A program made the position numbers and the translations under genes. Shown here one piece after another: positions 1-62,020 of a stretch of DNA of 62,020 nt. Position 1 is the first letter of the stretch. Every line of letters starts with the position of its first letter. Under the pieces are notes generated by a model. The model saw only the letters and a list, made by a program, of their open reading frames with translations, was not told the DNA's origin and searched no databases. Source of the DNA: a virus; the IMG/VR virus record IMGVR_UViG_3300023082_000008, positions 64,001-126,020 of that record; one strand, given 5' to 3'.

Positions 1-643
1 GCATCTTCTCTTCGAAAATCTTGCCCATAGGCTTCGCTACCTGCTCACGAATCTCGTACAACGCTTGGTCATCTTCTCGCAGCGTCAAAAACGCCATGAG
101 GTTGCGTGGATTAACTGTAGCATAGAATGAGGTCATCAGATTAAGGGGGAGGTACTGACGGGCAACCTCGTTCGCCATACCGGCATCCTTGAGGCGCATG
201 TAGCGGTTCCAGTCCTCTTCTGCTGCGGTCTGACCCTCATTGACGAGCAGGGTATAGTCATTAGGACCGCCCGGTACAAAGGTGTAGGCACCGATCTTAC
301 CAGACTGAACCAACGGACGCTCAGGTGGGGCAATGTAGAAATATGGCTCCATGGTCTTGTATCGACCAGAGGTTTCATTGTATCCCCACGTGCGGTGTCT
401 GTGAAATTCTCTTGCCACAAAGATTGGGCACTCAACAAAAAACGTAAACTGCCCGTGCTCGAATGGAGAATTGTGTGAGTTAGAATACAGGAAGTTGATG
501 AGTCCACCAATACGTTCTTCCTGCTCTGTTTCCAAAGCCTCACGTCCAAGATTTGAAACCCATGCTGCACGTGCCACCATCTCATCTCCGCCGGTAAAGT
601 TAATCAACTTCACTGACGAAGTGTTAGTAAATTGTATGGTCAC
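1..643 (-). CDS. thyX: Flavin-dependent thymidylate synthase ThyX (3' end cut by window edge)
   Basis: Makes dTMP from dUMP with FAD and methylene-folate. Translating the minus strand from the GTG at 643 gives a start reading VTIQFTNTSSVKLIN, then the family signature RHR-x7-S (RHRTWGYNETS, about residue 77) and the C-terminal block with NPRNLMAFLTLR and an adjacent acidic/EIRE stretch typical of ThyX. The frame is still open at base 1, so the C-terminus lies outside the window. The GTG overlaps the stop of the upstream HIT gene in a GTGA, so the two are translationally coupled. It is the last visible gene of a leftward operon. The signature motif makes this call firm. Confidence 0.93.
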   Translation of the reverse strand, partial: MTIQFTNTSSVKLINFTGGDEMVARAAWVSNLGREALETEQEERIGGLINFLYSNSHNSPFEHGQFTFFVECPIFVAREFHRHRTWGYNETSGRYKTMEPYFYIAPPERPLVQSGKIGAYTFVPGGPNDYTLLVNEGQTAAEEDWNRYMRLKDAGMANEVARQYLPLNLMTSFYATVNPRNLMAFLTLREDDQALYEIREQVAKPMGKIFEEKM

Positions 644-993
644 TTGATTTGTCCTGTCCATGGTAGATGTAGGCCATCATTTGGTCTGCGGGGTACGTAG
701 TGTACGTGTAAATGAAATACTGTTTGTGTTGCATTAGTACCGGCGCTGGTGATCAAATTAAAATCGCTGGCGTTACGCTTCTTTTCATTAGCGTAGTCAG
801 CCGCGCGGTAGAAAACATTCGCAGTGACTATTGGTTCTTCTGATGCACTTTCAACATGCTGTTTGGGAACGAACAGCATGTGACCCGGTGTCACTGGATT
901 AAGGGGTTCAAAATGAACGACACTGCCGGGATGATGACGAAAAACCTTTTCACTATTACCATTAGCAAGGTCGCAGAATACGCAATTAGTCAT
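640..993 (-). CDS. HIT-family (histidine triad) hydrolase
   Basis: 117-residue protein. HIT proteins hydrolyse or transfer nucleotidyl groups (for example AMP-lysine or Ap4A-type substrates). The catalytic motif HLHVHYVPR lies near the C-terminus, and the N-terminus has a paired-cysteine motif (CVFCDLANG) seen in many HIT proteins, where it often binds zinc. The ATG at 993 is preferred to an ATG 33 bases upstream because the protein then begins MTNCVFCD like its relatives and a GGAAA ribosome site precedes it. It overlaps the upstream gene by 8 bases and ThyX by 4. Its position beside ThyX suggests a role in nucleotide metabolism, but the substrate cannot be read from the sequence. Confidence 0.88.
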   Translation of the reverse strand: MTNCVFCDLANGNSEKVFRHHPGSVVHFEPLNPVTPGHMLFVPKQHVESASEEPIVTANVFYRAADYANEKKRNASDFNLITSAGTNATQTVFHLHVHYVPRRPNDGLHLPWTGQIK

Positions 994-1264
994 GTATAAT
1001 TTCCAAATCTGATAGTTGTGTTCCACGGCTCCAACACTGGGCCATGAATGTTTCGATCATGTTAACAGTCGTGCCATATCCAAACAAGACTTTGTCTCCC
1101 TTAAGGATGTTTCTGCCTTCAAGAATATGGGTTTGTGGTCCAATCCATATCACATTAGTGAAATAAGAGCCATTTCTCATACGGTCTGAAATCTCTTGAA
1201 AACCGTGTTTTCTCAATTCATCTGTAGCAATTTTGTGGCTACCGGCCAGTACGTATGTTGTCAT
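986..1264 (-). CDS. Hypothetical protein, 92 aa
   Basis: Not recognised. The protein starts MTTYVLAGSHKIATDELR and contains GYGTTVNMIETFMAQC, an alternation of short strands and helices that could suggest a small alpha/beta fold, but no family motif is visible. It overlaps the upstream gene by 4 bases (ATGA) and the HIT gene by 8, so it belongs to the same leftward operon as ThyX. Overlap at both ends supports it being real. Confidence 0.7.
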   Translation of the reverse strand: MTTYVLAGSHKIATDELRKHGFQEISDRMRNGSYFTNVIWIGPQTHILEGRNILKGDKVLFGYGTTVNMIETFMAQCWSRGTQLSDLEIIHD

Positions 1265-1455
1265 TTTAAATCCTTAGAGGATTGTTGTTCGTCTAACGCA
1301 AACAGTAATTGAATACACCAAGGTTGTGTACCGATGATGTCAGAAATTTGATCAATATCAAAACCCTGTTCAAAAAGATCATAGATATAATTCAACTGAA
1401 CCTTACCTTCATGTGTAACTGTCCAGTTACTTGTACCCTCAGTTGAGTCTTGCAA
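1261..1455 (-). CDS. Hypothetical protein, 64 aa
   Basis: Short protein of unknown function. The central stretch YDLFEQGFDIDQISDIIGTQP looks like two helices joined by a turn, the spacing of a helix-turn-helix or sigma-4-like DNA-binding element, but this is only a resemblance. The gene overlaps both neighbours in the leftward operon by short distances, as expected for a co-translated phage gene. It could be a small regulator of the ThyX operon or an accessory protein; nothing in the sequence decides. Confidence 0.6.
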   Translation of the reverse strand: MQDSTEGTSNWTVTHEGKVQLNYIYDLFEQGFDIDQISDIIGTQPWCIQLLFALDEQQSSKDLK

Positions 1456-1660
1456 GGTTCTCTCTCATCTGTTCAAGTGCATCAAGTCCCGGAATGATTG
1501 TTGACTCACAAACATAGCAAGTCAAGGCCGGTATAGGATCGTCACTTTTAAGATTCAATCCTACTGTATAAAGTCTAGCACCATCATTAGGACATGGAAT
1601 TGGTTGTAACAACCCTTCGTCAACCATTCGCTGGTAACGATGAAAAAGTTTGAAAGTCAT
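1439..1660 (-). CDS. Small zinc-ribbon-like protein, 73 aa
   Basis: First gene of the leftward operon. Two cysteine groups (CPND near residue 23, CYVC near residue 48) are spaced as in a treble-clef or ribbon, though the first group has one cysteine only, so metal binding is uncertain. The ATG at 1660 lies 7 bases after a TGT-TAGAAT extended -10 box, so the mRNA should start at or next to the start codon. No ribosome binding site is visible, which agrees with leaderless translation. Function unknown. Confidence 0.65.
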   Translation of the reverse strand: MTFKLFHRYQRMVDEGLLQPIPCPNDGARLYTVGLNLKSDDPIPALTCYVCESTIIPGLDALEQMRENLARLN

Positions 1661-1667
1661 AATCTCT

Positions 1668-1676
1668 ATTCTAACA
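1668..1676 (-). promoter_or_regulatory. Extended -10 promoter for the leftward ThyX operon
   Basis: On the minus strand the sequence reads TGT-TAGAAT followed by 7 bases and the ATG of the 73-residue gene. A TG one base before the hexamer is the classical extended -10. The distance predicts a transcript with almost no leader. Confidence 0.7.
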
Positions 1677-1683
1677 TGCGTTG

Positions 1684-1726
1684 CCGCCCTGCGGGCGGTG
1701 CGCCTTCGGCGGGTCGCTTCGCTCCC
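1684..1726. repeat. GC-rich cluster of short stem-loops followed by a T run
   Basis: A GC-rich island, unlike its surroundings, holds CCGCCC-TGC-GGGCGG (1684-1698), GCGCC-TTC-GGCG (1700-1711) and a small CGCTTCGCT element (1715-1723). On the plus strand it is followed by TTTTTT at 1731-1736, as in an intrinsic terminator. The nearest flanking genes are transcribed away from it. It could end leftward RNA from 2124-2152, insulate the operons, or be a foreign repeat. Confidence 0.55.
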
Positions 1727-1979
1727 ATGATTTTTTAAATTTTAGGGAAGACATAACCCAGAACAAGACATAGTTCGGCTTAAAGAAAGGTACGACCACA
1801 AACCAGTGAAAGCCTAAGCCCGGTACGGTGTTTGTACTCACCTTACGTTGGTCCGGTACCCGTCAGGTCTCCCTATAACGGCCCTAATCTACCAACCACC
1901 GGTTGAATCTCTCCAACCCTAAGTGGAAGCCTCGCACTGGGGGAAAAAGAACGATCCCCAGCGGAGGAGTGCAGTTTTA

Positions 1980-2095
1980 GAACCGTCAAGTAGAAAAACA
2001 CAACATCTCAACACTGGGGACCAGATTGGGAAATCAAATTTGTTTAACTGCTTGACGGTTCCTGCCCACCAAGTGTAACACAACTGATTTCCCAA
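1980..2095. repeat. Two interleaved inverted repeats, pseudoknot topology
   Basis: GAACCGTCAAG at 1980-1990 is perfectly complementary to CTTGACGGTTC at 2051-2061, and the stem extends by three more pairs (one wobble) to 1993/2048. Inside its loop, TTGGGAAATCA at 2026-2036 is perfectly complementary to TGATTTCCCAA at 2085-2095, which lies outside the first stem. The A-B-A'-B' order is that of an H-type pseudoknot. Both strands can form it; the leftward promoter at 2124-2152 would transcribe it. Confidence 0.72.
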
Positions 2096-2123
2096 ACGCA
2101 AACAAGCGCTCTCGTGCTCTATA

Positions 2124-2152
2124 AGTATAGCACTTTCAGACCGGGATCGCAA
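2124..2152 (-). promoter_or_regulatory. Leftward promoter reading into the structured intergenic region
   Basis: On the minus strand TTGCGA (2152-2147) is followed by a 17-base spacer and TATACT (2129-2124) with a TGC just upstream. Spacing and both hexamers are close to consensus. The start would fall near 2117, so the first product is the pseudoknot-forming segment, about 450 bases before the first leftward gene. Confidence 0.7.
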
Positions 2153-2156
2153 GGTG

Positions 2157-2165
2157 TGGTACTCT
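2157..2165 (+). promoter_or_regulatory. Extended -10 promoter for the glycosyltransferase gene
   Basis: TGG-TACTCT ends 6 bases before the ATG at 2172, predicting a leaderless mRNA. This spacing is why the start is placed at 2172 rather than at the in-frame GTG at 2154, which lies inside the promoter. Confidence 0.65.
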
Positions 2166-2171
2166 AGAAAG

Positions 2172-3098
2172 ATGGAATTAGAAATGTATGGAATCTCTGC
2201 CCGTAATGACGGTTTTGGTACTGCTGGCAGACAAATTATGGCATCTATGGAACGTTGTGGAATTGATATTGTTAAGAAATCTGATGTTTCCTTAACGTTT
2301 TCTCAGCCTCATCAGTTCAAGGCTCCGAGCAAGTATAACATTGGTTATTTTCCTTGGGAGTCCAGTGAGCCTTGGCATAAGATGAACTGGTTACCGCGCC
2401 TTGAGAAACAGGACGAGTTGTGGGTCACATCACGCTGGCAGCGAGACATTGTTGGCGAGTGGGGATACGATAACATTTATGTCTACGAGCATGGCATAAA
2501 TCCGATCTGGGAGCCTGTAAAAAGATCGGTGGGGGATAAGGTCACTTTCCTTTTCATGGGCCTTGAGGCGCTTAGGAAGGGCGGTATAGAGGCTATTAGA
2601 GCCTTTAACACGGCCTTTAAGGGAGTAGATGACGTAGAACTGATTGTCAAGACCCAAGGCTCCATCATGCAATCACCATTCCCTAAGATCAGATTTATCA
2701 ATCAAGATATGAGTTTTCCAGACTTGGTTCAACTTTATGGGAATTGTCATGTGTTTGTAGCACCAACATATGGCGAGGGATTTGGACTACCGGCCCGAGA
2801 TGCAGCCGGTACAGGTATGCCAGTCATTGCTACCTCGGGATTCCTACCTTACGAAAAACTACTATCAGACAAATTGCTTATCAAATCAGGTTTAATTGAC
2901 TCTCCATGGCCAGATATTCATCCGGGAAAAATGTTCAAGCCAGACCTTGATGATTTGGTGGGACGGTACCGGTATGCTTATGAACATATTGAGGAACAAA
3001 TTGACGAGGCCCATAGAAAAGCACCACGCATTCATGCCCAATACAATTGGGATTCTTTGACACAAGAAGCCTTTTCACGCTTGGCTTTAAGAATCTGA
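2172..3098 (+). CDS. GT4-like glycosyltransferase
   Basis: 308-residue protein with features of GT-B glycosyltransferases, which transfer a sugar from a nucleotide-sugar donor. The glycine-containing N-terminal stretch DGFGTAGRQ, the FLFMGLEALRKGG strand-loop at the start of the donor domain (about residue 125), and the donor motif PTYGEGFGLPARDA (about residue 203) are visible. In that motif the usual second glutamate of E-x7-E is replaced by aspartate. The next gene encodes an Ig-like protein, so glycosylation of a virion protein is one possibility; host surface glycan modification is another. Start chosen by the leaderless promoter. Confidence 0.85.
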   Translation: MELEMYGISARNDGFGTAGRQIMASMERCGIDIVKKSDVSLTFSQPHQFKAPSKYNIGYFPWESSEPWHKMNWLPRLEKQDELWVTSRWQRDIVGEWGYDNIYVYEHGINPIWEPVKRSVGDKVTFLFMGLEALRKGGIEAIRAFNTAFKGVDDVELIVKTQGSIMQSPFPKIRFINQDMSFPDLVQLYGNCHVFVAPTYGEGFGLPARDAAGTGMPVIATSGFLPYEKLLSDKLLIKSGLIDSPWPDIHPGKMFKPDLDDLVGRYRYAYEHIEEQIDEAHRKAPRIHAQYNWDSLTQEAFSRLALRI

Positions 3099-3110
3099 CA
3101 ATGCTAGACT
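3081..3110 (+). promoter_or_regulatory. Promoter for the Ig-like and acidic protein genes
   Basis: TTGGCT at 3081-3086, an 18-base spacer and TAGACT at 3105-3110 with TGC upstream. It overlaps the end of the glycosyltransferase gene. A Shine-Dalgarno sequence (AAAGGTGGG) follows before the ATG at 3149, so this is a leadered transcript, ended by the strong terminator at 3911-3975. Confidence 0.55.
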
Positions 3111-3148
3111 TGACATAACAAATCTTTTATGAAAGGTGGGAAATACTC

Positions 3149-3571
3149 ATGGCAAATCCTCCAAGTGAATCGGCTGAATCTCGTTTCAACCGTGATTGGG
3201 AAAATATTGGCGACTCTCGTAAGCAGCGTGGCTGGGATATGCAGCCAGCAGGACGACGTAACCGTCGTTATGTCCGTGCTGATGGATCAGCAGTTGAGTT
3301 GTTCGCTTCCGTTGCACCAGCCATTACCGGCTCTGCACGTGTAGGTCAGACACTAACTGTTGACAACGGCACATGGAACGTATCTGGCGTAACTTACACA
3401 CGTAAGTGGTACGCCGCAGGTACTGAGATTTCTGGTCAGACCGGTACAACGTACACGGTTCAGGCTGGCGATCTAGGCAAGCAGATTACTGCTCGCGTAA
3501 CCGGCACAAAGTCCGGCTACGGCAACCGTTCCGTTCTGACTGCACCAACCTCTGCTGTAATCGCAGCGTAA
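3149..3571 (+). CDS. Ig-like domain protein, probable virion or surface protein
   Basis: 140 residues. An arginine-rich N-terminal half (residues 1-50, with GRRNRRYVR) precedes a single Ig-like module (about residues 55-138) with the pattern ITGSARVGQTLTVDNGTW, TRKWYAAGTEISGQTG and YTVQAGDLGKQI. This is a repeat common in secreted actinobacterial proteins and phage structural proteins. A good ribosome site, its own promoter and a strong downstream terminator suggest high expression, as for a decoration protein. That role is inference; phage Ig modules are thought to help virions stick to surfaces. It follows a glycosyltransferase, which may modify it. Confidence 0.72.
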   Translation: MANPPSESAESRFNRDWENIGDSRKQRGWDMQPAGRRNRRYVRADGSAVELFASVAPAITGSARVGQTLTVDNGTWNVSGVTYTRKWYAAGTEISGQTGTTYTVQAGDLGKQITARVTGTKSGYGNRSVLTAPTSAVIAA

Positions 3572-3614
3572 GTCCCACCCGCAACACAAATTTAGAGTAT
3601 GAGGAGGTCACACA

Positions 3615-3905
3615 ATGACTGACGAAACCAAGAATGACAAGCCAGAAGAGGCAACAGACAAGTCCGTAGACAAGGGCGAGTTCGTTGCTCCAGAATCGGG
3701 CAACGCACCAACCGCTACCGCTTACCTAGGTAATGACGAGTGGACTGGTACTGAGCCAATTCTACAGGGGTCACCTTACTACCACAATGGTCGTCTGATT
3801 ACCACTCAGGAAGAACTTGACGCAATTCGCAAGGAATTCGACGAGTACGCTAAGAACGACGAAAATGTAGTTAACCCCGGCGGCGATCCAAAGCCAAAGA
3901 AGTAA
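3615..3905 (+). CDS. Small acidic hypothetical protein, 96 aa
   Basis: Not recognised. Very acidic and hydrophilic: lysine/glutamate/aspartate-rich at both ends, with a central stretch containing YLGNDEWTGTEP and GSPYYHNGRLIT. A near-perfect ribosome site (GAGGAGGT) precedes the ATG, and the gene is co-transcribed with the Ig-like protein before a 17-bp terminator stem. The pairing suggests an abundant small virion or host-interacting protein, but no motif supports a specific role. Confidence 0.7.
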   Translation: MTDETKNDKPEEATDKSVDKGEFVAPESGNAPTATAYLGNDEWTGTEPILQGSPYYHNGRLITTQEELDAIRKEFDEYAKNDENVVNPGGDPKPKK

Positions 3906-3910
3906 TTACT

Positions 3911-3975
3911 AAAAGTAAGACCCGGCTGAGCCCCCACTTCACTCGTGGAATAAGGGAGAGCCGGGTCTTACTTTT
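3911..3975. terminator. Strong bidirectional intrinsic terminator
   Basis: AAAAGTAAGACCCGGCT at 3911-3927 pairs perfectly over 17 bases with AGCCGGGTCTTACTTTT at 3959-3975. The loop is about 31 bases. The T run at the 3' end and A run at the 5' end make it usable in both directions. It isolates the Ig-like/acidic pair from the redoxin and reductase genes. Confidence 0.9.
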
Positions 3976-4033
3976 TATGTTGCGAACAATACACCCAAAA
4001 CTCTTCAAAAATTATGAGATGAGGTTGGTCGGG

Positions 4034-4042
4034 TGGTACACT
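4034..4042 (+). promoter_or_regulatory. Extended -10 promoter for the redoxin and reductase genes
   Basis: TGG-TACACT lies upstream of the redoxin gene. The predicted start near 4049 leaves about 28 bases before the TTG at 4077, enough for the AAGGGG ribosome site at 4065-4070. Confidence 0.55.
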
Positions 4043-4076
4043 TGTAGAACACCAAATTTATATGGAAGGGGCGATT

Positions 4077-4304
4077 TTGACTGTGATTACAGTATATTCA
4101 CAACCAAACTGTGTTCCCTGCAAGAAGGTCAAGACATGGCTGGACAGCAAGGAAATCGCATACGTCGAGAAGGACGTAACCGCTGATGTAGCAGCGTTTA
4201 ATGAACTACAGGCACTAGGATACAACAGTACACCCGTTGTGTCTACACCGACCCGAGCATGGGCCGGTATTGACTTGGCCAAGATGAAGTCGTTGCTAGT
4301 ATGA
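4077..4304 (+). CDS. NrdH-like glutaredoxin/thioredoxin-fold redox protein
   Basis: 75-residue redoxin. Active-site motif CVPC near the N-terminus (YSQPNCVPCKKVKTWLD) and the cis-proline loop NSTPVV followed by WAGID are those of NrdH-type redoxins, which supply electrons to ribonucleotide reductase. It overlaps the reductase gene by 4 bases (ATGA), so the pair is translationally coupled and likely works together. Start: the TTG at 4077 sits 6 bases after AAGGGG and gives an N-terminus typical of the family. The ATG at 4062 lacks a ribosome site, and a GTG at 4083 is a third option. Confidence 0.88.
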   Translation: MTVITVYSQPNCVPCKKVKTWLDSKEIAYVEKDVTADVAAFNELQALGYNSTPVVSTPTRAWAGIDLAKMKSLLV

Positions 4305-6220
4305 GTCTAGTAAAGGGTGAAATTGAGAATCCGTACCAGTCGTTTATCAGCAAGTCCAGATATTCGAAATGGATTCCAGAAGAGACGCGTCGTGAGACGT
4401 GGCACGAAACGGTTAGCCGATATGTGACATACATGTCTAAGACGGACGCCGGTAGGAGACTAGGCAAGGCATTCTGGAACGATGCAGAAGTTGCTATCGA
4501 GAACCTAGACGTAATGCCCTCAATGCGTGGGCTTATGACCGCTGGTCCTGCACTAGAACGCGAAAACCTAGCGCAGTTTAACTGTTCATTCATTTCAGTT
4601 GATGACCCACGAGCGTTTGATGAGGCTCTGTACATTCTGATGAATGGTGTAGGCCTAGGATTCAGTGTTGAATCCCAGTACACATCACAGTTGCCAACCA
4701 TTCCTGTAACCCTTGAAAAGGTACAGACAGTTGTACGCCCCGGAGACAGCAAGGCTGGTTGGGCTCGCGGATTCCGTCAACTGATTACCCAGTTGTACTC
4801 AGGACAGATTCCGAAGTTCGACTTCCAAGACATTCGCCCCGCAGGCGCACGTCTAAAGACATTTGGTGGTCGCGCAAGCGGACCACAGCCTCTGTTTGAC
4901 CTGTTCCAGTTTACTGTGGACATGTTCGTGAATGCAGCAGGACGCAAGTTGACACCATTTGAGTGCCACCGCATTATGTGCAAGGTGGGTGAGGTCGTGG
5001 TTGTTGGAGGCGTTCGTCGTTCAGCACTGATCAGCCTGTCCGATCTTGGAGATTACGAAATGTCCAAGGCAAAGTCCGGTGCATGGTGGGAGTCAATGCC
5101 TGAATTGGCACTGGCAAACAACTCTGCTGTTTACAACAAGCAGCCTTCGATTGGTCAGTTCCTCACCGAGTGGGGTAACCTGTATGAGTCAAAGTCAGGC
5201 GAGCGCGGTATCTTCAATAAGGAATCTGCTGTGCGTGGCTCAAACGACCGTAGAGACTGGACAAAGATCGAGGGTACGAACCCTTGTGGAGAAATCCTAC
5301 TTCGCTCTAAGGGCCTATGCAACCTTACTGAGGTTATTGTTAAGTCCGAGGACACTGTTACAACTCTACAGCGTAAGGTTGAATTGGCTACCGCGTTGGG
5401 AACAGTGCAATCCAGCCTAACTAACTTTAAGTACCTGCGCAAGGCATGGCGTGACAACGCTGAGGAAGAGCGTCTTTTGGGCGTATCTCTCACAGGACAG
5501 TTTGGTCACACACTCTTGAATGGTTCTGAGGGACTAGACAAGTTGGCCGATGTACTCGACCTTCTTCGTTTGACCTCGATTGCAACCAACAAGGTTTACG
5601 CACGAAAGATTGGCATTAACCCATCGCAGGCAATTACCACGGTAAAGCCAAGCGGTACGGTTAGCCAGTTGACTGCATCAAGTTCAGGTATGCACCCATG
5701 GTACAGCGAGTTTTACATTCGTTCAGTCCGTGGAGATAACAAGGACCCACTGACCCAGTTCCTTATCGAGGCAGGCGTTCCCAACGAGCCAGACGTGATG
5801 AAGCCGAATGCAACAACTGTATTCTACTTCCCACAGAAGGCACCAGAGGGCGCGGTAACTCGAAAGGACTTGACTGCTATCCAGCACCTAGAGGTCTGGA
5901 AGGTATACAAACAGCACTGGACGGAGCACAACCCATCCATTACCATCAACCTCCACGAGGAAGAATGGATCAATGGCGCAGACTGGGTATACGACAACTG
6001 GGACAGCGTCGGTGGCTTGAGTTTCTTGCCATACGATTCCGGTACGTACAAGCAGGCCCCTTATCAGGAATGCAGTGAGCACGAGTACAACGAATTCATG
6101 AGCGGAATGCCAGCCATTGACTGGGATGACCTCAGCCTATTCGAAGAAGAGGACACGACGACCGGTAGTCAGACATTGAACTGCACGAGCGGTAACTGTG
6201 AACTTGTGGACATCTCCTAA
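4301..6220 (+). CDS. nrdJ: Adenosylcobalamin-dependent (class II) ribonucleotide reductase
   Basis: 639 residues, the size of monomeric class II ribonucleoside-triphosphate reductases. It converts ribonucleotides to deoxyribonucleotides with coenzyme B12 as radical source. Visible motifs: QFNCSFI (first redox cysteine, about residue 92), TNPCGEILL (active-site cysteine loop, about residue 329), PSGTVSQLTASSSG (about residue 451), and the C-terminal redox pair in LNCTSGNCELVD. No small subunit gene follows, as expected for class II. B12 dependence means the phage relies on host or environmental cobalamin. An intrinsic terminator follows immediately. Confidence 0.93.
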   Translation: MSLVKGEIENPYQSFISKSRYSKWIPEETRRETWHETVSRYVTYMSKTDAGRRLGKAFWNDAEVAIENLDVMPSMRGLMTAGPALERENLAQFNCSFISVDDPRAFDEALYILMNGVGLGFSVESQYTSQLPTIPVTLEKVQTVVRPGDSKAGWARGFRQLITQLYSGQIPKFDFQDIRPAGARLKTFGGRASGPQPLFDLFQFTVDMFVNAAGRKLTPFECHRIMCKVGEVVVVGGVRRSALISLSDLGDYEMSKAKSGAWWESMPELALANNSAVYNKQPSIGQFLTEWGNLYESKSGERGIFNKESAVRGSNDRRDWTKIEGTNPCGEILLRSKGLCNLTEVIVKSEDTVTTLQRKVELATALGTVQSSLTNFKYLRKAWRDNAEEERLLGVSLTGQFGHTLLNGSEGLDKLADVLDLLRLTSIATNKVYARKIGINPSQAITTVKPSGTVSQLTASSSGMHPWYSEFYIRSVRGDNKDPLTQFLIEAGVPNEPDVMKPNATTVFYFPQKAPEGAVTRKDLTAIQHLEVWKVYKQHWTEHNPSITINLHEEEWINGADWVYDNWDSVGGLSFLPYDSGTYKQAPYQECSEHEYNEFMSGMPAIDWDDLSLFEEEDTTTGSQTLNCTSGNCELVDIS

Positions 6221-6261
6221 CTCTGGTAGACTTTACAAGAGTTAGAGGCAGCACTATCCAG

Positions 6262-6300
6262 CCCCCATCCGAACAACTGAAGCCTCGGATGGGGGTTTCT
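6262..6300 (+). terminator. Intrinsic terminator after the reductase
   Basis: CCCCCATCCGA (6262-6272) pairs with TCGGATGGGGG (6285-6295), 11 perfect pairs, followed by TTTCT. Confidence 0.88.
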
Positions 6301-6321
6301 GCATTAGAATTATTGAAGGCG

Positions 6322-6327
6322 TACAAT
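6322..6327 (+). promoter_or_regulatory. -10 element for the endolysin
   Basis: TACAAT ends 6 bases before the ATG at 6334, just after the terminator. This predicts leaderless endolysin mRNA. Confidence 0.6.
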
Positions 6328-6333
6328 TATGGT

Positions 6334-7176
6334 ATGAGCAAACCAATTAATGGAACCCAACTAAAGGCCGCTTTCAAGAAGTGGGACGTAGACGCTGAGT
6401 ATCTTAGCGGATTCGAGACCCGTGGCCGACCAGCAAGCCTCGGATGGGGCGACGTCAAGGGCATCGTCATTCACCACACTGCTGATGAAACTCAGTCAGA
6501 ATCTTATGTGAATTGGCTATTCAAGACAGGTCGAGCAGACCTCCCAGCCCCATTGTGCCACTTTGCAACAAACAAGAAGGGCAAGACATATGTAGGAGCC
6601 CTTGGTCGTGCAAATCACGCCGGTAAAGGATCAGCAAGCGTACTAGACCTAGTAAAGTCAGAAAAGTATGACGGATTTAATAAAGAACTAAAGGGCGGTA
6701 ATTCCAAGGATGGAAACGCAGTCTTTTACGGTAATGAAGTTATGTACCGTGGAGTTAACGGTTTCCACATGACTAATGAACAGTATCAGGGAGTTCTCAA
6801 GTTTTGTGCCGCGTTGTGCGACTTCCACGGATGGTCAGCACTTAGCATCATTGGACACCGAGAGTGGGCATCTACCAAGATTGACCCTGGCTATGTTGAC
6901 ATGGCCAAGTTGCGTCGCGACGTGCAGAAATTGCTAGACAGTAAGGATTCAGCACCAGCGCCGGTAGAAGTAGATAGCCCAACAACCCTCAAGGTTCAGA
7001 CATATTACGTAAACAAAGACGTAGTCAACGGTTACGACAAGCCCAATGGTAAATCAAAGAAGCAGCGCTCACGCAACTTCAAGTTGTACACCGTAGCCTA
7101 CAAAATTGTTAATGGCGAAACATGGGTGCGTCATCCAGCGGGACTATGGTATCGAGAAGCGGGTCTTCGTAAGTGA
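6334..7176 (+). CDS. Endolysin: N-acetylmuramoyl-L-alanine amidase with C-terminal wall-binding-like domain
   Basis: 280 residues. An amidase_2 (PGRP-type) domain cleaves the bond between muramic acid and the peptide stem. Zinc ligands and motifs: VIHHTAD (about residue 46), the CHFATNKKGKTYVGALGRANHAG region, and GHREWASTKIDPG (about residue 184). After a linker (SAPAPVEVDSPT), residues 215-280 form an SH3-like module with TYYVNKDVVNGYDKPNGK, probably the cell-wall anchor. Start chosen at 6334 behind the -10 box; an upstream ATG at 6289 would lie inside the terminator. The stop overlaps the nuclease gene (GTGA). The holin is 36 kb away. Confidence 0.92.
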   Translation: MSKPINGTQLKAAFKKWDVDAEYLSGFETRGRPASLGWGDVKGIVIHHTADETQSESYVNWLFKTGRADLPAPLCHFATNKKGKTYVGALGRANHAGKGSASVLDLVKSEKYDGFNKELKGGNSKDGNAVFYGNEVMYRGVNGFHMTNEQYQGVLKFCAALCDFHGWSALSIIGHREWASTKIDPGYVDMAKLRRDVQKLLDSKDSAPAPVEVDSPTTLKVQTYYVNKDVVNGYDKPNGKSKKQRSRNFKLYTVAYKIVNGETWVRHPAGLWYREAGLRK

Positions 7177-7928
7177 CTCAAAAATGGTTTACTTTGATGA
7201 GTTGGAACATTGCTCATCTCAATTCAACCGGGGTTCGCACATGGGCAACCCGACGCGGTACAGTTGTTCGAAAGATTAAGAATGTAGCGCCAGATGTGTT
7301 CTGTTCACAGGAGAACGTCAAAACGGTTGGTAGGCTAAGTGGTTATGGATATATTGATTCTAAATTGTCATCATATGAGCGTGTGGCGGGTTCTGATGGT
7401 CGTTATATCTACATTCGTCAACAGACTGTAAAATACATTGCTGGTGGAGTCTTTCAACTCACGCCCAAGTACAAAGGTGATGACAAGCAGGCTGCATGGG
7501 CTATCCTACAGATGCGCTCAGGCGGCGAGCCATTCCTCGTTACCTCGTACCACTTGGAAAACGAGGGTATGTCAGACCTTATTCGTTACAAGCAAATGAA
7601 GTCATGTCTGTCACAGGCTAAGGCAAAAGCAAGCGTGCGCGGTATTCCTACAAGCCGAATTTTCCACGCGGGAGATACGAATTTCCAGACAGCCGGTGCG
7701 ATTAACAAGGTTAAAGCGTTGGGATATGCTGATGCATTCGACAAGGCAAAGACAGTTAAGAAGAAGAGTTACCGTTCTTTCAATGACTGGCGCGCAACTC
7801 GTGTTGGATTCCGCATTGATCGTATTTGGATCAATGCTAGCCGACCTATCATTCTTGCGCAGCAAATTACTAGTCTTTTCCGTGCAGCGGACCACAACCC
7901 ACAGGTGGTTGTAGTAGGAAAAACATAG
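7173..7928 (+). CDS. Endonuclease/exonuclease/phosphatase (EEP) family protein
   Basis: 251 residues with the full EEP (DNase I-like) motif set: MSWNIAH at the N-terminus, the metal-binding glutamate in CSQENV, SYHLEN, the GDTNF loop (about residue 167), FRIDRIW, and the C-terminal ADHNP. Such enzymes cut DNA or RNA, or remove phosphates. The start GTG overlaps the endolysin stop, so lysin and nuclease are made together. Possible roles are host DNA breakdown or reducing viscosity at lysis. No signal peptide is seen. Function beyond the fold is inference. Confidence 0.87.
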   Translation: MTQKWFTLMSWNIAHLNSTGVRTWATRRGTVVRKIKNVAPDVFCSQENVKTVGRLSGYGYIDSKLSSYERVAGSDGRYIYIRQQTVKYIAGGVFQLTPKYKGDDKQAAWAILQMRSGGEPFLVTSYHLENEGMSDLIRYKQMKSCLSQAKAKASVRGIPTSRIFHAGDTNFQTAGAINKVKALGYADAFDKAKTVKKKSYRSFNDWRATRVGFRIDRIWINASRPIILAQQITSLFRAADHNPQVVVVGKT

Positions 7929-7937
7929 TGATATAAT
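7929..7937 (+). promoter_or_regulatory. Consensus extended -10 promoter in front of a non-coding segment
   Basis: TGA-TATAAT one base after the stop of the EEP gene. The hexamer is perfect. Transcription would begin near 7944 and run to the terminator ending at 8088 without meeting a convincing gene. Confidence 0.65.
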
Positions 7938-7943
7938 AGAACT

Positions 7944-8090
7944 ATCCAGATGGGACATAGGTGCCCGTCGCGATTCGTACGAGTCCACCGAGACAGCGTG
8001 CTAGTCGTTCACTCCGGTCGCTATCAATGATTACGGCTAGGATGGTATAGTTACAGAAGGACCCGAGGCTAGGTGCTCTCGGGTCCTTCG
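7944..8090 (+). ncRNA. Candidate small non-coding RNA, about 145 nt
   Basis: Bounded by a perfect extended -10 box (7929-7937) and an intrinsic terminator (8057-8088), with no likely gene between. The segment has internal pairing: a near-palindrome around GATTCGTACGAGTC (about 7973-7986) and CTAGTCG with CGGCTAG (about 8001 and 8034). The only reading frame starting with ATG is 26 codons with no ribosome site. It does not fold as a tRNA in any way I can see. A regulatory or packaging RNA is possible. Confidence 0.5.
8057..8090 (+). terminator. Intrinsic terminator before the virion module
   Basis: AAGGACCCGAG (8057-8067) pairs perfectly with CTCGGGTCCTT (8078-8088), 11 bp; only a short T stretch follows. 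Confidence 0.8.
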
Positions 8091-8110
8091 CTATTTAGAC
8101 CCATGAATGC

Positions 8111-8116
8111 TACAAT
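8111..8116 (+). promoter_or_regulatory. -10 element (TGC-TACAAT-AG class) for the LamG protein gene
   Basis: TGCTACAATAG with TACAAT ending 6 bases before the ATG at 8123. It is one of four near-identical GCTACAATAG boxes in the virion region. Confidence 0.7.
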
Positions 8117-8122
8117 AGCAAC

Positions 8123-9706
8123 ATGAGTTATTACGACGAAGTCATCAGAGACGCCCCCGATTCCATTTTTATGATGGATGATAATTTTCTCAATGCGTCA
8201 GGAAGATCAGTTGCGACCCAATTCACCGGGGCGGTAGACGACACCGGACCGGCACTGGTTGCTGGAGCGTCTAAAGCAAGTTTGTGGAATGCTAGTGCTT
8301 CTCTTCAAATCACTTTTCCCCTAATGAAGGAAGGAAAAGAAAGAGAACCCTTTACACTTGAATCCTGGTTTAGGCCAGTTGCTGGCGCAGGTCAATTTTC
8401 CATTGCGACCAATTCTTTTACTTATGATGGTCTATTTTGGAATGGCACGTCATTAACTTTTTCTTTGAAATTATCAACAGGATATGTAGGAGTAGAGTAT
8501 ACTCCTTTAGTCTTGTCAAATATGCACATTGTGGGTGTTTACAGTGGAACGGCATTGACTCTTTTTGTTAATGGAAATCCTGTAGCCAGTAGACAACTTA
8601 CAATAGCAGAACAAGCCCTCAAATTTTCTCCTGTTTCTACTACTCAATATATTTATCACGGAACCGGAGTTGGACTTTCCAACGCCTTGGCTGCGTATTG
8701 TCTTGTTCTACCAGCCGATCGTATTCGCGCACATTACGCCGCCGGTATAGATACGCGTCCGATGGATGCCGCAGGCACTATGCATGGTGGAATGTTTGAA
8801 AAGATCAATCTTGATCAGGGAGAAACATTCTTGAATAGAACTTTCAATGATCAGATTACTTATGAAAATGCAATTTTTACATGTTCTGTAACTGATGTTT
8901 TGGCACCCAAGCAAGACGACGACGGTACATATCTTGCGGGAGAGTGGCAAACTGCTGTGCCATTGGGTCAAGGTGGTACTAGCATTAACGGCATTAAATT
9001 AAGTTGGGTTGGCACGGGCATATTTTCTATTTCTACTTCTATTGATGGAATCTCATGGGACCAAGCGACCAAGAATGATTTCAAAGTATCTACAATTGCT
9101 CCGGGCTTTGATGGTACCGGAAAATGGATATACCTAAAAGTTAACTTTGCTGCTGATTTTGCAAGTGAAATTAAAAGCATTTCTTTGGTGGGATACAAGG
9201 ACATGGGCATTAAAACGCTCAAGCGTGCTATTACTTTGCCGGACGATGCGGTCTTGTTTAGCGACGATCAGGTGATCACCTATTCGGATGCCAATGGACT
9301 TTACACTCCTACTGGATTGACAATTGGAGCAACAGAAGAGGCTGACCCGGTATACGCTTTAGGTTTTTGGTATAACTCTCCAATCGGTAATGTGACAGTA
9401 AATGTGACTCCCACAGCGTTTTATGAAAACTCTATTCTTCGCTCCCCACGCACAGTAAATGGACGATGGACGTATGCGGTTTATGTGTTCCCGGCCACCA
9501 CAACTGAAATAGTGATTACTGGTAATACAAATATTGTGGCACCGGTGCTATATTCAGCATCAATTGATGCCCAACAAGTTAAAGAAATCTATTACTCGTA
9601 CACAGGTTATCCAAAACTATCTCTTGCATCTTCTGGAGTTTTTTCTATCAATACTCCCACGGCCAAAATTTATAGCAACGATTGGACAAGTTCCGGTACA
9701 GGCTAG
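8123..9706 (+). CDS. LamG-like (concanavalin A fold) virion protein
   Basis: 527 residues. The N-terminal third has the LamG/laminin-G pattern for a jelly-roll sugar-binding fold: FTLESWFRP, GQFSIATNS, then a VGVYSGTALTLFVNGNPVAS strand pair (about residues 137-157). A second beta-rich half (about residues 270-350) contains ISTSIDGISWDQATKNDF and FAADFASEIKSISLVGYK. No enzyme motif is seen. It sits directly upstream of the portal gene rather than with the tail fibres. It is probably a minor structural or receptor-binding protein. It has its own leaderless promoter and no visible ribosome site. Confidence 0.75.
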   Translation: MSYYDEVIRDAPDSIFMMDDNFLNASGRSVATQFTGAVDDTGPALVAGASKASLWNASASLQITFPLMKEGKEREPFTLESWFRPVAGAGQFSIATNSFTYDGLFWNGTSLTFSLKLSTGYVGVEYTPLVLSNMHIVGVYSGTALTLFVNGNPVASRQLTIAEQALKFSPVSTTQYIYHGTGVGLSNALAAYCLVLPADRIRAHYAAGIDTRPMDAAGTMHGGMFEKINLDQGETFLNRTFNDQITYENAIFTCSVTDVLAPKQDDDGTYLAGEWQTAVPLGQGGTSINGIKLSWVGTGIFSISTSIDGISWDQATKNDFKVSTIAPGFDGTGKWIYLKVNFAADFASEIKSISLVGYKDMGIKTLKRAITLPDDAVLFSDDQVITYSDANGLYTPTGLTIGATEEADPVYALGFWYNSPIGNVTVNVTPTAFYENSILRSPRTVNGRWTYAVYVFPATTTEIVITGNTNIVAPVLYSASIDAQQVKEIYYSYTGYPKLSLASSGVFSINTPTAKIYSNDWTSSGTG

Positions 9707-9757
9707 TATATTTAGAACCACAATAAGACAGTTTGGCCATTAAAACCAGCAATGTGG

Positions 9758-9763
9758 TAAAAT
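9758..9763 (+). promoter_or_regulatory. Extended -10 promoter for the pre-portal gene
   Basis: TGG-TAAAAT ends 6 bases before the ATG at 9770. Confidence 0.6.
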
Positions 9764-9769
9764 CTAAAT

Positions 9770-10087
9770 ATGAAGACAACACATATTGAAGACACAAACC
9801 TTGGTGTTTACCTTGCAAAGTCTGAGGGAAACTACATCATCAATGAAGATGAAGAGTTTTTGCTTATTTATGGTATGCGAAACGACAAGCGAAAGGTCGT
9901 TGAACTTATCAAAGTAGCAAAGAGTTTTGGTCTGCCCGACATTACAGTTGAATTTCGTCCAGACCAACGCCCAGTGTCTCACGAAGAATATGATGAACAG
10001 ATGGAACGTCTCAAGAATGGTATCACTCCCGATCCCTACGATCTTGGTCACTTAATTGATCAGTACAATGAGGCGAACGGCAAATGA
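9770..10087 (+). CDS. Hypothetical protein upstream of portal, 105 aa
   Basis: Unrecognised 105-residue acidic protein with a strand-helix pattern (MKTTHIEDTNLGVYLAKSEG, then FLLIYGMRNDKRKVVELIKVAKSFG). It overlaps the portal start by 4 bases (ATGA), so it is made together with the portal, and it has its own leaderless promoter. A role in head assembly is suggested by position only. Confidence 0.7.
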   Translation: MKTTHIEDTNLGVYLAKSEGNYIINEDEEFLLIYGMRNDKRKVVELIKVAKSFGLPDITVEFRPDQRPVSHEEYDEQMERLKNGITPDPYDLGHLIDQYNEANGK

Positions 10088-11793
10088 GTGAAATTAGAGT
10101 CACGGCGGTAGAGGATGACAATCCAGAAGACTACAGGGTAGTTAAGCGAATTGTCACTGGCGTACGTACCGGTCCTTCACACGTAGATAAGGCGACTGGA
10201 GGAGAAGACCCATTCCTTAAAAAGGTTAGTGAACTTAAGTTAAAGACATCCGGCAAGAACTCAATTAAGCCGTCACTTCACAAAAAGGCCCAGCGTCTTG
10301 AAAAGGTATATCAAGGAAAAACAGGTTCTGGCGAAAAAGTCCAATCTAAGCAGAAGTTTGAAGAAACTGCTTCCGGGTATGGATATCTTGAAGTAGTTCA
10401 GCCGTTCTATAATCTAGACTATCTTGCCAAGTTGTATGAGGCGTCTTCTACAAACTCCGCAGCCATTAGAGCAAAGGCAGCAAACGTAGTTGGCCTTGGG
10501 TATACGCTTGTTGAGTCAAATAAGACCAAGCGTAGGTTTGATGATCTTCAAAGTGACAAGGATGGTCTAGCCAAGTACCGTGTCAAAGTGAACAAGATTC
10601 GTGACAATGTCATGGATATGCTTGACGAATTTAATGAAGAGGATGACTTCAATGAAGTTCTTCTGAAAGCCTACATTGACTACGAAGCAACTGGTCAGGG
10701 TTATATTGAAATTGGTCGTGGAGACGACGGACAAATTGGAATGATCGCGCACGCGCCTGCCACCACAATTCGCGTACGTCGTGCTCGTGACGGTTTTGTA
10801 CAAATTGTCTCCAATGATGCGGTGTTCTTCCGCAATTTTGGAGACACTACCACACCCAACCCAATTGGTAATGATCCTGAGCCAAACGAACTTATTGTTA
10901 TCAAAAAGTACACACCAACAAACACTTACTACGGTATTCCAGATATTATTTCTGCAAAGGAAGCGCTGGCCGGTAACGCGTTTGCAGCGAAGTTCAATCT
11001 TGATTACTTTGAGAACAAGGCCGTGCCACGCCACTTGATCATTCTCAAGGGTGCAGAGTTTAGTCCAGCCGCAGAGCAATCTATTGTCGAATTCTTCGAA
11101 ACGGGACTTAAGGGCAAGAACCACCGCTCTCTGTACGTGCCTCTACCGGGTGACTCACCTGACGAGAAGGTTGAATTTGATATCAAGCCTGTTGAGGCCG
11201 GTATTCAGGATCAGTCCTTCCAGAAGTACCACGATTCTAATCAGAGCGAAATACTAATGGCCCACGGAGTCCCACCAAACAAGGTAGGTATCTCTGCGGG
11301 TGTATCCGTTGCGTCTGCACTAGAAGCGTCACGTACATTCAAAGACCAAATTTCTACGCCAGAGCAGCGTCGCTGGTCAAAGAAGATTACACGCATCATT
11401 AAGGAATTGACTGAGGCATGGATTTTCAAATTCAACGAAATGTCACTTACCGACGAAGATACTCAAAGTAAGATTGATGAGCGAAACGTCCGAAACTCTA
11501 TTGAAATGGCAAATGAAATTCGTGCACGTAAGGGTCTTCCTGCAATTGAAAAGGGTGATCAAACAGTTGTGGACATTGCAGAAGAGGAGCGTCTCGCCGC
11601 TGAAAAGTTAGCGAAGGAGCAGTCAGAGGCACAGATAAAGGCCGGTGAATCACAGGCTAAAATTGATGCACAGGCCGCTCACGCGAAACAAAATGCTACA
11701 GGCGACGGTGCTCGCGGAGCAGAGAGAAGTGCTGCAACTTCAACGACTTCTGCTCAAGGGCGTGCTCCAAAAGGCGAGGGTAGACGTAGTTAA
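10084..11793 (+). CDS. Portal protein
   Basis: 569 residues. The portal dodecamer sits at one head vertex and is the channel for DNA packaging. The sequence has the layout of HK97-type portals: a variable N-terminus, YGYLEVVQPFYNLDYLAKLYEA leading into NSAAIRAKAANVVGLGYT, a helical stem region, GYIEIGRGDDGQIG and the conserved PDIISAKEALAGNAFAAKFN segment, then a helix-rich, Lys/Glu/Ala-rich C-terminal tail (about residues 510-569). The following genes are protease, scaffold and capsid protein, the standard order. No nearby terminase is present; it lies at 59.7-61.5 kb. Confidence 0.88.
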   Translation: MSEIRVTAVEDDNPEDYRVVKRIVTGVRTGPSHVDKATGGEDPFLKKVSELKLKTSGKNSIKPSLHKKAQRLEKVYQGKTGSGEKVQSKQKFEETASGYGYLEVVQPFYNLDYLAKLYEASSTNSAAIRAKAANVVGLGYTLVESNKTKRRFDDLQSDKDGLAKYRVKVNKIRDNVMDMLDEFNEEDDFNEVLLKAYIDYEATGQGYIEIGRGDDGQIGMIAHAPATTIRVRRARDGFVQIVSNDAVFFRNFGDTTTPNPIGNDPEPNELIVIKKYTPTNTYYGIPDIISAKEALAGNAFAAKFNLDYFENKAVPRHLIILKGAEFSPAAEQSIVEFFETGLKGKNHRSLYVPLPGDSPDEKVEFDIKPVEAGIQDQSFQKYHDSNQSEILMAHGVPPNKVGISAGVSVASALEASRTFKDQISTPEQRRWSKKITRIIKELTEAWIFKFNEMSLTDEDTQSKIDERNVRNSIEMANEIRARKGLPAIEKGDQTVVDIAEEERLAAEKLAKEQSEAQIKAGESQAKIDAQAAHAKQNATGDGARGAERSAATSTTSAQGRAPKGEGRRS

Positions 11794-11828
11794 TAATTAG
11801 CAGTTTTGTATCATAATATGAGACACGC

Positions 11829-11834
11829 TACAAT
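11829..11834 (+). promoter_or_regulatory. -10 element (CGC-TACAAT-AG class) for the capsid protease gene
   Basis: CACGCTACAATAGGG; TACAAT ends 7 bases before the ATG at 11842. The same 10-base core occurs at 8111, 14610 and 17967. Confidence 0.7.
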
Positions 11835-11841
11835 AGGGTAT

Positions 11842-13083
11842 ATGGAAATGAACAAGGCATCGCTAACCATTAATGGAGAAGGAACCCAATTAAACATTGG
11901 CTCCCCCATTGTTAAGATCGACAAATCACGTCGTCTTGTATCTGGTTATGCTACAGCCAATAATGTTGATAGCCAAAAAGATATTGTTACTACAGAGGCC
12001 TCACTAAAAGCATTTGAAGAAGCGAGAGGTAATATTCGTGAAATGCACGGGACAGAGGCTGTTGGTAAAGTTGTTGACTACAAGGTTGATAAGTTTGTAG
12101 CAAAAGACGGTAATACCTACGAAGGTATCTATGTAACAGCGTATATCTCCAAGGGTGCCCCAAACGCTTGGGAAAAGGTTTTAGATGGAACCTACACCGG
12201 TTTTTCAATTGGTGGAAACATTACAGACTCAGAGTCCGAATGGCGAAAGGATGCCGATGGTACAGTTCGAATTGTTAAAGGATACGATTTGATCGAACTT
12301 TCTATTGTTGATAATCCCGCCAATCAAGAGGCTAATATTTTTTCAATTCAGAAAGCAATGACCGGCCAACAGCCAGAACATGCTATTGAATTGGAGCAAG
12401 CATTCGTGTGTCGCACGGATGAGGTTGCACGAACCAGCAAGTCAGACACATTAACATGCGTGACTTGCAAGGAAGACATGGAGCCCATGGGATGGGTGGA
12501 GACGGCTGGTGATAAGACTAAGGCTGTTAAGTCACTCATGACTAAGTTCCTAACTCCCGACACAAATGAGGGAGGTGTAACGAAAATGACAGATGAAAAC
12601 AAGACCACAGCGGATTCCACAGTGGGAGACCTTGGAATCACTGATCCAGAAGTTGTAGAAGCGCCATCGCCAGAGGACGTAGCGGTAGAGACTCCTGAGT
12701 CAGATGAAACTCCAAAGGAAGAAACCACAACGGAAGAGCCAACAGTATCCGAGGACGTGAACACTGACGAGCCAGACTTCGAAAAGATGCTTGCCAGCGT
12801 TAAGGACGCGGTAACCAAGGAAGTGGCATCCTTAGAAGGCAAGATCGAGGATATGAAGAAGGCAGCAGATAGCCGCCTTTCTGAACTCGACGGCAAGTTG
12901 ACGGATGCTATGCAAAAGTTTGATAGCGCAAAGAATGAAATCAATAGCGTAACAAAGCGATTGAAAGTAGTTGAAGGAAAGAGTGCTATTCGCAAGTCTG
13001 CTGACGTATCGTCAGTAAGTAATGAGAGTTCTGAACCAGATAATATCTGGACGGGCGCTCTCTTGGACAGGGATTTGAACTAA
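11842..13083 (+). CDS. Capsid maturation protease (XkdF/prohead protease type) fused to scaffold domain
   Basis: 413 residues. The N-terminal domain (about 1-170) looks like an XkdF-like serine protease: VSGYATANNVDSQKDIV, the catalytic-histidine candidate in REMHG, and the serine in TGFSIGG, then LIELSIVDNPAN. After a cysteine-containing linker (CVTCKED, about residue 205) and a long acidic Thr/Glu/Pro stretch comes a predicted coiled coil (about residues 313-395, with KMLASVKDAVTKEVASLEGK). The C-terminal part matches a scaffold and can also be made alone from an internal start at 12586. Start at 11842 is chosen by the leaderless promoter; an upstream ATG at 11806 is less likely. Confidence 0.82.
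   Translation: MEMNKASLTINGEGTQLNIGSPIVKIDKSRRLVSGYATANNVDSQKDIVTTEASLKAFEEARGNIREMHGTEAVGKVVDYKVDKFVAKDGNTYEGIYVTAYISKGAPNAWEKVLDGTYTGFSIGGNITDSESEWRKDADGTVRIVKGYDLIELSIVDNPANQEANIFSIQKAMTGQQPEHAIELEQAFVCRTDEVARTSKSDTLTCVTCKEDMEPMGWVETAGDKTKAVKSLMTKFLTPDTNEGGVTKMTDENKTTADSTVGDLGITDPEVVEAPSPEDVAVETPESDETPKEETTTEEPTVSEDVNTDEPDFEKMLASVKDAVTKEVASLEGKIEDMKKAADSRLSELDGKLTDAMQKFDSAKNEINSVTKRLKVVEGKSAIRKSADVSSVSNESSEPDNIWTGALLDRDLN
12586..13083 (+). CDS. Nested in-frame scaffolding protein
   Basis: 165-residue product starting inside the protease gene in the same frame. An internal GGGAGGTG (about 12570-12577) lies 8 bases before an ATG at 12586, one of the best ribosome sites in the window. The product would contain the acidic linker and the coiled coil but no protease domain. 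This is the arrangement of lambda C/Nu3, where the scaffold is the C-terminal part of the protease gene. Scaffold proteins guide capsid assembly and are then removed. The internal start is visible; its use is inference. Confidence 0.72.
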   Translation: MTDENKTTADSTVGDLGITDPEVVEAPSPEDVAVETPESDETPKEETTTEEPTVSEDVNTDEPDFEKMLASVKDAVTKEVASLEGKIEDMKKAADSRLSELDGKLTDAMQKFDSAKNEINSVTKRLKVVEGKSAIRKSADVSSVSNESSEPDNIWTGALLDRDLN

Positions 13084-13144
13084 GGTTCATTGAACTTTCA
13101 TTACAAATGCAATGAAATTAAATTTTGACGGAGGTGAATAAATT

Positions 13145-14149
13145 ATGAGTAACGAACTAATCGAAAAGGTCATTCGCACGAACGAAGTAGCGAGTGGCGG
13201 TGGTGGTCTTCTCTCACCAGAGCAGACAAACACATTTATCGACTACATGTGGGACTCAACTGTTCTTGGTAAGCAGGTCCGTAAGGTACCAATGCGCGCC
13301 AACGAGGCAGAGATTGATAAGATCAATGTCGGACAGCGAATCGTACGCCTTGCAACCGAGGCTGTCGACGACGGTGTGAACGCAGGTGCAACATTCTCGA
13401 AGATTTCTTTGACAACAAAGAAGTTGCGTCTTGACTGGGAACTTTCTACGGAAAGCCTTGAGGACAACATCGAGGGTAATAACCTTGAGGAACACATCGC
13501 TCGTCTCATGGCAACTCAGGCCGGTAACGACATTGAGGACCTGGCAATCAACGGAGATACGTCTTCTGCTGACCCACTACTTAAGTCATTTGACGGTTAC
13601 AAGAAGTTGCTAGAGGCAGGAGCAAACGTTGTTGACGCTAACGGCGGCTACTTCTCTCGCGCTACACTAAACCGTGCGCTTAAGACAATGCCACGTAAGT
13701 TCCTACAGCGTCGTGGAGAGTTGAAGTTCTTCGCAGGTTCAGGAGTCGTTCAGGATTACATCTACAGCCTACAGCAGGTAGAGAATGGTCTGATCAGCCC
13801 CGAGGCATCGGCTCTTGCAGGTATCAACCAGGCTAACCAGCCTAATGGTGCAGCAGGATTCGTCACGGGCAACGCTTTCGGTCTGTCTATCAACGAGGTA
13901 CCCCTCTTTGATGAACAGCGCAAGTTGAACGACACTGGCAGCGGCGCTTCCGACCACACTTCCGTCTGGCTACTCGACCCAAAGAACCTTCTATGGGGCG
14001 TGAAGCGTGAGATTAAGGTGTACCGCAAGTTCGCTGAGAAAAAGGATACAACGGAATGGACCCTATACACACGTGTAGGTGTTCAGGTTGAAAACCTCTC
14101 AGCCGTAGTCGTGGTAAAGAATATTAAGGCAGCAGCGCTAAGCGTCTAA
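13145..14149 (+). CDS. Major capsid protein (HK97 fold)
   Basis: 334 residues, placed directly after the protease/scaffold gene, with a very strong ribosome site (GGAGGTG). Visible features of HK97-like shells: an N-terminal helix region ending in GGGGLLSPEQ, a P-domain style stretch with GQRIVRLATEAVDD and SKISLTTKKLRLDWELSTE, then LARLM/AGNDIEDLAINGD, and a C-terminal VGVQVENLSAVVVVKN strand. No Ig extension. A short stem (TTTCATT/AATGAAA, about 13097-13118) lies in the leader. An intrinsic terminator follows, typical for the most expressed late gene. Confidence 0.9.
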   Translation: MSNELIEKVIRTNEVASGGGGLLSPEQTNTFIDYMWDSTVLGKQVRKVPMRANEAEIDKINVGQRIVRLATEAVDDGVNAGATFSKISLTTKKLRLDWELSTESLEDNIEGNNLEEHIARLMATQAGNDIEDLAINGDTSSADPLLKSFDGYKKLLEAGANVVDANGGYFSRATLNRALKTMPRKFLQRRGELKFFAGSGVVQDYIYSLQQVENGLISPEASALAGINQANQPNGAAGFVTGNAFGLSINEVPLFDEQRKLNDTGSGASDHTSVWLLDPKNLLWGVKREIKVYRKFAEKKDTTEWTLYTRVGVQVENLSAVVVVKNIKAAALSV

Positions 14150-14165
14150 TGCTTGAGTATTCCTG

Positions 14166-14195
14166 AAAAGCCCCCGGTTTTCCGGGGGCTTTTTG
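14166..14195 (+). terminator. Intrinsic terminator after the major capsid gene
   Basis: AAAAGCCCCCGG (14166-14177) and CCGGGGGCTTTTT (14182-14194) around a TTTT loop; 12-bp stem and T run. Confidence 0.93.
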
Positions 14196-14212
14196 CTTCA
14201 TAAAGAATGTAC

Positions 14213-14221
14213 TGATACACT
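14213..14221 (+). promoter_or_regulatory. Extended -10 promoter for the capsid-adjacent HNH gene
   Basis: TGA-TACACT ends 6 bases before the ATG at 14228; leaderless arrangement. Confidence 0.65.
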
Positions 14222-14227
14222 ATTTGC

Positions 14228-14602
14228 ATGAAGTGTATATTTACAGATTGCGGAAGAGATGCCCAGACCGCCGGATTGTGCTGGGGTCATTACAAACAAA
14301 AGGTTCAGGGCCGAACACTCAAGGCATTGAGGAAGCAAGGTCCAAAGGGCGACGGTAGTCCAGATGAAAGAGGATACATCAGAGTCAAGATAAAGGGGAA
14401 GATGTACCTCAAGCACAGACTGGTCATGGCCAAGCATCTAGGCAGAGAACTTCGTCTTTTCGAAAACGTTCACCACAAGAATGGCAACAAGGGAGATAAC
14501 ACTATCGAGAACCTTGAACTTTGGGTTACAAAACAACCCGCAGGCCAACGGCCAGAAGACCTCGTAGCCTATGCGCGAGAGATTCTTGAACTGTACGGCT
14601 GA
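14228..14602 (+). CDS. HNH homing endonuclease
   Basis: 124 residues. Two cysteines (CIFTDCGR) and CWGHY at the N-terminus may bind zinc. The HNH_3-type core reads [14 protein letters not shown] followed by [19 protein letters not shown] (about residues 60-100), with the catalytic HH-N-N pattern. The gene sits between the capsid gene and the head completion genes, with its own leaderless promoter behind the capsid terminator, and looks like an independent cassette. Free-standing HNH genes in phages commonly act as homing endonucleases that cut an allele lacking them. Confidence 0.88.
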
Positions 14603-14606
14603 AACA

Positions 14607-14615
14607 TGCTACAAT
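14607..14615 (+). promoter_or_regulatory. Extended -10 promoter (GCTACAATAG class) with leader
   Basis: TGC-TACAAT at 14607-14615 followed by AG. Transcription would start near 14622, leaving about 25 bases with an AAGGAG ribosome site before the GTG at 14647. Confidence 0.7.
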
Positions 14616-14646
14616 AGATACTAACTAGTTAGAAGGAGTTGTACAC

Positions 14647-15135
14647 GTGTCACTTATTGACAAGATGAACAAGAAGGACTTGCAGGGCCTAGCCCGCAGT
14701 ATCTTCGTAGAGTTGCCCGAGGGTGCCAATCTCGCTGAGATTCGCGCAATCCTCCACCAAGAAAATTTGACGGACGATGATATCGAGAACATTGAAATCG
14801 TTCCTGAGGTTGATCCGAACAAGCCACTCGTGGCTGAGGCTGATGGTAGTGTCGTTACGACGAACACTCTTCGTGCTGAGGAAGAAGCAGCACCCGAGCC
14901 TGAAATTGTAGCAGTCGTTGAGCCCGAGTATCAGCGCGGTGCGCCAGCGCCGGTAAAGACCGATGTGCTTATCAAGTATGAGCGTCTTAATCCTTCCTTT
15001 GAGATACTAACATATAAGTTTACTAGCGAGCACCCATTTTTGCTAGTACGCCCAGAGGACGCGGACTACATCGTCCGTAACATTCCAGGATTCCGTCCAG
15101 CACTAGAGTCAGAAGCACAGGAGTTCTACTCCTAA
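14647..15135 (+). CDS. Head-associated hypothetical protein, 162 aa
   Basis: Not recognised. The N-terminus (MNKKDLQGLARSIFVELPEG) and the helical ANLAEIRAILHQENLTDDDIENIE stretch resemble the short head-to-tail domain often found after major capsid genes, while the middle is Glu/Ala/Pro rich and the C-terminus (KYERLNPSFEILTYKF) may be beta. GTG start 8 bases after AAGGAG. It is transcribed from its own promoter to a terminator just downstream, as a single-gene unit. Confidence 0.68.
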   Translation: MSLIDKMNKKDLQGLARSIFVELPEGANLAEIRAILHQENLTDDDIENIEIVPEVDPNKPLVAEADGSVVTTNTLRAEEEAAPEPEIVAVVEPEYQRGAPAPVKTDVLIKYERLNPSFEILTYKFTSEHPFLLVRPEDADYIVRNIPGFRPALESEAQEFYS

Positions 15136-15148
15136 TCAGGCCGCATCG

Positions 15149-15182
15149 AGACCCTTCATCCTAATGGATGGAGGGTCTTTGT
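15149..15182 (+). terminator. Intrinsic terminator
   Basis: AGACCCTTCATCC (15149-15161) pairs with GGATGGAGGGTCT (15166-15178) around TAAT with one wobble pair; TT follows. Confidence 0.85.
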
Positions 15183-15198
15183 GTTTGAATTGGAGCAG

Positions 15199-15207
15199 TG
15201 ATACACT
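15199..15207 (+). promoter_or_regulatory. Extended -10 promoter for the head-tail connector operon
   Basis: TGA-TACACT ends 6 bases before the ATG at 15214. It is the same TGATACACT as at 14213. Confidence 0.68.
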
Positions 15208-15213
15208 GTAGAT

Positions 15214-16119
15214 ATGGACGTGCCAAAGGGTTATATCTCAAAGATCAAAATTCCTGTACCGGGTGATGTAGACGCATTTATTGGTGTCACTCGCTCGGAT
15301 ATGGTCATTGGGCCAGCACTACAGGTCACTGCATCGGGTGGAGTACTAGAAGTAACTCTACCGTACAAGGCTACGCACGACGAAGGCGTTGTCAACCTTT
15401 TGGTTACATTCGAGATTGACGGGGAAGAATTCAATCGTTCTCTTGACGTCAATGTTGTCACTCCATACATTGAACTTCACGAAATCAAGGATATTTTGGG
15501 TGATGCAGCAGACGACCAAGAATGCTTTGACGCAGAGGCCGCAGCCCGTCAGATCATTAATGCTCACACGGGTCAGGAGTTTGGTTTGTTTGTAGGAACG
15601 GTCAAAGTTCTTTCAAATTATGATGAAGCGCTTCCATTGCCACGTCGTTTGATTGAGCCAACCAAGATCGTGGCCGGTACCATTCCGATCTTTGATCGTG
15701 ACACACCCACCTCATACCTAAACTTCCTAGGAGAGAATCAATTTGTGACTACCGGCTCAGGTTGGTTCCTCAAGCGTCCAATCTGGTCATCTTCCATCAT
15801 TGTGGGAGACATGTACTCGTCCGATCCAATTGAGGCTCCACGCTTTACTGGTGTACACAAGTTCGACAACGATGTTGAATACACCATCACAGGCAAGTTT
15901 GGATACGAATCTGTTCCAGAGCCAGTACGTCAGGCAGCGAAGATTCTCACTGAACAGTACGAATGTGCAGACCGTGAGTACCGCGAGCAGTACCTAGAAT
16001 CTATCAAGAGTGCAGACTGGCGCATCCAGTTTAATTCTGGCGCATACCGTCGCACGGGCAATGCTCGTGCTGACAAGTTGCTGTCACCATATGTAATTAA
16101 CCGCGCCAAGGTGATTTAA
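15214..16119 (+). CDS. Head-to-tail adaptor, probable
   Basis: 301 residues. A beta-rich N-terminal part (residues 1-85) is followed by a helical segment ELHEIKDILGD..DDQECFDAEAAARQIINAHTGQ that resembles the gp6/gp15-like head-tail adaptor core, and by a C-terminal helix EPVRQAAKILTEQYECADREYREQYLE. Such proteins dock on the portal ring. The call rests on the helical pattern and position after the capsid gene and before tail completion proteins. Leaderless ATG; TAATG overlap with the next gene. Confidence 0.7.
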   Translation: MDVPKGYISKIKIPVPGDVDAFIGVTRSDMVIGPALQVTASGGVLEVTLPYKATHDEGVVNLLVTFEIDGEEFNRSLDVNVVTPYIELHEIKDILGDAADDQECFDAEAAARQIINAHTGQEFGLFVGTVKVLSNYDEALPLPRRLIEPTKIVAGTIPIFDRDTPTSYLNFLGENQFVTTGSGWFLKRPIWSSSIIVGDMYSSDPIEAPRFTGVHKFDNDVEYTITGKFGYESVPEPVRQAAKILTEQYECADREYREQYLESIKSADWRIQFNSGAYRRTGNARADKLLSPYVINRAKVI

Positions 16120-16634
16120 TGGGTTGTCTTACAAGCGCGCGCTACACGATGCTGGCAGACGTGCTACGACAGGGTGCCGGCTCAGATGTTCCTGTAAATC
16201 TTTCAGATCAGGGAACATGGGTTTCAAGCCAGGACCCAATTACACTTGAGATTGTTCGCAAGTGGGTTCCAGTAACCGATGACAGCAATCCGGGCAAGCC
16301 ACTGGTATGGTCGATTCCTTGTCAAGTAAATGGAATCATTGATGGTGGTATCCGTGTGGCTGGTACAACCGAGCGCTTTGAAAAAGAATACCAAAACATC
16401 GACTATGTTCGCATGCTGTTTGGGCCCGGAGAGGTTCTGACCAAGCGTGACCGTATTACCAACATACGCAATCGCCGTACAGGACAGATCATTTGGAAGG
16501 ATGAGGAAGTCGGATTTGACGGTACAGGAGACTACCGTGCAACGGTATTCAACGTCAACGGCGTAACTCCAATTGCAAACTACAAGGGTCGTCACATTGA
16601 AAATTTTGCCAACTTGGAGCGTGCAGACGGATGA
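16119..16634 (+). CDS. Head-tail stopper / neck protein, probable
   Basis: 171-residue beta-rich protein (LEIVRKWVPVTD, GTTERFEKEYQNIDYVRMLFGPGEVLTKRDRITNIRN) with no enzyme motif. The strand-rich composition with an RDRITNIRNR stretch is like the small barrel stopper proteins that follow adaptors. It overlaps both neighbours (TAATG, ATGA), so the connector genes are translated as one coupled unit. Confidence 0.62.
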   Translation: MGCLTSARYTMLADVLRQGAGSDVPVNLSDQGTWVSSQDPITLEIVRKWVPVTDDSNPGKPLVWSIPCQVNGIIDGGIRVAGTTERFEKEYQNIDYVRMLFGPGEVLTKRDRITNIRNRRTGQIIWKDEEVGFDGTGDYRATVFNVNGVTPIANYKGRHIENFANLERADG

Positions 16635-17464
16635 GTCGACAGGGTCTGAGTGCAGACTTCGCGCCGGTAGCAGATGCTCTTGGTAGAGTAGAGGGAATCA
16701 CAGGGTACCTTAAAACTAATCAGCATATCTCTAAGGCTGTTCGTACACTGGCTACTGCCGCAGCAAATGACGTAGGAACTATGATGGACGAGCAGACTCG
16801 CGCAATGGGATACGCCTACGCACCGTTAAGTCACGTTTACGAGTACCAGGCGTTCCGTACGGGGGACATGAAAAACAATCGGCTCTTCCGGTTCAATGTA
16901 AATACTGGAGGCTCTAGAAACGCTGTTGTGTCATTCATGTTCAGAGATTCCCGCTTCCCTATCGCCACGCCCCGTGAAAATGTAGAGCAAGGACTCATCA
17001 GTCTACGTCAAGAGTCTATTGATGCCTTTGAGGCAGCAGGAGACAAGCGCTACATCTTTCGTACTCAGGCAGCATCTTTTGAGTACGGAGCGGATGTAAC
17101 TGTTCGATCACAGGATGGAGCCAATGGATGGCTGGCGGTTCCTCAAAAGTTCAACCCCCGCCCAAGATTTTTTCAAGGATCGTACGAGCGTGATTTGGCA
17201 AATGAATATAACGGAATTCACTTTGGTGCCTTTACAGATACATGGATTCAATTGAACAGCACGGTAAATAAGAGCAATCTAGAAAAATTGGACGCCGGTA
17301 TCGGTAAGATTATGAAACAAAACACAGCCCGAAGTGGGAAGGTTTCTAAAAAGGGATTTTCAATTGCTTTTAGGGCAGCAGAAAAGCAGGGTATGGATTT
17401 TGCGAAGAGACAAACTGACAGAATGTACTCAGACGTGATACAAGACAAGGGAGGGCTACTATGA
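16631..17464 (+). CDS. Tail completion / minor tail protein (gp10-like), probable
   Basis: 277 residues. A helical N-terminus (KAVRTLATAAANDVGTMMDEQTRA) followed by a segment with GSRNAVVSFMFRDSRFPI fits the position of HK97 gp10-like tail-component proteins, although it is longer than most. The C-terminus is basic. Overlaps its neighbours by 4 bases on each side. Assignment depends mainly on order between stopper and tail terminator. Confidence 0.58.
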   Translation: MSRQGLSADFAPVADALGRVEGITGYLKTNQHISKAVRTLATAAANDVGTMMDEQTRAMGYAYAPLSHVYEYQAFRTGDMKNNRLFRFNVNTGGSRNAVVSFMFRDSRFPIATPRENVEQGLISLRQESIDAFEAAGDKRYIFRTQAASFEYGADVTVRSQDGANGWLAVPQKFNPRPRFFQGSYERDLANEYNGIHFGAFTDTWIQLNSTVNKSNLEKLDAGIGKIMKQNTARSGKVSKKGFSIAFRAAEKQGMDFAKRQTDRMYSDVIQDKGGLL

Positions 17465-17952
17465 GCGCATCGGATTCTGTAATTGATTACGCATGGAACA
17501 TTTTGCGTCAAGAAAATGGTTGGACAAAAATTAATGGTAAGATTCCTGGGTTGCCAACTAATGAGCAGCCCGAGTTTGATTCCCAAAAGTCCCCGTACTT
17601 TTTGTATGCAGATAGCCGTGAGACTGGACGTGGCGACCTATCACCACTTCGTCTTGGTACGATCAGTTTCCTTATTTTTGGTGATGGAACAGGCGTTGTG
17701 GATAAGGCACTTGATACTTTAGAGGCCGCATTTGATCGCCGCGACGAGTCGGCCCAAGACATTAACCGCAGTGCCTATAATCCATCCAATCCACGTAGAG
17801 TGGCATTCCTAGACACACACCTGACTTGGACTCAGGTAACAAATACTTTGTCGGCGAAACCTGCTGACACCGAGGGCGGTAAGGCTCAGGGACTAATTGT
17901 TGTACGCTATCAGTTTACAGTGACAGAGCGTCCTTACACCGTTTCGTTTTAA
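17461..17952 (+). CDS. Tail terminator protein, probable
   Basis: 163 residues with the mixed alpha/beta order typical of lambda U-like tail terminators: an N-terminal helix (SVIDYAWNILRQENGW), a GTISFLIFGDGTGVVDKALDTLEAAFDRRDE strand-helix unit, then VAFLDTHLTWTQVTN and a terminal QFTVTERPYTVSF strand. Located immediately before the major tail protein. The ribosome site GGGAGG precedes the ATG, which overlaps the upstream stop. Confidence 0.68.
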   Translation: MSASDSVIDYAWNILRQENGWTKINGKIPGLPTNEQPEFDSQKSPYFLYADSRETGRGDLSPLRLGTISFLIFGDGTGVVDKALDTLEAAFDRRDESAQDINRSAYNPSNPRRVAFLDTHLTWTQVTNTLSAKPADTEGGKAQGLIVVRYQFTVTERPYTVSF

Positions 17953-17966
17953 GAAGCAAGTCACGC

Positions 17967-17972
17967 TACAAT
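17967..17972 (+). promoter_or_regulatory. -10 element (CGC-TACAAT-AG class) for the major tail protein
   Basis: CACGCTACAATAGAG, the same core as at 11829. The predicted start near 17979 leaves a 45-base leader with GGAGGTG before the ATG at 18024. Confidence 0.7.
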
Positions 17973-18023
17973 AGAGTCTAGAGAGCGTTCGAACAAAATA
18001 CCCATTGCCGGAGGTGAAAAAAT

Positions 18024-18650
18024 ATGGCAGATAAGTTGAACATTATTGTCGGTGCAGCACAGTTCTGGATCGGCACAGCAGCAGCAACGAAGCCAGCCTT
18101 TGTGCTAGCAACTAACTACAACACTACGCTAAATGCAGCGGCAGGTTGGACAAACGTTGGCTACACTCAGGAAGGCGTCGAAATTCAGTACTCACCAGAG
18201 TTTGGTGAGGTATCCGTTGATCAGTTGATGGATGCAGCCAAGATGCACAAGACGGGTCAGACCCTTATGATTAACACCACATTTGCAGAGGCAACTCTTG
18301 AAAACCTACTCGTAGTTTGGGGTCAGGCAACCAACACTCTAACGAGTTCTGGTACCGGCGACAACGCGGTAAAGGACTTGATCTTTGTGGGTGGTGAACT
18401 GGGAACGGCTCCTATTGAGCGTCAGATCATCGCAGTCGGCAATGGAACAGAGAAGTCTGGTGCAGGTTACTACAATGAGCGTACGTACCACGCGACTCGC
18501 GCATTGAGCATTGAGCAGTCTTCACACGCTCTACGCAAGACCGAGGCTACCGTTCTACCAGTATCGTTCCGTCTACTTCCGAATGATGCGGGTCAGGGTA
18601 ACCCCTACGGTTCAATCCACGATCGTGTCCGCACGAACGTCTGGGCTTGA
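18024..18650 (+). CDS. Major tail protein (tail tube)
   Basis: 208 residues, strong ribosome site (GGAGGTGAAAAA), own promoter and a strong terminator, followed by the assembly chaperones and tape measure gene. The sequence has the tail-tube order: GWTNVGYTQEGVEIQYSPEFGEV..VDQLMDAAKMHKTGQTL, then TTFAEATLENLLVVWGQ and a C-terminal VLPVSFRLLPND strand. Rings of this protein form the tail tube. Confidence 0.87.
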   Translation: MADKLNIIVGAAQFWIGTAAATKPAFVLATNYNTTLNAAAGWTNVGYTQEGVEIQYSPEFGEVSVDQLMDAAKMHKTGQTLMINTTFAEATLENLLVVWGQATNTLTSSGTGDNAVKDLIFVGGELGTAPIERQIIAVGNGTEKSGAGYYNERTYHATRALSIEQSSHALRKTEATVLPVSFRLLPNDAGQGNPYGSIHDRVRTNVWA

Positions 18651-18674
18651 TCCTAGCATAACAGAATCATCCGG

Positions 18675-18705
18675 CAAAGCCGCCTCCTCAGGAGGCGGCT
18701 TTGTT
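18675..18705 (+). terminator. Intrinsic terminator after the major tail protein
   Basis: CAAAGCCGCCTCCT (18675-18688) pairs with AGGAGGCGGCTTTG (18690-18703), 14 bp around a single-base loop centre; few T residues follow. Confidence 0.9.
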
Positions 18706-18761
18706 GTATGTAAAAGACATACCATGTTAGAATTAGAACAACACAGAAGGAAGTGAGAACA

Positions 18762-19193
18762 ATCGCAAACAGAGTTTATACTCAGGAGGATATTATCCTC
18801 AATAATGAAGTAGATGACGTAACCGTTACGCTTCGTCCATTACCTATTGCACGTCTACGTGAATTTATGGGGCAATGGGAAAAGATGCAAGAGGTTGATA
18901 AAAAGGGTGAAGATGCGACAGAAGAAGAAATTTTTGCCGTTTATGTCAATTGCTGCGCGGTAGCGTTACGTAAGCAGTTATCAGATAAAGTCGGAGGACG
19001 AATCTATGATGACAAGCATGATTTTACCGCAGAATATATTGAACTTTTAGAAGACTATTTGGATTTGCAGTCAGTCATTAAGATTCTTGACATCTGCGGC
19101 GGTGTTAAGTTGGGAAACCCAAAATTGATGGAGACCCTGGACTCAATTCTGGAAGCGGAGACGGAAAGTCTGCCGGAGGATGGGACGAACTAG
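18762..19193 (+). CDS. Tail assembly chaperone (G-type), probable ATC start
   Basis: 143 residues, predominantly helical, in the position of gpG between tube protein and tape measure. The conventional start is a GTG at 18753, but the AAGGAAG ribosome site at 18747-18753 overlaps it. The next suitable codon, ATC at 18762, is about 10 bases from the GGA core and gives MANRVYTQEDI, matching other M-A-N starts here. A GGGAAAC heptamer at 19112 sends part of the ribosomes into the -1 frame. A TGT-TAGAAT box lies at about 18725-18733. Confidence 0.75.
   Translation: MANRVYTQEDIILNNEVDDVTVTLRPLPIARLREFMGQWEKMQEVDKKGEDATEEEIFAVYVNCCAVALRKQLSDKVGGRIYDDKHDFTAEYIELLEDYLDLQSVIKILDICGGVKLGNPKLMETLDSILEAETESLPEDGTN
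19112..19118 (+). promoter_or_regulatory. -1 programmed ribosomal frameshift site (GGGAAAC)
   Basis: G-GGA-AAC in the zero frame of the chaperone gene (codons GGA at 19113 and AAC at 19116). It fits the X-XXY-YYZ slippery pattern, and GGGAAAC-type heptamers are used in phage G/GT genes. The -1 frame is open from here to 19498 without a stop. Confidence 0.86.
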
Positions 19194-19498
19194 ACATTGT
19201 GGCCCTTGAGCGTGAAGTGATGCTAACCGGTATGTTCAAAAATTTTGAAGAACTGGAAGAATCACTCACGGTCGAGGAACTACTTGAACTAGTAAAAGGT
19301 AGATCAGATGAAGAGTATAGAGGATTCAGATTTGCTGCATCATTAAAGGGCATTGACTTAGATGAAGAACACCGCAAGGAACAGGGTTCGTCATTTGATC
19401 AAATCAAAGCCCGAGCAGAAGCAAGACTAGCAGGAAAAAGCGAAGAAGAAATGTCGCTTGAAACGATGGGAATTTCCATCACTAAAATTGAGGAGTGA
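19118..19498 (+). CDS. Tail assembly chaperone extension (GT), read by -1 frameshift
   Basis: The -1 frame after the heptamer reads PKIDGDPGLNSG, then GGWDELDIVALEREV and runs to 19498. Joined to 18762-19118 it makes a fusion of about 245 residues. The acidic, helix-rich 99-residue tail with ESLTVEELLELVKGRSDEE is typical of the T part, which binds the tape measure. A GTG at 19199 is in this frame but has no ribosome site, so the region is best read as an extension, not an independent gene. Confidence 0.85.
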   Translation, partial: PKIDGDPGLNSGSGDGKSAGGWDELDIVALEREVMLTGMFKNFEELEESLTVEELLELVKGRSDEEYRGFRFAASLKGIDLDEEHRKEQGSSFDQIKARAEARLAGKSEEEMSLETMGISITKIEE

Positions 19499-19504
19499 AT
19501 TTGA

Positions 19505-22500
19505 ATTACTAACATTGACCTACGCTTTAGCGGTTATGCTGACTTTCGTCAGGTACACCGCGAAGTAACGAAATTGGAAGCGGAAGTTGCAGGCTTAAAT
19601 AAGCAACTACAGTCGCAAGCATTTACCAATACAGCCCGCACACAGGCAGCCCAGTTTGCTGAAACACGCAAGCAGGCAAATCTTATGCAGCGTACATGGT
19701 CCGATGCAGCGGCATCAACTGGTATGTTTGACGTTTCCAGTCGAAAAATTCGTTCTCACACGGACGAATGGGTCAAGAACGTACAGCGCCAGCGCCTTTC
19801 ACTCCGAGACCTGATGTCTGATATGGGCTCATACAAGGCTGCTAGAAATGAGCAAATGCGTATGCAGCAGATGTCAATTGCATCTTTTGCGTCTGATAAA
19901 AACGGTAATCCATTAGCGTCTATTGCTATTCCACGTACTGCTCTTCGAGACACAATGTCTCTTCGTCAAGAACTAGGGTTTGCTGCACATGCTGCGGAGT
20001 CCATCGGTGTGCAAATGATCAACTCCGGAAAGAACATGCAGTGGGCCGGTAGACAATTGAGTATGGGATTTACAGCCCCACTTCTAGCAGCAGGTGCGCT
20101 ATCTGCGAAGTTTGCTTTAGATGTAGATAAGCAACTTGTTAACGTTCAGAAGGTTTATGACACTTACGCACAAACGCAGGCTGGACAGGAGAAGGAACTT
20201 GTTAAACTACGTCAAGACTCCCTGAGCCTTGCTAAGCAAACAGCCAAGGAATACGGTATGGCTGCGACCGATACTATCAGCATTATGAGCCAGTTGGCCT
20301 CTGCCGGACAGCGTGGAGATGCGCTACAAAAGAACACTAAAGAAACAGCACGTTTTGCAACACTTGGTGATTTTGACTCTGATAGCGCTGTTAACGCTAC
20401 CCGTACGCTTAAGGCAGTATTTGGTATTCAAAACGAAGAACTAGCCAAGTCCGTTGATTTCATGAACAACATTGAAAACTCAACTTCTCTCACCATGTCT
20501 GACATGGCCGAGGCTATTCCTACTGCATCAGCAGCCGTAAAGAATCTAAATGGTTCATACAAGGACATGCTTATTCTTTTGACTGCCATGAAGGAGCGTG
20601 GATTTGATCCTGGTGAGTCTGCAAACGCCCTCAAGGCCGCAGGTACTCGTTTGATTCGTCCATCCGGCAAAGTACAAGAAGAATTCCAATCTTTGACGGG
20701 TCAATCAATTACAGAAATACGTGACCGTAATCAGGGCGATTTGATTAAGACTTTGCTAGACGTAGGTAAGGCAACTGAAAATCTAGGAACTGCGCAGAAG
20801 CAGCAGGCAAGAGCAGCATTGTTCGGAACTGAACAGGCAGCCCGTCTGGGCGGTGCAATGGATGGTTTGATTGCAGCACAATCAGGAGTTGGTGAAACTG
20901 CAAAGGCAATGGAAGTTGCGCAAATGTCTGCCGCAGAGAATGCTGCAATTGCTGAGAAGGAAATGCGTCGTCAAACAGAGTCACTTTCGGGCAAGTGGAA
21001 GCGCGCGGTAGAAACCATTAAGGTACAACTACAGGGAATGGGAGAAGCCTTCATCGGTGCGGGAACGACTGTACTGACGGTTCTATCTACCCTGATTGAT
21101 ATGTTTGGTAGCCTACCAGAAGGAGCCAAGAAAAGTCTCGTATTTGTAGCCCTTCTTGCCGCCGCTGCTGGTCCCTTGCTTATGCTCATCGGTCTATCTC
21201 GAAATCTTGGTGGACAAGTAATTAAGTTGGCCGCTATGATGGTTCAGGGTGCCACCCGATTCAAACTGATGACAACTGAGCAGACAGTTGCAGCCAAGGC
21301 TGCCGAATGGTCCACACAAGTATTGAAGAAGGAAGGCGACACGGTCCAGATTTTGACACAACAGTTGACTGGATTGAGCAACGCATTCCGCGAAGCAGCA
21401 ACCGCTCAGGGACTCTTGAAGCCAACGACAACCCCAGTTGCTACAGGTCCAGTCGGTAAGAACGGACGACCACTTGCTGGCGCAGCATTAGCATCACATA
21501 ATGCACGTCTAGAGCGCGATCAGTATGGCACAAATAACCGCACTGAGATTATGGGAATGCAGTCCCGTGAACCCGGTGGCGTGAACAACCCAGAACGTTT
21601 GGCAGCAGCCGCTGATGAAGAACGCGCCTTGAAGTCAGCCCGAATTCGAAGCGCTGTAAACAAGGCGTCAGGCGCAGCCGGTATCGCTGCAATGGCCACA
21701 ATGATGACAACCTCTAACGGTGTAGCAAACAACATCGCTAAGTGGGGAATGCTTGCGGCTCTAGTTGTTCCAGCAATGGCAGGACTGCCTGGACTCATTA
21801 AACAGGGCGCTACTCGAATGGGTGCAATCGGTGTTCTGTCTCGTGCTGCCATGAACCCATGGACTGCTGGTGTGGCTGTAGTCGGAGTAGGTTTGTACGC
21901 ATGGTACAAGCATATGAAAAAGGCTCGTCAGGAAATGGACGATATCTACAACAATTCTGACAAATTGGCAAAGATTCTAGGTGCAGACCCACAGAAGAAG
22001 GCTGGCCCTGGAGCCGGTATTGGGAATGAACTTTCCGAAGCCCAGAAAGAGCAGGTTAAACTTAACAAGGAAACCGAAAAGGCCGCTAATTTGGCAGACA
22101 AGTTAGAAAAGGCATATCCAAAGGTTGTTGAGCGAATCAAGGAAGCAAGTACTCCACAGGACAAGTACAATGAGGCTCTACGTCAGGGTCTCAAGGTAAT
22201 CACTGACTTGGGTCTAAAGGGAGATGAAGCACAAAAGGTCGTTAAGGGTTTCCTAGACGCTGCCGACAAGGCTGCCTCTGAGCCCATTATGCTAAGATAC
22301 GGAATCAACCTAGATGATGGAAAAGAAGTAGAAAAGGCTCTTAAGGATCAGAATGCTCGCATTGCTAATGAGTTGAAGATGGACCTAGACTCATTGCCTG
22401 AGCGCCGCAGAAATGCAGCCAGCAATGATGTTATTGCTCCTATTCCAAAGATCACCGACGAGGACAAGTCTAAGTTGAAAGCAATTGGAAAGAACATGGG

Positions 22501-25351
22501 AGCCATTTTGTATTCAAACATGGCAACAGAAGGTCAGGCCGGTATTGAAGTATTTGCTGGTCAAGAAAAGCAGTGGAAGAGTCTACAAGCCTCAATTGGT
22601 GACAACGAGGGTCTTCGTGAGTCTGCTATTCGATCAATGCTTAAGGGATACAACGTTACCGGCAAGGCTGCGGATCAAGCCATCGAAAAATTGAAAGATC
22701 AAAATGATGGACTCAAAGAAAGCGTTACACTTTACAACGCTCTTGAGGCTGCTGGCGTTAAGGCAAATGTGGCAGTTACTGCAAAGACTGAACTTGGAGT
22801 CAAGAATTATACCACTGATCAACAGGGCAAGATGCAGTCTCTTTACAACGATACCTTCATCAAGACTCAAGGTGATAATATTCAAAAGCAGGCTGCTGCT
22901 GTGGCAGCGGTACGCAAGGAAGTTGAAAAGGCCAATGGTGGATCGCTCAAATTCAAGAATATTTGGGGTCAAACTGCTAGCACGCTATCAAACGGCGTAA
23001 GCATTATGAACGCCCTGGGGGTTTCTGTTGCAAACTCTGCTGCTATGATGAGCAAACTCAAGAGTGCTGCTTCTGGTATTCAGTCGGGTGCTGTCGCAGA
23101 CGCAAATAGCGCTTTCCAGACTGGAACATCTGATTCAATGGCTGCTGGTCACACCGCCGCCCTGGAGGGCATCGAGAAGGCCGGAGAGGCGTCTTCTGAG
23201 GCCTTTGAAAAGAAGTCTCAGGCATTGTCCGATCGACAGGCTGCACGCTCTCAGGCGCTAGAAGATAAGCAGGCAAAGCGTGCCGCTACCCTTGAGCGCG
23301 CCCAAGATCGTGTACAGAAGAAGTTTGAAGATCGCTGGACCAAGCGCAAGAAGATTCTAGAAGACGAAGAAGCAGCCCGTCAAAAGGCATTCGATGCTGA
23401 AAAGACTCGAATCGAACGAATGAAGGAACTCAACAATGACAAGGTTGACCTCAAGGTTGCACTTGATACTGGTCAACTAGATCAGGCTGCAAAGATTCAA
23501 GGAGAAATGACTGCAAAGCAGCAGACATGGGCTCTTGAAGATTCACAATCAGCGACCGGCGATCAGTTTACAGCAGCCAAGGAAGCCCTCGACGCCCAAG
23601 AAGCCAAGGAAAAAGACAAGTTGGATCGTACGCTCAAGATTCAGCAAGAGGCTCTTGCAAAGCGCGAGCAGGCAGAAGACCGCGCTCTTGAAAAGCGTAA
23701 TCAAAATGAGCAAAGAGGGCTAGATGCTCAAAAGGCAGCGGCAGCGAAGTCTGTTGCAATCGCAACTGAGGCTGAAAACAAGAAGTATGCTGCTCAGAAG
23801 AAGGCGGTAGACGACGGTATTGCATGGATCATTTCTAAAAACCCACAAACACAAGCACAACTTGATGATCTTGTAACTAAGGCCCAAGATCGTTTTGGTA
23901 TTATGGGCAACTACCTACGAGAGAATGCAGACACATGGGGCAAGAATATGGTCGACTCCATGGCTAAGAGAACCCTTGAAGCGTACAAGGAAATTACGGG
24001 TGCAGACTTCGTAAACAGTGGAGAAAAGATTTCAGCAGACTTCATGAAGGGTATGACTGGTGGTCAGATTACAACTGCTCAATTGATTACTTACATGCAA
24101 ACAGGAAAGTTGCCAGCAGCAGCACAGCCAGGTGGTAACCAGGGAAGTCCAGACGCTAAGCGTAAGTCGGGCAAGAGTAATCCAGACGACGGACCAGCAC
24201 CAAAGGCCGGACGTCACAAGGGCGGTCCAGTTGGACCGGTGAATCTTAGTGATGGAGACCGCACTGGATATCCAGCCAATGCCGAAAAGTATCCAAGCGA
24301 GAAATGGATTCTAGCCAAGAATGACGAATATGTTATTAGTGGTAAGGCTCATCGTGAAATTGGAACATCTGCTCTTGATGCGATGAACGGTGGTAAGGGA
24401 GCCCTTGCACGTCCTCGCCCTGCTGCCAATGGGGGTTTGATGGGCGGACGACACAGTGGTGGTGGAGTTGGCGGTAAGAGCATTAGCGCCGGACTCACAG
24501 GAATTCCACAGGCAGCCATGGGTAGAACCACGGCGTATTCACTTATTACGGGAGCGTTGGACCTAGCCAATGCCAACATGAAGGCTAAGCAGGATGAAAT
24601 CAACGCGGCAGCGGCAGCGAAGGCTGCCGCCAAGACCGGTAAGGCTGGTCCCGGAGGCGGTACAGTAGGAGGTGCTCCGATGGGGGCCGTTGATCCAAAT
24701 GGCTGGAACCGACCATGGAAGAAGGCTTATGGCGTTCAGAGCGGACACGACTTCCCAGTTCCATCAAACACTCCAATCTATGCGCCTCATTCTGGTATTG
24801 CACGCGGACACGATATTCCTGGATTCGAGCCACGCCAGAGGTCTGGTGGAAACGGTTATAGATCATACGGTCGTATCATGGAAGTAACCGGTGGTGGAGC
24901 AAACATCATGTTTGCCCACATGAACTCGCGAGCATTTGACGGACCCAAGAAGGTTTCCGCTGGTGACTTCCTAGGTCTTTCAGGTGTAACGGGTAATTCC
25001 AGCGGTCCTCACGTTCACATGGAGTTGAATCATGGTGGAGATAATTCAGGAGTTGGTGGATTCTTTGCAGCGCGAGGAGTCAAGTTGAAAACGGGCGGAA
25101 CAATTCGCTATGACAATACACCTGCTGTACTGCACGCTGACGAAAGAGTACTTAAGGCAACCAATACTCAAAAGTTGGATGAGGGTATTGACAGAATTGC
25201 AACAGGTGACGTTGGCGGGTATACTATTAATCAGATGACAATTCAGGTTGATGGCACAAATATTGATCCAAAGGACATTCCAGCCCTCGCCAAGGAAATC
25301 AAAAAGGAGTTTGAGAAGGACGATTCACGCCATTCGCGTCGTCCAAAGTAA
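19505..25351 (+). CDS. Tape measure protein with C-terminal M23 peptidase domain, probable ATT start
   Basis: About 1,948 residues; sets tail length. The N-terminal 500 residues have long helices, then a hydrophobic segment (VFVALLAAAAGPLLMLIGL, about residue 525) and a second one near residue 780. Residues about 1210-1410 form a charged coiled coil rich in Lys/Glu/Gln/Arg. Near residue 1730 an M23 metallopeptidase domain appears (QSGHDFPVPSNTP, IMFAHMNS, GPHVHMELNHGG), which cuts wall peptides during DNA entry. The start: GAGGAG at 19490-19495 lies 9 bases before ATT at 19505, giving M-T-N-I-D-L-R-F. The first standard start codon, a TTG at 19574, has no ribosome site. Confidence 0.85.
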   Translation: MTNIDLRFSGYADFRQVHREVTKLEAEVAGLNKQLQSQAFTNTARTQAAQFAETRKQANLMQRTWSDAAASTGMFDVSSRKIRSHTDEWVKNVQRQRLSLRDLMSDMGSYKAARNEQMRMQQMSIASFASDKNGNPLASIAIPRTALRDTMSLRQELGFAAHAAESIGVQMINSGKNMQWAGRQLSMGFTAPLLAAGALSAKFALDVDKQLVNVQKVYDTYAQTQAGQEKELVKLRQDSLSLAKQTAKEYGMAATDTISIMSQLASAGQRGDALQKNTKETARFATLGDFDSDSAVNATRTLKAVFGIQNEELAKSVDFMNNIENSTSLTMSDMAEAIPTASAAVKNLNGSYKDMLILLTAMKERGFDPGESANALKAAGTRLIRPSGKVQEEFQSLTGQSITEIRDRNQGDLIKTLLDVGKATENLGTAQKQQARAALFGTEQAARLGGAMDGLIAAQSGVGETAKAMEVAQMSAAENAAIAEKEMRRQTESLSGKWKRAVETIKVQLQGMGEAFIGAGTTVLTVLSTLIDMFGSLPEGAKKSLVFVALLAAAAGPLLMLIGLSRNLGGQVIKLAAMMVQGATRFKLMTTEQTVAAKAAEWSTQVLKKEGDTVQILTQQLTGLSNAFREAATAQGLLKPTTTPVATGPVGKNGRPLAGAALASHNARLERDQYGTNNRTEIMGMQSREPGGVNNPERLAAAADEERALKSARIRSAVNKASGAAGIAAMATMMTTSNGVANNIAKWGMLAALVVPAMAGLPGLIKQGATRMGAIGVLSRAAMNPWTAGVAVVGVGLYAWYKHMKKARQEMDDIYNNSDKLAKILGADPQKKAGPGAGIGNELSEAQKEQVKLNKETEKAANLADKLEKAYPKVVERIKEASTPQDKYNEALRQGLKVITDLGLKGDEAQKVVKGFLDAADKAASEPIMLRYGINLDDGKEVEKALKDQNARIANELKMDLDSLPERRRNAASNDVIAPIPKITDEDKSKLKAIGKNMGAILYSNMATEGQAGIEVFAGQEKQWKSLQASIGDNEGLRESAIRSMLKGYNVTGKAADQAIEKLKDQNDGLKESVTLYNALEAAGVKANVAVTAKTELGVKNYTTDQQGKMQSLYNDTFIKTQGDNIQKQAAAVAAVRKEVEKANGGSLKFKNIWGQTASTLSNGVSIMNALGVSVANSAAMMSKLKSAASGIQSGAVADANSAFQTGTSDSMAAGHTAALEGIEKAGEASSEAFEKKSQALSDRQAARSQALEDKQAKRAATLERAQDRVQKKFEDRWTKRKKILEDEEAARQKAFDAEKTRIERMKELNNDKVDLKVALDTGQLDQAAKIQGEMTAKQQTWALEDSQSATGDQFTAAKEALDAQEAKEKDKLDRTLKIQQEALAKREQAEDRALEKRNQNEQRGLDAQKAAAAKSVAIATEAENKKYAAQKKAVDDGIAWIISKNPQTQAQLDDLVTKAQDRFGIMGNYLRENADTWGKNMVDSMAKRTLEAYKEITGADFVNSGEKISADFMKGMTGGQITTAQLITYMQTGKLPAAAQPGGNQGSPDAKRKSGKSNPDDGPAPKAGRHKGGPVGPVNLSDGDRTGYPANAEKYPSEKWILAKNDEYVISGKAHREIGTSALDAMNGGKGALARPRPAANGGLMGGRHSGGGVGGKSISAGLTGIPQAAMGRTTAYSLITGALDLANANMKAKQDEINAAAAAKAAAKTGKAGPGGGTVGGAPMGAVDPNGWNRPWKKAYGVQSGHDFPVPSNTPIYAPHSGIARGHDIPGFEPRQRSGGNGYRSYGRIMEVTGGGANIMFAHMNSRAFDGPKKVSAGDFLGLSGVTGNSSGPHVHMELNHGGDNSGVGGFFAARGVKLKTGGTIRYDNTPAVLHADERVLKATNTQKLDEGIDRIATGDVGGYTINQMTIQVDGTNIDPKDIPALAKEIKKEFEKDDSRHSRRPK

Positions 25352-25357
25352 TCATAT

Positions 25358-25759
25358 ATGGGTAATTACAAAACCAATCAAATAATGTATTGGGGCACGA
25401 GTAAGGTTACTGACCACAACCGTGCCCCTCTGCAAGTTTCTTATGAGTTCATTGAGCGCAAGTCTCGCATGGCCAAAGGCACTCTTAGAAAGTACATTGT
25501 TGCGAAGAAACGCACATGGTCAACTTCATGGGATATGTTACCAACATATCTAGCGGAAGTAGTCGACGGCGGTATGACAGCAGCAGCGATGGAAACTTTT
25601 GTAAACAATAATCCTGGTGCATTTACTCTAACACTTAGAGATGGACAAGGTAACCAAGAAACGACCAAAGCAATGATTACAGACTTTTCCAAAGAAATTC
25701 AAATTCGTGGAACTATCAATGATTTTTGGTCTGTATCAGTAACACTAGAGGAGGTATAA
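25358..25759 (+). CDS. Distal-tail-region minor tail protein, 133 aa
   Basis: Small beta-rich protein (MYWGTSKVTDHNRAPL, LTLRDGQGNQETTKAMITDFSKE, ending in a VSVTLEEV strand) between the tape measure and the first large tip protein, where distal tail proteins normally lie. It has no obvious ribosome site; it may depend on coupling from the tape measure stop 7 bases upstream. Not assigned to a family with certainty. Confidence 0.68.
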   Translation: MGNYKTNQIMYWGTSKVTDHNRAPLQVSYEFIERKSRMAKGTLRKYIVAKKRTWSTSWDMLPTYLAEVVDGGMTAAAMETFVNNNPGAFTLTLRDGQGNQETTKAMITDFSKEIQIRGTINDFWSVSVTLEEV

Positions 25760-28700
25760 ATGAAGCAGAATACACCAGTACAAAACACTATTCGAAAGTC
25801 CCACTCAGTTAAGGCTTTGCCTCGTCTATGTGCAGAATTTAATTGGAATAGATACTCTACTCCCACGGCAGACAACACCCCTCCACACACGACTGTTGCG
25901 CGTGACCCTGACTTTTACCCTGCCGAATCTATGACAAGACCTAACCGTCCTAAAAAGGGGCACGTAAAAGCACAGTTGGATTATTCAATTCTGTCTGAAA
26001 CTTATTCTCCTGCTCCACCGCCTGTACGACACCACATCGCAGAGGTAGAGGACGTTTACAAGTATTGGTCAAGCCCAGAGCCTACCAAGGCAGGTATTAT
26101 GGCTACAAACCTAGCCATTAATCCGTCTTTTGAAAAGGCCCAGTACACAAACACAGCGGAACGGTTTAGAAATCTAGTTAAAAACCCTGTGCCTATTATC
26201 AATACAGCAACCTGGAATTTGGCAGGAAACGTTAGTGCTATTTCGTCTTCTCCGTTGAGTGTCCCTGCTTTTGTATTTAGACGCCGCGCTGGTGCTTTAG
26301 CAATTGTTTATACAAATGACCAGTCGGCATTTGCTGTCAAGGGTGGTCAGTATTACTCTCTGTCTGCACTTGCAATGGTTTACAGTGGCCAGACACTTTC
26401 AATGGATATTCAGTGGCTAGACTCCAATGGTGCTTTGATTTCATATTCTCCAAGAGCCTTTATGTATGGACCTGGTACAACTGTTGGTGCTCCAGTAGAC
26501 AATAAGTTTTATCCAGTACCGTCTGGCACGCCCACTTGGTTCAATCATTCAGTTATTGCTCCCGCCAATGCTACTTCGGGCATTGTCCGTATATTCCGAG
26601 ACGCTGGTGCTGACGGAGATGCCTATGTCACATTTATTCAAGTTACAAGAACTCGTTTTGCTTTACCATATTTTGACGGCGGTGGTGCAAATGGTCTGGG
26701 CCTCGATCACTCAATTAGTTGGGCAGGCACGCCATATGCATCAGAAACAATCAATGTTGGTCCAGTAGCCGATCAAGAAATTATTCGAAACCTTGTTCCC
26801 GATCCACAAACCAAAAGTGGTTTTGGTTGGAGTGCACAGTGGTACGGCACAGGAGGGGCCGGTACAGATACAGTAATAACGGACACCGTCAATCTAACAC
26901 CAGTAGGAGGAACTACCTTTCGTAGAAAGAGATGGACTACTGCACCAACAACAAGTTCTGATATTGGATGGTCTTTTCGTAATTCAAATACAGCCAACGA
27001 TTACTTTGCTGTTACTCCGGGAGAGTATGTTTCTGCTTCTGCCTATCATCGTACAAGCATGCCCTCTACTTTGGTTAGAATTAATTTTTCTTGGTACAAC
27101 GCATCTAATGTACAGGTGGGCACGACTGTTTCGGGAACTCCAGTAACAGGAACTTCTACTTGGAACCGTGTCACCGGAATTAGCCCAGTTGCCCCAGCAG
27201 GAGCAACTAAAGTACGTGTTGACCTTCGAATTGATCGCACACCTGGTCTCCCAGTTGTTAATGATACTTTTGATGCAACTGGAATTATGGTGACAAAATC
27301 AACTGCTATTCCAGACTTTTTTGATGGTACTGGAGCGTCCCCTGGCGGGTATTTTGACGATCCAGATTTTCAGTTTGCATGGATCGGTACAGCCAATGCA
27401 AGTCAGAGTGTTGCAAGAGGAATTTCTGTAGCCAACACGTCAAGAAGTACGGCCTCTTTTGCTATTCAATCAGTGAGAGAAGACAAAAAGTGGTTGAGAA
27501 TTACCACTATTGGATCGTCTCTCGATTCTTACGCTGACGTTGCGCAGATGATGGGTGGATTTGTAGACGGAAAAACTTATACAGTAATGGCAACATCAAG
27601 ACAAGAAGGGGCAATTACCAATTCAACTGGTGGTAATAAACCTCGTGCAATGTGGGCCATTAGCACTGGAATCACACCTGCCATTTCCGCTCAAAGCACA
27701 GCAGGAGCCAATGCGGCTGGAACAACCAGTCATCTGATGACAGTTACTGTGCCACCAAGTACTGCTGGTGCAACCTACAAGGGAATGAGGTTGATCAACG
27801 GCGGTGCCGTATTTGGCGGCGACATTTGGTGGGATAATCTTACGGTTGTTGAGGGCATTTACGATGGACCGGCCTTCAATGGAAATACAGTAGGTACTTC
27901 ACAAATTAATCACGCCTGGACTGGAACACCAAGCGCTTCTACATCTATCCGTACAGATGCCTTGGCATTTGGACCTTTGAATGGTGCATCTAGTTCAGCA
28001 AACCCACAGGTCACATATGACCGCTTAGTGCGAACAAATAAAATTCTTGTTGGTCTAGAAACGTCTCTCAATTATCCTGTTATTTATGAAGTTTCAATTA
28101 AGGAAACAATGAATGGTTCATGGATTAAAGTAGCAGATCAGGATAGTGCTATTATTGACGCAGATGGCAGAATCGCTTTGTACTATAACGGTACGTCATG
28201 GACACCAACCAAAACACTTGCGTATAACAAGCAAATTGCCGGTATCCAGTTTAAGGCTGTTAAAATGAATCTTAGTGGATTCCTGAACGTTATTGAAATT
28301 GCAGCCATTCTTGAAATGGATTTGACAGACTATCTTACAACGGTAACCGATCAATTTGATCTTGGAGATTCAAATGTTTTGTCTCCAATAGGGAAGATTT
28401 CTTCTAACACCGCAACGGTGACTCTGTTTAACGGACTAGTAGATGAAGATGATTTCACAAAGGGACTTATGTTTAATCAAGGAAATCTAAACTCTCCCCT
28501 TTATGGTCTCATGAAAGAAAACGTTAAATTTACTCTTGACTATCTTTATGATGCTTCCGCATTCAGTGGCTCTACTACCGAGCCAATTCGCCAGTTTGTT
28601 ATGTATGCTGAGCAAGACTGGGGCGCTGATCTACAAGAAACTGTTTCGGTTAGCCTGCGCGATGGATCAAAATTCTTGCAAGAAATTAAATGCCCTGAAA

Positions 28701-30844
28701 CTTTCTATGTTGCAAATGGCAAGATGACAATTGGAGAACTTATCTGGAGACTTCTTGATAATGTAGGATTTCTTGACTACAATATTGATCAACCTGATCT
28801 TGATTCTCCTATGGCGATTAACTATTTTTGGGTTAAAACAGACAAGTACGTTTGGGAAACTCTTGCTGAACTAGCAGATGCGACACAAACTGCAATCTAC
28901 TTTGACTCATATGGAGTGCTTCAAATCAAGACAAAAGAAGAAGCATTCAAGCCTACGGCAACGCCGGTATGGACAATTCGTGGAGAAACATCTGGACTAG
29001 AACTAGAAGACCTTGTAGCAGACAGTCTACAAAATGAACGCAAGGATATTTCAAATACCTTTACCGTTAATTATAGACCCGTTGATTTTGAGAAGTCATC
29101 AAATGACAACTTTATTTCTCAAATGGTTTGGCAACCCGAGGGAGATGTAACCATGCTTCGTTCAAGCGATCTAGCATCAAACTTCCTTGCCAATGACACC
29201 ATGTTTCATATCCCTCAGCCAGAGGCAGCCTCATGGCCTTACAGCGGTATGATTCAGATTGAGGGAGAGGTTATCGAATACGATGGTAAGGAGTATGGTT
29301 ACTTTGATGATACAGACAACGGTATTTTCAAAACGGCAATTGTAAGGTCGCTTTCCGACTATCAAATGTATTATTGGAAGACTAACACAGCAAATCAGTA
29401 CCGTAACTACTTTAGCGGACTATTTGTTGTAAAGCAGCGCGGTATGATGAACACAAACGTTCGCGATCATAAGATTGGAGCGTACCCATATGAGTTTAAA
29501 ACCGTTAGAGGAGCGGGTACTGCTGATGGAGTTTATGGTGCATACACAACAAAGCCTGCCAACCAATCTGCGTACCTTCGCTTGCAATCCTCTATTTACA
29601 CCCCTGCTGACAAGTATCACACAGCAACCCGAGGCAGTACCGGAGGAGACGCACCAAACTTCTATGGTACAAGATTGCGTTTCCCAAGTACTGGTCAGAG
29701 AGACAACTGCGGAGGACTGCTCATTAATGCAACAGGGCCTAACCTATCTGGTTACTATGTAGAAATGAAGCCTAGCACCAATGCTACTGCACAGTGGAGA
29801 GAGGTGTATGTATATGTCAAAGATGGCAATGGAGCACTCCTCCAAATCGGAAACTGGAGCGCAAATATTGCAAGAGATGTATGGTATTCACTGGATGTAC
29901 AGTTAAGTCGCGGAGACTCGGACCAGGACGGCGGAAAGGGAAACAGCGTACACTATATTTGGGTATGGCTTGACGGACGACTTTTGGGTGTTTGTGGAGT
30001 TCCTACATCTTGGCGTCGCACCAACTCCGATCGCTTCGGTATGCAACTTCATGCAAGTTCTGCAATTGACTACGACTATCTATATGCATATGAGCGTAGA
30101 GATGTAGGAGAGGAACAATTCTACGGTGATGACGTTTCTTTCTACGACCGTGTTCTTGGTGGCTACTATGCTAACCAGTCACTGGATGACTTTACTGAAA
30201 AGTATCGTCGCGCACGTCGACGCGTAGGAGATAAAAACGAATACTTTACGCAGCGTTACGATACAAAATTTTATGATGAATTTTCTCCTGTAGTTCATGA
30301 AATTCGTAAATATGAAGTGAAGTTTGATGAATCTCTACCAGGACTGGCACCGAAACTGATTGCTACAAATGAATCTCAAGCGAAGTATATTAACTTTCGA
30401 TCTACTGCCTTTAGTGCAGAGTTTTATGCTATTAATGCGTCTCATGACGATGTAAATATTAATGGTTCATATAATGGTATTGACCATAGTCTGGGAATTG
30501 CCATGCAGGCGTTGAAGCAATCAGAAGGAGATAAAATTGTTGTTGAAAATACTTCTGCAATACGTGCTGGTGGAAAGAAGGACCTGGAGATTACCTCAGA
30601 CCTAATTCAAAGTAAAGATCAGGCGACAAATATTGGAGAGTGGATTAAGAATCACTGGGACGACGGTACGGATGAAATCAGTGTAGAGATTTTTGGCAAC
30701 CCACTATTAGAATTGACTGATATTGTATATCTAGATGATCCTCAAACAAATCGAACAATGGTAAAATATTTTGTAATTGCTCTAGGAACATCATTCGATC
30801 AGGGCCTGAGCACCACCGCGCGTCTACGCAAGGTCCGTGTTTGA
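25760..30844 (+). CDS. Large tail tip protein with repeated carbohydrate-binding-like modules
   Basis: 1,694 residues. After a proline-rich N-terminus, three modules of about 190 residues end in the signature F-(D/N)-G...W-x-G-T-x-x-A-S (PYFDGGG..SWAGTPYAS, DFFDGTG..AWIGTANAS, PAFNGN..AWTGTPSAS), as in sugar-binding jelly rolls. The middle (about residues 860-1100) resembles a tail hub scaffold (GELIWRLLDNVGF, YFDSYGVLQIKTKE). A third region (about 1240-1450) is concanavalin-like, with YYVEMKPSTNA and WYSLDVQL. Good ribosome site (GAGGAGGT). Probably forms the tail tip and binds host glycans. Confidence 0.8.
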   Translation: MKQNTPVQNTIRKSHSVKALPRLCAEFNWNRYSTPTADNTPPHTTVARDPDFYPAESMTRPNRPKKGHVKAQLDYSILSETYSPAPPPVRHHIAEVEDVYKYWSSPEPTKAGIMATNLAINPSFEKAQYTNTAERFRNLVKNPVPIINTATWNLAGNVSAISSSPLSVPAFVFRRRAGALAIVYTNDQSAFAVKGGQYYSLSALAMVYSGQTLSMDIQWLDSNGALISYSPRAFMYGPGTTVGAPVDNKFYPVPSGTPTWFNHSVIAPANATSGIVRIFRDAGADGDAYVTFIQVTRTRFALPYFDGGGANGLGLDHSISWAGTPYASETINVGPVADQEIIRNLVPDPQTKSGFGWSAQWYGTGGAGTDTVITDTVNLTPVGGTTFRRKRWTTAPTTSSDIGWSFRNSNTANDYFAVTPGEYVSASAYHRTSMPSTLVRINFSWYNASNVQVGTTVSGTPVTGTSTWNRVTGISPVAPAGATKVRVDLRIDRTPGLPVVNDTFDATGIMVTKSTAIPDFFDGTGASPGGYFDDPDFQFAWIGTANASQSVARGISVANTSRSTASFAIQSVREDKKWLRITTIGSSLDSYADVAQMMGGFVDGKTYTVMATSRQEGAITNSTGGNKPRAMWAISTGITPAISAQSTAGANAAGTTSHLMTVTVPPSTAGATYKGMRLINGGAVFGGDIWWDNLTVVEGIYDGPAFNGNTVGTSQINHAWTGTPSASTSIRTDALAFGPLNGASSSANPQVTYDRLVRTNKILVGLETSLNYPVIYEVSIKETMNGSWIKVADQDSAIIDADGRIALYYNGTSWTPTKTLAYNKQIAGIQFKAVKMNLSGFLNVIEIAAILEMDLTDYLTTVTDQFDLGDSNVLSPIGKISSNTATVTLFNGLVDEDDFTKGLMFNQGNLNSPLYGLMKENVKFTLDYLYDASAFSGSTTEPIRQFVMYAEQDWGADLQETVSVSLRDGSKFLQEIKCPETFYVANGKMTIGELIWRLLDNVGFLDYNIDQPDLDSPMAINYFWVKTDKYVWETLAELADATQTAIYFDSYGVLQIKTKEEAFKPTATPVWTIRGETSGLELEDLVADSLQNERKDISNTFTVNYRPVDFEKSSNDNFISQMVWQPEGDVTMLRSSDLASNFLANDTMFHIPQPEAASWPYSGMIQIEGEVIEYDGKEYGYFDDTDNGIFKTAIVRSLSDYQMYYWKTNTANQYRNYFSGLFVVKQRGMMNTNVRDHKIGAYPYEFKTVRGAGTADGVYGAYTTKPANQSAYLRLQSSIYTPADKYHTATRGSTGGDAPNFYGTRLRFPSTGQRDNCGGLLINATGPNLSGYYVEMKPSTNATAQWREVYVYVKDGNGALLQIGNWSANIARDVWYSLDVQLSRGDSDQDGGKGNSVHYIWVWLDGRLLGVCGVPTSWRRTNSDRFGMQLHASSAIDYDYLYAYERRDVGEEQFYGDDVSFYDRVLGGYYANQSLDDFTEKYRRARRRVGDKNEYFTQRYDTKFYDEFSPVVHEIRKYEVKFDESLPGLAPKLIATNESQAKYINFRSTAFSAEFYAINASHDDVNINGSYNGIDHSLGIAMQALKQSEGDKIVVENTSAIRAGGKKDLEITSDLIQSKDQATNIGEWIKNHWDDGTDEISVEIFGNPLLELTDIVYLDDPQTNRTMVKYFVIALGTSFDQGLSTTARLRKVRV

Positions 30845-30863
30845 CGTTTATTCTAAGTGCCTG

Positions 30864-30869
30864 TAGAAT
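30864..30869 (+). promoter_or_regulatory. -10 element for the second tail tip operon
   Basis: TG-TAGAAT ends 6 bases before the ATG at 30876. TG abuts the hexamer without the usual one-base gap. Confidence 0.55.
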
Positions 30870-30875
30870 GAATGT

Positions 30876-31166
30876 ATGCCAAAAGATTATACATTTGATC
30901 CCGAGACTGGTGACTTTGTCGCAACGAGAGATTTCAACTCAGGAAACCCCAGCGCCCCATCATCAAATTCTTTTACAATAATTGACCGACTAACTGATAA
31001 TGGTGGAACAAATTTGGGACTTCAACCCCCAGGTAATTTCTTTGTTGATTCGTTTACAGGTCAGGACATTAGAGTGAGTCCGGACGGTAAGGTTACGGTT
31101 GATGTAACTATTGTTGTAGAGGATGGACTAGACTCTGCCGAATATGAGGTACGAGTAACTAAGTGA
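30876..31166 (+). CDS. Small tail-associated protein, 96 aa
   Basis: Beta-rich 96-residue protein (YTFDPETGDFVATRDF, FTIIDRLTDNGG, KVTVDVTIVVEDG) between the two giant tail genes. Unknown function. Predicted leaderless start; its stop overlaps the next gene (GTGA). It probably belongs to the tail tip. Confidence 0.7.
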   Translation: MPKDYTFDPETGDFVATRDFNSGNPSAPSSNSFTIIDRLTDNGGTNLGLQPPGNFFVDSFTGQDIRVSPDGKVTVDVTIVVEDGLDSAEYEVRVTK

Positions 31167-31993
31167 TTACACAAAACGGTAGATATCACATCAAAAGATT
31201 TTTTGGTGGTCAAGTAGCCTCAATTGGCTCTTCCATTGCTATGGGAATTGGAGCGTCAACTCCAGGTATTGATGATAGTAAATTGAACTTTGAGGTTAGC
31301 CGAGCAGACGTAACAAGTACGTCATTTAATTTTGCTACCAATTCTTTGACATGGAAGGCAAAAGTACCAGAGGCATTATCCGCTAAAATTTACGAATTGG
31401 CGCTCTTTAGCCTATCAGTAAATACCTCAGCAAATGATGCTGGCGATAAAATGCTAGTTTCTTTTGATTCTGCATTCGAATCCTGGGGAGATGCAACCTG
31501 GTCAACGGTCAATACGCGTGTTGGTACTGATTCTTTGCGACAGGCTCCTACGGGAGGGGCAACCGTGACCAACGAGTTTATCGGTTCATTTAATTTTGGT
31601 GTTTATTCTGATGCAGATCAATTCATTATTGCTTACAATAATGCAGATACTAATACGGCGGCGGTAGAAGTAAGATTTGAAGTAGACGATACAAACTACT
31701 ATCGTTACACTGTGACGAATCCAACCGCTGGCTACAAAATTGCTACTATTGTAAAAGCAAACATGGTATCGGTAGGCACTCCCTCATGGGACAAAGTTGT
31801 TAAAATTCAAGTATCCACCACATCTAAGGCGGGTGTGGTGAGCACTGTAGACTGGGACGGTATCCGAGTGGCAGATACAGATACGGTAAACCCAAACTAC
31901 GTTTTGGTAGCAAGAGAAACATTAGAAACACCATTCATTATTAAGGGAGGTAGCGTCAGCGAGATTGAATTCTCTATGGCTATCACAGTATGA
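31163..31993 (+). CDS. Tail-associated beta-rich protein, 276 aa
   Basis: 276 residues, mostly beta strand. The central stretch (LVSFDSAFESWGDATWSTVNTR, EVRFEVDDTNYYRYTV) resembles a jelly-roll carbohydrate-binding module. GTG start overlaps the previous stop; its own stop overlaps the fibre gene (ATGA), so the three genes from 30876 are co-translated. The last residues (GSVSEIEFSMAITV) end as if one domain of a larger fibre, suggesting it packs with the following protein. Confidence 0.72.
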   Translation: MITQNGRYHIKRFFGGQVASIGSSIAMGIGASTPGIDDSKLNFEVSRADVTSTSFNFATNSLTWKAKVPEALSAKIYELALFSLSVNTSANDAGDKMLVSFDSAFESWGDATWSTVNTRVGTDSLRQAPTGGATVTNEFIGSFNFGVYSDADQFIIAYNNADTNTAAVEVRFEVDDTNYYRYTVTNPTAGYKIATIVKANMVSVGTPSWDKVVKIQVSTTSKAGVVSTVDWDGIRVADTDTVNPNYVLVARETLETPFIIKGGSVSEIEFSMAITV

Positions 31994-34900
31994 CACGCAT
32001 TCTACTTCGCGATCTAGCACCCGGAACTAAGTATCAAATTCAACTTCGCAGCAAGTATGGAAACAATACTTCTGACTGGTCACCAGTTTATGACTTCACA
32101 ACTAATCTCGACGCGATTCTACCAACGCAGCCTACAAACATCATGTGGAACTCTGTTGGTCGTTCGTTCCTAGCAACTTGGGAGGCACCTACTGTCGATA
32201 CAACCGGAGGCGTCCTTTACAATCTAGGTGGGTACCGTGTTCGCATCAGTCACGTACCCTCCAACAAGAGCGTTACCTATGTCATCAATGACACTCGATT
32301 CGACTTCACGTATGAAATGAACGAGGCAGCCTTCGGAAAGGCTCGCTCTCCATTGAACTTTGAAGTACAGTCGCTCAGCGCGACTAATCCGCTAAACAAC
32401 TCTCAATTTACCTCTCCTGTAACTGGTCAAAACCCAATTCCAACTGCACCGGTGATGGACCCTGCACGTACAGCAATTGATATGGTTGAATTTTCGTGGT
32501 CAGCAGCACCGGACCTTGATCTTGTTGGGTACAATGTTTACGCTTCTCAGACCAATGGATTTTCTCCCGGACCCACCAACTTACGATCATTTGTAAACGG
32601 CTTACAGTACAACCTCGTAAGCCCAAGCACTGCTCCTTGGTATGTACACGTGCGTTCTGTTGATATTTTTGGTCAAGAATCAATTTCGTCTCAGGTTTCT
32701 GGAACAATTACGTCGAGTGCTAAGGATACGACTGCTCCAGCGAATGCAACTGCACTAGCAGCAACCACTGCATACGATACTACGCGCAATAGATCATACA
32801 TCACTACTACCTGGACCAAGTCAACTGATGACGGCGCGGGAGCAAGAGATGTCCAGCAGTACATCATTCGCTACAGTTCGAACGGTGGCACAAACTGGAA
32901 TTACCTATACGTTCCAAGCAACACCACTACAGCGCGTCTTGACGTTGATCCTGCTACGGCCTACACAATTCAGATTGCGACGCAGGATTATTCTGGAAAT
33001 ACCAGTGTTTTCTTGGCAACTTCCCCTACCTCAATTACTTCTGCGGCTGACACTACCGCTCCAAGCACTCCATCCGCGCCGGTAGCAACTGGTGGAGTCT
33101 TCCAAGTATTCGTAAACCAAGCAAACACCAAGGCAGCCGGTGGAGCGATGGAATCAGATGTTGACCACTATGACGTATACATGTCAACGACAAACAACTT
33201 TACAACCTACGACGCCACAACTCTTAAGGGATCAATTCAGGTTGGCACAGTAATCGGCGCGGTATTTACAATTCCCGCAGCAACGACAAACACCACATGG
33301 TACGTAAAGACTGTTGCTGTAGACAAGTCTAACCTCCGTTCACCAGCATCAGCACAGGCAACGGCAACGGTATCACTAATTAACTCAACGTCTATTGACA
33401 ACGCAATCAACCTTGCTATCAGCAACGCACAGACCACTGCAACAAATGCTGGCAACGCTGCGGCGGTAGCAATCAAGTCATACGTCAATGAGTATTCAGT
33501 AAACTCTTCTGAGACAGTGGCCCCAACGACAGGCTGGTCAACGTCGACGCCAACCCGCACACCGGGCTCATTTATTTGGTTCCGTACAACTGTTACCCTG
33601 AATAACAACACGACCTCTACGACCAACCCTGCACTTCTGACGGGTAACGCAGGCTCAACTGGTTCACAGGGTATTCCCGGAACTCCTGGCTCCAACGGCC
33701 AGAGTCTTTATACATGGCTCAAGTACGCAGATACTCCTACAACGGGAATGAGTGATGATCCAACTGGTAAAACATATATGGGTATTGCTTATAACAAGTC
33801 AACTGCTACAGAGTCAAGCACATACACTGATTATGAGTGGACCCTTATCAAGGGCGCTGACGGCACAGACGGTAAGGGAATCTCCAACACAGTTGTTACA
33901 TATCAGATAGCATCGTCTGGAACAGTAGCCCCAACTGGTACTTGGAATGCAGCCCCAACTGCTACAACTCCCGGCCAGTTCCTTTGGACACGTACAGTAA
34001 CCACATACACTGATGCTACCACGACCACGGCGTATGCAGTTTCTGCTCACGGTGCTACTGGTTCAACTGGTAATACAGGTGCTACGGGTACTGGTATTTC
34101 AGGTACTTCCGTTATGTACCAAGTAGGAAATAGTGGAACTACAGCCCCAACAGGCACATGGTCTGCTGCTCCTGTAGCGACAACCACAGGTCAGTTCCTC
34201 TGGACCCGCACGATTACTACATACACTGACGCGACCACCGCAACGGCATACTCTGTATCCGCACATGGTGGTACTGGTGCTGCCGGAAAGGGCATTTCTT
34301 CAACAGCAGTTACCTATCAAACCGCAACCAGCGGAACTGTCGCACCTACAGGAACGTGGTCAGCGAGTCCAACGGCTACGACCACGGGTCAATTCTTGTG
34401 GGTCCGCACCATTACGACTTACACGGATGCTTCAACCGTTACCGCATATGCTGTTTCAGCACACGGCGCGACAGGTAGTACAGGAAGCACGGGAGCAGCC
34501 GGTAGAGGCGTTAGCGGAACGACAGTAACTTACCAAGTAGGAAATAGTGGAACAGTAGAGCCTACTGGTACATGGTCAACTTCTCTTGTTGCTACGACAG
34601 CACCCGGACAGTTCTTGTGGACACGAACGATTACCACATACACGGATTCCCTCAACCCAACGACGGCATACGCTGTTTCGGCGCACGGTTCAACTGGCCC
34701 ACAGGGTAACCAAGGTATCCAGGGTCCTATTGGTCCAAATGGTCTACCAACCTACACATGGATCAAGTATGGTACTTCTGCAACTGGTGCTGGATTTGCC
34801 GATTTGCCAGATGGTAAGACATACATCGGTATTGCATACAACAAGACAACTCAGACTGAGTCTGAAACTCCATCCGATTACGAATGGTCATTGATCCAAG

Positions 34901-37900
34901 GACCACAGGGTGTGCCCGGAACACCAGCAGCGTCAATTAGTCTTACTTCAACGACACAGGTTCTCACCGCTCCTGCAACCGGTGGAGCAACGACTCCAGC
35001 CACTGCGGTAGTAACAGGAAACGCTGTCAATACAACAATCTCAGCATGGGAGTACAGCGTAGACGGTGGAGCATTCTCCGCAACCGTTCCTGCCGGTGCG
35101 TCTCGTACAGGTAATGTAGTTACCATCACTGGCGCTACAATGACTGCTAGAACAATTGCGGTACGAATGGCAGACGCCAACGGTATTGCAGATACACTCA
35201 CGGTCGCTGAGGTTTCCAACGGTGCTACAGGAGCAACTGGTAACACTGGTTCGACAGGTGCTGCCGGTGCAGACGCCTATACAGTAATTCTTACCAATGA
35301 GGCCCAGGTCTTTTTGGGATCAACTACATCTGCCAATGCAGGCTCAACTACTACATCTGTTATTGCTTACAAGGGTGCGGTACAGCAGACTGCGACTATT
35401 GGTACTATCACTGGTCAGGTAACAGGACTAACAACTGCTATCACAAACAATGGTACGAACAATGCTACGGTAACGGTTACTGTCACAACTGCATTGACTA
35501 CTTTGAGTGGGACTCTTACCATTCCTATCACAGTGGACGGAAAGTCATTCACAAAGACTTTCTCCTGGTCTGTTGGTCTTGCTGGCGCCCAGGGTACTAC
35601 AGGTAACACTGGTTCTACAGGCGTTAGCGTCACGGCAGTTACACCATTTTATGCACAGGTAACAACTGGGTCAGCCGCACCCGCCAGCCCTGGAACAGTA
35701 GCAGCCCCTCCCGCACCTTGGGTAGCGACAGAACCTACATATGTCGCCGGTACTGAACTCTACACAACAAATCGTATTACATTTAGTAATACAACTTACG
35801 CTTATACAGCAGTTGTTAAATCATCTTCATACGCAGCGGCGGTAGTGGCTCTTACTACTGCTAACGGTAAGAACAAGATTAATTACTCAACGTCAGCACC
35901 TACATCGTCATCAGTTGGCGCGGTAGGAGACTTTTGGATGGTTCGTGACGCTACTACGGGTGTTATCTCAGGACAGTATGAACTAAAGACTGTTGCTGGC
36001 TCTGTTTACACGTGGGCTTCACAAACTATTGGTAACGATGTAGTAGCCGCCGGTATTAATGCTGGTAAGATCACAGTGGGTGAAATGAGCGGTGACCGAA
36101 TCACTGCTAACACCCTTACCATTAATAAGACTACTGGACTACAGTCAACTCTGGATGCCGCACTAAACGCTAATCCTAATCTCTTTCCAAATTCATCCTT
36201 TGAAAAGGATGACGCGAGTGCATCGAATGTTGTTACAGTTACTTACCCAGCAACACCGCTCATTCACGGGACTCGCAGCATGCGCGTTACACGCTCTGCC
36301 ACGGGTGATGCTTACAAATTAAGCCCATACAATGTTCCTGGTGCCATTGTTGGTGGTAAGACTGTTACTATTTCATGGACCGCCAGAGGAACTGCCGGTA
36401 CTGTTACTGGAAATCAAAACACTATCCAACTACAGCGTGAAGGTGATGGAAACATTCCTGCTGTTAATACTGTAACTCCAGCAGCACTTACATCAAATGC
36501 TCAGCGTTTTTCATATACAACAACTATTCCTGCAAGCGCCTCCAACTATCGTCTAGTCTTTCGTACAGGAGCCAATGTAAATGATTACATTGAATATGAC
36601 GCGGTGCAAGTTGAGGTTGGAGATAAGGCAACCCCTTGGGGTCTAACGCCTACAGAAGCCGCAGAGAATGCTCAAAACGCCGCTATTCAATCTTTCTTCA
36701 TTAATTCAAATTCTACCTTCTCTGACTGGACTGGCTCTTGGCCCGAAGGTTCGGGGGTATGGGGTACAGGCGCTCCAATTAAGGAAACAGTTCTCGTCCG
36801 CACCCCACCAAATGCCGTTCGATTCACAAACTCTGTAGTTGGCGATCAATGGGGAATGACATATAATACTCCATTAAGCACCCTTCCTTACTCAGAATAT
36901 GTGGTAATGGAAGCAGATGTAATGCTTACGTCTGGAAACTTTAATGGGTCTGGACTTCTATTGGACTGGATGGGCGTTACTGGAAATCCACGCTCTTCCA
37001 TGCATTTTGCCACTTTAGAGCCTTCCCCGGCACTTAATAAGTGGTATAAGTTTACTCAGGTGTTTAAGCGACCAACAGCCACAGGAACATGGACTGGCTG
37101 GAACGGCTATGTCATGGGAAACTATTCTGGTCTTGCTGGAGGAAACTCGGCAAAGAGTATTATTTTTGATAAAGTTGGATTGCGTCCAGCGACACAAGAA
37201 GAAATTACAGCATTTAATGCTCCTGCCAACCTAGCCGCCGGTATGACCACAGCGTCAAACAACGCGGTAGCGAGCCTTAAGACACTTTGGGGTCACCCAC
37301 TAGATCAAACACGTATTGATGGTGGGGATATTTATACGCAAACAATCAAGGCCAACAGCCTTACTCTAGGTGACTTCACTAACTACATTGCTGATGCAGA
37401 CCTAACCGATTCGTCATTTTCAAACTGGTCAATTACAAATGGATTAACTCGAATTGCAGCAGCAGATATAAACAATCCTGCTTACATTCAATGGGTTACT
37501 GCTAGCGGTGGCAACGCTCATATTTACAATAACAATTACTTTGAGGTAAATCCAGGAGATAAGTTTTTCTTTAAGTGTGAAGTTTCTGCTCCTTCATCAA
37601 ATACAAATGCAGTAAATCTTTCGGGAGCCATGCATGCATACGGTCCTACAGGAGCGACCACTACATGGCCACAACTATCACCTGTTGCAGTTACCCCTGG
37701 ACAGGGTTGGACTAGTTACTCAGGAATTATTGAAATTCCAGCCGGTGTATCATCTAGAGCACAGTTTGATCCATTTGCACAATCTAATAGTGGAACAGTA
37801 GCCGGTCAGGTAATCCGTATGCGTAGAATGAGTCTACGTCGAATGAATGGCGCAGAACTAATTGTCGATGGTTCTATCACTGCTACCAAGGTTGGTACTA

Positions 37901-40860
37901 ATGAAATTATTACAAATCAGGCCAACATTAAGAACGGTACGATCACTACCGCTCACATCACCAATGCTACAATCGGTGAAGCACAGATCACTGGTGGAAT
38001 TAGCGCAAACAAGTTGACCGCCGGTACCGGTATCATCACTGACCTACAGGTAGGTAATGGTTCTAACAAGGGAAGTCTAAGGTCTGCTGATTACGTCGCC
38101 GGTACATCAGGATGGAAGATCGGTTATGATAATACTCTTCCAGCAGGGCAGAAGAACCTTCTTGAAATCAACGATGGTCTTATCAAGGCTCGCACACTAG
38201 AATTGCGTAATTCGCTCAACCTTATGCCTTCATCGTTTACAGATTTTGAAGGCCGCGCTTCATTCTATGATTCGTTGTTCCGATCTACAGACTGTGTTAT
38301 TACAGTTGGAGCGGGCGGTATGAATAGTACTCAAGCACTAATTATTAACCCTAATACGAGTACTGCGGGCTGGAAAGCGGGTCTCGCCACAGTAGATATT
38401 CCTTATAACATTGATGTTGAGTCAGGAAAGCAGTACATTATTTCTGGCTATCTAAGAAGTGCTTCTGCATGCACGGTAAAAATTGGTCTTGAATTTAACA
38501 CGCTAGAAACGGCGGCTTCGTCCGATCTCGCTATTACTACTACATACCAAAGATTTTCATTTTTGGCAACAGCAACAAGCACCGCTCAAAAGGCTGCTTT
38601 TATTATTGCAGGGACACAAGATGTAAACGTTTATGTAGATCGAGTAATGGTTGAGGAGCGCTTGGGAGCGTTAACGACTCCTTCCGTTTGGTCCCCACCA
38701 AGTTCTACGGTAATCGACGGAGGTCAGATTAAGACCAATAGCATTACTGCAAGTGAAGTGAACTCTAGCATCATTACCGCTGGCGATGTGTATTCAACAA
38801 CCGGATATATTGGAAAACTTACCTTTGATCAACTAGAAGGTGGAACAATTAAGGCCGCTGTTTCCATGGCAACAGAAGGCCGACTGAACGTTGGAAGCCG
38901 CATCACAATTGAAGAGCCAAAATCCAACGGTACAGGTGGTATTACCATTTGGGGAGACGATTCCCACACGATTGCTAAGGCACGTCTCCACCCAGACGGT
39001 AACTATCTTGATGGTATTTTGGTTGCTCAAGACATTACCGTTATTAAGGCCTTGCGCCTAACGGGTACTGGTTCTGCTATCGCATCAGAAGCACAAGTTA
39101 AACTAGAAAACGGTGTCTCTGATCCACCAGCACCCACCCTTACAGCAGGAACTATCATGTCCAACTGGCCTTATGTACCTGAAAACATGGAAGAAAGAGG
39201 GGTTACATGGGATTCTGTAACTGGACAGTGGTACCGTTTGCTATGGAGACTTGCTGATCGTGCGACGTTTATTCAGACAGTTTCTATGTCGGGTGTTGCT
39301 GGGTCTGTAATTCGTTTGGCAGAAACACCAGAACAGCCAGCAGTGCCAGGAAATCCCGGTTCTGGAGGGTTTGGAAGCGGCACATGGGATACACCAGCAG
39401 TACCTAAGCCGTACACTCTTGAGGCGGCAAACGGTATCGCAATTATTGGAGATTGGGTTTACACACACCAGCGTTTTGTATTCACTGGTGATGGGTCATA
39501 TCGTCGACAGTGGTACATTAACAAGCACATGAAGACCAATGGATCACTTGTTAGTTACATTGATTCTTGTGCTGTCGGCGCTGCAACCACGGACCACTAT
39601 CCTACCCTTGCTACTGATGGAGGCAACAATCTTTATTCTCTAGATTACATTGACCCCAACTATGTAAGAGTTAATAAGAGAAATCTGGACAACTTCTCTA
39701 TTTCTGCTGAGACTTGGATTTCAACAAGTACTTTGCCAGATTATCTTACTTCTGCGACGGTAACCACACAGGGAGCAACGACAAACGTGCTTTCTGTTCA
39801 AAATCATCAGGGACTCGTTACTCATTTTGATTTGACAAACCTAGGTTCTCAGTTGACTGCTATGCCACAATACGATTTCACCACGGACGCCAATTCATGG
39901 CTCGGTTACAAATATGGTACTGGTGCAGCATTCTATTCCTTTAAGGCCAATGATCGTAAGATGAGTCAGTACTCTAGTTATTACCCCACCAACTCAGAGA
40001 AATGGTGGGCACAGACAACTGACTACTCTGCTTCTGGTAGTACCAAGGCATCTCCTGAGTCGCTTGGCCTTTCCGTACCAGCCAGACGCTTTGTGACGGT
40101 TAAATTGGCACCACAGCCACCAGGAACCACTGGTTCTAGAGTTTACGTTGGTTATGGAGTTGTGTCTCCCGGAACTACAAAGAAGTTGCGCACCGAGGCA
40201 ATCGTTGATAGATCAATGACATTGACCAATCTCAAGGTAACAGGGTCAGATACGATGTCAACTTCCAACACCATGGGAGGAACCGCTCCAGCCAAACTAT
40301 GGGACGGATTTAATAACTCTTGGAATGGCAACGGTAATGGTACTTTGGGTTCTATTCAGTTCTCGGGAAGCGGTGCTAGTGCAACGGTAACCGATCCATT
40401 ACAACCAACGGACATTGCCAACAAAAGATATGTAGATTCTTCTACGAATGTTGTCAATCGAGTTACTACTGGTTTGTGGAATCGCAATGTTATTTATCCG
40501 AATAACACAAGTGACATGATGATGGGTCCATGGAACATAACGACGGCAGAAAAAAATGGGTCAACCAAGGCGCATATTGTCGCAGAGATTTCTTGTTATG
40601 CTGGTGGCAGCGGCGGTTCCCTACAAGACTGCGACCACAGATTGCAGGTTCAAATTAACGGGGGTGCTTGGACAGACATTTCGAGCAAGTACGTTACCAA
40701 CAACAACGTATACTGGTTGACTTTGGGCGGTGTTCTTAGCGGCTGGATTAATTACGCTGCTTCTGACACAGTATCAGTTAGATTGAAAACCAACGTTGCT
40801 GGTGGTGGATTCAACGTAGGTGTCGCAGGCGGTAACTTCATGGGAACATTCTTCAAGTAA
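31990..40860 (+). CDS. Giant tail fibre / receptor-binding protein with FN3, collagen-like and repeat modules
   Basis: 2,956 residues, the largest gene in the window. N-terminal fibronectin type III domains (residues 1 to about 490) begin with LLRDLAPGTKYQIQLRSKYG. Then come collagen-like Gly-X-Y stretches (GSTGSQGIPGTPGSNG, GPQGNQGIQGPIGPNG) and four tandem repeats of about 65-72 residues. Later regions repeat a carbohydrate-binding style unit (NPNLFPNSSFEKDD..) and a region near residue 2000 with repeated NGTITTAHITNATIGEAQ, like a fibre shaft. The C-terminus has a beta-rich head with GWINYAASDTVSVRLKTNV. Probably a trimeric fibre that recognises the host. Confidence 0.82.
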   Translation: MTRILLRDLAPGTKYQIQLRSKYGNNTSDWSPVYDFTTNLDAILPTQPTNIMWNSVGRSFLATWEAPTVDTTGGVLYNLGGYRVRISHVPSNKSVTYVINDTRFDFTYEMNEAAFGKARSPLNFEVQSLSATNPLNNSQFTSPVTGQNPIPTAPVMDPARTAIDMVEFSWSAAPDLDLVGYNVYASQTNGFSPGPTNLRSFVNGLQYNLVSPSTAPWYVHVRSVDIFGQESISSQVSGTITSSAKDTTAPANATALAATTAYDTTRNRSYITTTWTKSTDDGAGARDVQQYIIRYSSNGGTNWNYLYVPSNTTTARLDVDPATAYTIQIATQDYSGNTSVFLATSPTSITSAADTTAPSTPSAPVATGGVFQVFVNQANTKAAGGAMESDVDHYDVYMSTTNNFTTYDATTLKGSIQVGTVIGAVFTIPAATTNTTWYVKTVAVDKSNLRSPASAQATATVSLINSTSIDNAINLAISNAQTTATNAGNAAAVAIKSYVNEYSVNSSETVAPTTGWSTSTPTRTPGSFIWFRTTVTLNNNTTSTTNPALLTGNAGSTGSQGIPGTPGSNGQSLYTWLKYADTPTTGMSDDPTGKTYMGIAYNKSTATESSTYTDYEWTLIKGADGTDGKGISNTVVTYQIASSGTVAPTGTWNAAPTATTPGQFLWTRTVTTYTDATTTTAYAVSAHGATGSTGNTGATGTGISGTSVMYQVGNSGTTAPTGTWSAAPVATTTGQFLWTRTITTYTDATTATAYSVSAHGGTGAAGKGISSTAVTYQTATSGTVAPTGTWSASPTATTTGQFLWVRTITTYTDASTVTAYAVSAHGATGSTGSTGAAGRGVSGTTVTYQVGNSGTVEPTGTWSTSLVATTAPGQFLWTRTITTYTDSLNPTTAYAVSAHGSTGPQGNQGIQGPIGPNGLPTYTWIKYGTSATGAGFADLPDGKTYIGIAYNKTTQTESETPSDYEWSLIQGPQGVPGTPAASISLTSTTQVLTAPATGGATTPATAVVTGNAVNTTISAWEYSVDGGAFSATVPAGASRTGNVVTITGATMTARTIAVRMADANGIADTLTVAEVSNGATGATGNTGSTGAAGADAYTVILTNEAQVFLGSTTSANAGSTTTSVIAYKGAVQQTATIGTITGQVTGLTTAITNNGTNNATVTVTVTTALTTLSGTLTIPITVDGKSFTKTFSWSVGLAGAQGTTGNTGSTGVSVTAVTPFYAQVTTGSAAPASPGTVAAPPAPWVATEPTYVAGTELYTTNRITFSNTTYAYTAVVKSSSYAAAVVALTTANGKNKINYSTSAPTSSSVGAVGDFWMVRDATTGVISGQYELKTVAGSVYTWASQTIGNDVVAAGINAGKITVGEMSGDRITANTLTINKTTGLQSTLDAALNANPNLFPNSSFEKDDASASNVVTVTYPATPLIHGTRSMRVTRSATGDAYKLSPYNVPGAIVGGKTVTISWTARGTAGTVTGNQNTIQLQREGDGNIPAVNTVTPAALTSNAQRFSYTTTIPASASNYRLVFRTGANVNDYIEYDAVQVEVGDKATPWGLTPTEAAENAQNAAIQSFFINSNSTFSDWTGSWPEGSGVWGTGAPIKETVLVRTPPNAVRFTNSVVGDQWGMTYNTPLSTLPYSEYVVMEADVMLTSGNFNGSGLLLDWMGVTGNPRSSMHFATLEPSPALNKWYKFTQVFKRPTATGTWTGWNGYVMGNYSGLAGGNSAKSIIFDKVGLRPATQEEITAFNAPANLAAGMTTASNNAVASLKTLWGHPLDQTRIDGGDIYTQTIKANSLTLGDFTNYIADADLTDSSFSNWSITNGLTRIAAADINNPAYIQWVTASGGNAHIYNNNYFEVNPGDKFFFKCEVSAPSSNTNAVNLSGAMHAYGPTGATTTWPQLSPVAVTPGQGWTSYSGIIEIPAGVSSRAQFDPFAQSNSGTVAGQVIRMRRMSLRRMNGAELIVDGSITATKVGTNEIITNQANIKNGTITTAHITNATIGEAQITGGISANKLTAGTGIITDLQVGNGSNKGSLRSADYVAGTSGWKIGYDNTLPAGQKNLLEINDGLIKARTLELRNSLNLMPSSFTDFEGRASFYDSLFRSTDCVITVGAGGMNSTQALIINPNTSTAGWKAGLATVDIPYNIDVESGKQYIISGYLRSASACTVKIGLEFNTLETAASSDLAITTTYQRFSFLATATSTAQKAAFIIAGTQDVNVYVDRVMVEERLGALTTPSVWSPPSSTVIDGGQIKTNSITASEVNSSIITAGDVYSTTGYIGKLTFDQLEGGTIKAAVSMATEGRLNVGSRITIEEPKSNGTGGITIWGDDSHTIAKARLHPDGNYLDGILVAQDITVIKALRLTGTGSAIASEAQVKLENGVSDPPAPTLTAGTIMSNWPYVPENMEERGVTWDSVTGQWYRLLWRLADRATFIQTVSMSGVAGSVIRLAETPEQPAVPGNPGSGGFGSGTWDTPAVPKPYTLEAANGIAIIGDWVYTHQRFVFTGDGSYRRQWYINKHMKTNGSLVSYIDSCAVGAATTDHYPTLATDGGNNLYSLDYIDPNYVRVNKRNLDNFSISAETWISTSTLPDYLTSATVTTQGATTNVLSVQNHQGLVTHFDLTNLGSQLTAMPQYDFTTDANSWLGYKYGTGAAFYSFKANDRKMSQYSSYYPTNSEKWWAQTTDYSASGSTKASPESLGLSVPARRFVTVKLAPQPPGTTGSRVYVGYGVVSPGTTKKLRTEAIVDRSMTLTNLKVTGSDTMSTSNTMGGTAPAKLWDGFNNSWNGNGNGTLGSIQFSGSGASATVTDPLQPTDIANKRYVDSSTNVVNRVTTGLWNRNVIYPNNTSDMMMGPWNITTAEKNGSTKAHIVAEISCYAGGSGGSLQDCDHRLQVQINGGAWTDISSKYVTNNNVYWLTLGGVLSGWINYAASDTVSVRLKTNVAGGGFNVGVAGGNFMGTFFK
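33871..34700 (+). repeat. Four tandem coding repeats of about 200-217 bases in the tail fibre
   Basis: Units begin at about 33871, 34087, 34284 and 34501 with G-(K/T/R)-G-(I/V)-S and share the motifs T-Y-Q...S-G-T, P-T-G-T-W, G-Q-F-L-W-(T/V)-R-T, T-T-Y-T-D and A-V-S-A-H-G, each separated by a Gly-Thr-Gly hinge. A block around TYTW-(L/I)-KY flanks the array on both sides (33703-33855 and 34741-34900). Confidence 0.88.
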
Positions 40861-40873
40861 TTCGTTGTGAGCA

Positions 40874-40882
40874 TGGTATAAT
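40874..40882 (+). promoter_or_regulatory. Extended -10 promoter after the tail fibre
   Basis: TGG-TATAAT ends 5 bases before the ATG at 40888; perfect hexamer, leaderless spacing. Confidence 0.7.
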
Positions 40883-40887
40883 CAATT

Positions 40888-41136
40888 ATGGATAAAAATG
40901 AATTGAAAGTCGTAGCACTAAAAGAGTCAATTTCTGAAATTGTTGCTCAATACGAGGACCGTATCGCAACTCTCAGGGCAGACCTGACGATTCAGGGAAC
41001 AGAAATTACTCAACTTACAGATCAAGTGAATTCTCTGAACTCAGTTGTGAACGAATATCAGCAAAAGGAAAATGAGAAAAATGTTTCGAAAGAAGAAGTT
41101 TCAAGCAGTAAAACTTCCAACGATCCGTCAGCCTAA
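40888..41136 (+). CDS. Small coiled-coil protein, 82 aa
   Basis: 82 residues, almost entirely a predicted coiled coil (ALKESISEIVAQYEDRIATL, then QLTDQVNSLNSVVNEYQQKE) with a Ser/Lys-rich tail. Leaderless start. It overlaps the next gene by 65 bases. Could be a tail-end accessory or fibre chaperone. Not recognised. Confidence 0.68.
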   Translation: MDKNELKVVALKESISEIVAQYEDRIATLRADLTIQGTEITQLTDQVNSLNSVVNEYQQKENEKNVSKEEVSSSKTSNDPSA

Positions 41137-41500
41137 GGACATTACCGATCTTCCTACGGGCACTGTTATCGAAACAGTGAATGGCGATTACTTTTACATT
41201 AAAGGCAGCAAAAAATTTCGAATTATTTCTGATCGCATTCTGTTCTCATGGTCGTTTCCCAGAACTGTATACGTTACTCAAGCGTGTGCAGATCGCTACA
41301 AAACATTTGGTAGATTGGGTTTTCGAGAAGGCACCATTATTCGCGATATTACCACTTCTGCAATATACTTGATTAGTGAGAACAAAAAGCGTTTGGTCAC
41401 AACACCAGACGCTCTTGATAATTTAGGCGTCGCCACAGACGGGATAATGCTCGTCTCACCCGAAGAGGCCGGTATTCATGAAGGAGGAGAAGACATATAG
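41072..41500 (+). CDS. Hypothetical protein, 142 aa
   Basis: Basic N-terminus (MRKMFRKKKFQAVKLP) and a beta-rich body with GTVIETVNGDYFYIKGSKKFRI, then AIYLISENKKRLV; two short sequences with G-x-Y/I-F/L-Y pattern look like a duplicated beta hairpin. No family recognised. It lies between the tail fibre and holin regions. ATG at 41072 has AAAAGGAAA in front; the ATG at 41081 is an alternative. The stop overlaps the next gene by ATAG. Confidence 0.66.
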   Translation: MRKMFRKKKFQAVKLPTIRQPKDITDLPTGTVIETVNGDYFYIKGSKKFRIISDRILFSWSFPRTVYVTQACADRYKTFGRLGFREGTIIRDITTSAIYLISENKKRLVTTPDALDNLGVATDGIMLVSPEEAGIHEGGEDI

Positions 41501-41937
41501 CAAACTATATTAAAGTGACATGGAACAATGGAGAAACACTGTCTCGTGACTCACTGACTACCCTGTCCAACAACCAGGACTGGCTCAAGTCAAACATGGC
41601 CAAAACAAGATACATTGGAAGCCCAGGATTTCCACAAAGAGATGGAGCAAAAATTCTTGCGGGTATTTCTTATTTTCCCGGCACCTCGGGATCGTCACTG
41701 TTTTATATTCCCGTGAGTTTTGGTGACTATTTTAGCCCTGACTGTTACCCCGTGGTGACAACAGCGTTGCGCTCGGTTGGTGAAGACAGACTGTTCCACA
41801 GAATTTATGCGCTTGATGGTTCACACTGGATTACTTCCAGTGGTTTTATGATTGCTGGTTACGCTTACACTAACCCGGGCTGGGACAAAAACACTGTTGA
41901 CAACCTACACGTAGACTACATTGCCGTTGGATATTAA
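41497..41937 (+). CDS. Tail-end hypothetical protein, 146 aa, probable ATA start
   Basis: 146 residues starting M-A-N-Y-I-K-V-T-W if initiated at ATA. The GGAGGAG ribosome site (about 41484-41490) is 6 bases from ATA, and ATA overlaps the upstream TAG as ATAG, the usual coupled-overlap form. The later GTG at 41515 is about 24 bases away. The protein is beta-rich with GSPGFPQRDGAKILAGISYF and repeated G-Y/G-F turns, and may be a fibre or fibre-cap protein. The start codon is an inference from spacing and the matching M-A-N pattern. Confidence 0.66.
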   Translation: MANYIKVTWNNGETLSRDSLTTLSNNQDWLKSNMAKTRYIGSPGFPQRDGAKILAGISYFPGTSGSSLFYIPVSFGDYFSPDCYPVVTTALRSVGEDRLFHRIYALDGSHWITSSGFMIAGYAYTNPGWDKNTVDNLHVDYIAVGY

Positions 41938-41944
41938 ATCGTAG

Positions 41945-41950
41945 TATAAT
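41945..41950 (+). promoter_or_regulatory. -10 element for an HNH gene
   Basis: TATAAT ends 9 bases before the ATG at 41960; the longest gap among the near-leaderless promoters. Confidence 0.6.
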
Positions 41951-41959
41951 TGTCTTAGC

Positions 41960-42310
41960 ATGCCTAAGACAAAGATTGCAAAAGTTAAGACGGCCAAGGC
42001 CGTTAAAATGTATTCGGCAAAACGCAGAGCGATTTATCATGCGGGTGAACAGATTGACCCACTTGTTGTTTTTGAAAGAGACAACTGGTTGTGTGGAATT
42101 TGCGGTAACATAATTAACCGCCGCCTGCATCACCCCGCCTGGGCCTGTGCTACCATTGATCACGTGGTTCCGATTAGCAAGGCCCTGGAATTGGGCTGGC
42201 CGGTTAACATGATCCACACGTATGATAATGTGCAGGCAGCGCACCGTCGCTGCAACGAACTCAAGTCGAACACCATTGACGGGACCTTGGTCCCCGTGGT
42301 AGACTTGTAG
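41960..42310 (+). CDS. HNH endonuclease
   Basis: 116 residues. Basic N-terminus (PKTKIAKVKTAKAVKMYSAKR) and an HNH domain with zinc cysteines (WLCGICG), the IDHVVPISKA catalytic strand and AAHRRCNELKSNT. Catalytic motif order C-x2-C ... DH ... N as in McrA-like HNH nucleases. It stands between the tail module and the phosphoesterase, with its own promoter, and may be a homing cassette or a packaging nuclease. Confidence 0.85.
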   Translation: MPKTKIAKVKTAKAVKMYSAKRRAIYHAGEQIDPLVVFERDNWLCGICGNIINRRLHHPAWACATIDHVVPISKALELGWPVNMIHTYDNVQAAHRRCNELKSNTIDGTLVPVVDL

Positions 42311-42330
42311 TCGACAACCGGAAGGTATAC

Positions 42331-43137
42331 ATGCCAGACACTATGCACTGGGCATTCGTGGGGGACCTACAAATTCCCTACCATGACCCAAGAGCCGTAA
42401 CCCTGTGGATGGACGTCATGAAATGGTGGCGACCAAAGGCTATTGATTTCACAGGCGACATTGATGATCAACTGTGTTACAGTTCTTTCTCGGACGGTAC
42501 CACGGATGAATTCTTCTCTATCATCAAAAAGGCTGAGAACGATTCTCCTATGCCGTATGTAAAAGAGCAGGCACACGAAGCCAAGAAGTTTTACGAGGAC
42601 GTGCGCGGTAGCCACAAGAAGGCTGATCTACACTCTTCTTTAGGCAATCATGACGTGCGCATCAACAAGTACATCGACAAGAAAGCGCCCGGCTATCTTG
42701 ATCAAATCACACCAGAGAATATGTGGGGGTTGGATTCACTTGGAATTTCATGGAGAACCTACGACGATGTACCTTTTCAACGATATGGAGACATATACGT
42801 CCACCATGGAGCAACTACGACAACTACAGGACTGGCTGTCAAATCCGATATTGAATCATACAACATCTCGCTCGTCCGTGGTCACGACCATCGAGGTGGA
42901 GTAGTCTACAAGACTTATCCGATGACCGGTAGGGTATTGCAGGGCATGGGCACAGGCCACATGTGCAACCCTAAGGCGTATGGTCTACGGTACACTATTA
43001 ATCCTTCATGGGAACTTGGGTTTGGTATTGGTCACGTTTACGACAACAGTCAAGGCATCGAAGAAGTCAAGTTGGACTTTGTCCGTATTACCCCAGACTA
43101 TACTTGTGTAGTTGATGGAAAACTTTTTAGGGGTTAG
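42331..43137 (+). CDS. Calcineurin-like metallophosphoesterase
   Basis: 268 residues with the metal-binding motif set of the superfamily: FVGDLQIPYHD (D-x-H), DFTGDIDD (GD), LGNHDVRI (GNHD), VHHGAT and VRGHDHRGG (GHxH). It hydrolyses phosphoesters; in phages such proteins have been assigned DNA phosphatase, nuclease or cyclic nucleotide roles, and the substrate cannot be told from sequence. A GGAAGG site precedes the ATG. It stands just before the holin, from which it is separated by an element able to fold over the holin ribosome site. Confidence 0.88.
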   Translation: MPDTMHWAFVGDLQIPYHDPRAVTLWMDVMKWWRPKAIDFTGDIDDQLCYSSFSDGTTDEFFSIIKKAENDSPMPYVKEQAHEAKKFYEDVRGSHKKADLHSSLGNHDVRINKYIDKKAPGYLDQITPENMWGLDSLGISWRTYDDVPFQRYGDIYVHHGATTTTTGLAVKSDIESYNISLVRGHDHRGGVVYKTYPMTGRVLQGMGTGHMCNPKAYGLRYTINPSWELGFGIGHVYDNSQGIEEVKLDFVRITPDYTCVVDGKLFRG

Positions 43138-43145
43138 GCAATAGA

Positions 43146-43192
43146 TTTTCCTCCATTGTATAATGGGAGTATCCCAATGCATTGGAGGAAAA
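43146..43192 (+). promoter_or_regulatory. Holin promoter inside an inverted repeat that can mask the ribosome site
   Basis: TTTTCCTCCA at 43146-43155 is a perfect 10-base complement of TGGAGGAAAA at 43183-43192, which contains the holin ribosome site. The -10 box TATAAT (43159-43164) lies between them. RNA started at about 43171 lacks the left arm, so the ribosome site is free; readthrough RNA has both arms. A perfect 12-base palindrome (CCAATGCATTGG, 43174-43185) and GGGA-GTA-TCCC (43165-43175) add further structure. Confidence 0.7.
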
Positions 43193-43196
43193 CTAT

Positions 43197-43415
43197 ATGT
43201 GGACAAAGTTGTTCTGGAAAGACGCGGTAGAGCGCGTCATTTCAACCGCTGCGCAGGCAGCACTCGGCGTTATTGTAGCCGGTGGTATTGTAGGTTTAGC
43301 GACCTCCGCAGGTTGGATCATCATCGGCTCAGCAGCCGCAGCATCCTTGCTCAAGGCTCTTATCGCTGTGACCGTAGCAAGCAACGATATTTCACCGGCC
43401 TCACTGGCTAAGTAA
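43197..43415 (+). CDS. Holin (r1t-like), two membrane segments
   Basis: 72 residues: a charged N-terminus (MWTKLFWKDAVERVIS), then two hydrophobic segments, about residues 18-40 (AALGVIVAGGIVGLATSAG) and 41-62 (WIIIGSAAAASLLKALIAV), and a short polar C-terminus. The N-terminal FWKDA..R pattern is that of actinobacteriophage r1t-type holins. Holins pierce the membrane to release endolysin at a set time. It is 36 kb from the amidase. Start at 43197, five bases after GGAGGAAAA... (GGAGG 43184-43188); an upstream in-frame ATG-less GTG/TTG reading would add only a few residues. Confidence 0.85.
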   Translation: MWTKLFWKDAVERVISTAAQAALGVIVAGGIVGLATSAGWIIIGSAAAASLLKALIAVTVASNDISPASLAK

Positions 43416-43416
43416 T

Positions 43417-43659
43417 ATGTTGACGTGTCAGAGGTGCCGAGGCAGAGTGTTCCTCGACCGTGATATAATGGACCATGACGGATACGAAACCGTCTGTGTT
43501 AATTGCGGCGAGAGGACCTTTGTCTCGGCCCGAAGCAAACTAGGGAATTGGATAACCAAGACAGAATATGAAGCGCGGAGACCGAAAGCAAAAAATACAT
43601 CGCGACAACGTTCCAGTGTACGTTATCCTGAACAAGAAATTGTACAAGGTACTGAGTAA
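43417..43659 (+). CDS. Small zinc-ribbon protein, 80 aa
   Basis: 80 residues with two cysteine pairs (CQRC and CVNCG) about 25 residues apart, forming a zinc ribbon, then a basic tail. It starts 1 base after the holin stop without its own ribosome site, so translation may be coupled. Function unknown; such ribbons bind DNA or RNA or act as adapters. It contains an internal -10 box at 43461-43469 and overlaps the next gene by about 90 bases. Confidence 0.65.
   Translation: MLTCQRCRGRVFLDRDIMDHDGYETVCVNCGERTFVSARSKLGNWITKTEYEARRPKAKNTSRQRSSVRYPEQEIVQGTE
43461..43469 (+). promoter_or_regulatory. Internal extended -10 promoter within the zinc-ribbon gene
   Basis: TGA-TATAAT, with an ATG (43475) 5 bases later in another frame (22-codon reading frame to 43543). 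It may drive the following DNA-binding-like gene, with a leader of about 90 bases. Confidence 0.5.
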
Positions 43660-44083
43660 GACTAAATCGACTGATCGCGCGGTACTTTGGAATTTTGAAG
43701 AAAAGACTCGTGAGGTGCACAGTTACGTAGCAGTCGCGAGGTATGGGGAAAAGGCCTACTCCCCGTATGAGATTGGAAATTTGTTAAACCGATCAAAGTA
43801 CACAATTAAGGCACTGTTCCACGAACTACCGGAACCATACCGTATTTATGCATTTACATCTGGCGAGCCCATTGGCCGCAGATGGGATGCTGATGGTGTC
43901 ATGGAGATTAGAGACGTACTCGCATCTAAACACTATGGTCACCCTAGAAACGATGGGGAAATTGTCCCCATGGCACTACCATCGCGCACAGAACTGCGCG
44001 CTATGCTCAATCAGGAGGCCGTCTACTATGTTAAGACAGAAAATGGAAGCGTTATTCCAACATGGAAAGCACACGATTTCTAA
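43568..44083 (+). CDS. Probable DNA-binding protein with helix-turn-helix, 171 aa
   Basis: 171 residues. A basic start (MKRGDRKQKIHRDN) is followed by a beta segment, then a helix-turn-helix-like unit (YSPYEIGNLLNRSKYTIKALFHELPEP, about residues 65-91) and a domain with YAFTSGEPIGRRWDADGVMEIRDVL, as in MerR/excisionase-like winged helices. No ribosome site is clear at 43568. A regulator for the replication operon is plausible. Overlaps the zinc ribbon gene by about 90 bases and the next gene by 56. Confidence 0.62.
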   Translation: MKRGDRKQKIHRDNVPVYVILNKKLYKVLSKTKSTDRAVLWNFEEKTREVHSYVAVARYGEKAYSPYEIGNLLNRSKYTIKALFHELPEPYRIYAFTSGEPIGRRWDADGVMEIRDVLASKHYGHPRNDGEIVPMALPSRTELRAMLNQEAVYYVKTENGSVIPTWKAHDF

Positions 44084-44351
44084 ATCACGAGGCCTTAGGT
44101 ATCTTCCTCTTGATTACCAGGGAGGATACGTTTTTTCTTCGGGCGTTGCATACGGCCAGTTAAATCAAGTGCTTGATCTTGCAGCCAAAAAGCCTAGAAA
44201 AGCACCCGCTTTGCTGATGGTAGCGGAGGGTTGGTTAAAGGTAATCGAGAAACTAGATGAAGAGGGCGAATCGCCCAGACAGCCAATTGGTTTTCAGGTA
44301 AACGCACATCGAGAGGAGGAAACAGATGACAGCAACCAGAGTCAAGAGTGA
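44028..44351 (+). CDS. Hypothetical protein, 107 aa
   Basis: 107 residues starting MLRQKMEALFQHGKHT. An AGGAGG ribosome site at 44013-44018 is 9 bases from ATG 44028, which is preferred over an upstream in-frame ATG that would give a long stretch overlapping the previous gene out of frame. Helical segment AYGQLNQVLDLAAKKPRKAPALLMVAEGWLKVIEKL. Unknown function; lies in the operon leading to the helicase. Confidence 0.66.
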   Translation: MLRQKMEALFQHGKHTISKSRGLRYLPLDYQGGYVFSSGVAYGQLNQVLDLAAKKPRKAPALLMVAEGWLKVIEKLDEEGESPRQPIGFQVNAHREEETDDSNQSQE

Positions 44352-44550
44352 ATTGTCATACAAGTTAAATATTGGAAACTATGAGTCTTTCGACATTCTT
44401 GTAGGAATTGAGGCTGATGCACAGGATGGAGAGTCCGTGGTAGACGCTGAAAAGCGTGTCTCAGACCTCGTAGAAGCGATCCTGATGGAGCGCGTAACAG
44501 CAGCGACCAATCAGTTCATCCACAAAAAGAAGGCACCGGTGGAGGGATGA
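44326..44550 (+). CDS. Hypothetical protein, 74 aa
   Basis: 74 residues with a beta start (RVKSELSYKLNIGNYESFDILVGIEA) followed by a helix (DAEKRVSDLVEAILMERVTAATNQF). Proteins of this size and pattern are widespread in actinobacteriophages, always unassigned. Good ribosome site (GAGAGGAGGAAACAG) before the ATG. Overlaps its neighbour. Confidence 0.72.
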   Translation: MTATRVKSELSYKLNIGNYESFDILVGIEADAQDGESVVDAEKRVSDLVEAILMERVTAATNQFIHKKKAPVEG

Positions 44551-44918
44551 CACCTACACAAGAGGCCCACATGCTCACCACAGGTTACATCAACCTATGG
44601 AAAGCAAAGTACCCAAACGCAGGACAGCCCAACTTCAATCGAAATAAGGCCACTTTTGGCTGGAAGACGATGAAGATGGACATGTCCGTGGACGAAATCA
44701 AGGAACTGGTGGAGTTCTTTTTCACCATTCCAGACGCCAAGCAGCACGACCTGTCTAATTTCCACTGGAACTATGACCAGATTGTTGAGCGCTTTGCAGA
44801 AGTAAAGAAAGATAGAGCGCACCGTAAAGTGCTAGCCAAGCAGTCAGAACAACGAGTTAAGGAGCATGAGGAGAGACTTGCACGAATTAAAAGCGATCAG
44901 CGCAGTTCTGATCAATAA
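44547..44918 (+). CDS. Hypothetical protein before the helicase, 123 aa
   Basis: 123 residues, helix-rich (MSVDEIKELVEFFFTIPDAKQHDLSNFHWNYDQIVERFAEVKKD), basic C-terminus (EQRVKEHEERLARIK). The position before a DnaB-like helicase makes a helicase loader or accessory factor a reasonable guess, but no motif shows it. ATG overlaps the previous stop; an ATG at 44571 with AGAGG upstream is an alternative start. It overlaps the helicase by 53 bases. Confidence 0.65.
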   Translation: MTPTQEAHMLTTGYINLWKAKYPNAGQPNFNRNKATFGWKTMKMDMSVDEIKELVEFFFTIPDAKQHDLSNFHWNYDQIVERFAEVKKDRAHRKVLAKQSEQRVKEHEERLARIKSDQRSSDQ

Positions 44919-46086
44919 AGACGCAGAAACCCTCTTTGGTTCCAATCTGGATGACTTTTTTGTAGAGTATGGTGACGTGTGGGGCGGTATTAAGGAATAC
45001 TACAACCGCCACCGCGAGATGCCAACCCCCGAGGTTGTTCATGAAATGTATGGACATTTCAAGGCAGCCGACGTAACGGGCGCGGTAGAGTTTTACATAG
45101 ATTCCCTAAGAGCAAACTTCCTAAAGAACAAGGGCAAAAACATTGCTATGGTGGCTGATGGTCTTTTCGAGCAGGCACCAGCAGAAGAAGTTATCGACGC
45201 TCTAATGGCCAAGTTGCAGGAATTGCGATCATATTCGATCACAGCAACAGATCACAACATTATGGACTTTGACGCAGCAGAAGAACGTTACGAGCAAGTT
45301 CGTGCCAAGGTAGCAGCCATGAACGGTGTTCCCGGTATTCCTTCGGGAGTTAAGACAATTGACGCTTCATACCCTACCGGCTGGGCTGGTGGAGACTTGA
45401 TTATTCTGCTGGGTTACACCGGTAGAAAAAAGTCATTCTTTTCAGCCCTGCTAGCCTGTGAGGCATTCCAGCGTGGCTATAAGCCGATGTACGTGTCTCT
45501 TGAAATGAAGGCTGACAAGGTACAGGATCGTATTTTCACGATCATGGGATCGGGCATGTTCCAAAACTCTGGGCTGTCATTGGGTGATATTCGCAAAGAT
45601 TCATTCGATACTTTCCGTGAACAGTGGGAGGGCAAGGGAGAGTTCATCGTTGTTAACAGCGACGGACGATCAGCCATTACTCCAAACGTGCTACAAGCCA
45701 AGATTGACCAGCACAAGCCTTCCATGCTTATTCTTGACTATGCTCAGTTGATGAGCGATAATGGTCAGAATGACAATATGACAATCAAGATGATGAACCT
45801 GTCAGTTCAACTTAAGTCTTTGGCTGTGGCGAACGACATTCCCATCATTCTGATTTCATCTGCAACACCAGACGGTAAGGTCGGAGACGACCCACCAACG
45901 ATTGAGCAGGTTGCATGGTCAAAGCAGTTGGCGTTTGACGCCGACCTAGCCTTCGCGGTACATGGTAGCGACGAAGGCGACATTGTTAGAATTGTGTGTA
46001 GAAAGAACAGAAACGGCCCACAGTTCGACCTTAGTCTTGACTGGGATATCAACAATGGTATTTGGAAGGAATTCTATTTGTCATGA
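44866..46086 (+). CDS. DnaB-like replicative helicase
   Basis: 406 residues. RecA-like core: Walker A region LLGYTGRKKS (about residue 182), Walker B LILDYAQLM (about 286), the DnaB motif VSLEMKADKVQDR, and ISSATPDGK..WSKQLAFDADLAF. N-terminal primase-interaction-like domain is short. The Walker A has GYTGRKKS, with lysine where GKS/GKT normally has glycine. Start unsure: ATG at 44866 is too close to its GGAG, while TTG at 44878, 4 bases after GAGGAG, is the alternative. Adjacent to primase, so together they form the replication fork motor. Confidence 0.88.
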   Translation: MRRDLHELKAISAVLINKDAETLFGSNLDDFFVEYGDVWGGIKEYYNRHREMPTPEVVHEMYGHFKAADVTGAVEFYIDSLRANFLKNKGKNIAMVADGLFEQAPAEEVIDALMAKLQELRSYSITATDHNIMDFDAAEERYEQVRAKVAAMNGVPGIPSGVKTIDASYPTGWAGGDLIILLGYTGRKKSFFSALLACEAFQRGYKPMYVSLEMKADKVQDRIFTIMGSGMFQNSGLSLGDIRKDSFDTFREQWEGKGEFIVVNSDGRSAITPNVLQAKIDQHKPSMLILDYAQLMSDNGQNDNMTIKMMNLSVQLKSLAVANDIPIILISSATPDGKVGDDPPTIEQVAWSKQLAFDADLAFAVHGSDEGDIVRIVCRKNRNGPQFDLSLDWDINNGIWKEFYLS

Positions 46087-46388
46087 GTTATATTCATAAA
46101 GATGTGCACAAGATCACCGTGGATGGAGACATCGCAGAGATGGACATGGAGCGCCACAAGTCAGAACTTATCAGGACAATGCAGGACCAGTTGAGGGTAG
46201 ATGGTCACATTCCTCTGCTTGACATGGACCCTCAGTTCAGTGTAGGCTATGACTTTGAGCGTGACGTGCGCACCTTCACGTTGAGCGTGTTTGGAATTAA
46301 GGGAGATAATCCGTGGGACTACAGCGGGGTCTTGAGTGGCCGAGCGATCAAGAAGTCTACAACGAATCCCAAATCGCCGCAGTCCTAG
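46083..46388 (+). CDS. Hypothetical protein, 101 aa
   Basis: 101 residues (MSYIHKDVHKITVDGDIAEM..) with no family motif. The ATG at 46083 overlaps the helicase stop (ATGA). Its last 76 bases overlap the primase start, unusual for this compact region. Mixed alpha/beta, acidic N-terminal half. It may be a replication accessory, by position only. Confidence 0.6.
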   Translation: MSYIHKDVHKITVDGDIAEMDMERHKSELIRTMQDQLRVDGHIPLLDMDPQFSVGYDFERDVRTFTLSVFGIKGDNPWDYSGVLSGRAIKKSTTNPKSPQS

Positions 46389-47362
46389 AAGAAATTGGTG
46401 TGGAGGTAAAGGGAGAGACCGAGAACGTTTTCTTGTGTCTCTGCCCTTTCCACAACAACTTCCATTCGCCTGCCATGGTTGTCAGTAAGTTCAAGGGATT
46501 GTACTACTGCAACAATGGTGGCTGTGGAGCGCGCGGTAATCTCAAGAAACTCATTGCAGAACGTTCTAACATGGACGAGTTTGCAGTTAACCGTATGCTC
46601 AACAAGTACAAGGAAGACGTTGACTTCCTAGAAGCAAGACGTCAAAGAGTAGAGGATTTCAAGTTTGAGGCTTATACCACGCACGATCTATCCCTACTCC
46701 GCTCTGCGTTCCCTTGTTCTAGAGCCCACGAATACATGCGTGGACGTGGTTTTGAAGACGACACCCTCAGGTCGTTCGATTGTGGGTACTCCGAGGATGA
46801 CCCAAGAGACATGGTCGTTGTGCCGGTACACGATCCAGACGGCATGGCAATCGGATTCGTTGGTCGTTCCGTGGGGGACAAAAGATTTCAGAATAGTGAC
46901 AATCTACCAAAGTCAAAAACCCTGTTCAATTACCATAACGCTAAACGAACGGGCGGTACAGTCGTTGTTGTGGAAGCGTCGTTTGACACCATGGCGGTAC
47001 ATCAAGCAGGATACCCAAACGTTGTGGCTACACTGGGATCAAGCCTCTCTAACAACCAAAGAGAAATCCTAGGAAGAACATTTGATACCATCATTGTTTT
47101 AACTGACTGGGACAAGGCTGGTCGTAAACTGGGCGAGCAGATTGAGTCCAAGTTCCGTCACAAGACGGTCAAGTGGGCTGCCATGGAGAACGGTTACTAC
47201 CCCCTCCTGCCGTCTGGGAAGATGTGTAAGGACGCCGCAGAAATGTTAGAGGAATTGGGTCCAGAGGCAATTAGACAGGTGCTTAGAAACGCCATGTCGC
47301 CCATCAACTACCATGCCATGATTGACGAGGATGCTGAAAAGCATGGCTACAGCATGGTATAA
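46313..47362 (+). CDS. DnaG-like DNA primase
   Basis: 349 residues. Zinc-binding motif CLCPFHNNFHSPAM then YYCNNGGCGARGN (about residues 43-75), and a TOPRIM core with VVVVEASFD (metal-binding glutamate) and VLTDWDKAGRK (about residue 258), the DxD pair. Shorter than host DnaG because the C-terminal helicase-binding domain is missing. Start GTG at 46313 follows GGGAG by about 7 bases. It ends in M-V-stop, and the stop is part of the next promoter's -10 box. Confidence 0.9.
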   Translation: MGLQRGLEWPSDQEVYNESQIAAVLEEIGVEVKGETENVFLCLCPFHNNFHSPAMVVSKFKGLYYCNNGGCGARGNLKKLIAERSNMDEFAVNRMLNKYKEDVDFLEARRQRVEDFKFEAYTTHDLSLLRSAFPCSRAHEYMRGRGFEDDTLRSFDCGYSEDDPRDMVVVPVHDPDGMAIGFVGRSVGDKRFQNSDNLPKSKTLFNYHNAKRTGGTVVVVEASFDTMAVHQAGYPNVVATLGSSLSNNQREILGRTFDTIIVLTDWDKAGRKLGEQIESKFRHKTVKWAAMENGYYPLLPSGKMCKDAAEMLEELGPEAIRQVLRNAMSPINYHAMIDEDAEKHGYSMV

Positions 47363-47363
47363 T
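47355..47363 (+). promoter_or_regulatory. Extended -10 promoter sharing bases with the primase stop codon
   Basis: TGG-TATAAT; the TAA stop of the primase gene (ATG-GTA-TAA) is inside the hexamer. It ends 7 bases before the ATG at 47371. Confidence 0.72.
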
Positions 47364-47370
47364 TGAGGTT

Positions 47371-47886
47371 ATGGTAGGACTTGCAGATTTCCAAAAGAGA
47401 ATGGGCACCACAACGGTGCGACCATCATGGCTCACTATCAAAAATGGTGAATCAAAGCAGTTGACGTTCCTCGGAGAGCCGAAGGATTTTAAGATTGTCG
47501 TAGAGCACGTTTCGCCAGAAGACTGGAAAAAGCGCGGTATCTGTACATACAATACCGGCCACTGCTTCGCCTGTGAGCAGAGAGCGTATGGATGGAATCA
47601 GAACATCAGAATCTACATTCCGGTGCTCATGAATCAGCGTCCATACGTGATCGCACAGGGCATTGGAGCCAATTCAGTATTGCACGATTTGGTGCAGGCC
47701 AAGCGAGAACGTGGTATAATTAGAGATGTAGTATTCGATGTGTCACGTAAAGGTGAGGGCAAGAGAAGCGCATATAGCGCAGTTCCCACAGACACACCCG
47801 CACCGCTATACAAGACACAAGTTGACATTGAATCATTGTTAAACAACATCACATACGACAAACAAAAAACATATTACAAGGAGTAA
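47371..47886 (+). CDS. gp32-like ssDNA-binding protein with zinc motif, candidate
   Basis: 171 residues. Pattern C-x6-H-C-x2-C (CTYNTGHCFACEQ, about residue 60) is like the zinc module of T4 gp32, followed by strands NIRIYIPVLMNQRPYVIAQG and a basic RKGEGKRSAYSAVP stretch. The gene following it shares a similar order of strands and motifs, suggesting a duplicated ssDNA-binding fold. Leaderless start. Position between primase and polymerase supports a replication role. Not shown by any exact family signature. Confidence 0.62.
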   Translation: MVGLADFQKRMGTTTVRPSWLTIKNGESKQLTFLGEPKDFKIVVEHVSPEDWKKRGICTYNTGHCFACEQRAYGWNQNIRIYIPVLMNQRPYVIAQGIGANSVLHDLVQAKRERGIIRDVVFDVSRKGEGKRSAYSAVPTDTPAPLYKTQVDIESLLNNITYDKQKTYYKE

Positions 47887-47892
47887 CACAGA

Positions 47893-48687
47893 ATGCCATT
47901 TGAAGGACTAAGCGGTTTCCGCGAGCAGCAGGAGAAGAAAACGGTTGAAGAATCACCGTTTTTTAAGTTGACAGAAAAGGGCCAGAAGGCTCTTATTCGT
48001 CCACTAGTTGAGTTGGATAAGGAATCCATCAACTACTCAGAGGGTCGCCTCCCCCTCTTCACACAGGAGTTTGCAAATCCTCAGAAGTTCTGGCTGTCTA
48101 TTGAAGACACCCGTACTGATGAGGACCAGTCTGTCGGCTGGGAAATGATCGCAAAGTACGGCTGGTACGTACAGGACGCATCAAAGATTGATCCGAAGAA
48201 GAAGCAGCATTCGGACGGTAAGTTCAACTGGAACCCACAGCAGTTCGTTTACCTGCCTGTTCTAGTAAAGGACAAGCCAAGCGATGACCCTCGCGTCGAG
48301 GTAATGCGCGTTAAGTACCGTGGTGGTGAGGCTACAACCCTTATCGACTACGCAAACAGCGAACGTGAGTTCGACCCGGACGGTAATTCGTCTGATCCAT
48401 TCAAGTCAATTACTGACCGCTGGTGGAACTACAGCCGTAACAACGAGAGCGGTTTTGCAGTGCGCTACAACCTATCACCAAAGGATGCGTCGGATGACGT
48501 AAACGTATTGGATTTTGAGGTTCCTGACCTTAGCCAGTTCGTCAAGAGTATTCCCTATGGTGCTGATGGTTCCGAACAGCGTGCTTACCTACAGGTTGCG
48601 TCCAACACGGAGCCTCAGGCAGAGCAGGCTCCGATTGTAGCCGACACAGGCACGTCAAGTTCTGCGATTACCAAGGCAAACTGGTAA
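47893..48687 (+). CDS. Probable ssDNA-binding protein (OB-fold like), 264 aa
   Basis: 264 residues, acidic, preceded by a good ribosome site (AAGGAG). Strand motif FVYLPVLVKDKP..VEVMRVKYRGGEATTLIDYA and a YSRNNESGFAVRYNLSP stretch parallel the order of the previous gene, but the zinc cysteines are absent. The C-terminal tail is acidic then SSAITKANW. Located beside primase and polymerase, with a terminator downstream. The ssDNA-binding role is inferred from position and partial similarity. Confidence 0.6.
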   Translation: MPFEGLSGFREQQEKKTVEESPFFKLTEKGQKALIRPLVELDKESINYSEGRLPLFTQEFANPQKFWLSIEDTRTDEDQSVGWEMIAKYGWYVQDASKIDPKKKQHSDGKFNWNPQQFVYLPVLVKDKPSDDPRVEVMRVKYRGGEATTLIDYANSEREFDPDGNSSDPFKSITDRWWNYSRNNESGFAVRYNLSPKDASDDVNVLDFEVPDLSQFVKSIPYGADGSEQRAYLQVASNTEPQAEQAPIVADTGTSSSAITKANW

Positions 48688-48697
48688 TCTATTGAGC

Positions 48698-48736
48698 CAG
48701 TTAGTCCCAGCCGCCTTAACCCCGGCTGGGGCTTTC
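48698..48736 (+). terminator. Intrinsic terminator before HNH/polymerase genes
   Basis: GTCCCAGCCG (48704-48713) pairs with CGGCTGGGGC (48723-48732) with one wobble; TTTCT follows. Confidence 0.85.
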
Positions 48737-48743
48737 TGATTTT

Positions 48744-49049
48744 ATGGATAACTTTTGGCAAGAATATTCAGCCTATTTGAAGAGCCCAACATGGAAATTG
48801 GTTCGTGAAAGGCTCATGGCCGTGCACGGACACCGATGCTGGTGCTGCCGGGTCACATATGGTACCATGAATGTGCACCACTTGACCTATGCACGCTGGC
48901 GCAACCCCATGGTGGGCGATGTGCGCGTGCTGTGCAAGGCCTGCCACGCAGACGTTACGGCCCTACAGAGGGCGCGCGGTAAATCAACCGACCCAGTCAT
49001 CGTGCTGGGTATTCACAGACAACAATGCAAGAGGAGAAAGAGCCGTTAA
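48744..49049 (+). CDS. HNH endonuclease upstream of polymerase
   Basis: 101 residues. HNH motif CWCCRVTYGTMNVHHLTYARW..VLCKACHADV with four zinc cysteines and the HH catalytic pair. It begins right behind the terminator with no clear ribosome site or -10 box. It ends just before the polymerase, its TAA overlapping a GTT that probably starts the polymerase. It may be a homing nuclease inserted beside dnaE. Confidence 0.82.
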   Translation: MDNFWQEYSAYLKSPTWKLVRERLMAVHGHRCWCCRVTYGTMNVHHLTYARWRNPMVGDVRVLCKACHADVTALQRARGKSTDPVIVLGIHRQQCKRRKSR

Positions 49050-52000
49050 CTACGTCAACCTACACGCCCACTCTCACTACTCAGTACTAGACGGTCACGC
49101 CACGGCAGACGAATATGCTGCTCGTGTTAGCGAACTGGACATGAAGTACCTTGCCACAACTGAGCACGGTACCCTGACAAGTCACCGAGACTTCCAGCGC
49201 ACTGCTGAGAAGAACGGACTTACGCCAATTCTAGGTGTTGAGGCGTACTGGACAGCAGACCGCTTCGACAGAACTTCCAAAGCCAAGCGTGCTGAGGGAG
49301 ATTCGGTATACAACCACGTCATCCTGCTCGCAGAAAACGCGGTAGGGCTAAAGAACCTACAGTACATTAACAAGGATTCACACCTTGCAGGATTCTACAA
49401 CAAGAACCGTACAGACAACACTGTGCTGCAAGAGTACAGCGAGGGCATCATCACGCTCTCGGGCTGCCTTAACTCTCCTATTGCCAAGGCTTTCGAGTAC
49501 GACAACCCACAAAAGGCTCGTTCACTAGCACTTGAATTCAAGGAAATCTTCGGGGACAACTTCTATATGGAAGTTCAGACCCACAACGGTGCTGAGATGA
49601 ACGGCAAGTTGTTGGCTTTGGCTGACGAACTCAAGATCAAGCCCGTCATCACCTGTGACTGCCACACCTCAAACGAGGAATTCCAGTGGGTTCAGGAAGC
49701 CCTTCTGTTGCTCAACACAAATCCCAAGAAGGCCACTGGTGTGGACTTTTCCAAGTCACAGCGTATGGACTTCTACGAGCGTATGAACTACCTGTACCCT
49801 GATCGCAAGATGACCTTTGAGCACCTAGAGTTATACCTCAAGGATTACGTCGATTTGCGTACAGAAATGGCTGCTCAGGGATTTGACCGTGAGGACTTGT
49901 TCGCAAACACGGTTGAGATTGCAGAGAAGATTGGTGACTACCCTTATCAGGAGGGTCTCGACCTGCTGCCACGACCAAACAACGGCAACCCCAACGTCAT
50001 TCTCAAGAACAACGCCTACGCAGGCCTACAGGCGCGCGGTATCTCCAAGACAAATTCCAAGTACATGGATCGTCTCAAGAGAGAACTGGACGTCATTACA
50101 GAGAAGGACTTTGGAACATACTTCCTTATTGTTGCTGACCTGATTGAGTGGGCCAAGGAACAGAAGATTCCTATGGGCTTCGGTCGTGGTTCGGCTGCTG
50201 GTTCTTTGGTGTGCTGGGCTCTGGGAATCACAGAAATTGACCCTATGCCATTCAACCTGCTATTTGAGCGATTCCTAGACGCAGAGCGTGACGATATCGT
50301 GGATATTGATATCGACATTGCTGATACGGAGCGCGGTAAGGTCAAGGAATACCTTGAGCGAAAGTTCACCAATGTTGGTCACCTGATGACATTCAGCATG
50401 ATGGACGGTAAGAGTCTCCTAAAGGACGCTGCACGCGTTTACAGTATTCCTTTGGGCGAGGTTAATGCTCTAACCAAATTGTTTGTTACATGGGAAGAGT
50501 ACTGCACGTCCAAGGCTACCGAGCATTTCCGCATGAAGTACCCTGAGGTCAAGGTGCTGGGAGATGCTCTGCGCGGACGTATCCGTACTCGTGGCGTTCA
50601 CGCTGGTGGATTCGTGCTGTCCAGCATTCCTCTTGAGGACGTTGTTCCTATTGAGTCTGCAACCAACAAGGATGATGCATCTAAGGATCGTATCCCTGTT
50701 GTGGCTATGGACAAAAAGGAAGCAGCCAAGGTTGGTCTGGTCAAGATCGACCTTCTGGGACTCAAGAACCTCGGCGTTATCTCAGAAGTTCAACGTCTCG
50801 TCAAGGAACGCTACAACCGTGACTTTGATATGTACGCAATCAAGCCTACAGACAAGGCTGTGTTGGCGTCGATCACCAAGGAAAATGCCTCTGGTATCTT
50901 CCAAGTGGATGGTAACGCATTCCGAAACATTCTGCCTGATTACCCAGTCAAGTCATTTGAGGACATTTACAACCTTACGGCTCTGATTCGTCCTGGTGCT
51001 GCAAACTCCGAGTTTGGTAAGCAGTACTACGATTTCAAGAATTCAGGCACCCGCACCAGCATCCACAAGGACGTGGACTGGATTACGTCAAAGACAGGCG
51101 GCGCGGTACTGTTTCAGGAGGACGTTATGCTCCTATGCCAGCACCTAGCAGGCATGACAGCGGGAGAGTCGAATAAGGTCCGTAAGACAATTGGTGACAA
51201 GGACAAGGAAGCACTTGATGAATGGCGCGAAGCATTCGTTGAGGGAGCCTCAGAAAAGATTGGCCATCAAAAGGCTGAAAGACTATGGAAGAACATTGAG
51301 GCTTCGGCTGATTACTCGTTCAACCTGTCTCACGCTGTGGCCTACTCCATGCTCACCTACATCACGGCGTACCTAAAGTTCTACTACCCGCTTGAGTACA
51401 GTCTTGCACTCATTAAGGTAGAAAAGGACACGGCCAAGAAGATTGAATACCTTTTGGATGCCAAGCGTCGTGACCTTACCGTCCGCATGCCACACGTCAA
51501 CGTGAGTGAGGCCGACCTGTCGATTAAGGAAGATTACATGATCTTCGGTCTGACGGACATCAAGGGCATTGGTGAGGCTGGTGCTCGCAAGATCATCGAG
51601 AAGCGTCCGTTTGAGTCGTGGGCTCAGTTCACAGAGGTGGCTGAGACGAAGTACAGCGGCATTCCAGCCAACGCTGTAAAGGCGTTGGACCTAGTGGGCG
51701 GCGGTGTTTTTGCAGACCACCCGCTGCGCGGAGACGAGTCTGAGTACTACTACGAATACCTCAACCTTCCATCTTTCGACACAACCAAGATGCCGCAGCA
51801 TGTCATTGACAGACTGCGCTCGGTGGACGAGTACGACGAAGAGGGAACATTCATGCTCATGGGCTTGGCTCAGAAGATTGAGCGAAAGAATGGCTGGGCT
51901 CGTGCTGACATTATTGACGGCACCGGCGCGGTGGGAATCTTTTTTGATCCAAAATATGAAATTGACAAGGGCAAGTTCTACATCTTCATGGTCCACAATA

Positions 52001-52326
52001 AGTCTATTGTTGAATTTATGGAATTGAGTGAATTAGATGAGATGCAGCGCACTATGAGTCTGTATCTGATGACAGATCAGTTTAGTCCTTTTGAGGGTTA
52101 CCGAGTCATGGCATTCAAGCCGCGTCAGACAAAGGCTGGTAAACTGATGGGTACGTTGATCGTTACAGATCAATACAAAAATCTGACGGGCATGCTTGTG
52201 TGGCCTAGAGAGTTCTCCAAGACCCACACGGTTGCTCAGCCTGGAGTAATTGTCGATCTAAGCATCGGCACAAAGTACGACAACGGTAAGGAAACCGTTT
52301 ATTTAGATAGAATTGGAGTAATGTAA
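49045..52326 (+). CDS. dnaE: DnaE-type DNA polymerase III alpha subunit, probable GTT start
   Basis: About 1,093 residues. PHP domain at the N-terminus (NLHAHSHYSVLDG, TTEHGTL), polymerase core with FGRGSAAGSLVCWALGI and the metal-binding aspartates in VDIDIDIADTERGK (about residue 415), GAANSEFG.., NLSHAVAYSML, a helix-hairpin-helix (GEAGARKIIEK), and a C-terminal OB fold ending at 52326. Class C polymerases synthesise the main strands. The frame extends upstream only through the HNH gene in a shadow frame. An AGAGGAG ribosome site (49030-49036) is 8 bases before GTT at 49045, giving M-N-Y-V-N-L-H-A-H, the normal family start. Confidence 0.9.
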   Translation, partial: VNYVNLHAHSHYSVLDGHATADEYAARVSELDMKYLATTEHGTLTSHRDFQRTAEKNGLTPILGVEAYWTADRFDRTSKAKRAEGDSVYNHVILLAENAVGLKNLQYINKDSHLAGFYNKNRTDNTVLQEYSEGIITLSGCLNSPIAKAFEYDNPQKARSLALEFKEIFGDNFYMEVQTHNGAEMNGKLLALADELKIKPVITCDCHTSNEEFQWVQEALLLLNTNPKKATGVDFSKSQRMDFYERMNYLYPDRKMTFEHLELYLKDYVDLRTEMAAQGFDREDLFANTVEIAEKIGDYPYQEGLDLLPRPNNGNPNVILKNNAYAGLQARGISKTNSKYMDRLKRELDVITEKDFGTYFLIVADLIEWAKEQKIPMGFGRGSAAGSLVCWALGITEIDPMPFNLLFERFLDAERDDIVDIDIDIADTERGKVKEYLERKFTNVGHLMTFSMMDGKSLLKDAARVYSIPLGEVNALTKLFVTWEEYCTSKATEHFRMKYPEVKVLGDALRGRIRTRGVHAGGFVLSSIPLEDVVPIESATNKDDASKDRIPVVAMDKKEAAKVGLVKIDLLGLKNLGVISEVQRLVKERYNRDFDMYAIKPTDKAVLASITKENASGIFQVDGNAFRNILPDYPVKSFEDIYNLTALIRPGAANSEFGKQYYDFKNSGTRTSIHKDVDWITSKTGGAVLFQEDVMLLCQHLAGMTAGESNKVRKTIGDKDKEALDEWREAFVEGASEKIGHQKAERLWKNIEASADYSFNLSHAVAYSMLTYITAYLKFYYPLEYSLALIKVEKDTAKKIEYLLDAKRRDLTVRMPHVNVSEADLSIKEDYMIFGLTDIKGIGEAGARKIIEKRPFESWAQFTEVAETKYSGIPANAVKALDLVGGGVFADHPLRGDESEYYYEYLNLPSFDTTKMPQHVIDRLRSVDEYDEEGTFMLMGLAQKIERKNGWARADIIDGTGAVGIFFDPKYEIDKGKFYIFMVHNKSIVEFMELSELDEMQRTMSLYLMTDQFSPFEGYRVMAFKPRQTKAGKLMGTLIVTDQYKNLTGMLVWPREFSKTHTVAQPGVIVDLSIGTKYDNGKETVYLDRIGVM

Positions 52327-52601
52327 TGGAAGAGTATGCAGACTATCTCGGACGCTTGATCGGACACGTCCTACTCAAAACCGGGCCGGTACTCATTGAG
52401 AAAGATCAATGGGAAGCAGGGCTACCGGAAGACATTCAAGGTGTCATGGTAGAAGACACACAAGAGGGATACCTCGTATTTTTAACAGATAAGGATTTCA
52501 CAAATGACACAGAAGACATTGATGGAAATGGTGAAGGAGTTTCACCAGACGTACAAACTGACGATGAATCAGACCCCGACGTTGAGAGTGCCAGCAACTG
52601 A
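52326..52601 (+). CDS. Hypothetical acidic protein, 91 aa
   Basis: 91 residues, acidic (EGVSPDVQTDDESDPDVES C-terminus). ATG overlaps the polymerase stop by one base (TAATG). Its last 98 bases overlap the MazG gene in another frame. Unknown function. It could be an acidic mimic or polymerase-associated factor, but nothing supports this specifically. Confidence 0.6.
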   Translation: MEEYADYLGRLIGHVLLKTGPVLIEKDQWEAGLPEDIQGVMVEDTQEGYLVFLTDKDFTNDTEDIDGNGEGVSPDVQTDDESDPDVESASN

Positions 52602-53073
52602 GCGTCAGATGCGCATTGACCTCATTATCGAGGAATTGGACGAACTTCAAACCGCTCTTGATGAAGAGGATATTGTGGAGGTAGCCGACGCACTGGCCGA
52701 CCTTCTTTATGTTGTGGCTGGCGCGGGGTTGGTATTCGGCATCGACCTTGACGCGGTATTGCAGGAGGTACATCGCTCTAATATGAGCAAGTTGCATCAT
52801 GAAACCAATCTTCCCATTTATCGTGAAGATGGTAAGGTTCTCAAGGGGGAGAATTTTTCCGAGCCTGACATTGGTTCTGTGCTGCATAAGCAGATGATGG
52901 ATCATGGTTTGGCAAATCGGCACATTCCAAAACCTAGAATTACTAGAAATGATATCAAGGTGGGAAAGATTTTAACTGGTGTTATCAGTGCTAACAAGAT
53001 TACAAACTCAGTACTTACGTTAAAGCCAGTCAACGGCACAGATGGAAAATGGAACCTTCGCGACATGGTATAA
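52504..53073 (+). CDS. mazG: MazG-like nucleotide pyrophosphohydrolase
   Basis: 189 residues. The MazG helical motif EELDELQTALDE and DIVEVADALADLLYVV (about residues 43-68) carries the E-x2-E ... E-x3-D metal-binding pattern. MazG removes pyrophosphate from (d)NTPs. The C-terminal part is an additional basic domain with ISANKITNSVLTLKP. AAGGA precedes the ATG by 8 bases. Ends in M-V-stop, inside the next promoter. Phage MazG has been proposed to affect ppGpp or to clean dNTP pools; here it is placed with polymerase and RecA-like protein. Confidence 0.85.
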   Translation: MTQKTLMEMVKEFHQTYKLTMNQTPTLRVPATERQMRIDLIIEELDELQTALDEEDIVEVADALADLLYVVAGAGLVFGIDLDAVLQEVHRSNMSKLHHETNLPIYREDGKVLKGENFSEPDIGSVLHKQMMDHGLANRHIPKPRITRNDIKVGKILTGVISANKITNSVLTLKPVNGTDGKWNLRDMV

Positions 53074-53074
53074 T
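53066..53074 (+). promoter_or_regulatory. Extended -10 promoter sharing bases with the MazG stop codon
   Basis: TGG-TATAAT, with the MazG stop (ATG-GTA-TAA) inside it, ends 6 bases before the ATG at 53081. Confidence 0.72.
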
Positions 53075-53080
53075 TGGTTT

Positions 53081-54079
53081 ATGCCAACAATGAATGAAAT
53101 CCTTGCTTCTCTGGACAAGGACACACAAAAGAGTATCCAGATTGCATCAAAGGTAGAAGTCCGCCGCCTGCCCAACCCGTCTATCGGTATCACAAAAGAA
53201 CTGAGAGGCGGGTTGCGGTTTGGTGGCGTACACCTGTTTTGGGGGCCAACCGGCTCCGGTAAGACACTGAACGCTTACGAGACGCTAGCCTTGGCCCAAA
53301 AGATGGGCTATACGTGCGCTCTGGTAGATTCAGAAACAGCGTTTACAAATGAGTGGGCAAGTGAATTAGGAATTAATACTGAGGAACTAGCAATCATCAC
53401 AACGAAATCCATGGAACTAGCAACAAACCAAGTAATGAAACTTTTGAAGGCTGGCGTAGATGTTGTTTTGATTGATTCTGTGTCAGAACTCACACCTCCC
53501 GGTGAGTTTGAGAAGGATTCGGGGGAATTGAAGGAAATGAGTGGCGTCGGAGCCATTGGAGCACAGGCTCGTGGTATCCGCGCAATGCTAGGAAAGATCA
53601 CGAACGTGCTGGGAGACTCCCTCGTTCTGATGATTAGCCAGCAGACCACGGAGATTACGCAAAACGGCGGTATCCAGAAGCCACAGGGCGGTAACCGCAT
53701 GGCTCACGTAGCCTCTACCTCCATTAAGTTCGGATCACCCATGGCTGAGAAGAACCGAAAGATGGGCGATGTAACAGAGGGAGACTTGATTTTCCAAAAG
53801 GTTACCGGTCGTCCTGTCAACTGGCAGATCACCAAGGAACGTGGCCCCGGAATGCACGCAAAGGGAAACTACGATATCTACTTTGCTGGTGATTTTGTGG
53901 GAATTGATAAGGTGGGTGAACTTGTTGACTATGGTATCCACTACGGCATTATTGCCAAGGGTGGATCGTGGCTGACTATTTACGATCACCGCGTACAGGG
54001 TCGTGACAACGCTATCAAGTATGTTCGTGAGAACAAGGAAGTCCAAGACACGTTGGAGGCTGAACTCCTTGCCAAGTAA
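53081..54079 (+). CDS. RecA-like recombinase/ATPase
   Basis: 332 residues. Walker A GPTGSGKT (about residue 50), ALVDSETAF, Walker B VVLIDSVSEL (about 128), and the RecA-like LMISQQTTE strand (about 187). Ends with a basic helical C-terminus. RecA proteins pair homologous DNA; phage RecA-like proteins also help join replication forks. Walker A lacks the typical S-SGKTT but has an equivalent. Leaderless start behind TATAAT. Not certain whether it is a strand exchange enzyme or a RadA/UvsX-like paralog. Confidence 0.85.
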   Translation: MPTMNEILASLDKDTQKSIQIASKVEVRRLPNPSIGITKELRGGLRFGGVHLFWGPTGSGKTLNAYETLALAQKMGYTCALVDSETAFTNEWASELGINTEELAIITTKSMELATNQVMKLLKAGVDVVLIDSVSELTPPGEFEKDSGELKEMSGVGAIGAQARGIRAMLGKITNVLGDSLVLMISQQTTEITQNGGIQKPQGGNRMAHVASTSIKFGSPMAEKNRKMGDVTEGDLIFQKVTGRPVNWQITKERGPGMHAKGNYDIYFAGDFVGIDKVGELVDYGIHYGIIAKGGSWLTIYDHRVQGRDNAIKYVRENKEVQDTLEAELLAK

Positions 54080-54266
54080 GTTTTTCAGATATCTCGATGG
54101 TATGGAGGGACTTCCTTCCACGCCAAAGCAAGAGGCAGAAGGCTTATTCGAATGTTCGAATGGCTGTTTTTCATCCACGACTACCGCAGTTGTTCAGGGT
54201 AATTTTGTCTACTTCACATGCCCTAATGGCCACGAGAATAAGGAGCCATATAATGGATTACAATAA
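54069..54266 (+). CDS. Small zinc-ribbon-like protein, 65 aa
   Basis: 65 residues with cysteine pairs CSNGC and CPNGHE about 23 residues apart. Start TTG at 54069, about 9 bases after GGAGG and overlapping the RecA-like gene by 11 bases. ATG at 54102 is an alternative (54 aa). Unknown function; the ribbon could mediate DNA contact. Confidence 0.62.
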   Translation: MPSKFFRYLDGMEGLPSTPKQEAEGLFECSNGCFSSTTTAVVQGNFVYFTCPNGHENKEPYNGLQ

Positions 54267-54579
54267 GTTGGAAATCGCTGAGGCCAAGCACATCGGTGCA
54301 ACGCCTCACCCGAACAGCGGGCGGGGTACAAAGAAGGGTGACGCAAGTTACCCCGGAATCACCATTGATTTTAAATTTGGAGAAAAGTCATTCTCATTCA
54401 ATAAGGACGTTTGGCGAAAGATTTGTTCAGACGCACACTCAAATCATCAAAGCCCCGCTATTGCTATCGTAATGGGCGCTCGGGACGAGCCCAAGACTAG
54501 ACTCTGGGTGATTGACGACGGACTCTTTCAAGAAATGCGAGAACTATGGGAAGAGCATAACAGGGAGTTTATTCAGTGA
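54253..54579 (+). CDS. Probable PD-(D/E)XK-type nuclease, 108 aa
   Basis: 108 residues. Pattern EIAEAKHIGATPHPNSGRGTKKGDA then ITIDFKFGEKSF, i.e. E..., GRGT, KGD and DFK, follows the restriction-endonuclease-like core of small resolvases and VRR-NUC-like nucleases. It could be a Holliday junction resolvase or nuclease. ATG 54253 has AAGGAG 6 bases upstream. Placed with RecA-like protein, Cas4-like exonuclease and RuvC-like resolvase, so a recombination role is likely. Confidence 0.68.
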   Translation: MDYNKLEIAEAKHIGATPHPNSGRGTKKGDASYPGITIDFKFGEKSFSFNKDVWRKICSDAHSNHQSPAIAIVMGARDEPKTRLWVIDDGLFQEMRELWEEHNREFIQ

Positions 54580-54896
54580 AGTTTGTAAAGAAACCAATCG
54601 AGGTAGAGGCAATTCGCTTTACTTACCTGTCTGGAGACGAAATTGCCGAATGGGCAAAAGATGACAAAGGTGATCAAAAGTTCAATTGGGGTTATGATGA
54701 AGGACCAGAGGGAGACCTTTGGGGGCAAATCTATATTGACCACAGTGACACATGGGCACCAGTACAGCCTGGAGAATGGGTTGTTAAGGATGTTAAGGGT
54801 GCCTACTATCCTTGCGATAATGAGGTCTTTCGTGAGGGCCACGATCCAAAGCCTGAGACTCTGGGCGGTATTACGGAAGGAGAATGGACTAAATGA
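54576..54896 (+). CDS. Conserved phage protein (PGDYG/PGEWVV type), 106 aa
   Basis: 106 residues starting MKFVKKPIEVEAIRF and containing PGEWVVKDVKGAYYPC, which matches a small, widespread phage protein with the pattern KKP..VEA and G(D/E)W(V/I)V..GE.YPC. Its function is unknown. GTG start overlaps the previous stop (GTGA). The recognition is of the family pattern, not of a function. Confidence 0.76.
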   Translation: MKFVKKPIEVEAIRFTYLSGDEIAEWAKDDKGDQKFNWGYDEGPEGDLWGQIYIDHSDTWAPVQPGEWVVKDVKGAYYPCDNEVFREGHDPKPETLGGITEGEWTK

Positions 54897-55243
54897 TTGA
54901 TGAAGAAATTAGTGAAAATGAACCGGCGGTAAAGGCACTAAAGGCTATTGATTTTATTCAGACGGCTAAGGATTTCATTGATGACCCTGACTTTACTGAC
55001 TGCGTTGACATGGCCCTAACCCTAATCGTAAATCCAGATGCAGCATCAGTTAGAACGAGTCAACTAATCGTTAAACTGGAGGCTTACGCCTTAATTTTTC
55101 GTCTAGGATTTGCTTCTCACATGGGAATTGCGTCGATCAAGAACTCCGCACGCAAAAATATGTACAAGGAACTTTATCAGGGGCTAGATAAACTAGCCGA
55201 TTCTCTAAAATATATGGTCAAGAATTGGAATGATTTTCAGTGA
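54893..55243 (+). CDS. Hypothetical helical protein, 116 aa
   Basis: 116 residues, almost all helical (KALKAIDFIQTAKDFIDDPDF, SVRTSQLIVKLEAYALIF, YQGLDKLADSLKYMVKN). No family recognised. It overlaps neighbours by 4 bases on both sides; GGAG precedes the ATG. Its location between the PGDYG-like gene and the Cas4-like nuclease suggests a role with recombination proteins, but this is positional only. Confidence 0.66.
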   Translation: MIDEEISENEPAVKALKAIDFIQTAKDFIDDPDFTDCVDMALTLIVNPDAASVRTSQLIVKLEAYALIFRLGFASHMGIASIKNSARKNMYKELYQGLDKLADSLKYMVKNWNDFQ

Positions 55244-56019
55244 GTAAGTTGGAGGTAAGCATTCCAATTAGCGACGAGTATTTTAATTTTGATGTGGCTG
55301 GTCTAGGAGATAAACTAGAGGCCGCATATCTTGAACTTGGATATAAGAACACGGGCAAAGCAAAGATTTCATTTGCTCCATCATCTCTCGGGTATGGATC
55401 GGGCAGGTGTGCTCGTAACTGGTATTACAAGTTGACCGGTGGAATCGAACAGAAGGACGACGTAGACGCTCTACAGATTTCAAACATGGAAAATGGCACA
55501 GAGACACACGCTCGTATTCAAAGGATTTTTGAAATCTCAGGCACGTTGATTGAGGCCGAGAGAGAACTTAACACAATGGAAGACAAGGCTCTTCCTCCAA
55601 TTCGTGGTTTTGTTGACTTGATTGTTGATTGGAACGGCGAGGCGGTAGGGGAAATCAAAACAACAAAACAGGAAGCCTTCACTCTAAGAAAGGCAGAGGG
55701 CAAGCCTCTTGACTATCACGTCATTCAGTTGCTCATCTATATGCGTATTCTTGGAATCAACCGAGGCTTTATTCTGTACGAAAATAAGAATACAGGTGAG
55801 TGGCTCATCTTCCCAGTGATGATGACACCTGAGAACGAGCGAATTATCGAGGAGGCATTCGAATGGATGCGAGTCACTTATCAGTCTTATCAAGAAGAGC
55901 AGTTGCCAATGCGCCCATTCGAAAAAAGTTCCAAAGAATGTCTTTATTGCCCGTTCAAGAAATTTTGCTGGAAGGACGAGGCCGGGGTCAACCCCTTGCC
56001 GATTCTGCAAATTACATGA
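55240..56019 (+). CDS. Cas4/RecB-like PD-(D/E)XK exonuclease
   Basis: 259 residues. N-terminal cysteine (GRCARNWYY), GxxxH-like ENGTETHARIQ, the active-site strands IRGFVDLIVD and GEIKTTK (D ... E-x-K, about residues 124-147), QLLIYMR, and a C-terminal cluster ECLYCPFKKFCW. One N-terminal and three C-terminal cysteines fit a [4Fe-4S] cluster, as in Cas4 and AddB. These enzymes degrade DNA ends during recombination. No CRISPR array is visible, so it is a phage recombination nuclease. GTG start overlaps the previous stop. Confidence 0.87.
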   Translation: MSKLEVSIPISDEYFNFDVAGLGDKLEAAYLELGYKNTGKAKISFAPSSLGYGSGRCARNWYYKLTGGIEQKDDVDALQISNMENGTETHARIQRIFEISGTLIEAERELNTMEDKALPPIRGFVDLIVDWNGEAVGEIKTTKQEAFTLRKAEGKPLDYHVIQLLIYMRILGINRGFILYENKNTGEWLIFPVMMTPENERIIEEAFEWMRVTYQSYQEEQLPMRPFEKSSKECLYCPFKKFCWKDEAGVNPLPILQIT

Positions 56020-56315
56020 TAGAGGAAACGAGGGTCTGTGCAAAGGATGACTGCGATGTCGTCTTCAAGCCAAAATCCCACAATCAGTGCTATTGCTCTA
56101 AGGCACATCAAAAGATTGAAACTAATCGCAAAATCATGGTCAAGTACTATGAGAAAAAAAGTAGGCTCAAAGGCGATACAAGGATTTGCAACGTATGCAA
56201 CACTACAGAATTAAGTCAATATAATCCGAGTTTAATATGTCGCAGTTGTGAAGTTAAGGCCAGGGAATTAAGGGATCAAAAGGCTCTTGACGAATTGGGT
56301 AAATTTCTAGTATGA
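56016..56315 (+). CDS. Small zinc-finger protein, 99 aa
   Basis: 99 residues with repeated cysteine pairs: CAKDDC, CYCS, CNVCN and CRSC, each about 10-25 residues apart, so two zinc-binding modules. The rest is basic and helical. ATG overlaps the exonuclease stop (ATGA). Unknown; could be a DNA- or RNA-binding accessory for the neighbouring nucleases. Confidence 0.7.
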   Translation: MIEETRVCAKDDCDVVFKPKSHNQCYCSKAHQKIETNRKIMVKYYEKKSRLKGDTRICNVCNTTELSQYNPSLICRSCEVKARELRDQKALDELGKFLV

Positions 56316-56875
56316 GAGACTGGTCGCAAGTGAAAAAGGTAGCAGGCAAGATCGTTATGGGCTTGGACATTAGCACCAAGTCCATCGCTTTTGCAATCTT
56401 TGACGAGGGAAAGCCGGTACGATGCGGAGAAATCTTCCTCAACGGAGCAGACGAGTACGAACGTGCGCAGGATGCCCGCCTTAAGGTGACAGCCCTTGCA
56501 CAGGCTGGTATACTTAAGGCTGACTACATCGCCATTGAGCGAGCAGTATTTGTAAACAATATGAGCGTGGCTTTGAAATTGGCCACCGTGTTCGGCGCGG
56601 TGGTGGGAAGTTTGCCCGGTAAGGTGTACGGTTTCACTCCCCTAGAGTGGCAAAGTGGCATTGGCAATCCTTCTTACAAAAAGAAGGATAAAGACGCTTT
56701 CAAGTTGGCTCATCCCGACAAGTCAGAAACATGGTACAAGGCTCAGATCAGAGAGATTCGCAAGCAAAAAACTTTGGCTTTTGCTCGTCAGTACTTTTTG
56801 ATCGACAGCGACTCCGATAATGTTGGTGACGCTATTGGTGTCGCTTATTTCTGCGTCTTGGAGAAAGTGCTGTGA
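56312..56875 (+). CDS. RuvC-like Holliday junction resolvase
   Basis: 187 residues with the RNase H-fold catalytic residues of RuvC: MGLDISTKS (first Asp, about residue 18), IAIERAVF (Glu, about 75) and NVGDAIGVA (last Asp, about 173). RuvC-like resolvases cut four-way junctions and in phages make branched DNA packageable. ATG overlaps the previous stop. Immediately followed by two tiny genes in ATGA/GTGA overlap. Confidence 0.88.
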   Translation: MRDWSQVKKVAGKIVMGLDISTKSIAFAIFDEGKPVRCGEIFLNGADEYERAQDARLKVTALAQAGILKADYIAIERAVFVNNMSVALKLATVFGAVVGSLPGKVYGFTPLEWQSGIGNPSYKKKDKDAFKLAHPDKSETWYKAQIREIRKQKTLAFARQYFLIDSDSDNVGDAIGVAYFCVLEKVL

Positions 56876-57018
56876 GTAAGCATAGAAGGCTATCTAGACG
56901 CAAGTGTCTGCACCATAATCACCGTACCGGCCAGACTTGGATTCATCAGTTCATGATCAATGTAGGAATGAACAAGAAGTTGTGGTGCGAACGGTGTGGT
57001 AAGGTGTGGATTATATGA
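56872..57018 (+). CDS. Tiny zinc-ribbon-like protein, 48 aa
   Basis: 48 residues from GTG 56872, which overlaps the RuvC-like stop (GTGA). It is basic (SKHRRLSRRKCLHHNHR) with a C-terminal cysteine pair CERCGK and a C..HH at the start, a plausible small zinc module. Its stop overlaps the next ATG (ATGA). The perfect overlaps on both sides support it despite the size. Function unknown. Confidence 0.62.
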   Translation: MSKHRRLSRRKCLHHNHRTGQTWIHQFMINVGMNKKLWCERCGKVWII

Positions 57019-57161
57019 AAGGCCGCTGGTACACTAGTCAGCAATGGTTGGAGCGAAGATTGTACCGAGACGGAAAAACCGTCCAGCAGATTGCAGATGA
57101 GTGTGGAGTCAGCAAGGTAGTTGTGTACAAGTACATAAAGCGTTTTGGAATCCGTACTTAA
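57015..57161 (+). CDS. Tiny helix-turn-helix protein, 48 aa
   Basis: 48 residues, with KTVQQIADECGVSKVVVYKY (about residues 21-40) matching a classical helix-turn-helix (A-x3-G-V-S near the turn). Basic flanks (WLERRLYRDG, IKRFGIRT). Overlaps the upstream gene by 4 bases. It is likely a DNA-binding regulator or an inverted-repeat-binding recruit for the resolvase. Only 48 residues, so it could be one subunit of a dimeric regulator. Real because of the strong motif and overlap. Confidence 0.72.
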   Translation: MKGRWYTSQQWLERRLYRDGKTVQQIADECGVSKVVVYKYIKRFGIRT

Positions 57162-57170
57162 CAAAATCTG

Positions 57171-57179
57171 TGCTATACT
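57171..57179 (+). promoter_or_regulatory. Extended -10 promoter for an HNH gene
   Basis: TGC-TATACT ends 6 bases before the ATG at 57186. Confidence 0.68.
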
Positions 57180-57185
57180 TTGTTT

Positions 57186-57737
57186 ATGACAGGTAAGCCT
57201 CAGCCACCACGCACTAGTGTTGGAGAAAAGTTTGGACAATGGACTGTCGTTGATCCCGGTCCCATTTATTCAAATGGCAGCCAGAACCGAAAGGTATCTT
57301 GTGTTTGCTCATGTGGGGAGAGTGGTCTACCCATGGAGGCGACCTTGCTAGATGGTCGTTCTGTTAGATGCAAGTTGTGCAAGCAACTTCGTCACGGATC
57401 AACTTTGATTAAGGAAAACACTGGTTGGCGAGTTCACATGTACAAATATGTGTATAGTGCACAGAAGAGAAAGATTGATTGGGAGTTAAGCATTGATCAG
57501 TTCATGTCTCTTTGCCAGAGCGACTGCAACTATTGTGGAGCAACGCCGGTACAGCGAGTGATGAACCGTCATACGATTAATGCGAATGGTATCGACCGCG
57601 TAGATTCCGACAAGGGATACGTTGTCGGAAATACAGTACCGTCTTGTGGTCTGTGTAACAAGATGAAGATGAAACTTACTAGGGAAGAGTTCCTAGAGCA
57701 CATTGAGAAAATTTACAGATTTGGAATTAGAACATGA
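57186..57737 (+). CDS. HNH endonuclease with zinc ribbon, 183 aa
   Basis: 183 residues. N-terminal part with CVCSCGESG and CKLCKQ zinc knuckles; C-terminal HNH core NYCGATPV..NGIDRVDSDKGYVV..PSCGLCNKMKMKL, typical of phage HNH with N-x-I-D-R-V. The catalytic motif is complete. It has its own leaderless promoter, like the HNH genes at 14228, 41960 and 61506. Start at 57186 rather than the in-frame TTG at 57180, which is in the spacer. Confidence 0.86.
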   Translation: MTGKPQPPRTSVGEKFGQWTVVDPGPIYSNGSQNRKVSCVCSCGESGLPMEATLLDGRSVRCKLCKQLRHGSTLIKENTGWRVHMYKYVYSAQKRKIDWELSIDQFMSLCQSDCNYCGATPVQRVMNRHTINANGIDRVDSDKGYVVGNTVPSCGLCNKMKMKLTREEFLEHIEKIYRFGIRT

Positions 57738-58498
57738 TCCCCAGCAAGCGACATGAAATCGAGGCGCTCCCATTTGAGGGTGCGGCGGTAGGAGAACAAC
57801 TTACAAGGGTGCCTTGTCTCGGTGGAGCATTCGATCTATTCCTATACAACACAGACCGATCCCTAACAAATGCTATTGCATCCACAGGTTACTGGGAGTC
57901 ATGGGTGACGGCATGGCACGTCCAAAACATCGGTGAGGGGGATATTTACATTGACCTAGGTGCCAATGCAGGTTACTTCTCGTTCCTTGCCGAAAGCCTA
58001 GGAGCCGTTCCTATTGCCTTTGAGGCCAACCCTCAGTACTGTGCGCTGATGGACAAATCGGCTCTGTACAATGGAGTGGAGTTCTCAGTTTTCAACTGGG
58101 CAGTTTCAGATGAAGAGGGCTCGGTCAAGTTGAATTTTTACGGTGACCACGATGGATCAGCCAGCATTGTTGGACCCGGCTGGGACGGTAAGTCAATGGA
58201 TGTAAAGGCTTGCCGTTTGGACTCATGGAGATTCCCCGCAGGCAAGATGATCGTAAAGATGGATATTGAAGGTGCCGAGGAAAAAGCGTGGGACGGTATG
58301 AACGAATTACTCAAGACTCGCAAGCCTGTCATTATCCTAGAGTACACACCCGGAGCGTACTCAGACGAGTTCTGGGACAAGTTGACGACCTATGGAAAGG
58401 TTTCGAAGTTGAGTTTTGACACATACGAAGAGATGACTTCACGTAAGCACGTGGAGTCTTTGGACGACTGGTGCACATTGGTCGTGCGAGCATGGTAA
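57734..58498 (+). CDS. FkbM-family methyltransferase
   Basis: 254 residues. SAM-binding motif IYIDLGANAGYFSFLA (about residue 77) and the FkbM pattern AFEANPQYCALMDKSA, VSDEEGSVKLNF, MVKMDIEGAE (about residue 176). FkbM enzymes O-methylate sugars and other small molecules. In a phage with a glycosyltransferase it might methylate glycans on virion proteins or on host polymer. ATG overlaps the previous stop. Substrate unknown. Confidence 0.85.
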   Translation: MIPSKRHEIEALPFEGAAVGEQLTRVPCLGGAFDLFLYNTDRSLTNAIASTGYWESWVTAWHVQNIGEGDIYIDLGANAGYFSFLAESLGAVPIAFEANPQYCALMDKSALYNGVEFSVFNWAVSDEEGSVKLNFYGDHDGSASIVGPGWDGKSMDVKACRLDSWRFPAGKMIVKMDIEGAEEKAWDGMNELLKTRKPVIILEYTPGAYSDEFWDKLTTYGKVSKLSFDTYEEMTSRKHVESLDDWCTLVVRAW

Positions 58499-59130
58499 CG
58501 ATTAGACCAAGCATGATTGGGCCAGCACACCCATCCTACAAGGCTGAAAACGTTATCATCGGTGTTAGCGGATACGCCCGCGCCGGTAAGGATACAATTG
58601 GTGACATTCTAGTAGAGAAGCACGGATTCACCAAGTTCGCATTCGCAGACAAGTTGCGTGATGTGGTTTACGAATTCAACCCAATGGTGGGTATCGAGGG
58701 CGAGCCTTATGAGGGTGGACTGACAGAGATTGGCGTCAAGGACGTAATCGACCGCTACGGCTGGGACGGATACAAAGAAACCGAATACGGTCCTATCATC
58801 CGTACGTACCTGCAACGCATGGGCACAGAGGTTGGTCGTGAAATGATCAGCGACACGATCTGGGTTGATGAGTTGGCCAAGGTGAGCGGTAGGATCGTAG
58901 TAACAGACATGAGATTCCCTAATGAATATGACAAGGTAAAGTCACTAGGCGGTCATGTATGGCGAGTAGAGCGCCCTAACACTAAGCCTGCTAATCCTCA
59001 TAGGTCAGAGATTGCAATTGACGATAAGGAATTCGATTACATTCTTCACAACGACGCAGAGGTTAATGATTTGGCTCGTTCGGTTGGTTTCATCCTCGAC
59101 TCATACGGAATCACTGGTACTGTGCTATAA
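58492..59130 (+). CDS. Deoxynucleoside monophosphate kinase
   Basis: 212 residues. P-loop IIGVSGYARAGKDTIGDILV (about residue 22), FAFADKLRDVVYEF, and RMGTEVGREMISDTIWV followed by IVVTDMRFPNEYDKV (Walker-B-like), as in T4 gp1-type kinases that phosphorylate dNMPs. Fits the ThyX/RNR/MazG set. ATG at 58492 overlaps the FkbM stop; an upstream in-frame GTG at 58471 is less likely. Its last codons GTG-CTA-TAA form part of the next promoter. Confidence 0.86.
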   Translation: MVTIRPSMIGPAHPSYKAENVIIGVSGYARAGKDTIGDILVEKHGFTKFAFADKLRDVVYEFNPMVGIEGEPYEGGLTEIGVKDVIDRYGWDGYKETEYGPIIRTYLQRMGTEVGREMISDTIWVDELAKVSGRIVVTDMRFPNEYDKVKSLGGHVWRVERPNTKPANPHRSEIAIDDKEFDYILHNDAEVNDLARSVGFILDSYGITGTVL

Positions 59131-59131
59131 T
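59123..59131 (+). promoter_or_regulatory. Extended -10 promoter sharing bases with the kinase stop codon
   Basis: TGC-TATAAT; the kinase TAA (59128-59130) lies inside the hexamer. It ends 7 bases before the ATG of the terminase small subunit (59139). Confidence 0.72.
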
Positions 59132-59138
59132 TGAAACA

Positions 59139-59678
59139 ATGAATGCTATTGTTCCCGCTGAAACTCATAGATTTGAGGAAGCAAATACAGTTATGGCATG
59201 GTACGGAAAAGGATATAAGCCTTTCCAGATTGCCAAGGAAATGGGCATCAAGCGTGCTCTTGTAGATGAACACATTGCTGAATGGAAAGAGTCCGTTCGT
59301 GATACTTCCTTTATTCGGGATCGAGTCAATGAGCACCTTGCCCAGATGGACGATCACTTTGACGAATTGAATAAACACCTACACTACACGCTTGATGCCA
59401 TTCCAAAGAAAGAAAAAGACGCAGCCCTTCTGGGCCAGCGCACCGCTGCTGTCAAGGCTATCGCAGAGGTCACCACAAAGCGTATCGACGCTTTGCAGAA
59501 AGCAGGTCTACTAGACGCTGCTGATCTTGGTGACGAAATGGCAGAAACGGAAAAGAAAGTTGACGATATCAAGGAACTGTTGAAGTCGCTGATGGGTAAA
59601 GTGTGTCCAGCGGACGCAGTCCTTATTCGTGACGGACTTAACAAATTGTCCAAGGAATCTGTTGCTCTGCCAGAATGA
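59139..59678 (+). CDS. Terminase small subunit, probable
   Basis: 179 residues upstream of the large subunit with an ATGA overlap. N-terminal helix-turn-helix-like segment (GKGYKPFQIAKEMGIKRALVDEHIAEW, about residues 24-50), a long coiled-coil middle (DDHFDELNKHLHYTLD..ALLGQRTAAVKAIAEVTTKRIDALQ) and an acidic C-terminus. Small terminases recognise the phage DNA and load the large subunit. The role is inferred from position, HTH and size. Confidence 0.75.
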   Translation: MNAIVPAETHRFEEANTVMAWYGKGYKPFQIAKEMGIKRALVDEHIAEWKESVRDTSFIRDRVNEHLAQMDDHFDELNKHLHYTLDAIPKKEKDAALLGQRTAAVKAIAEVTTKRIDALQKAGLLDAADLGDEMAETEKKVDDIKELLKSLMGKVCPADAVLIRDGLNKLSKESVALPE

Positions 59679-61474
59679 CAGATGACTTTTTCAATGACAT
59701 TTTCAATACCATCTCGGGTGAAGATTTCGAAGAGCAGCCGGTAGAGATTGAGGAATTTGTACAGGATATCCTACATCACGTACCTCTGAGCCCAAACCAG
59801 TACAAGATCATCAAGGCCTCAAGCCAGATTTACAATCTGAGAACTCTCATCAGTCTGTATGGTGAAGAGCGCGGTAATGCTAGATTTAAAGAAACCTTTA
59901 ACGAAGTAATCTGTGCTCTAGGTAAGGCGTCCGGCAAGGATATGATGGCTCGTATTTCATGTGCTTACGTTATTTACCTCTTACTTTGTCTAAGAGACCC
60001 ACAAGCATACTTTGGCAAGCCTATGAACGATGCCATTGACGTTATGAATATCGCTATTAACGCTGATCAGGCCAACCGAGTTTTCTTCCGTCAGTTCGTT
60101 CAGTTGATCAAGGGTGCTGAATGGTTCAATGGCAAGTACGACGCCAAGCGTGGAGAAATTAATTTTGATAAGAACATCAACCTCGTTTCTGGTCACTCTC
60201 AGTCCGAATCCCTTGAGGGTTACAACGTAATCTTCGTTGTTCTGGATGAGATTTCAGGTTTCTCTGAAAATTCTGATTCAGGAAACAAAAAGGCTGTTAC
60301 GTCAGCCTCAGTTTACAATATGCACCGTGCATCCGTAGACTCTCGATTCCCGGTTGAAGGAAAAGTTATTTTGCTATCTTTCCCTCGCTATGAAAACGAC
60401 TTTATCACCCAGCGCTACGAGGACGTAGTGCAAGATAAGGTTGTCACAGTAAAGTCTCATACATTCAAGCGTGACCCTGAACTACCGGACGGCACCGAGG
60501 GTAACGAGTTTACTGTAGAGTGGGAAGAGGACACAATCCTCCGCTACAAGTATCCAAAGATGTTTGCACTCAAGTTGCCAACATGGGAAGTAAACCCAAC
60601 GCGTACTATTGATATGTTCACGCGTAACTTTGATGCAAATGTCGTTGACGCCTTGGCTCGTTTCGCGGCCCAGCCCTCAAAAGGTGGTGACGATGCCGTA
60701 TTCAAGAATCATGCGGCAATTGACGAATCGTTCGTTGCAACCAACGGTGTTGACAAGGATGGTATCTTCTGGGACGGTATGAAGCCAGACCCAACCAAGG
60801 AATACTTCATCCACGTCGACCTCGCACAAAAGCACGACCGCTGTGCTGTGGCCATGGCTCACGTAGAAAAGTTTGTTACCATTCAACTAGGTGGCTCTAA
60901 GATGCGTGAGATTCACCCAACGGTCAAGGTGGACGCGGTACGCTACTGGCAGCCTACCTCAGACATGACGGTAGACTTCAAATGGGTAACAGACTATATC
61001 AATCAACTCCGCGTTAGAGGTTTCAACATCCGGTTAACCACGTTCGACCGTTGGAACAGCCACGACACTCGAAACTTCCTAGAGTCGCGCGGTATGAAGA
61101 CAGACAACCTCTCAGTAGGCAACGATCACTATACTGATTTCATTTCAATCCTATATGATCAAAGACTCGTTGGCCCAGACTTGGAAGAACTGGTAGATGA
61201 AATGAAGAAGTTGCGTTGGATTAAGGGAAAGGTTGACCACGACCGTGACGGATTCAAGGACTTGTCAGATGCGACCTGTGGTGCTATATTCAATGCTGTG
61301 AAGCACACAGCACGACCTCGAAATAACACGGTGGAGGTTCATACCCTTCGCGATTTGTACCGCAAAGAACGTGAGTCTATCCACACTCAAGGCACCAACG
61401 TGATTGAAGCCCCACGCGGAGACACAGAGACCATGCCCGAGTCACTCAAGAACTGGCTCGGACGCGTTCTTTGA
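59675..61474 (+). CDS. Terminase large subunit (TerL)
   Basis: 599 residues. ATPase: Walker A CALGKASGKDMM (about residue 91), Walker B VIFVVLDEIS (about 185), coupling motif VILLSFPRYE. Nuclease: FIHVDLAQKHDRCA (about 372) with LTTFDRWNSHD (about 451) and GFKDLSDATCG (about 529), the three acidic sites of the RNase H-like domain. It pumps and cuts DNA. Located 48 kb from the portal gene, far from the usual adjacent position. Its stop (TGA 61472-61474) lies inside the TTGACA -35 box of the next gene. Confidence 0.92.
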   Translation: MTDDFFNDIFNTISGEDFEEQPVEIEEFVQDILHHVPLSPNQYKIIKASSQIYNLRTLISLYGEERGNARFKETFNEVICALGKASGKDMMARISCAYVIYLLLCLRDPQAYFGKPMNDAIDVMNIAINADQANRVFFRQFVQLIKGAEWFNGKYDAKRGEINFDKNINLVSGHSQSESLEGYNVIFVVLDEISGFSENSDSGNKKAVTSASVYNMHRASVDSRFPVEGKVILLSFPRYENDFITQRYEDVVQDKVVTVKSHTFKRDPELPDGTEGNEFTVEWEEDTILRYKYPKMFALKLPTWEVNPTRTIDMFTRNFDANVVDALARFAAQPSKGGDDAVFKNHAAIDESFVATNGVDKDGIFWDGMKPDPTKEYFIHVDLAQKHDRCAVAMAHVEKFVTIQLGGSKMREIHPTVKVDAVRYWQPTSDMTVDFKWVTDYINQLRVRGFNIRLTTFDRWNSHDTRNFLESRGMKTDNLSVGNDHYTDFISILYDQRLVGPDLEELVDEMKKLRWIKGKVDHDRDGFKDLSDATCGAIFNAVKHTARPRNNTVEVHTLRDLYRKERESIHTQGTNVIEAPRGDTETMPESLKNWLGRVL

Positions 61475-61499
61475 CATCCATGCCAAGGAAAGGTATACT
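61471..61499 (+). promoter_or_regulatory. Consensus promoter overlapping the terminase stop codon
   Basis: TTGACA (61471-61476), a 17-base spacer and TATACT (61494-61499), ending 6 bases before the ATG at 61506. It is one of the best promoter matches in the window; the TerL TGA stop lies inside the -35 hexamer. Confidence 0.8.
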
Positions 61500-61505
61500 A
61501 GAGCC

Positions 61506-62020
61506 ATGACAAAATTATTCGTTCCACGCAGCGAACTCGTTGACGCCCTGGTCACACGAGACGGTTTGATTTGTCAGCACCCTGATTGTGGGCGCTCTCT
61601 TAGTCTTGCTGAGCCCGAGGGTCCGCTCCAAGTCACCGTCGATCACACCGAGCCTCAGGTTTGGTGTCGTGATAACGGTTGGACAGATGAGCAGATTTGG
61701 GCTCTTGACAATTTGACTCTTATGCACAAGAAGTGCAATGCAGACAAGGGCAGCCGTCGCTACATTGCGCCCGGTATCCTTGAGCCAAAGCCTGTCAACC
61801 GCCTCAAGTTCCGTAGGGACAAGGTGGCTCAGCGTCCAGAGGTATGTACCAAGTGTACTGCCGGTCGAGACCTTGGCCCAAACGAGGTGTGTGCGGCTTG
61901 TGGCTCTGGCCCTATGCCTGCAAGGTTCCCTCGCTGGGCAAAGGTTCCCTCCAAGGAATGCGACCACGAATTGTTTTGGTGCTGGCTATGCTCTTCTGGC
62001 CTTACCGAGCGTGTAGGTGC
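61506..62020 (+). CDS. HNH endonuclease (3' end cut by window edge)
   Basis: Open frame from ATG 61506 to the right end, so at least 171 residues and incomplete. It begins MTKLFVPRSELVDALV, has zinc cysteines (CQHPDCGR), the HNH strand VTVDHTEPQVW (about residue 50), and NLTLMHKKCNADKGSR (about residue 72). A second cysteine-rich part follows (CTKCTAG, CAACGSG, CDHE..CWLCSS), which may be an additional zinc domain. It lies next to the terminase, where HNH proteins help packaging in some phages. Leaderless start. Confidence 0.85.
   Translation, partial: MTKLFVPRSELVDALVTRDGLICQHPDCGRSLSLAEPEGPLQVTVDHTEPQVWCRDNGWTDEQIWALDNLTLMHKKCNADKGSRRYIAPGILEPKPVNRLKFRRDKVAQRPEVCTKCTAGRDLGPNEVCAACGSGPMPARFPRWAKVPSKECDHELFWCWLCSSGLTERVG

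Follow-up and report, generated by a model that had tools for sequence, protein, structure and literature searches.

The window, that is, the whole stretch of DNA analysed here (62,020 bases), comprises bases 64001–126020 of a 126,020-base virus record. Its gene order (tail fibre, small genes, HNH, metallophosphoesterase [MPE], holin, HTH-type and small genes, DnaB-like helicase) is that of Stanwilliamsviridae Streptomyces phages, with structural and tail genes upstream of the holin gene and replication genes downstream. The MPE gene is syntenic with those of Streptomyces phages and shares ∼67% DNA identity with the Stanwilliamsviridae ones; no relative of it was found among 84,980 prokaryote species (one genome each). 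The 72-residue product of the next gene is a genuine r1t-type holin: it matched PF16945 with an E-value of 2.4e-8 and 34.4 bits, which exceeds the curated cut-off of 26.9, and phrog_443 (holin) with an E-value of 3.8e-12. Its ATG lies at 43197; a TTG at 43182, on the edge of the right hairpin arm, was set aside as an alternative start, as it lacks an SD of its own. Searches of the window for Rfam families and tRNAs gave no match. The features of the locus are as follows.

42331–43137, + strand: MPE gene, upstream of the holin gene (phrog_221, E 9.5e-55), stop codon at 43135–43137
43138–43161, + strand: left (5′) strand of the masking hairpin, with the core anti-SD arm TTTTCCTCCA at 43146–43155
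43159–43164, + strand: TATAAT, −10 box of the predicted holin promoter, in the hairpin loop
43164–43176, + strand: apical hairpin TGGGA-GTA-TCCCA inside the loop (fold prediction)
43171, + strand: predicted transcription start, placed by a distance rule 7 nt after the −10 box
43174–43185, + strand: palindrome CCAATGCATTGG, overlapping the right arm by 3 nt
43183–43192, + strand: right (3′) core arm TGGAGGAAAA, containing the SD GGAGG at 43184–43188
43197–43415, + strand: holin gene, 72 aa, Phage_r1t_holin family (PF16945 and phrog_443)

A reading made from the sequence alone had proposed that a perfect 10-base inverted repeat covers the holin ribosome site and carries the holin −10 box in its loop. 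Both points were borne out: TTTTCCTCCA and TGGAGGAAAA are exact reverse complements separated by 27 nt, the SD lies inside the right arm, and TATAAT lies between the two. The repeat is, however, only the core of a near-continuous hairpin (43138–43200) that pairs the holin SD. In the MFE structure of RNA 43120–43240, the left strand is paired at 43138–43144, 43146–43155, 43157–43161, and 43164–43168, with partners up to 43200, where the right-arm helix adjoins and partly enters the ATG. As this helix is longer than the 10-bp repeat, half of the −10 box is itself paired. The predicted energy of this readthrough RNA (−45.9 kcal/mol) was far below that of shuffled sequences (−25.6 ± 3.2; z −6.3; 0 of 200 as low). 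A sequence similar to the apical hairpin, TGGGTATATCCCA, follows the −10 box in one relative (L017).

A repeat of 10 bp is nothing unusual by itself. Arms of at least 10 bp with loops of 3–60 nt occur at 11 distinct loci of the window, several of them terminator-like (27 registers counted, versus 1–11 in first-order Markov simulations). It is the placement over an SD that is beyond chance. An intrinsic terminator was considered and rejected for the holin hairpin, the right arm of which is followed by CTATATGTGG without a T run; the locus is also absent from the terminator-like sites. Elsewhere in the window, 3911–3975 holds a perfect inverted repeat of 17 bp, AAAAGTAAGACCCGGCT, around a 31-nt loop, and a 10-bp repeat at 55223–55269 encloses in its 27-nt loop the GTG at 55240 with which a gene starts.

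The predicted holin promoter lacks a good −35 element (the best, TAGGCA at 43135–43140, has a spacer of 18), and its −10 box falls short of a proper extended −10. The whole record has 26 copies of TATAAT on the + strand and six on the − strand, several + copies lying at gene junctions. No promoter-dependent masking of this kind was seen at the other TATAAT or TACAAT sites of the genome that precede an SD and an ORF. The 12-bp palindrome CCAATGCATTGG, which had been described as lying just before the ribosome site, is present, but not wholly before the right arm. The further suggestion that it is an operator or a second hairpin found no support: it is one of 19 such palindromes in the genome, has no second copy in the 126 kb, is absent from relatives, and does not block the SD of the short RNA. 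It was therefore rejected as an operator.

The accessibility of the SD was expressed as the cost of opening it, calculated as a difference from ensemble free energies; all folds are energy-model predictions and not co-transcriptional. In the predicted readthrough RNA, the holin SD is fully paired, and opening it would cost 16.0 kcal/mol. RNA starting at 43171, 3′ of the left arm and thus devoid of it, folds without the masking helix (z −1.3), and the cost falls to 2.2 kcal/mol. Shifting the start site by ±3 nt did not change this result, and shuffling the upstream segment lowered the cost to 2.5 ± 1.4 kcal/mol (p 0.01). When the 75 SD-preceded ORFs of the 126-kb genome were ranked by occlusion, the holin SD came first (17.0 kcal/mol; the second cost 8.0, the median ∼3). 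At the level of prediction, this agrees with the earlier proposal that readthrough RNA hides the ribosome site while promoter RNA lacks the 5′ arm, as do the lineage-specific arms of relatives.

The MPE–holin gap was compared in 38 distinct promoter-bearing sequences. In Stanwilliamsviridae and their environmental kin, a promoter is kept in this gap, mostly as TGnTATAAT, whereas the arms are not kept. Promoter-dependent masking is predicted in six lineages; in each, the stretch of RNA 5′ to the transcription start finds its pairing partner in the SD region, or in the start-proximal leader, of that same lineage. Their arms and SD opening costs (kcal/mol, readthrough versus promoter RNA) are as follows.

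Window: TTTTCCTCCA/TGGAGGAAAA, 16.0 versus 2.2
Boydwoodruffvirinae: for example, AGACCTCCC/GGGAGGTTT, 6.8–18.2 versus 1.2–3.5
L052: ACCTCCT/AGGAGGT, 8.9 versus 2.7
L030: TCCTTA/TAAGGA, 6.2 versus 1.8 (shuffle p 0.09)
L018: CTCCAAT/ATTGGAG (by eye), its left arm sharing bases with the end of the −10 box, 13.1 versus 5.8
L065: GTGTTATAC/GTATACAC (by eye), adjoining the start codon, 6.7 versus 1.1 (shuffle p 0.05)

The individual shuffle p-values for L030 and L065 are modest. An alignment-free arm-swap test compared the pairing of each upstream region with the downstream region of the same lineage and with those of the others. Swapping arms between lineages weakened the pairing: only 11 of 40,320 permutations matched the native combination across eight lineages, and none of 20,000 across 14. 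In Riptide, the holin ranked first of 116 for SD occlusion within its own genome. Another 28 relatives, nearly all of which have a short MPE–holin gap and no evident internal promoter, gave SD opening costs of no more than 2.6 kcal/mol, and further freshwater relatives were likewise open where a holin SD could be assigned. Among related phages that infect soil bacteria, several are predicted to share the masking logic while differing in arm sequence.

The closest isolated phages, which belong to two sister clades of the Annadreamy and BillNye types (Loccivirinae), keep the promoter but leave the SD unmasked. Here, an inverted repeat is wrapped tightly around the −10 box, and at most loci the SD is at least as accessible in the long RNA as in the short one; the Annadreamy locus (L001) is a borderline exception (8.4 versus 5.3 kcal/mol, p 0.10). 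Because per-sequence duplex and stem shuffles were weak at most of these loci, the sister clades were left out of the masked count. The BillNye-type repeat, AACTACTCT/AGAGTAGTT, has arms of 8–10 bp, and that of L014, AGCTACCTCT/AGAGGTAGCT, is changed on both sides relative to it. Repeats with arms of ∼5–10 bp that enclose the −10 box, change in pairs from one phage to another, and leave the SD unmasked were seen at L009, L003, L012, L013, L014, L016, and L118–L120 and at L002, L005, L043, L045, L048, L121, and L122. These repeats may be DNA operators or have another RNA role. In L043, L046, L048, and L122, a second hairpin (e.g., TTCAAGGGC...GCCCTTGAA) spans the MPE stop codon.

The MPE–holin gap is best read as a promoter set inside an RNA-masking hairpin, which probably insulates the dose of holin from readthrough RNA. 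RNA arriving from upstream would carry both arms and fold so that the holin SD is buried, and would therefore yield little holin; RNA begun at the holin promoter (∼43171) would lack the left arm and expose the SD. The amount of holin would then follow its own promoter only, and not the upstream traffic. We infer promoter activity, the start site, the existence of readthrough RNA, and the effect on translation. A role in timing, with the holin held back until a late promoter fires, is not supported: the genes before the holin are structural and those after it serve replication, so that the readthrough RNA may itself be the later RNA.

The main rival, which we consider improbable, is translational coupling: a ribosome finishing the MPE gene would peel off the left arm and so tie holin synthesis to upstream translation. 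The core arm does begin ∼6–9 nt past the upstream stop codon in several lineages, and removing the RNA up to 10 nt past the stop frees the SD in L030 (1.9 kcal/mol), L052 (3.1), and L026 (1.4), in which coupling is possible. The window, by contrast, keeps 12.6 kcal/mol at that point and 10.2 at 12 nt past the stop, and the arms of L065 and L018 are situated well past the stop. Coupling, moreover, would not call for a promoter conserved on the 3′ side of the arm, and in compact relatives it occurs with no hairpin at all.

Still less probable is that the inverted repeat around the −10 box binds a phage regulator as a DNA operator, the RNA fold being a by-product. The repeats of the BillNye and Annadreamy type, snug around the −10 box (with arms of 8–10 bp in BillNye) and leaving the SD unmasked, would suit such a role, and HTH genes are close by. 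The arms in the window, however, are separated by 27 nt, the 126 kb contain one copy of the full repeat (and one further copy of a single arm elsewhere), and the arm sequences vary between lineages, tracking the local SD region. That a 10-bp repeat merely happened to fall here is very unlikely: there are 11 repeats of such size in the window, but the fold z of −6.3, the first rank of 75 for SD occlusion and, above all, the recurrence in relatives with lineage-specific arms largely refute it.

Insulation from readthrough, the reading we prefer, may extend to endolysin genes. In Riptide, Evy, EGole, and Jay2Jay (Boydwoodruffvirinae-type), an anti-SD arm stands beside a TATACT box upstream of the endolysin gene (at 20110–20165 in L126, Riptide, and in L239, L242, and L244), for example, ACCTCCTT-TATACT-AAGGAGGT, after a terminator. 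In those four, opening the endolysin SD is predicted to cost 7.4–12.9 kcal/mol in the long RNA versus 2.0–5.0 from the predicted start; the gene is unlinked to that of the holin, ∼31 kb away in Riptide and Evy. Endolysin masking was not found in MindFlayer, Yaboi, Annadreamy, Faust, or BillNye. The window's own endolysin gene (Amidase_2) has a terminator upstream and no such masking arrangement: at 6262–6350, a terminator follows the ribonucleotide reductase gene and precedes the endolysin gene, where TACAAT lies a few bases before the likely ATG (6334) without a strong SD, possibly giving a leaderless message. It is conceivable, though doubtful as a general rule, that many phages of the group insulate unlinked lysis genes (the holin and some endolysins) by a lysis promoter inside an anti-SD hairpin, the arms of which changed repeatedly while the logic was kept.

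Folding of readthrough RNA over a ribosome site that is left free in RNA from an internal promoter is known from IS10/IS50/IS200-type elements, in which it protects against transposase synthesis and the arms come from the transposon ends; in the window, the protected gene encodes a holin. RNA structure at the start region of a holin gene also tunes output in the sdi hairpin of lambda S, which governs the proportion in which two starts of a single transcript are used and does not discriminate transcripts by promoter. When a holin is mistimed, the host dies before virions have been produced. Nothing usable was found in the literature on transcription in this phage family or on a holin precedent.

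The closest parallel is phage T4, in which long transcripts of genes e (lysozyme), soc, 49, and I-TevI sequester the SD or AUG in a helix, reducing lysozyme synthesis from long gene e transcripts 100-fold; as the promoters lie in the region of the 5′ strand, promoter-started RNA lacks this strand and is translated (PMC3014915). The window locus appears to work in the same way. Like gene e, it is predicted to mask a lysis-gene start in long RNA: the SD is paired in the predicted readthrough RNA and exposed in the promoter RNA, an arrangement retained in six lineages and absent in the two sister clades. T4, however, uses gp55 late promoters (TATAAATA) with a known early/late order, whereas the holin −10 box is sigma70-like (TATAAT) and not that of a phage late promoter with its own sigma factor. 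The gene is that of a holin, structural genes lie upstream, and the phage belongs to an unrelated group infecting Actinobacteria. The kind of control would thus be that of T4, but not the T4 late system.

If this reading is correct, phages unrelated to T4 arrived at the solution known from its lysozyme, here for a holin, and RNA structure would tell transcripts apart by where they started. As isolated Streptomyces phages exist, they would offer a clean and testable case.
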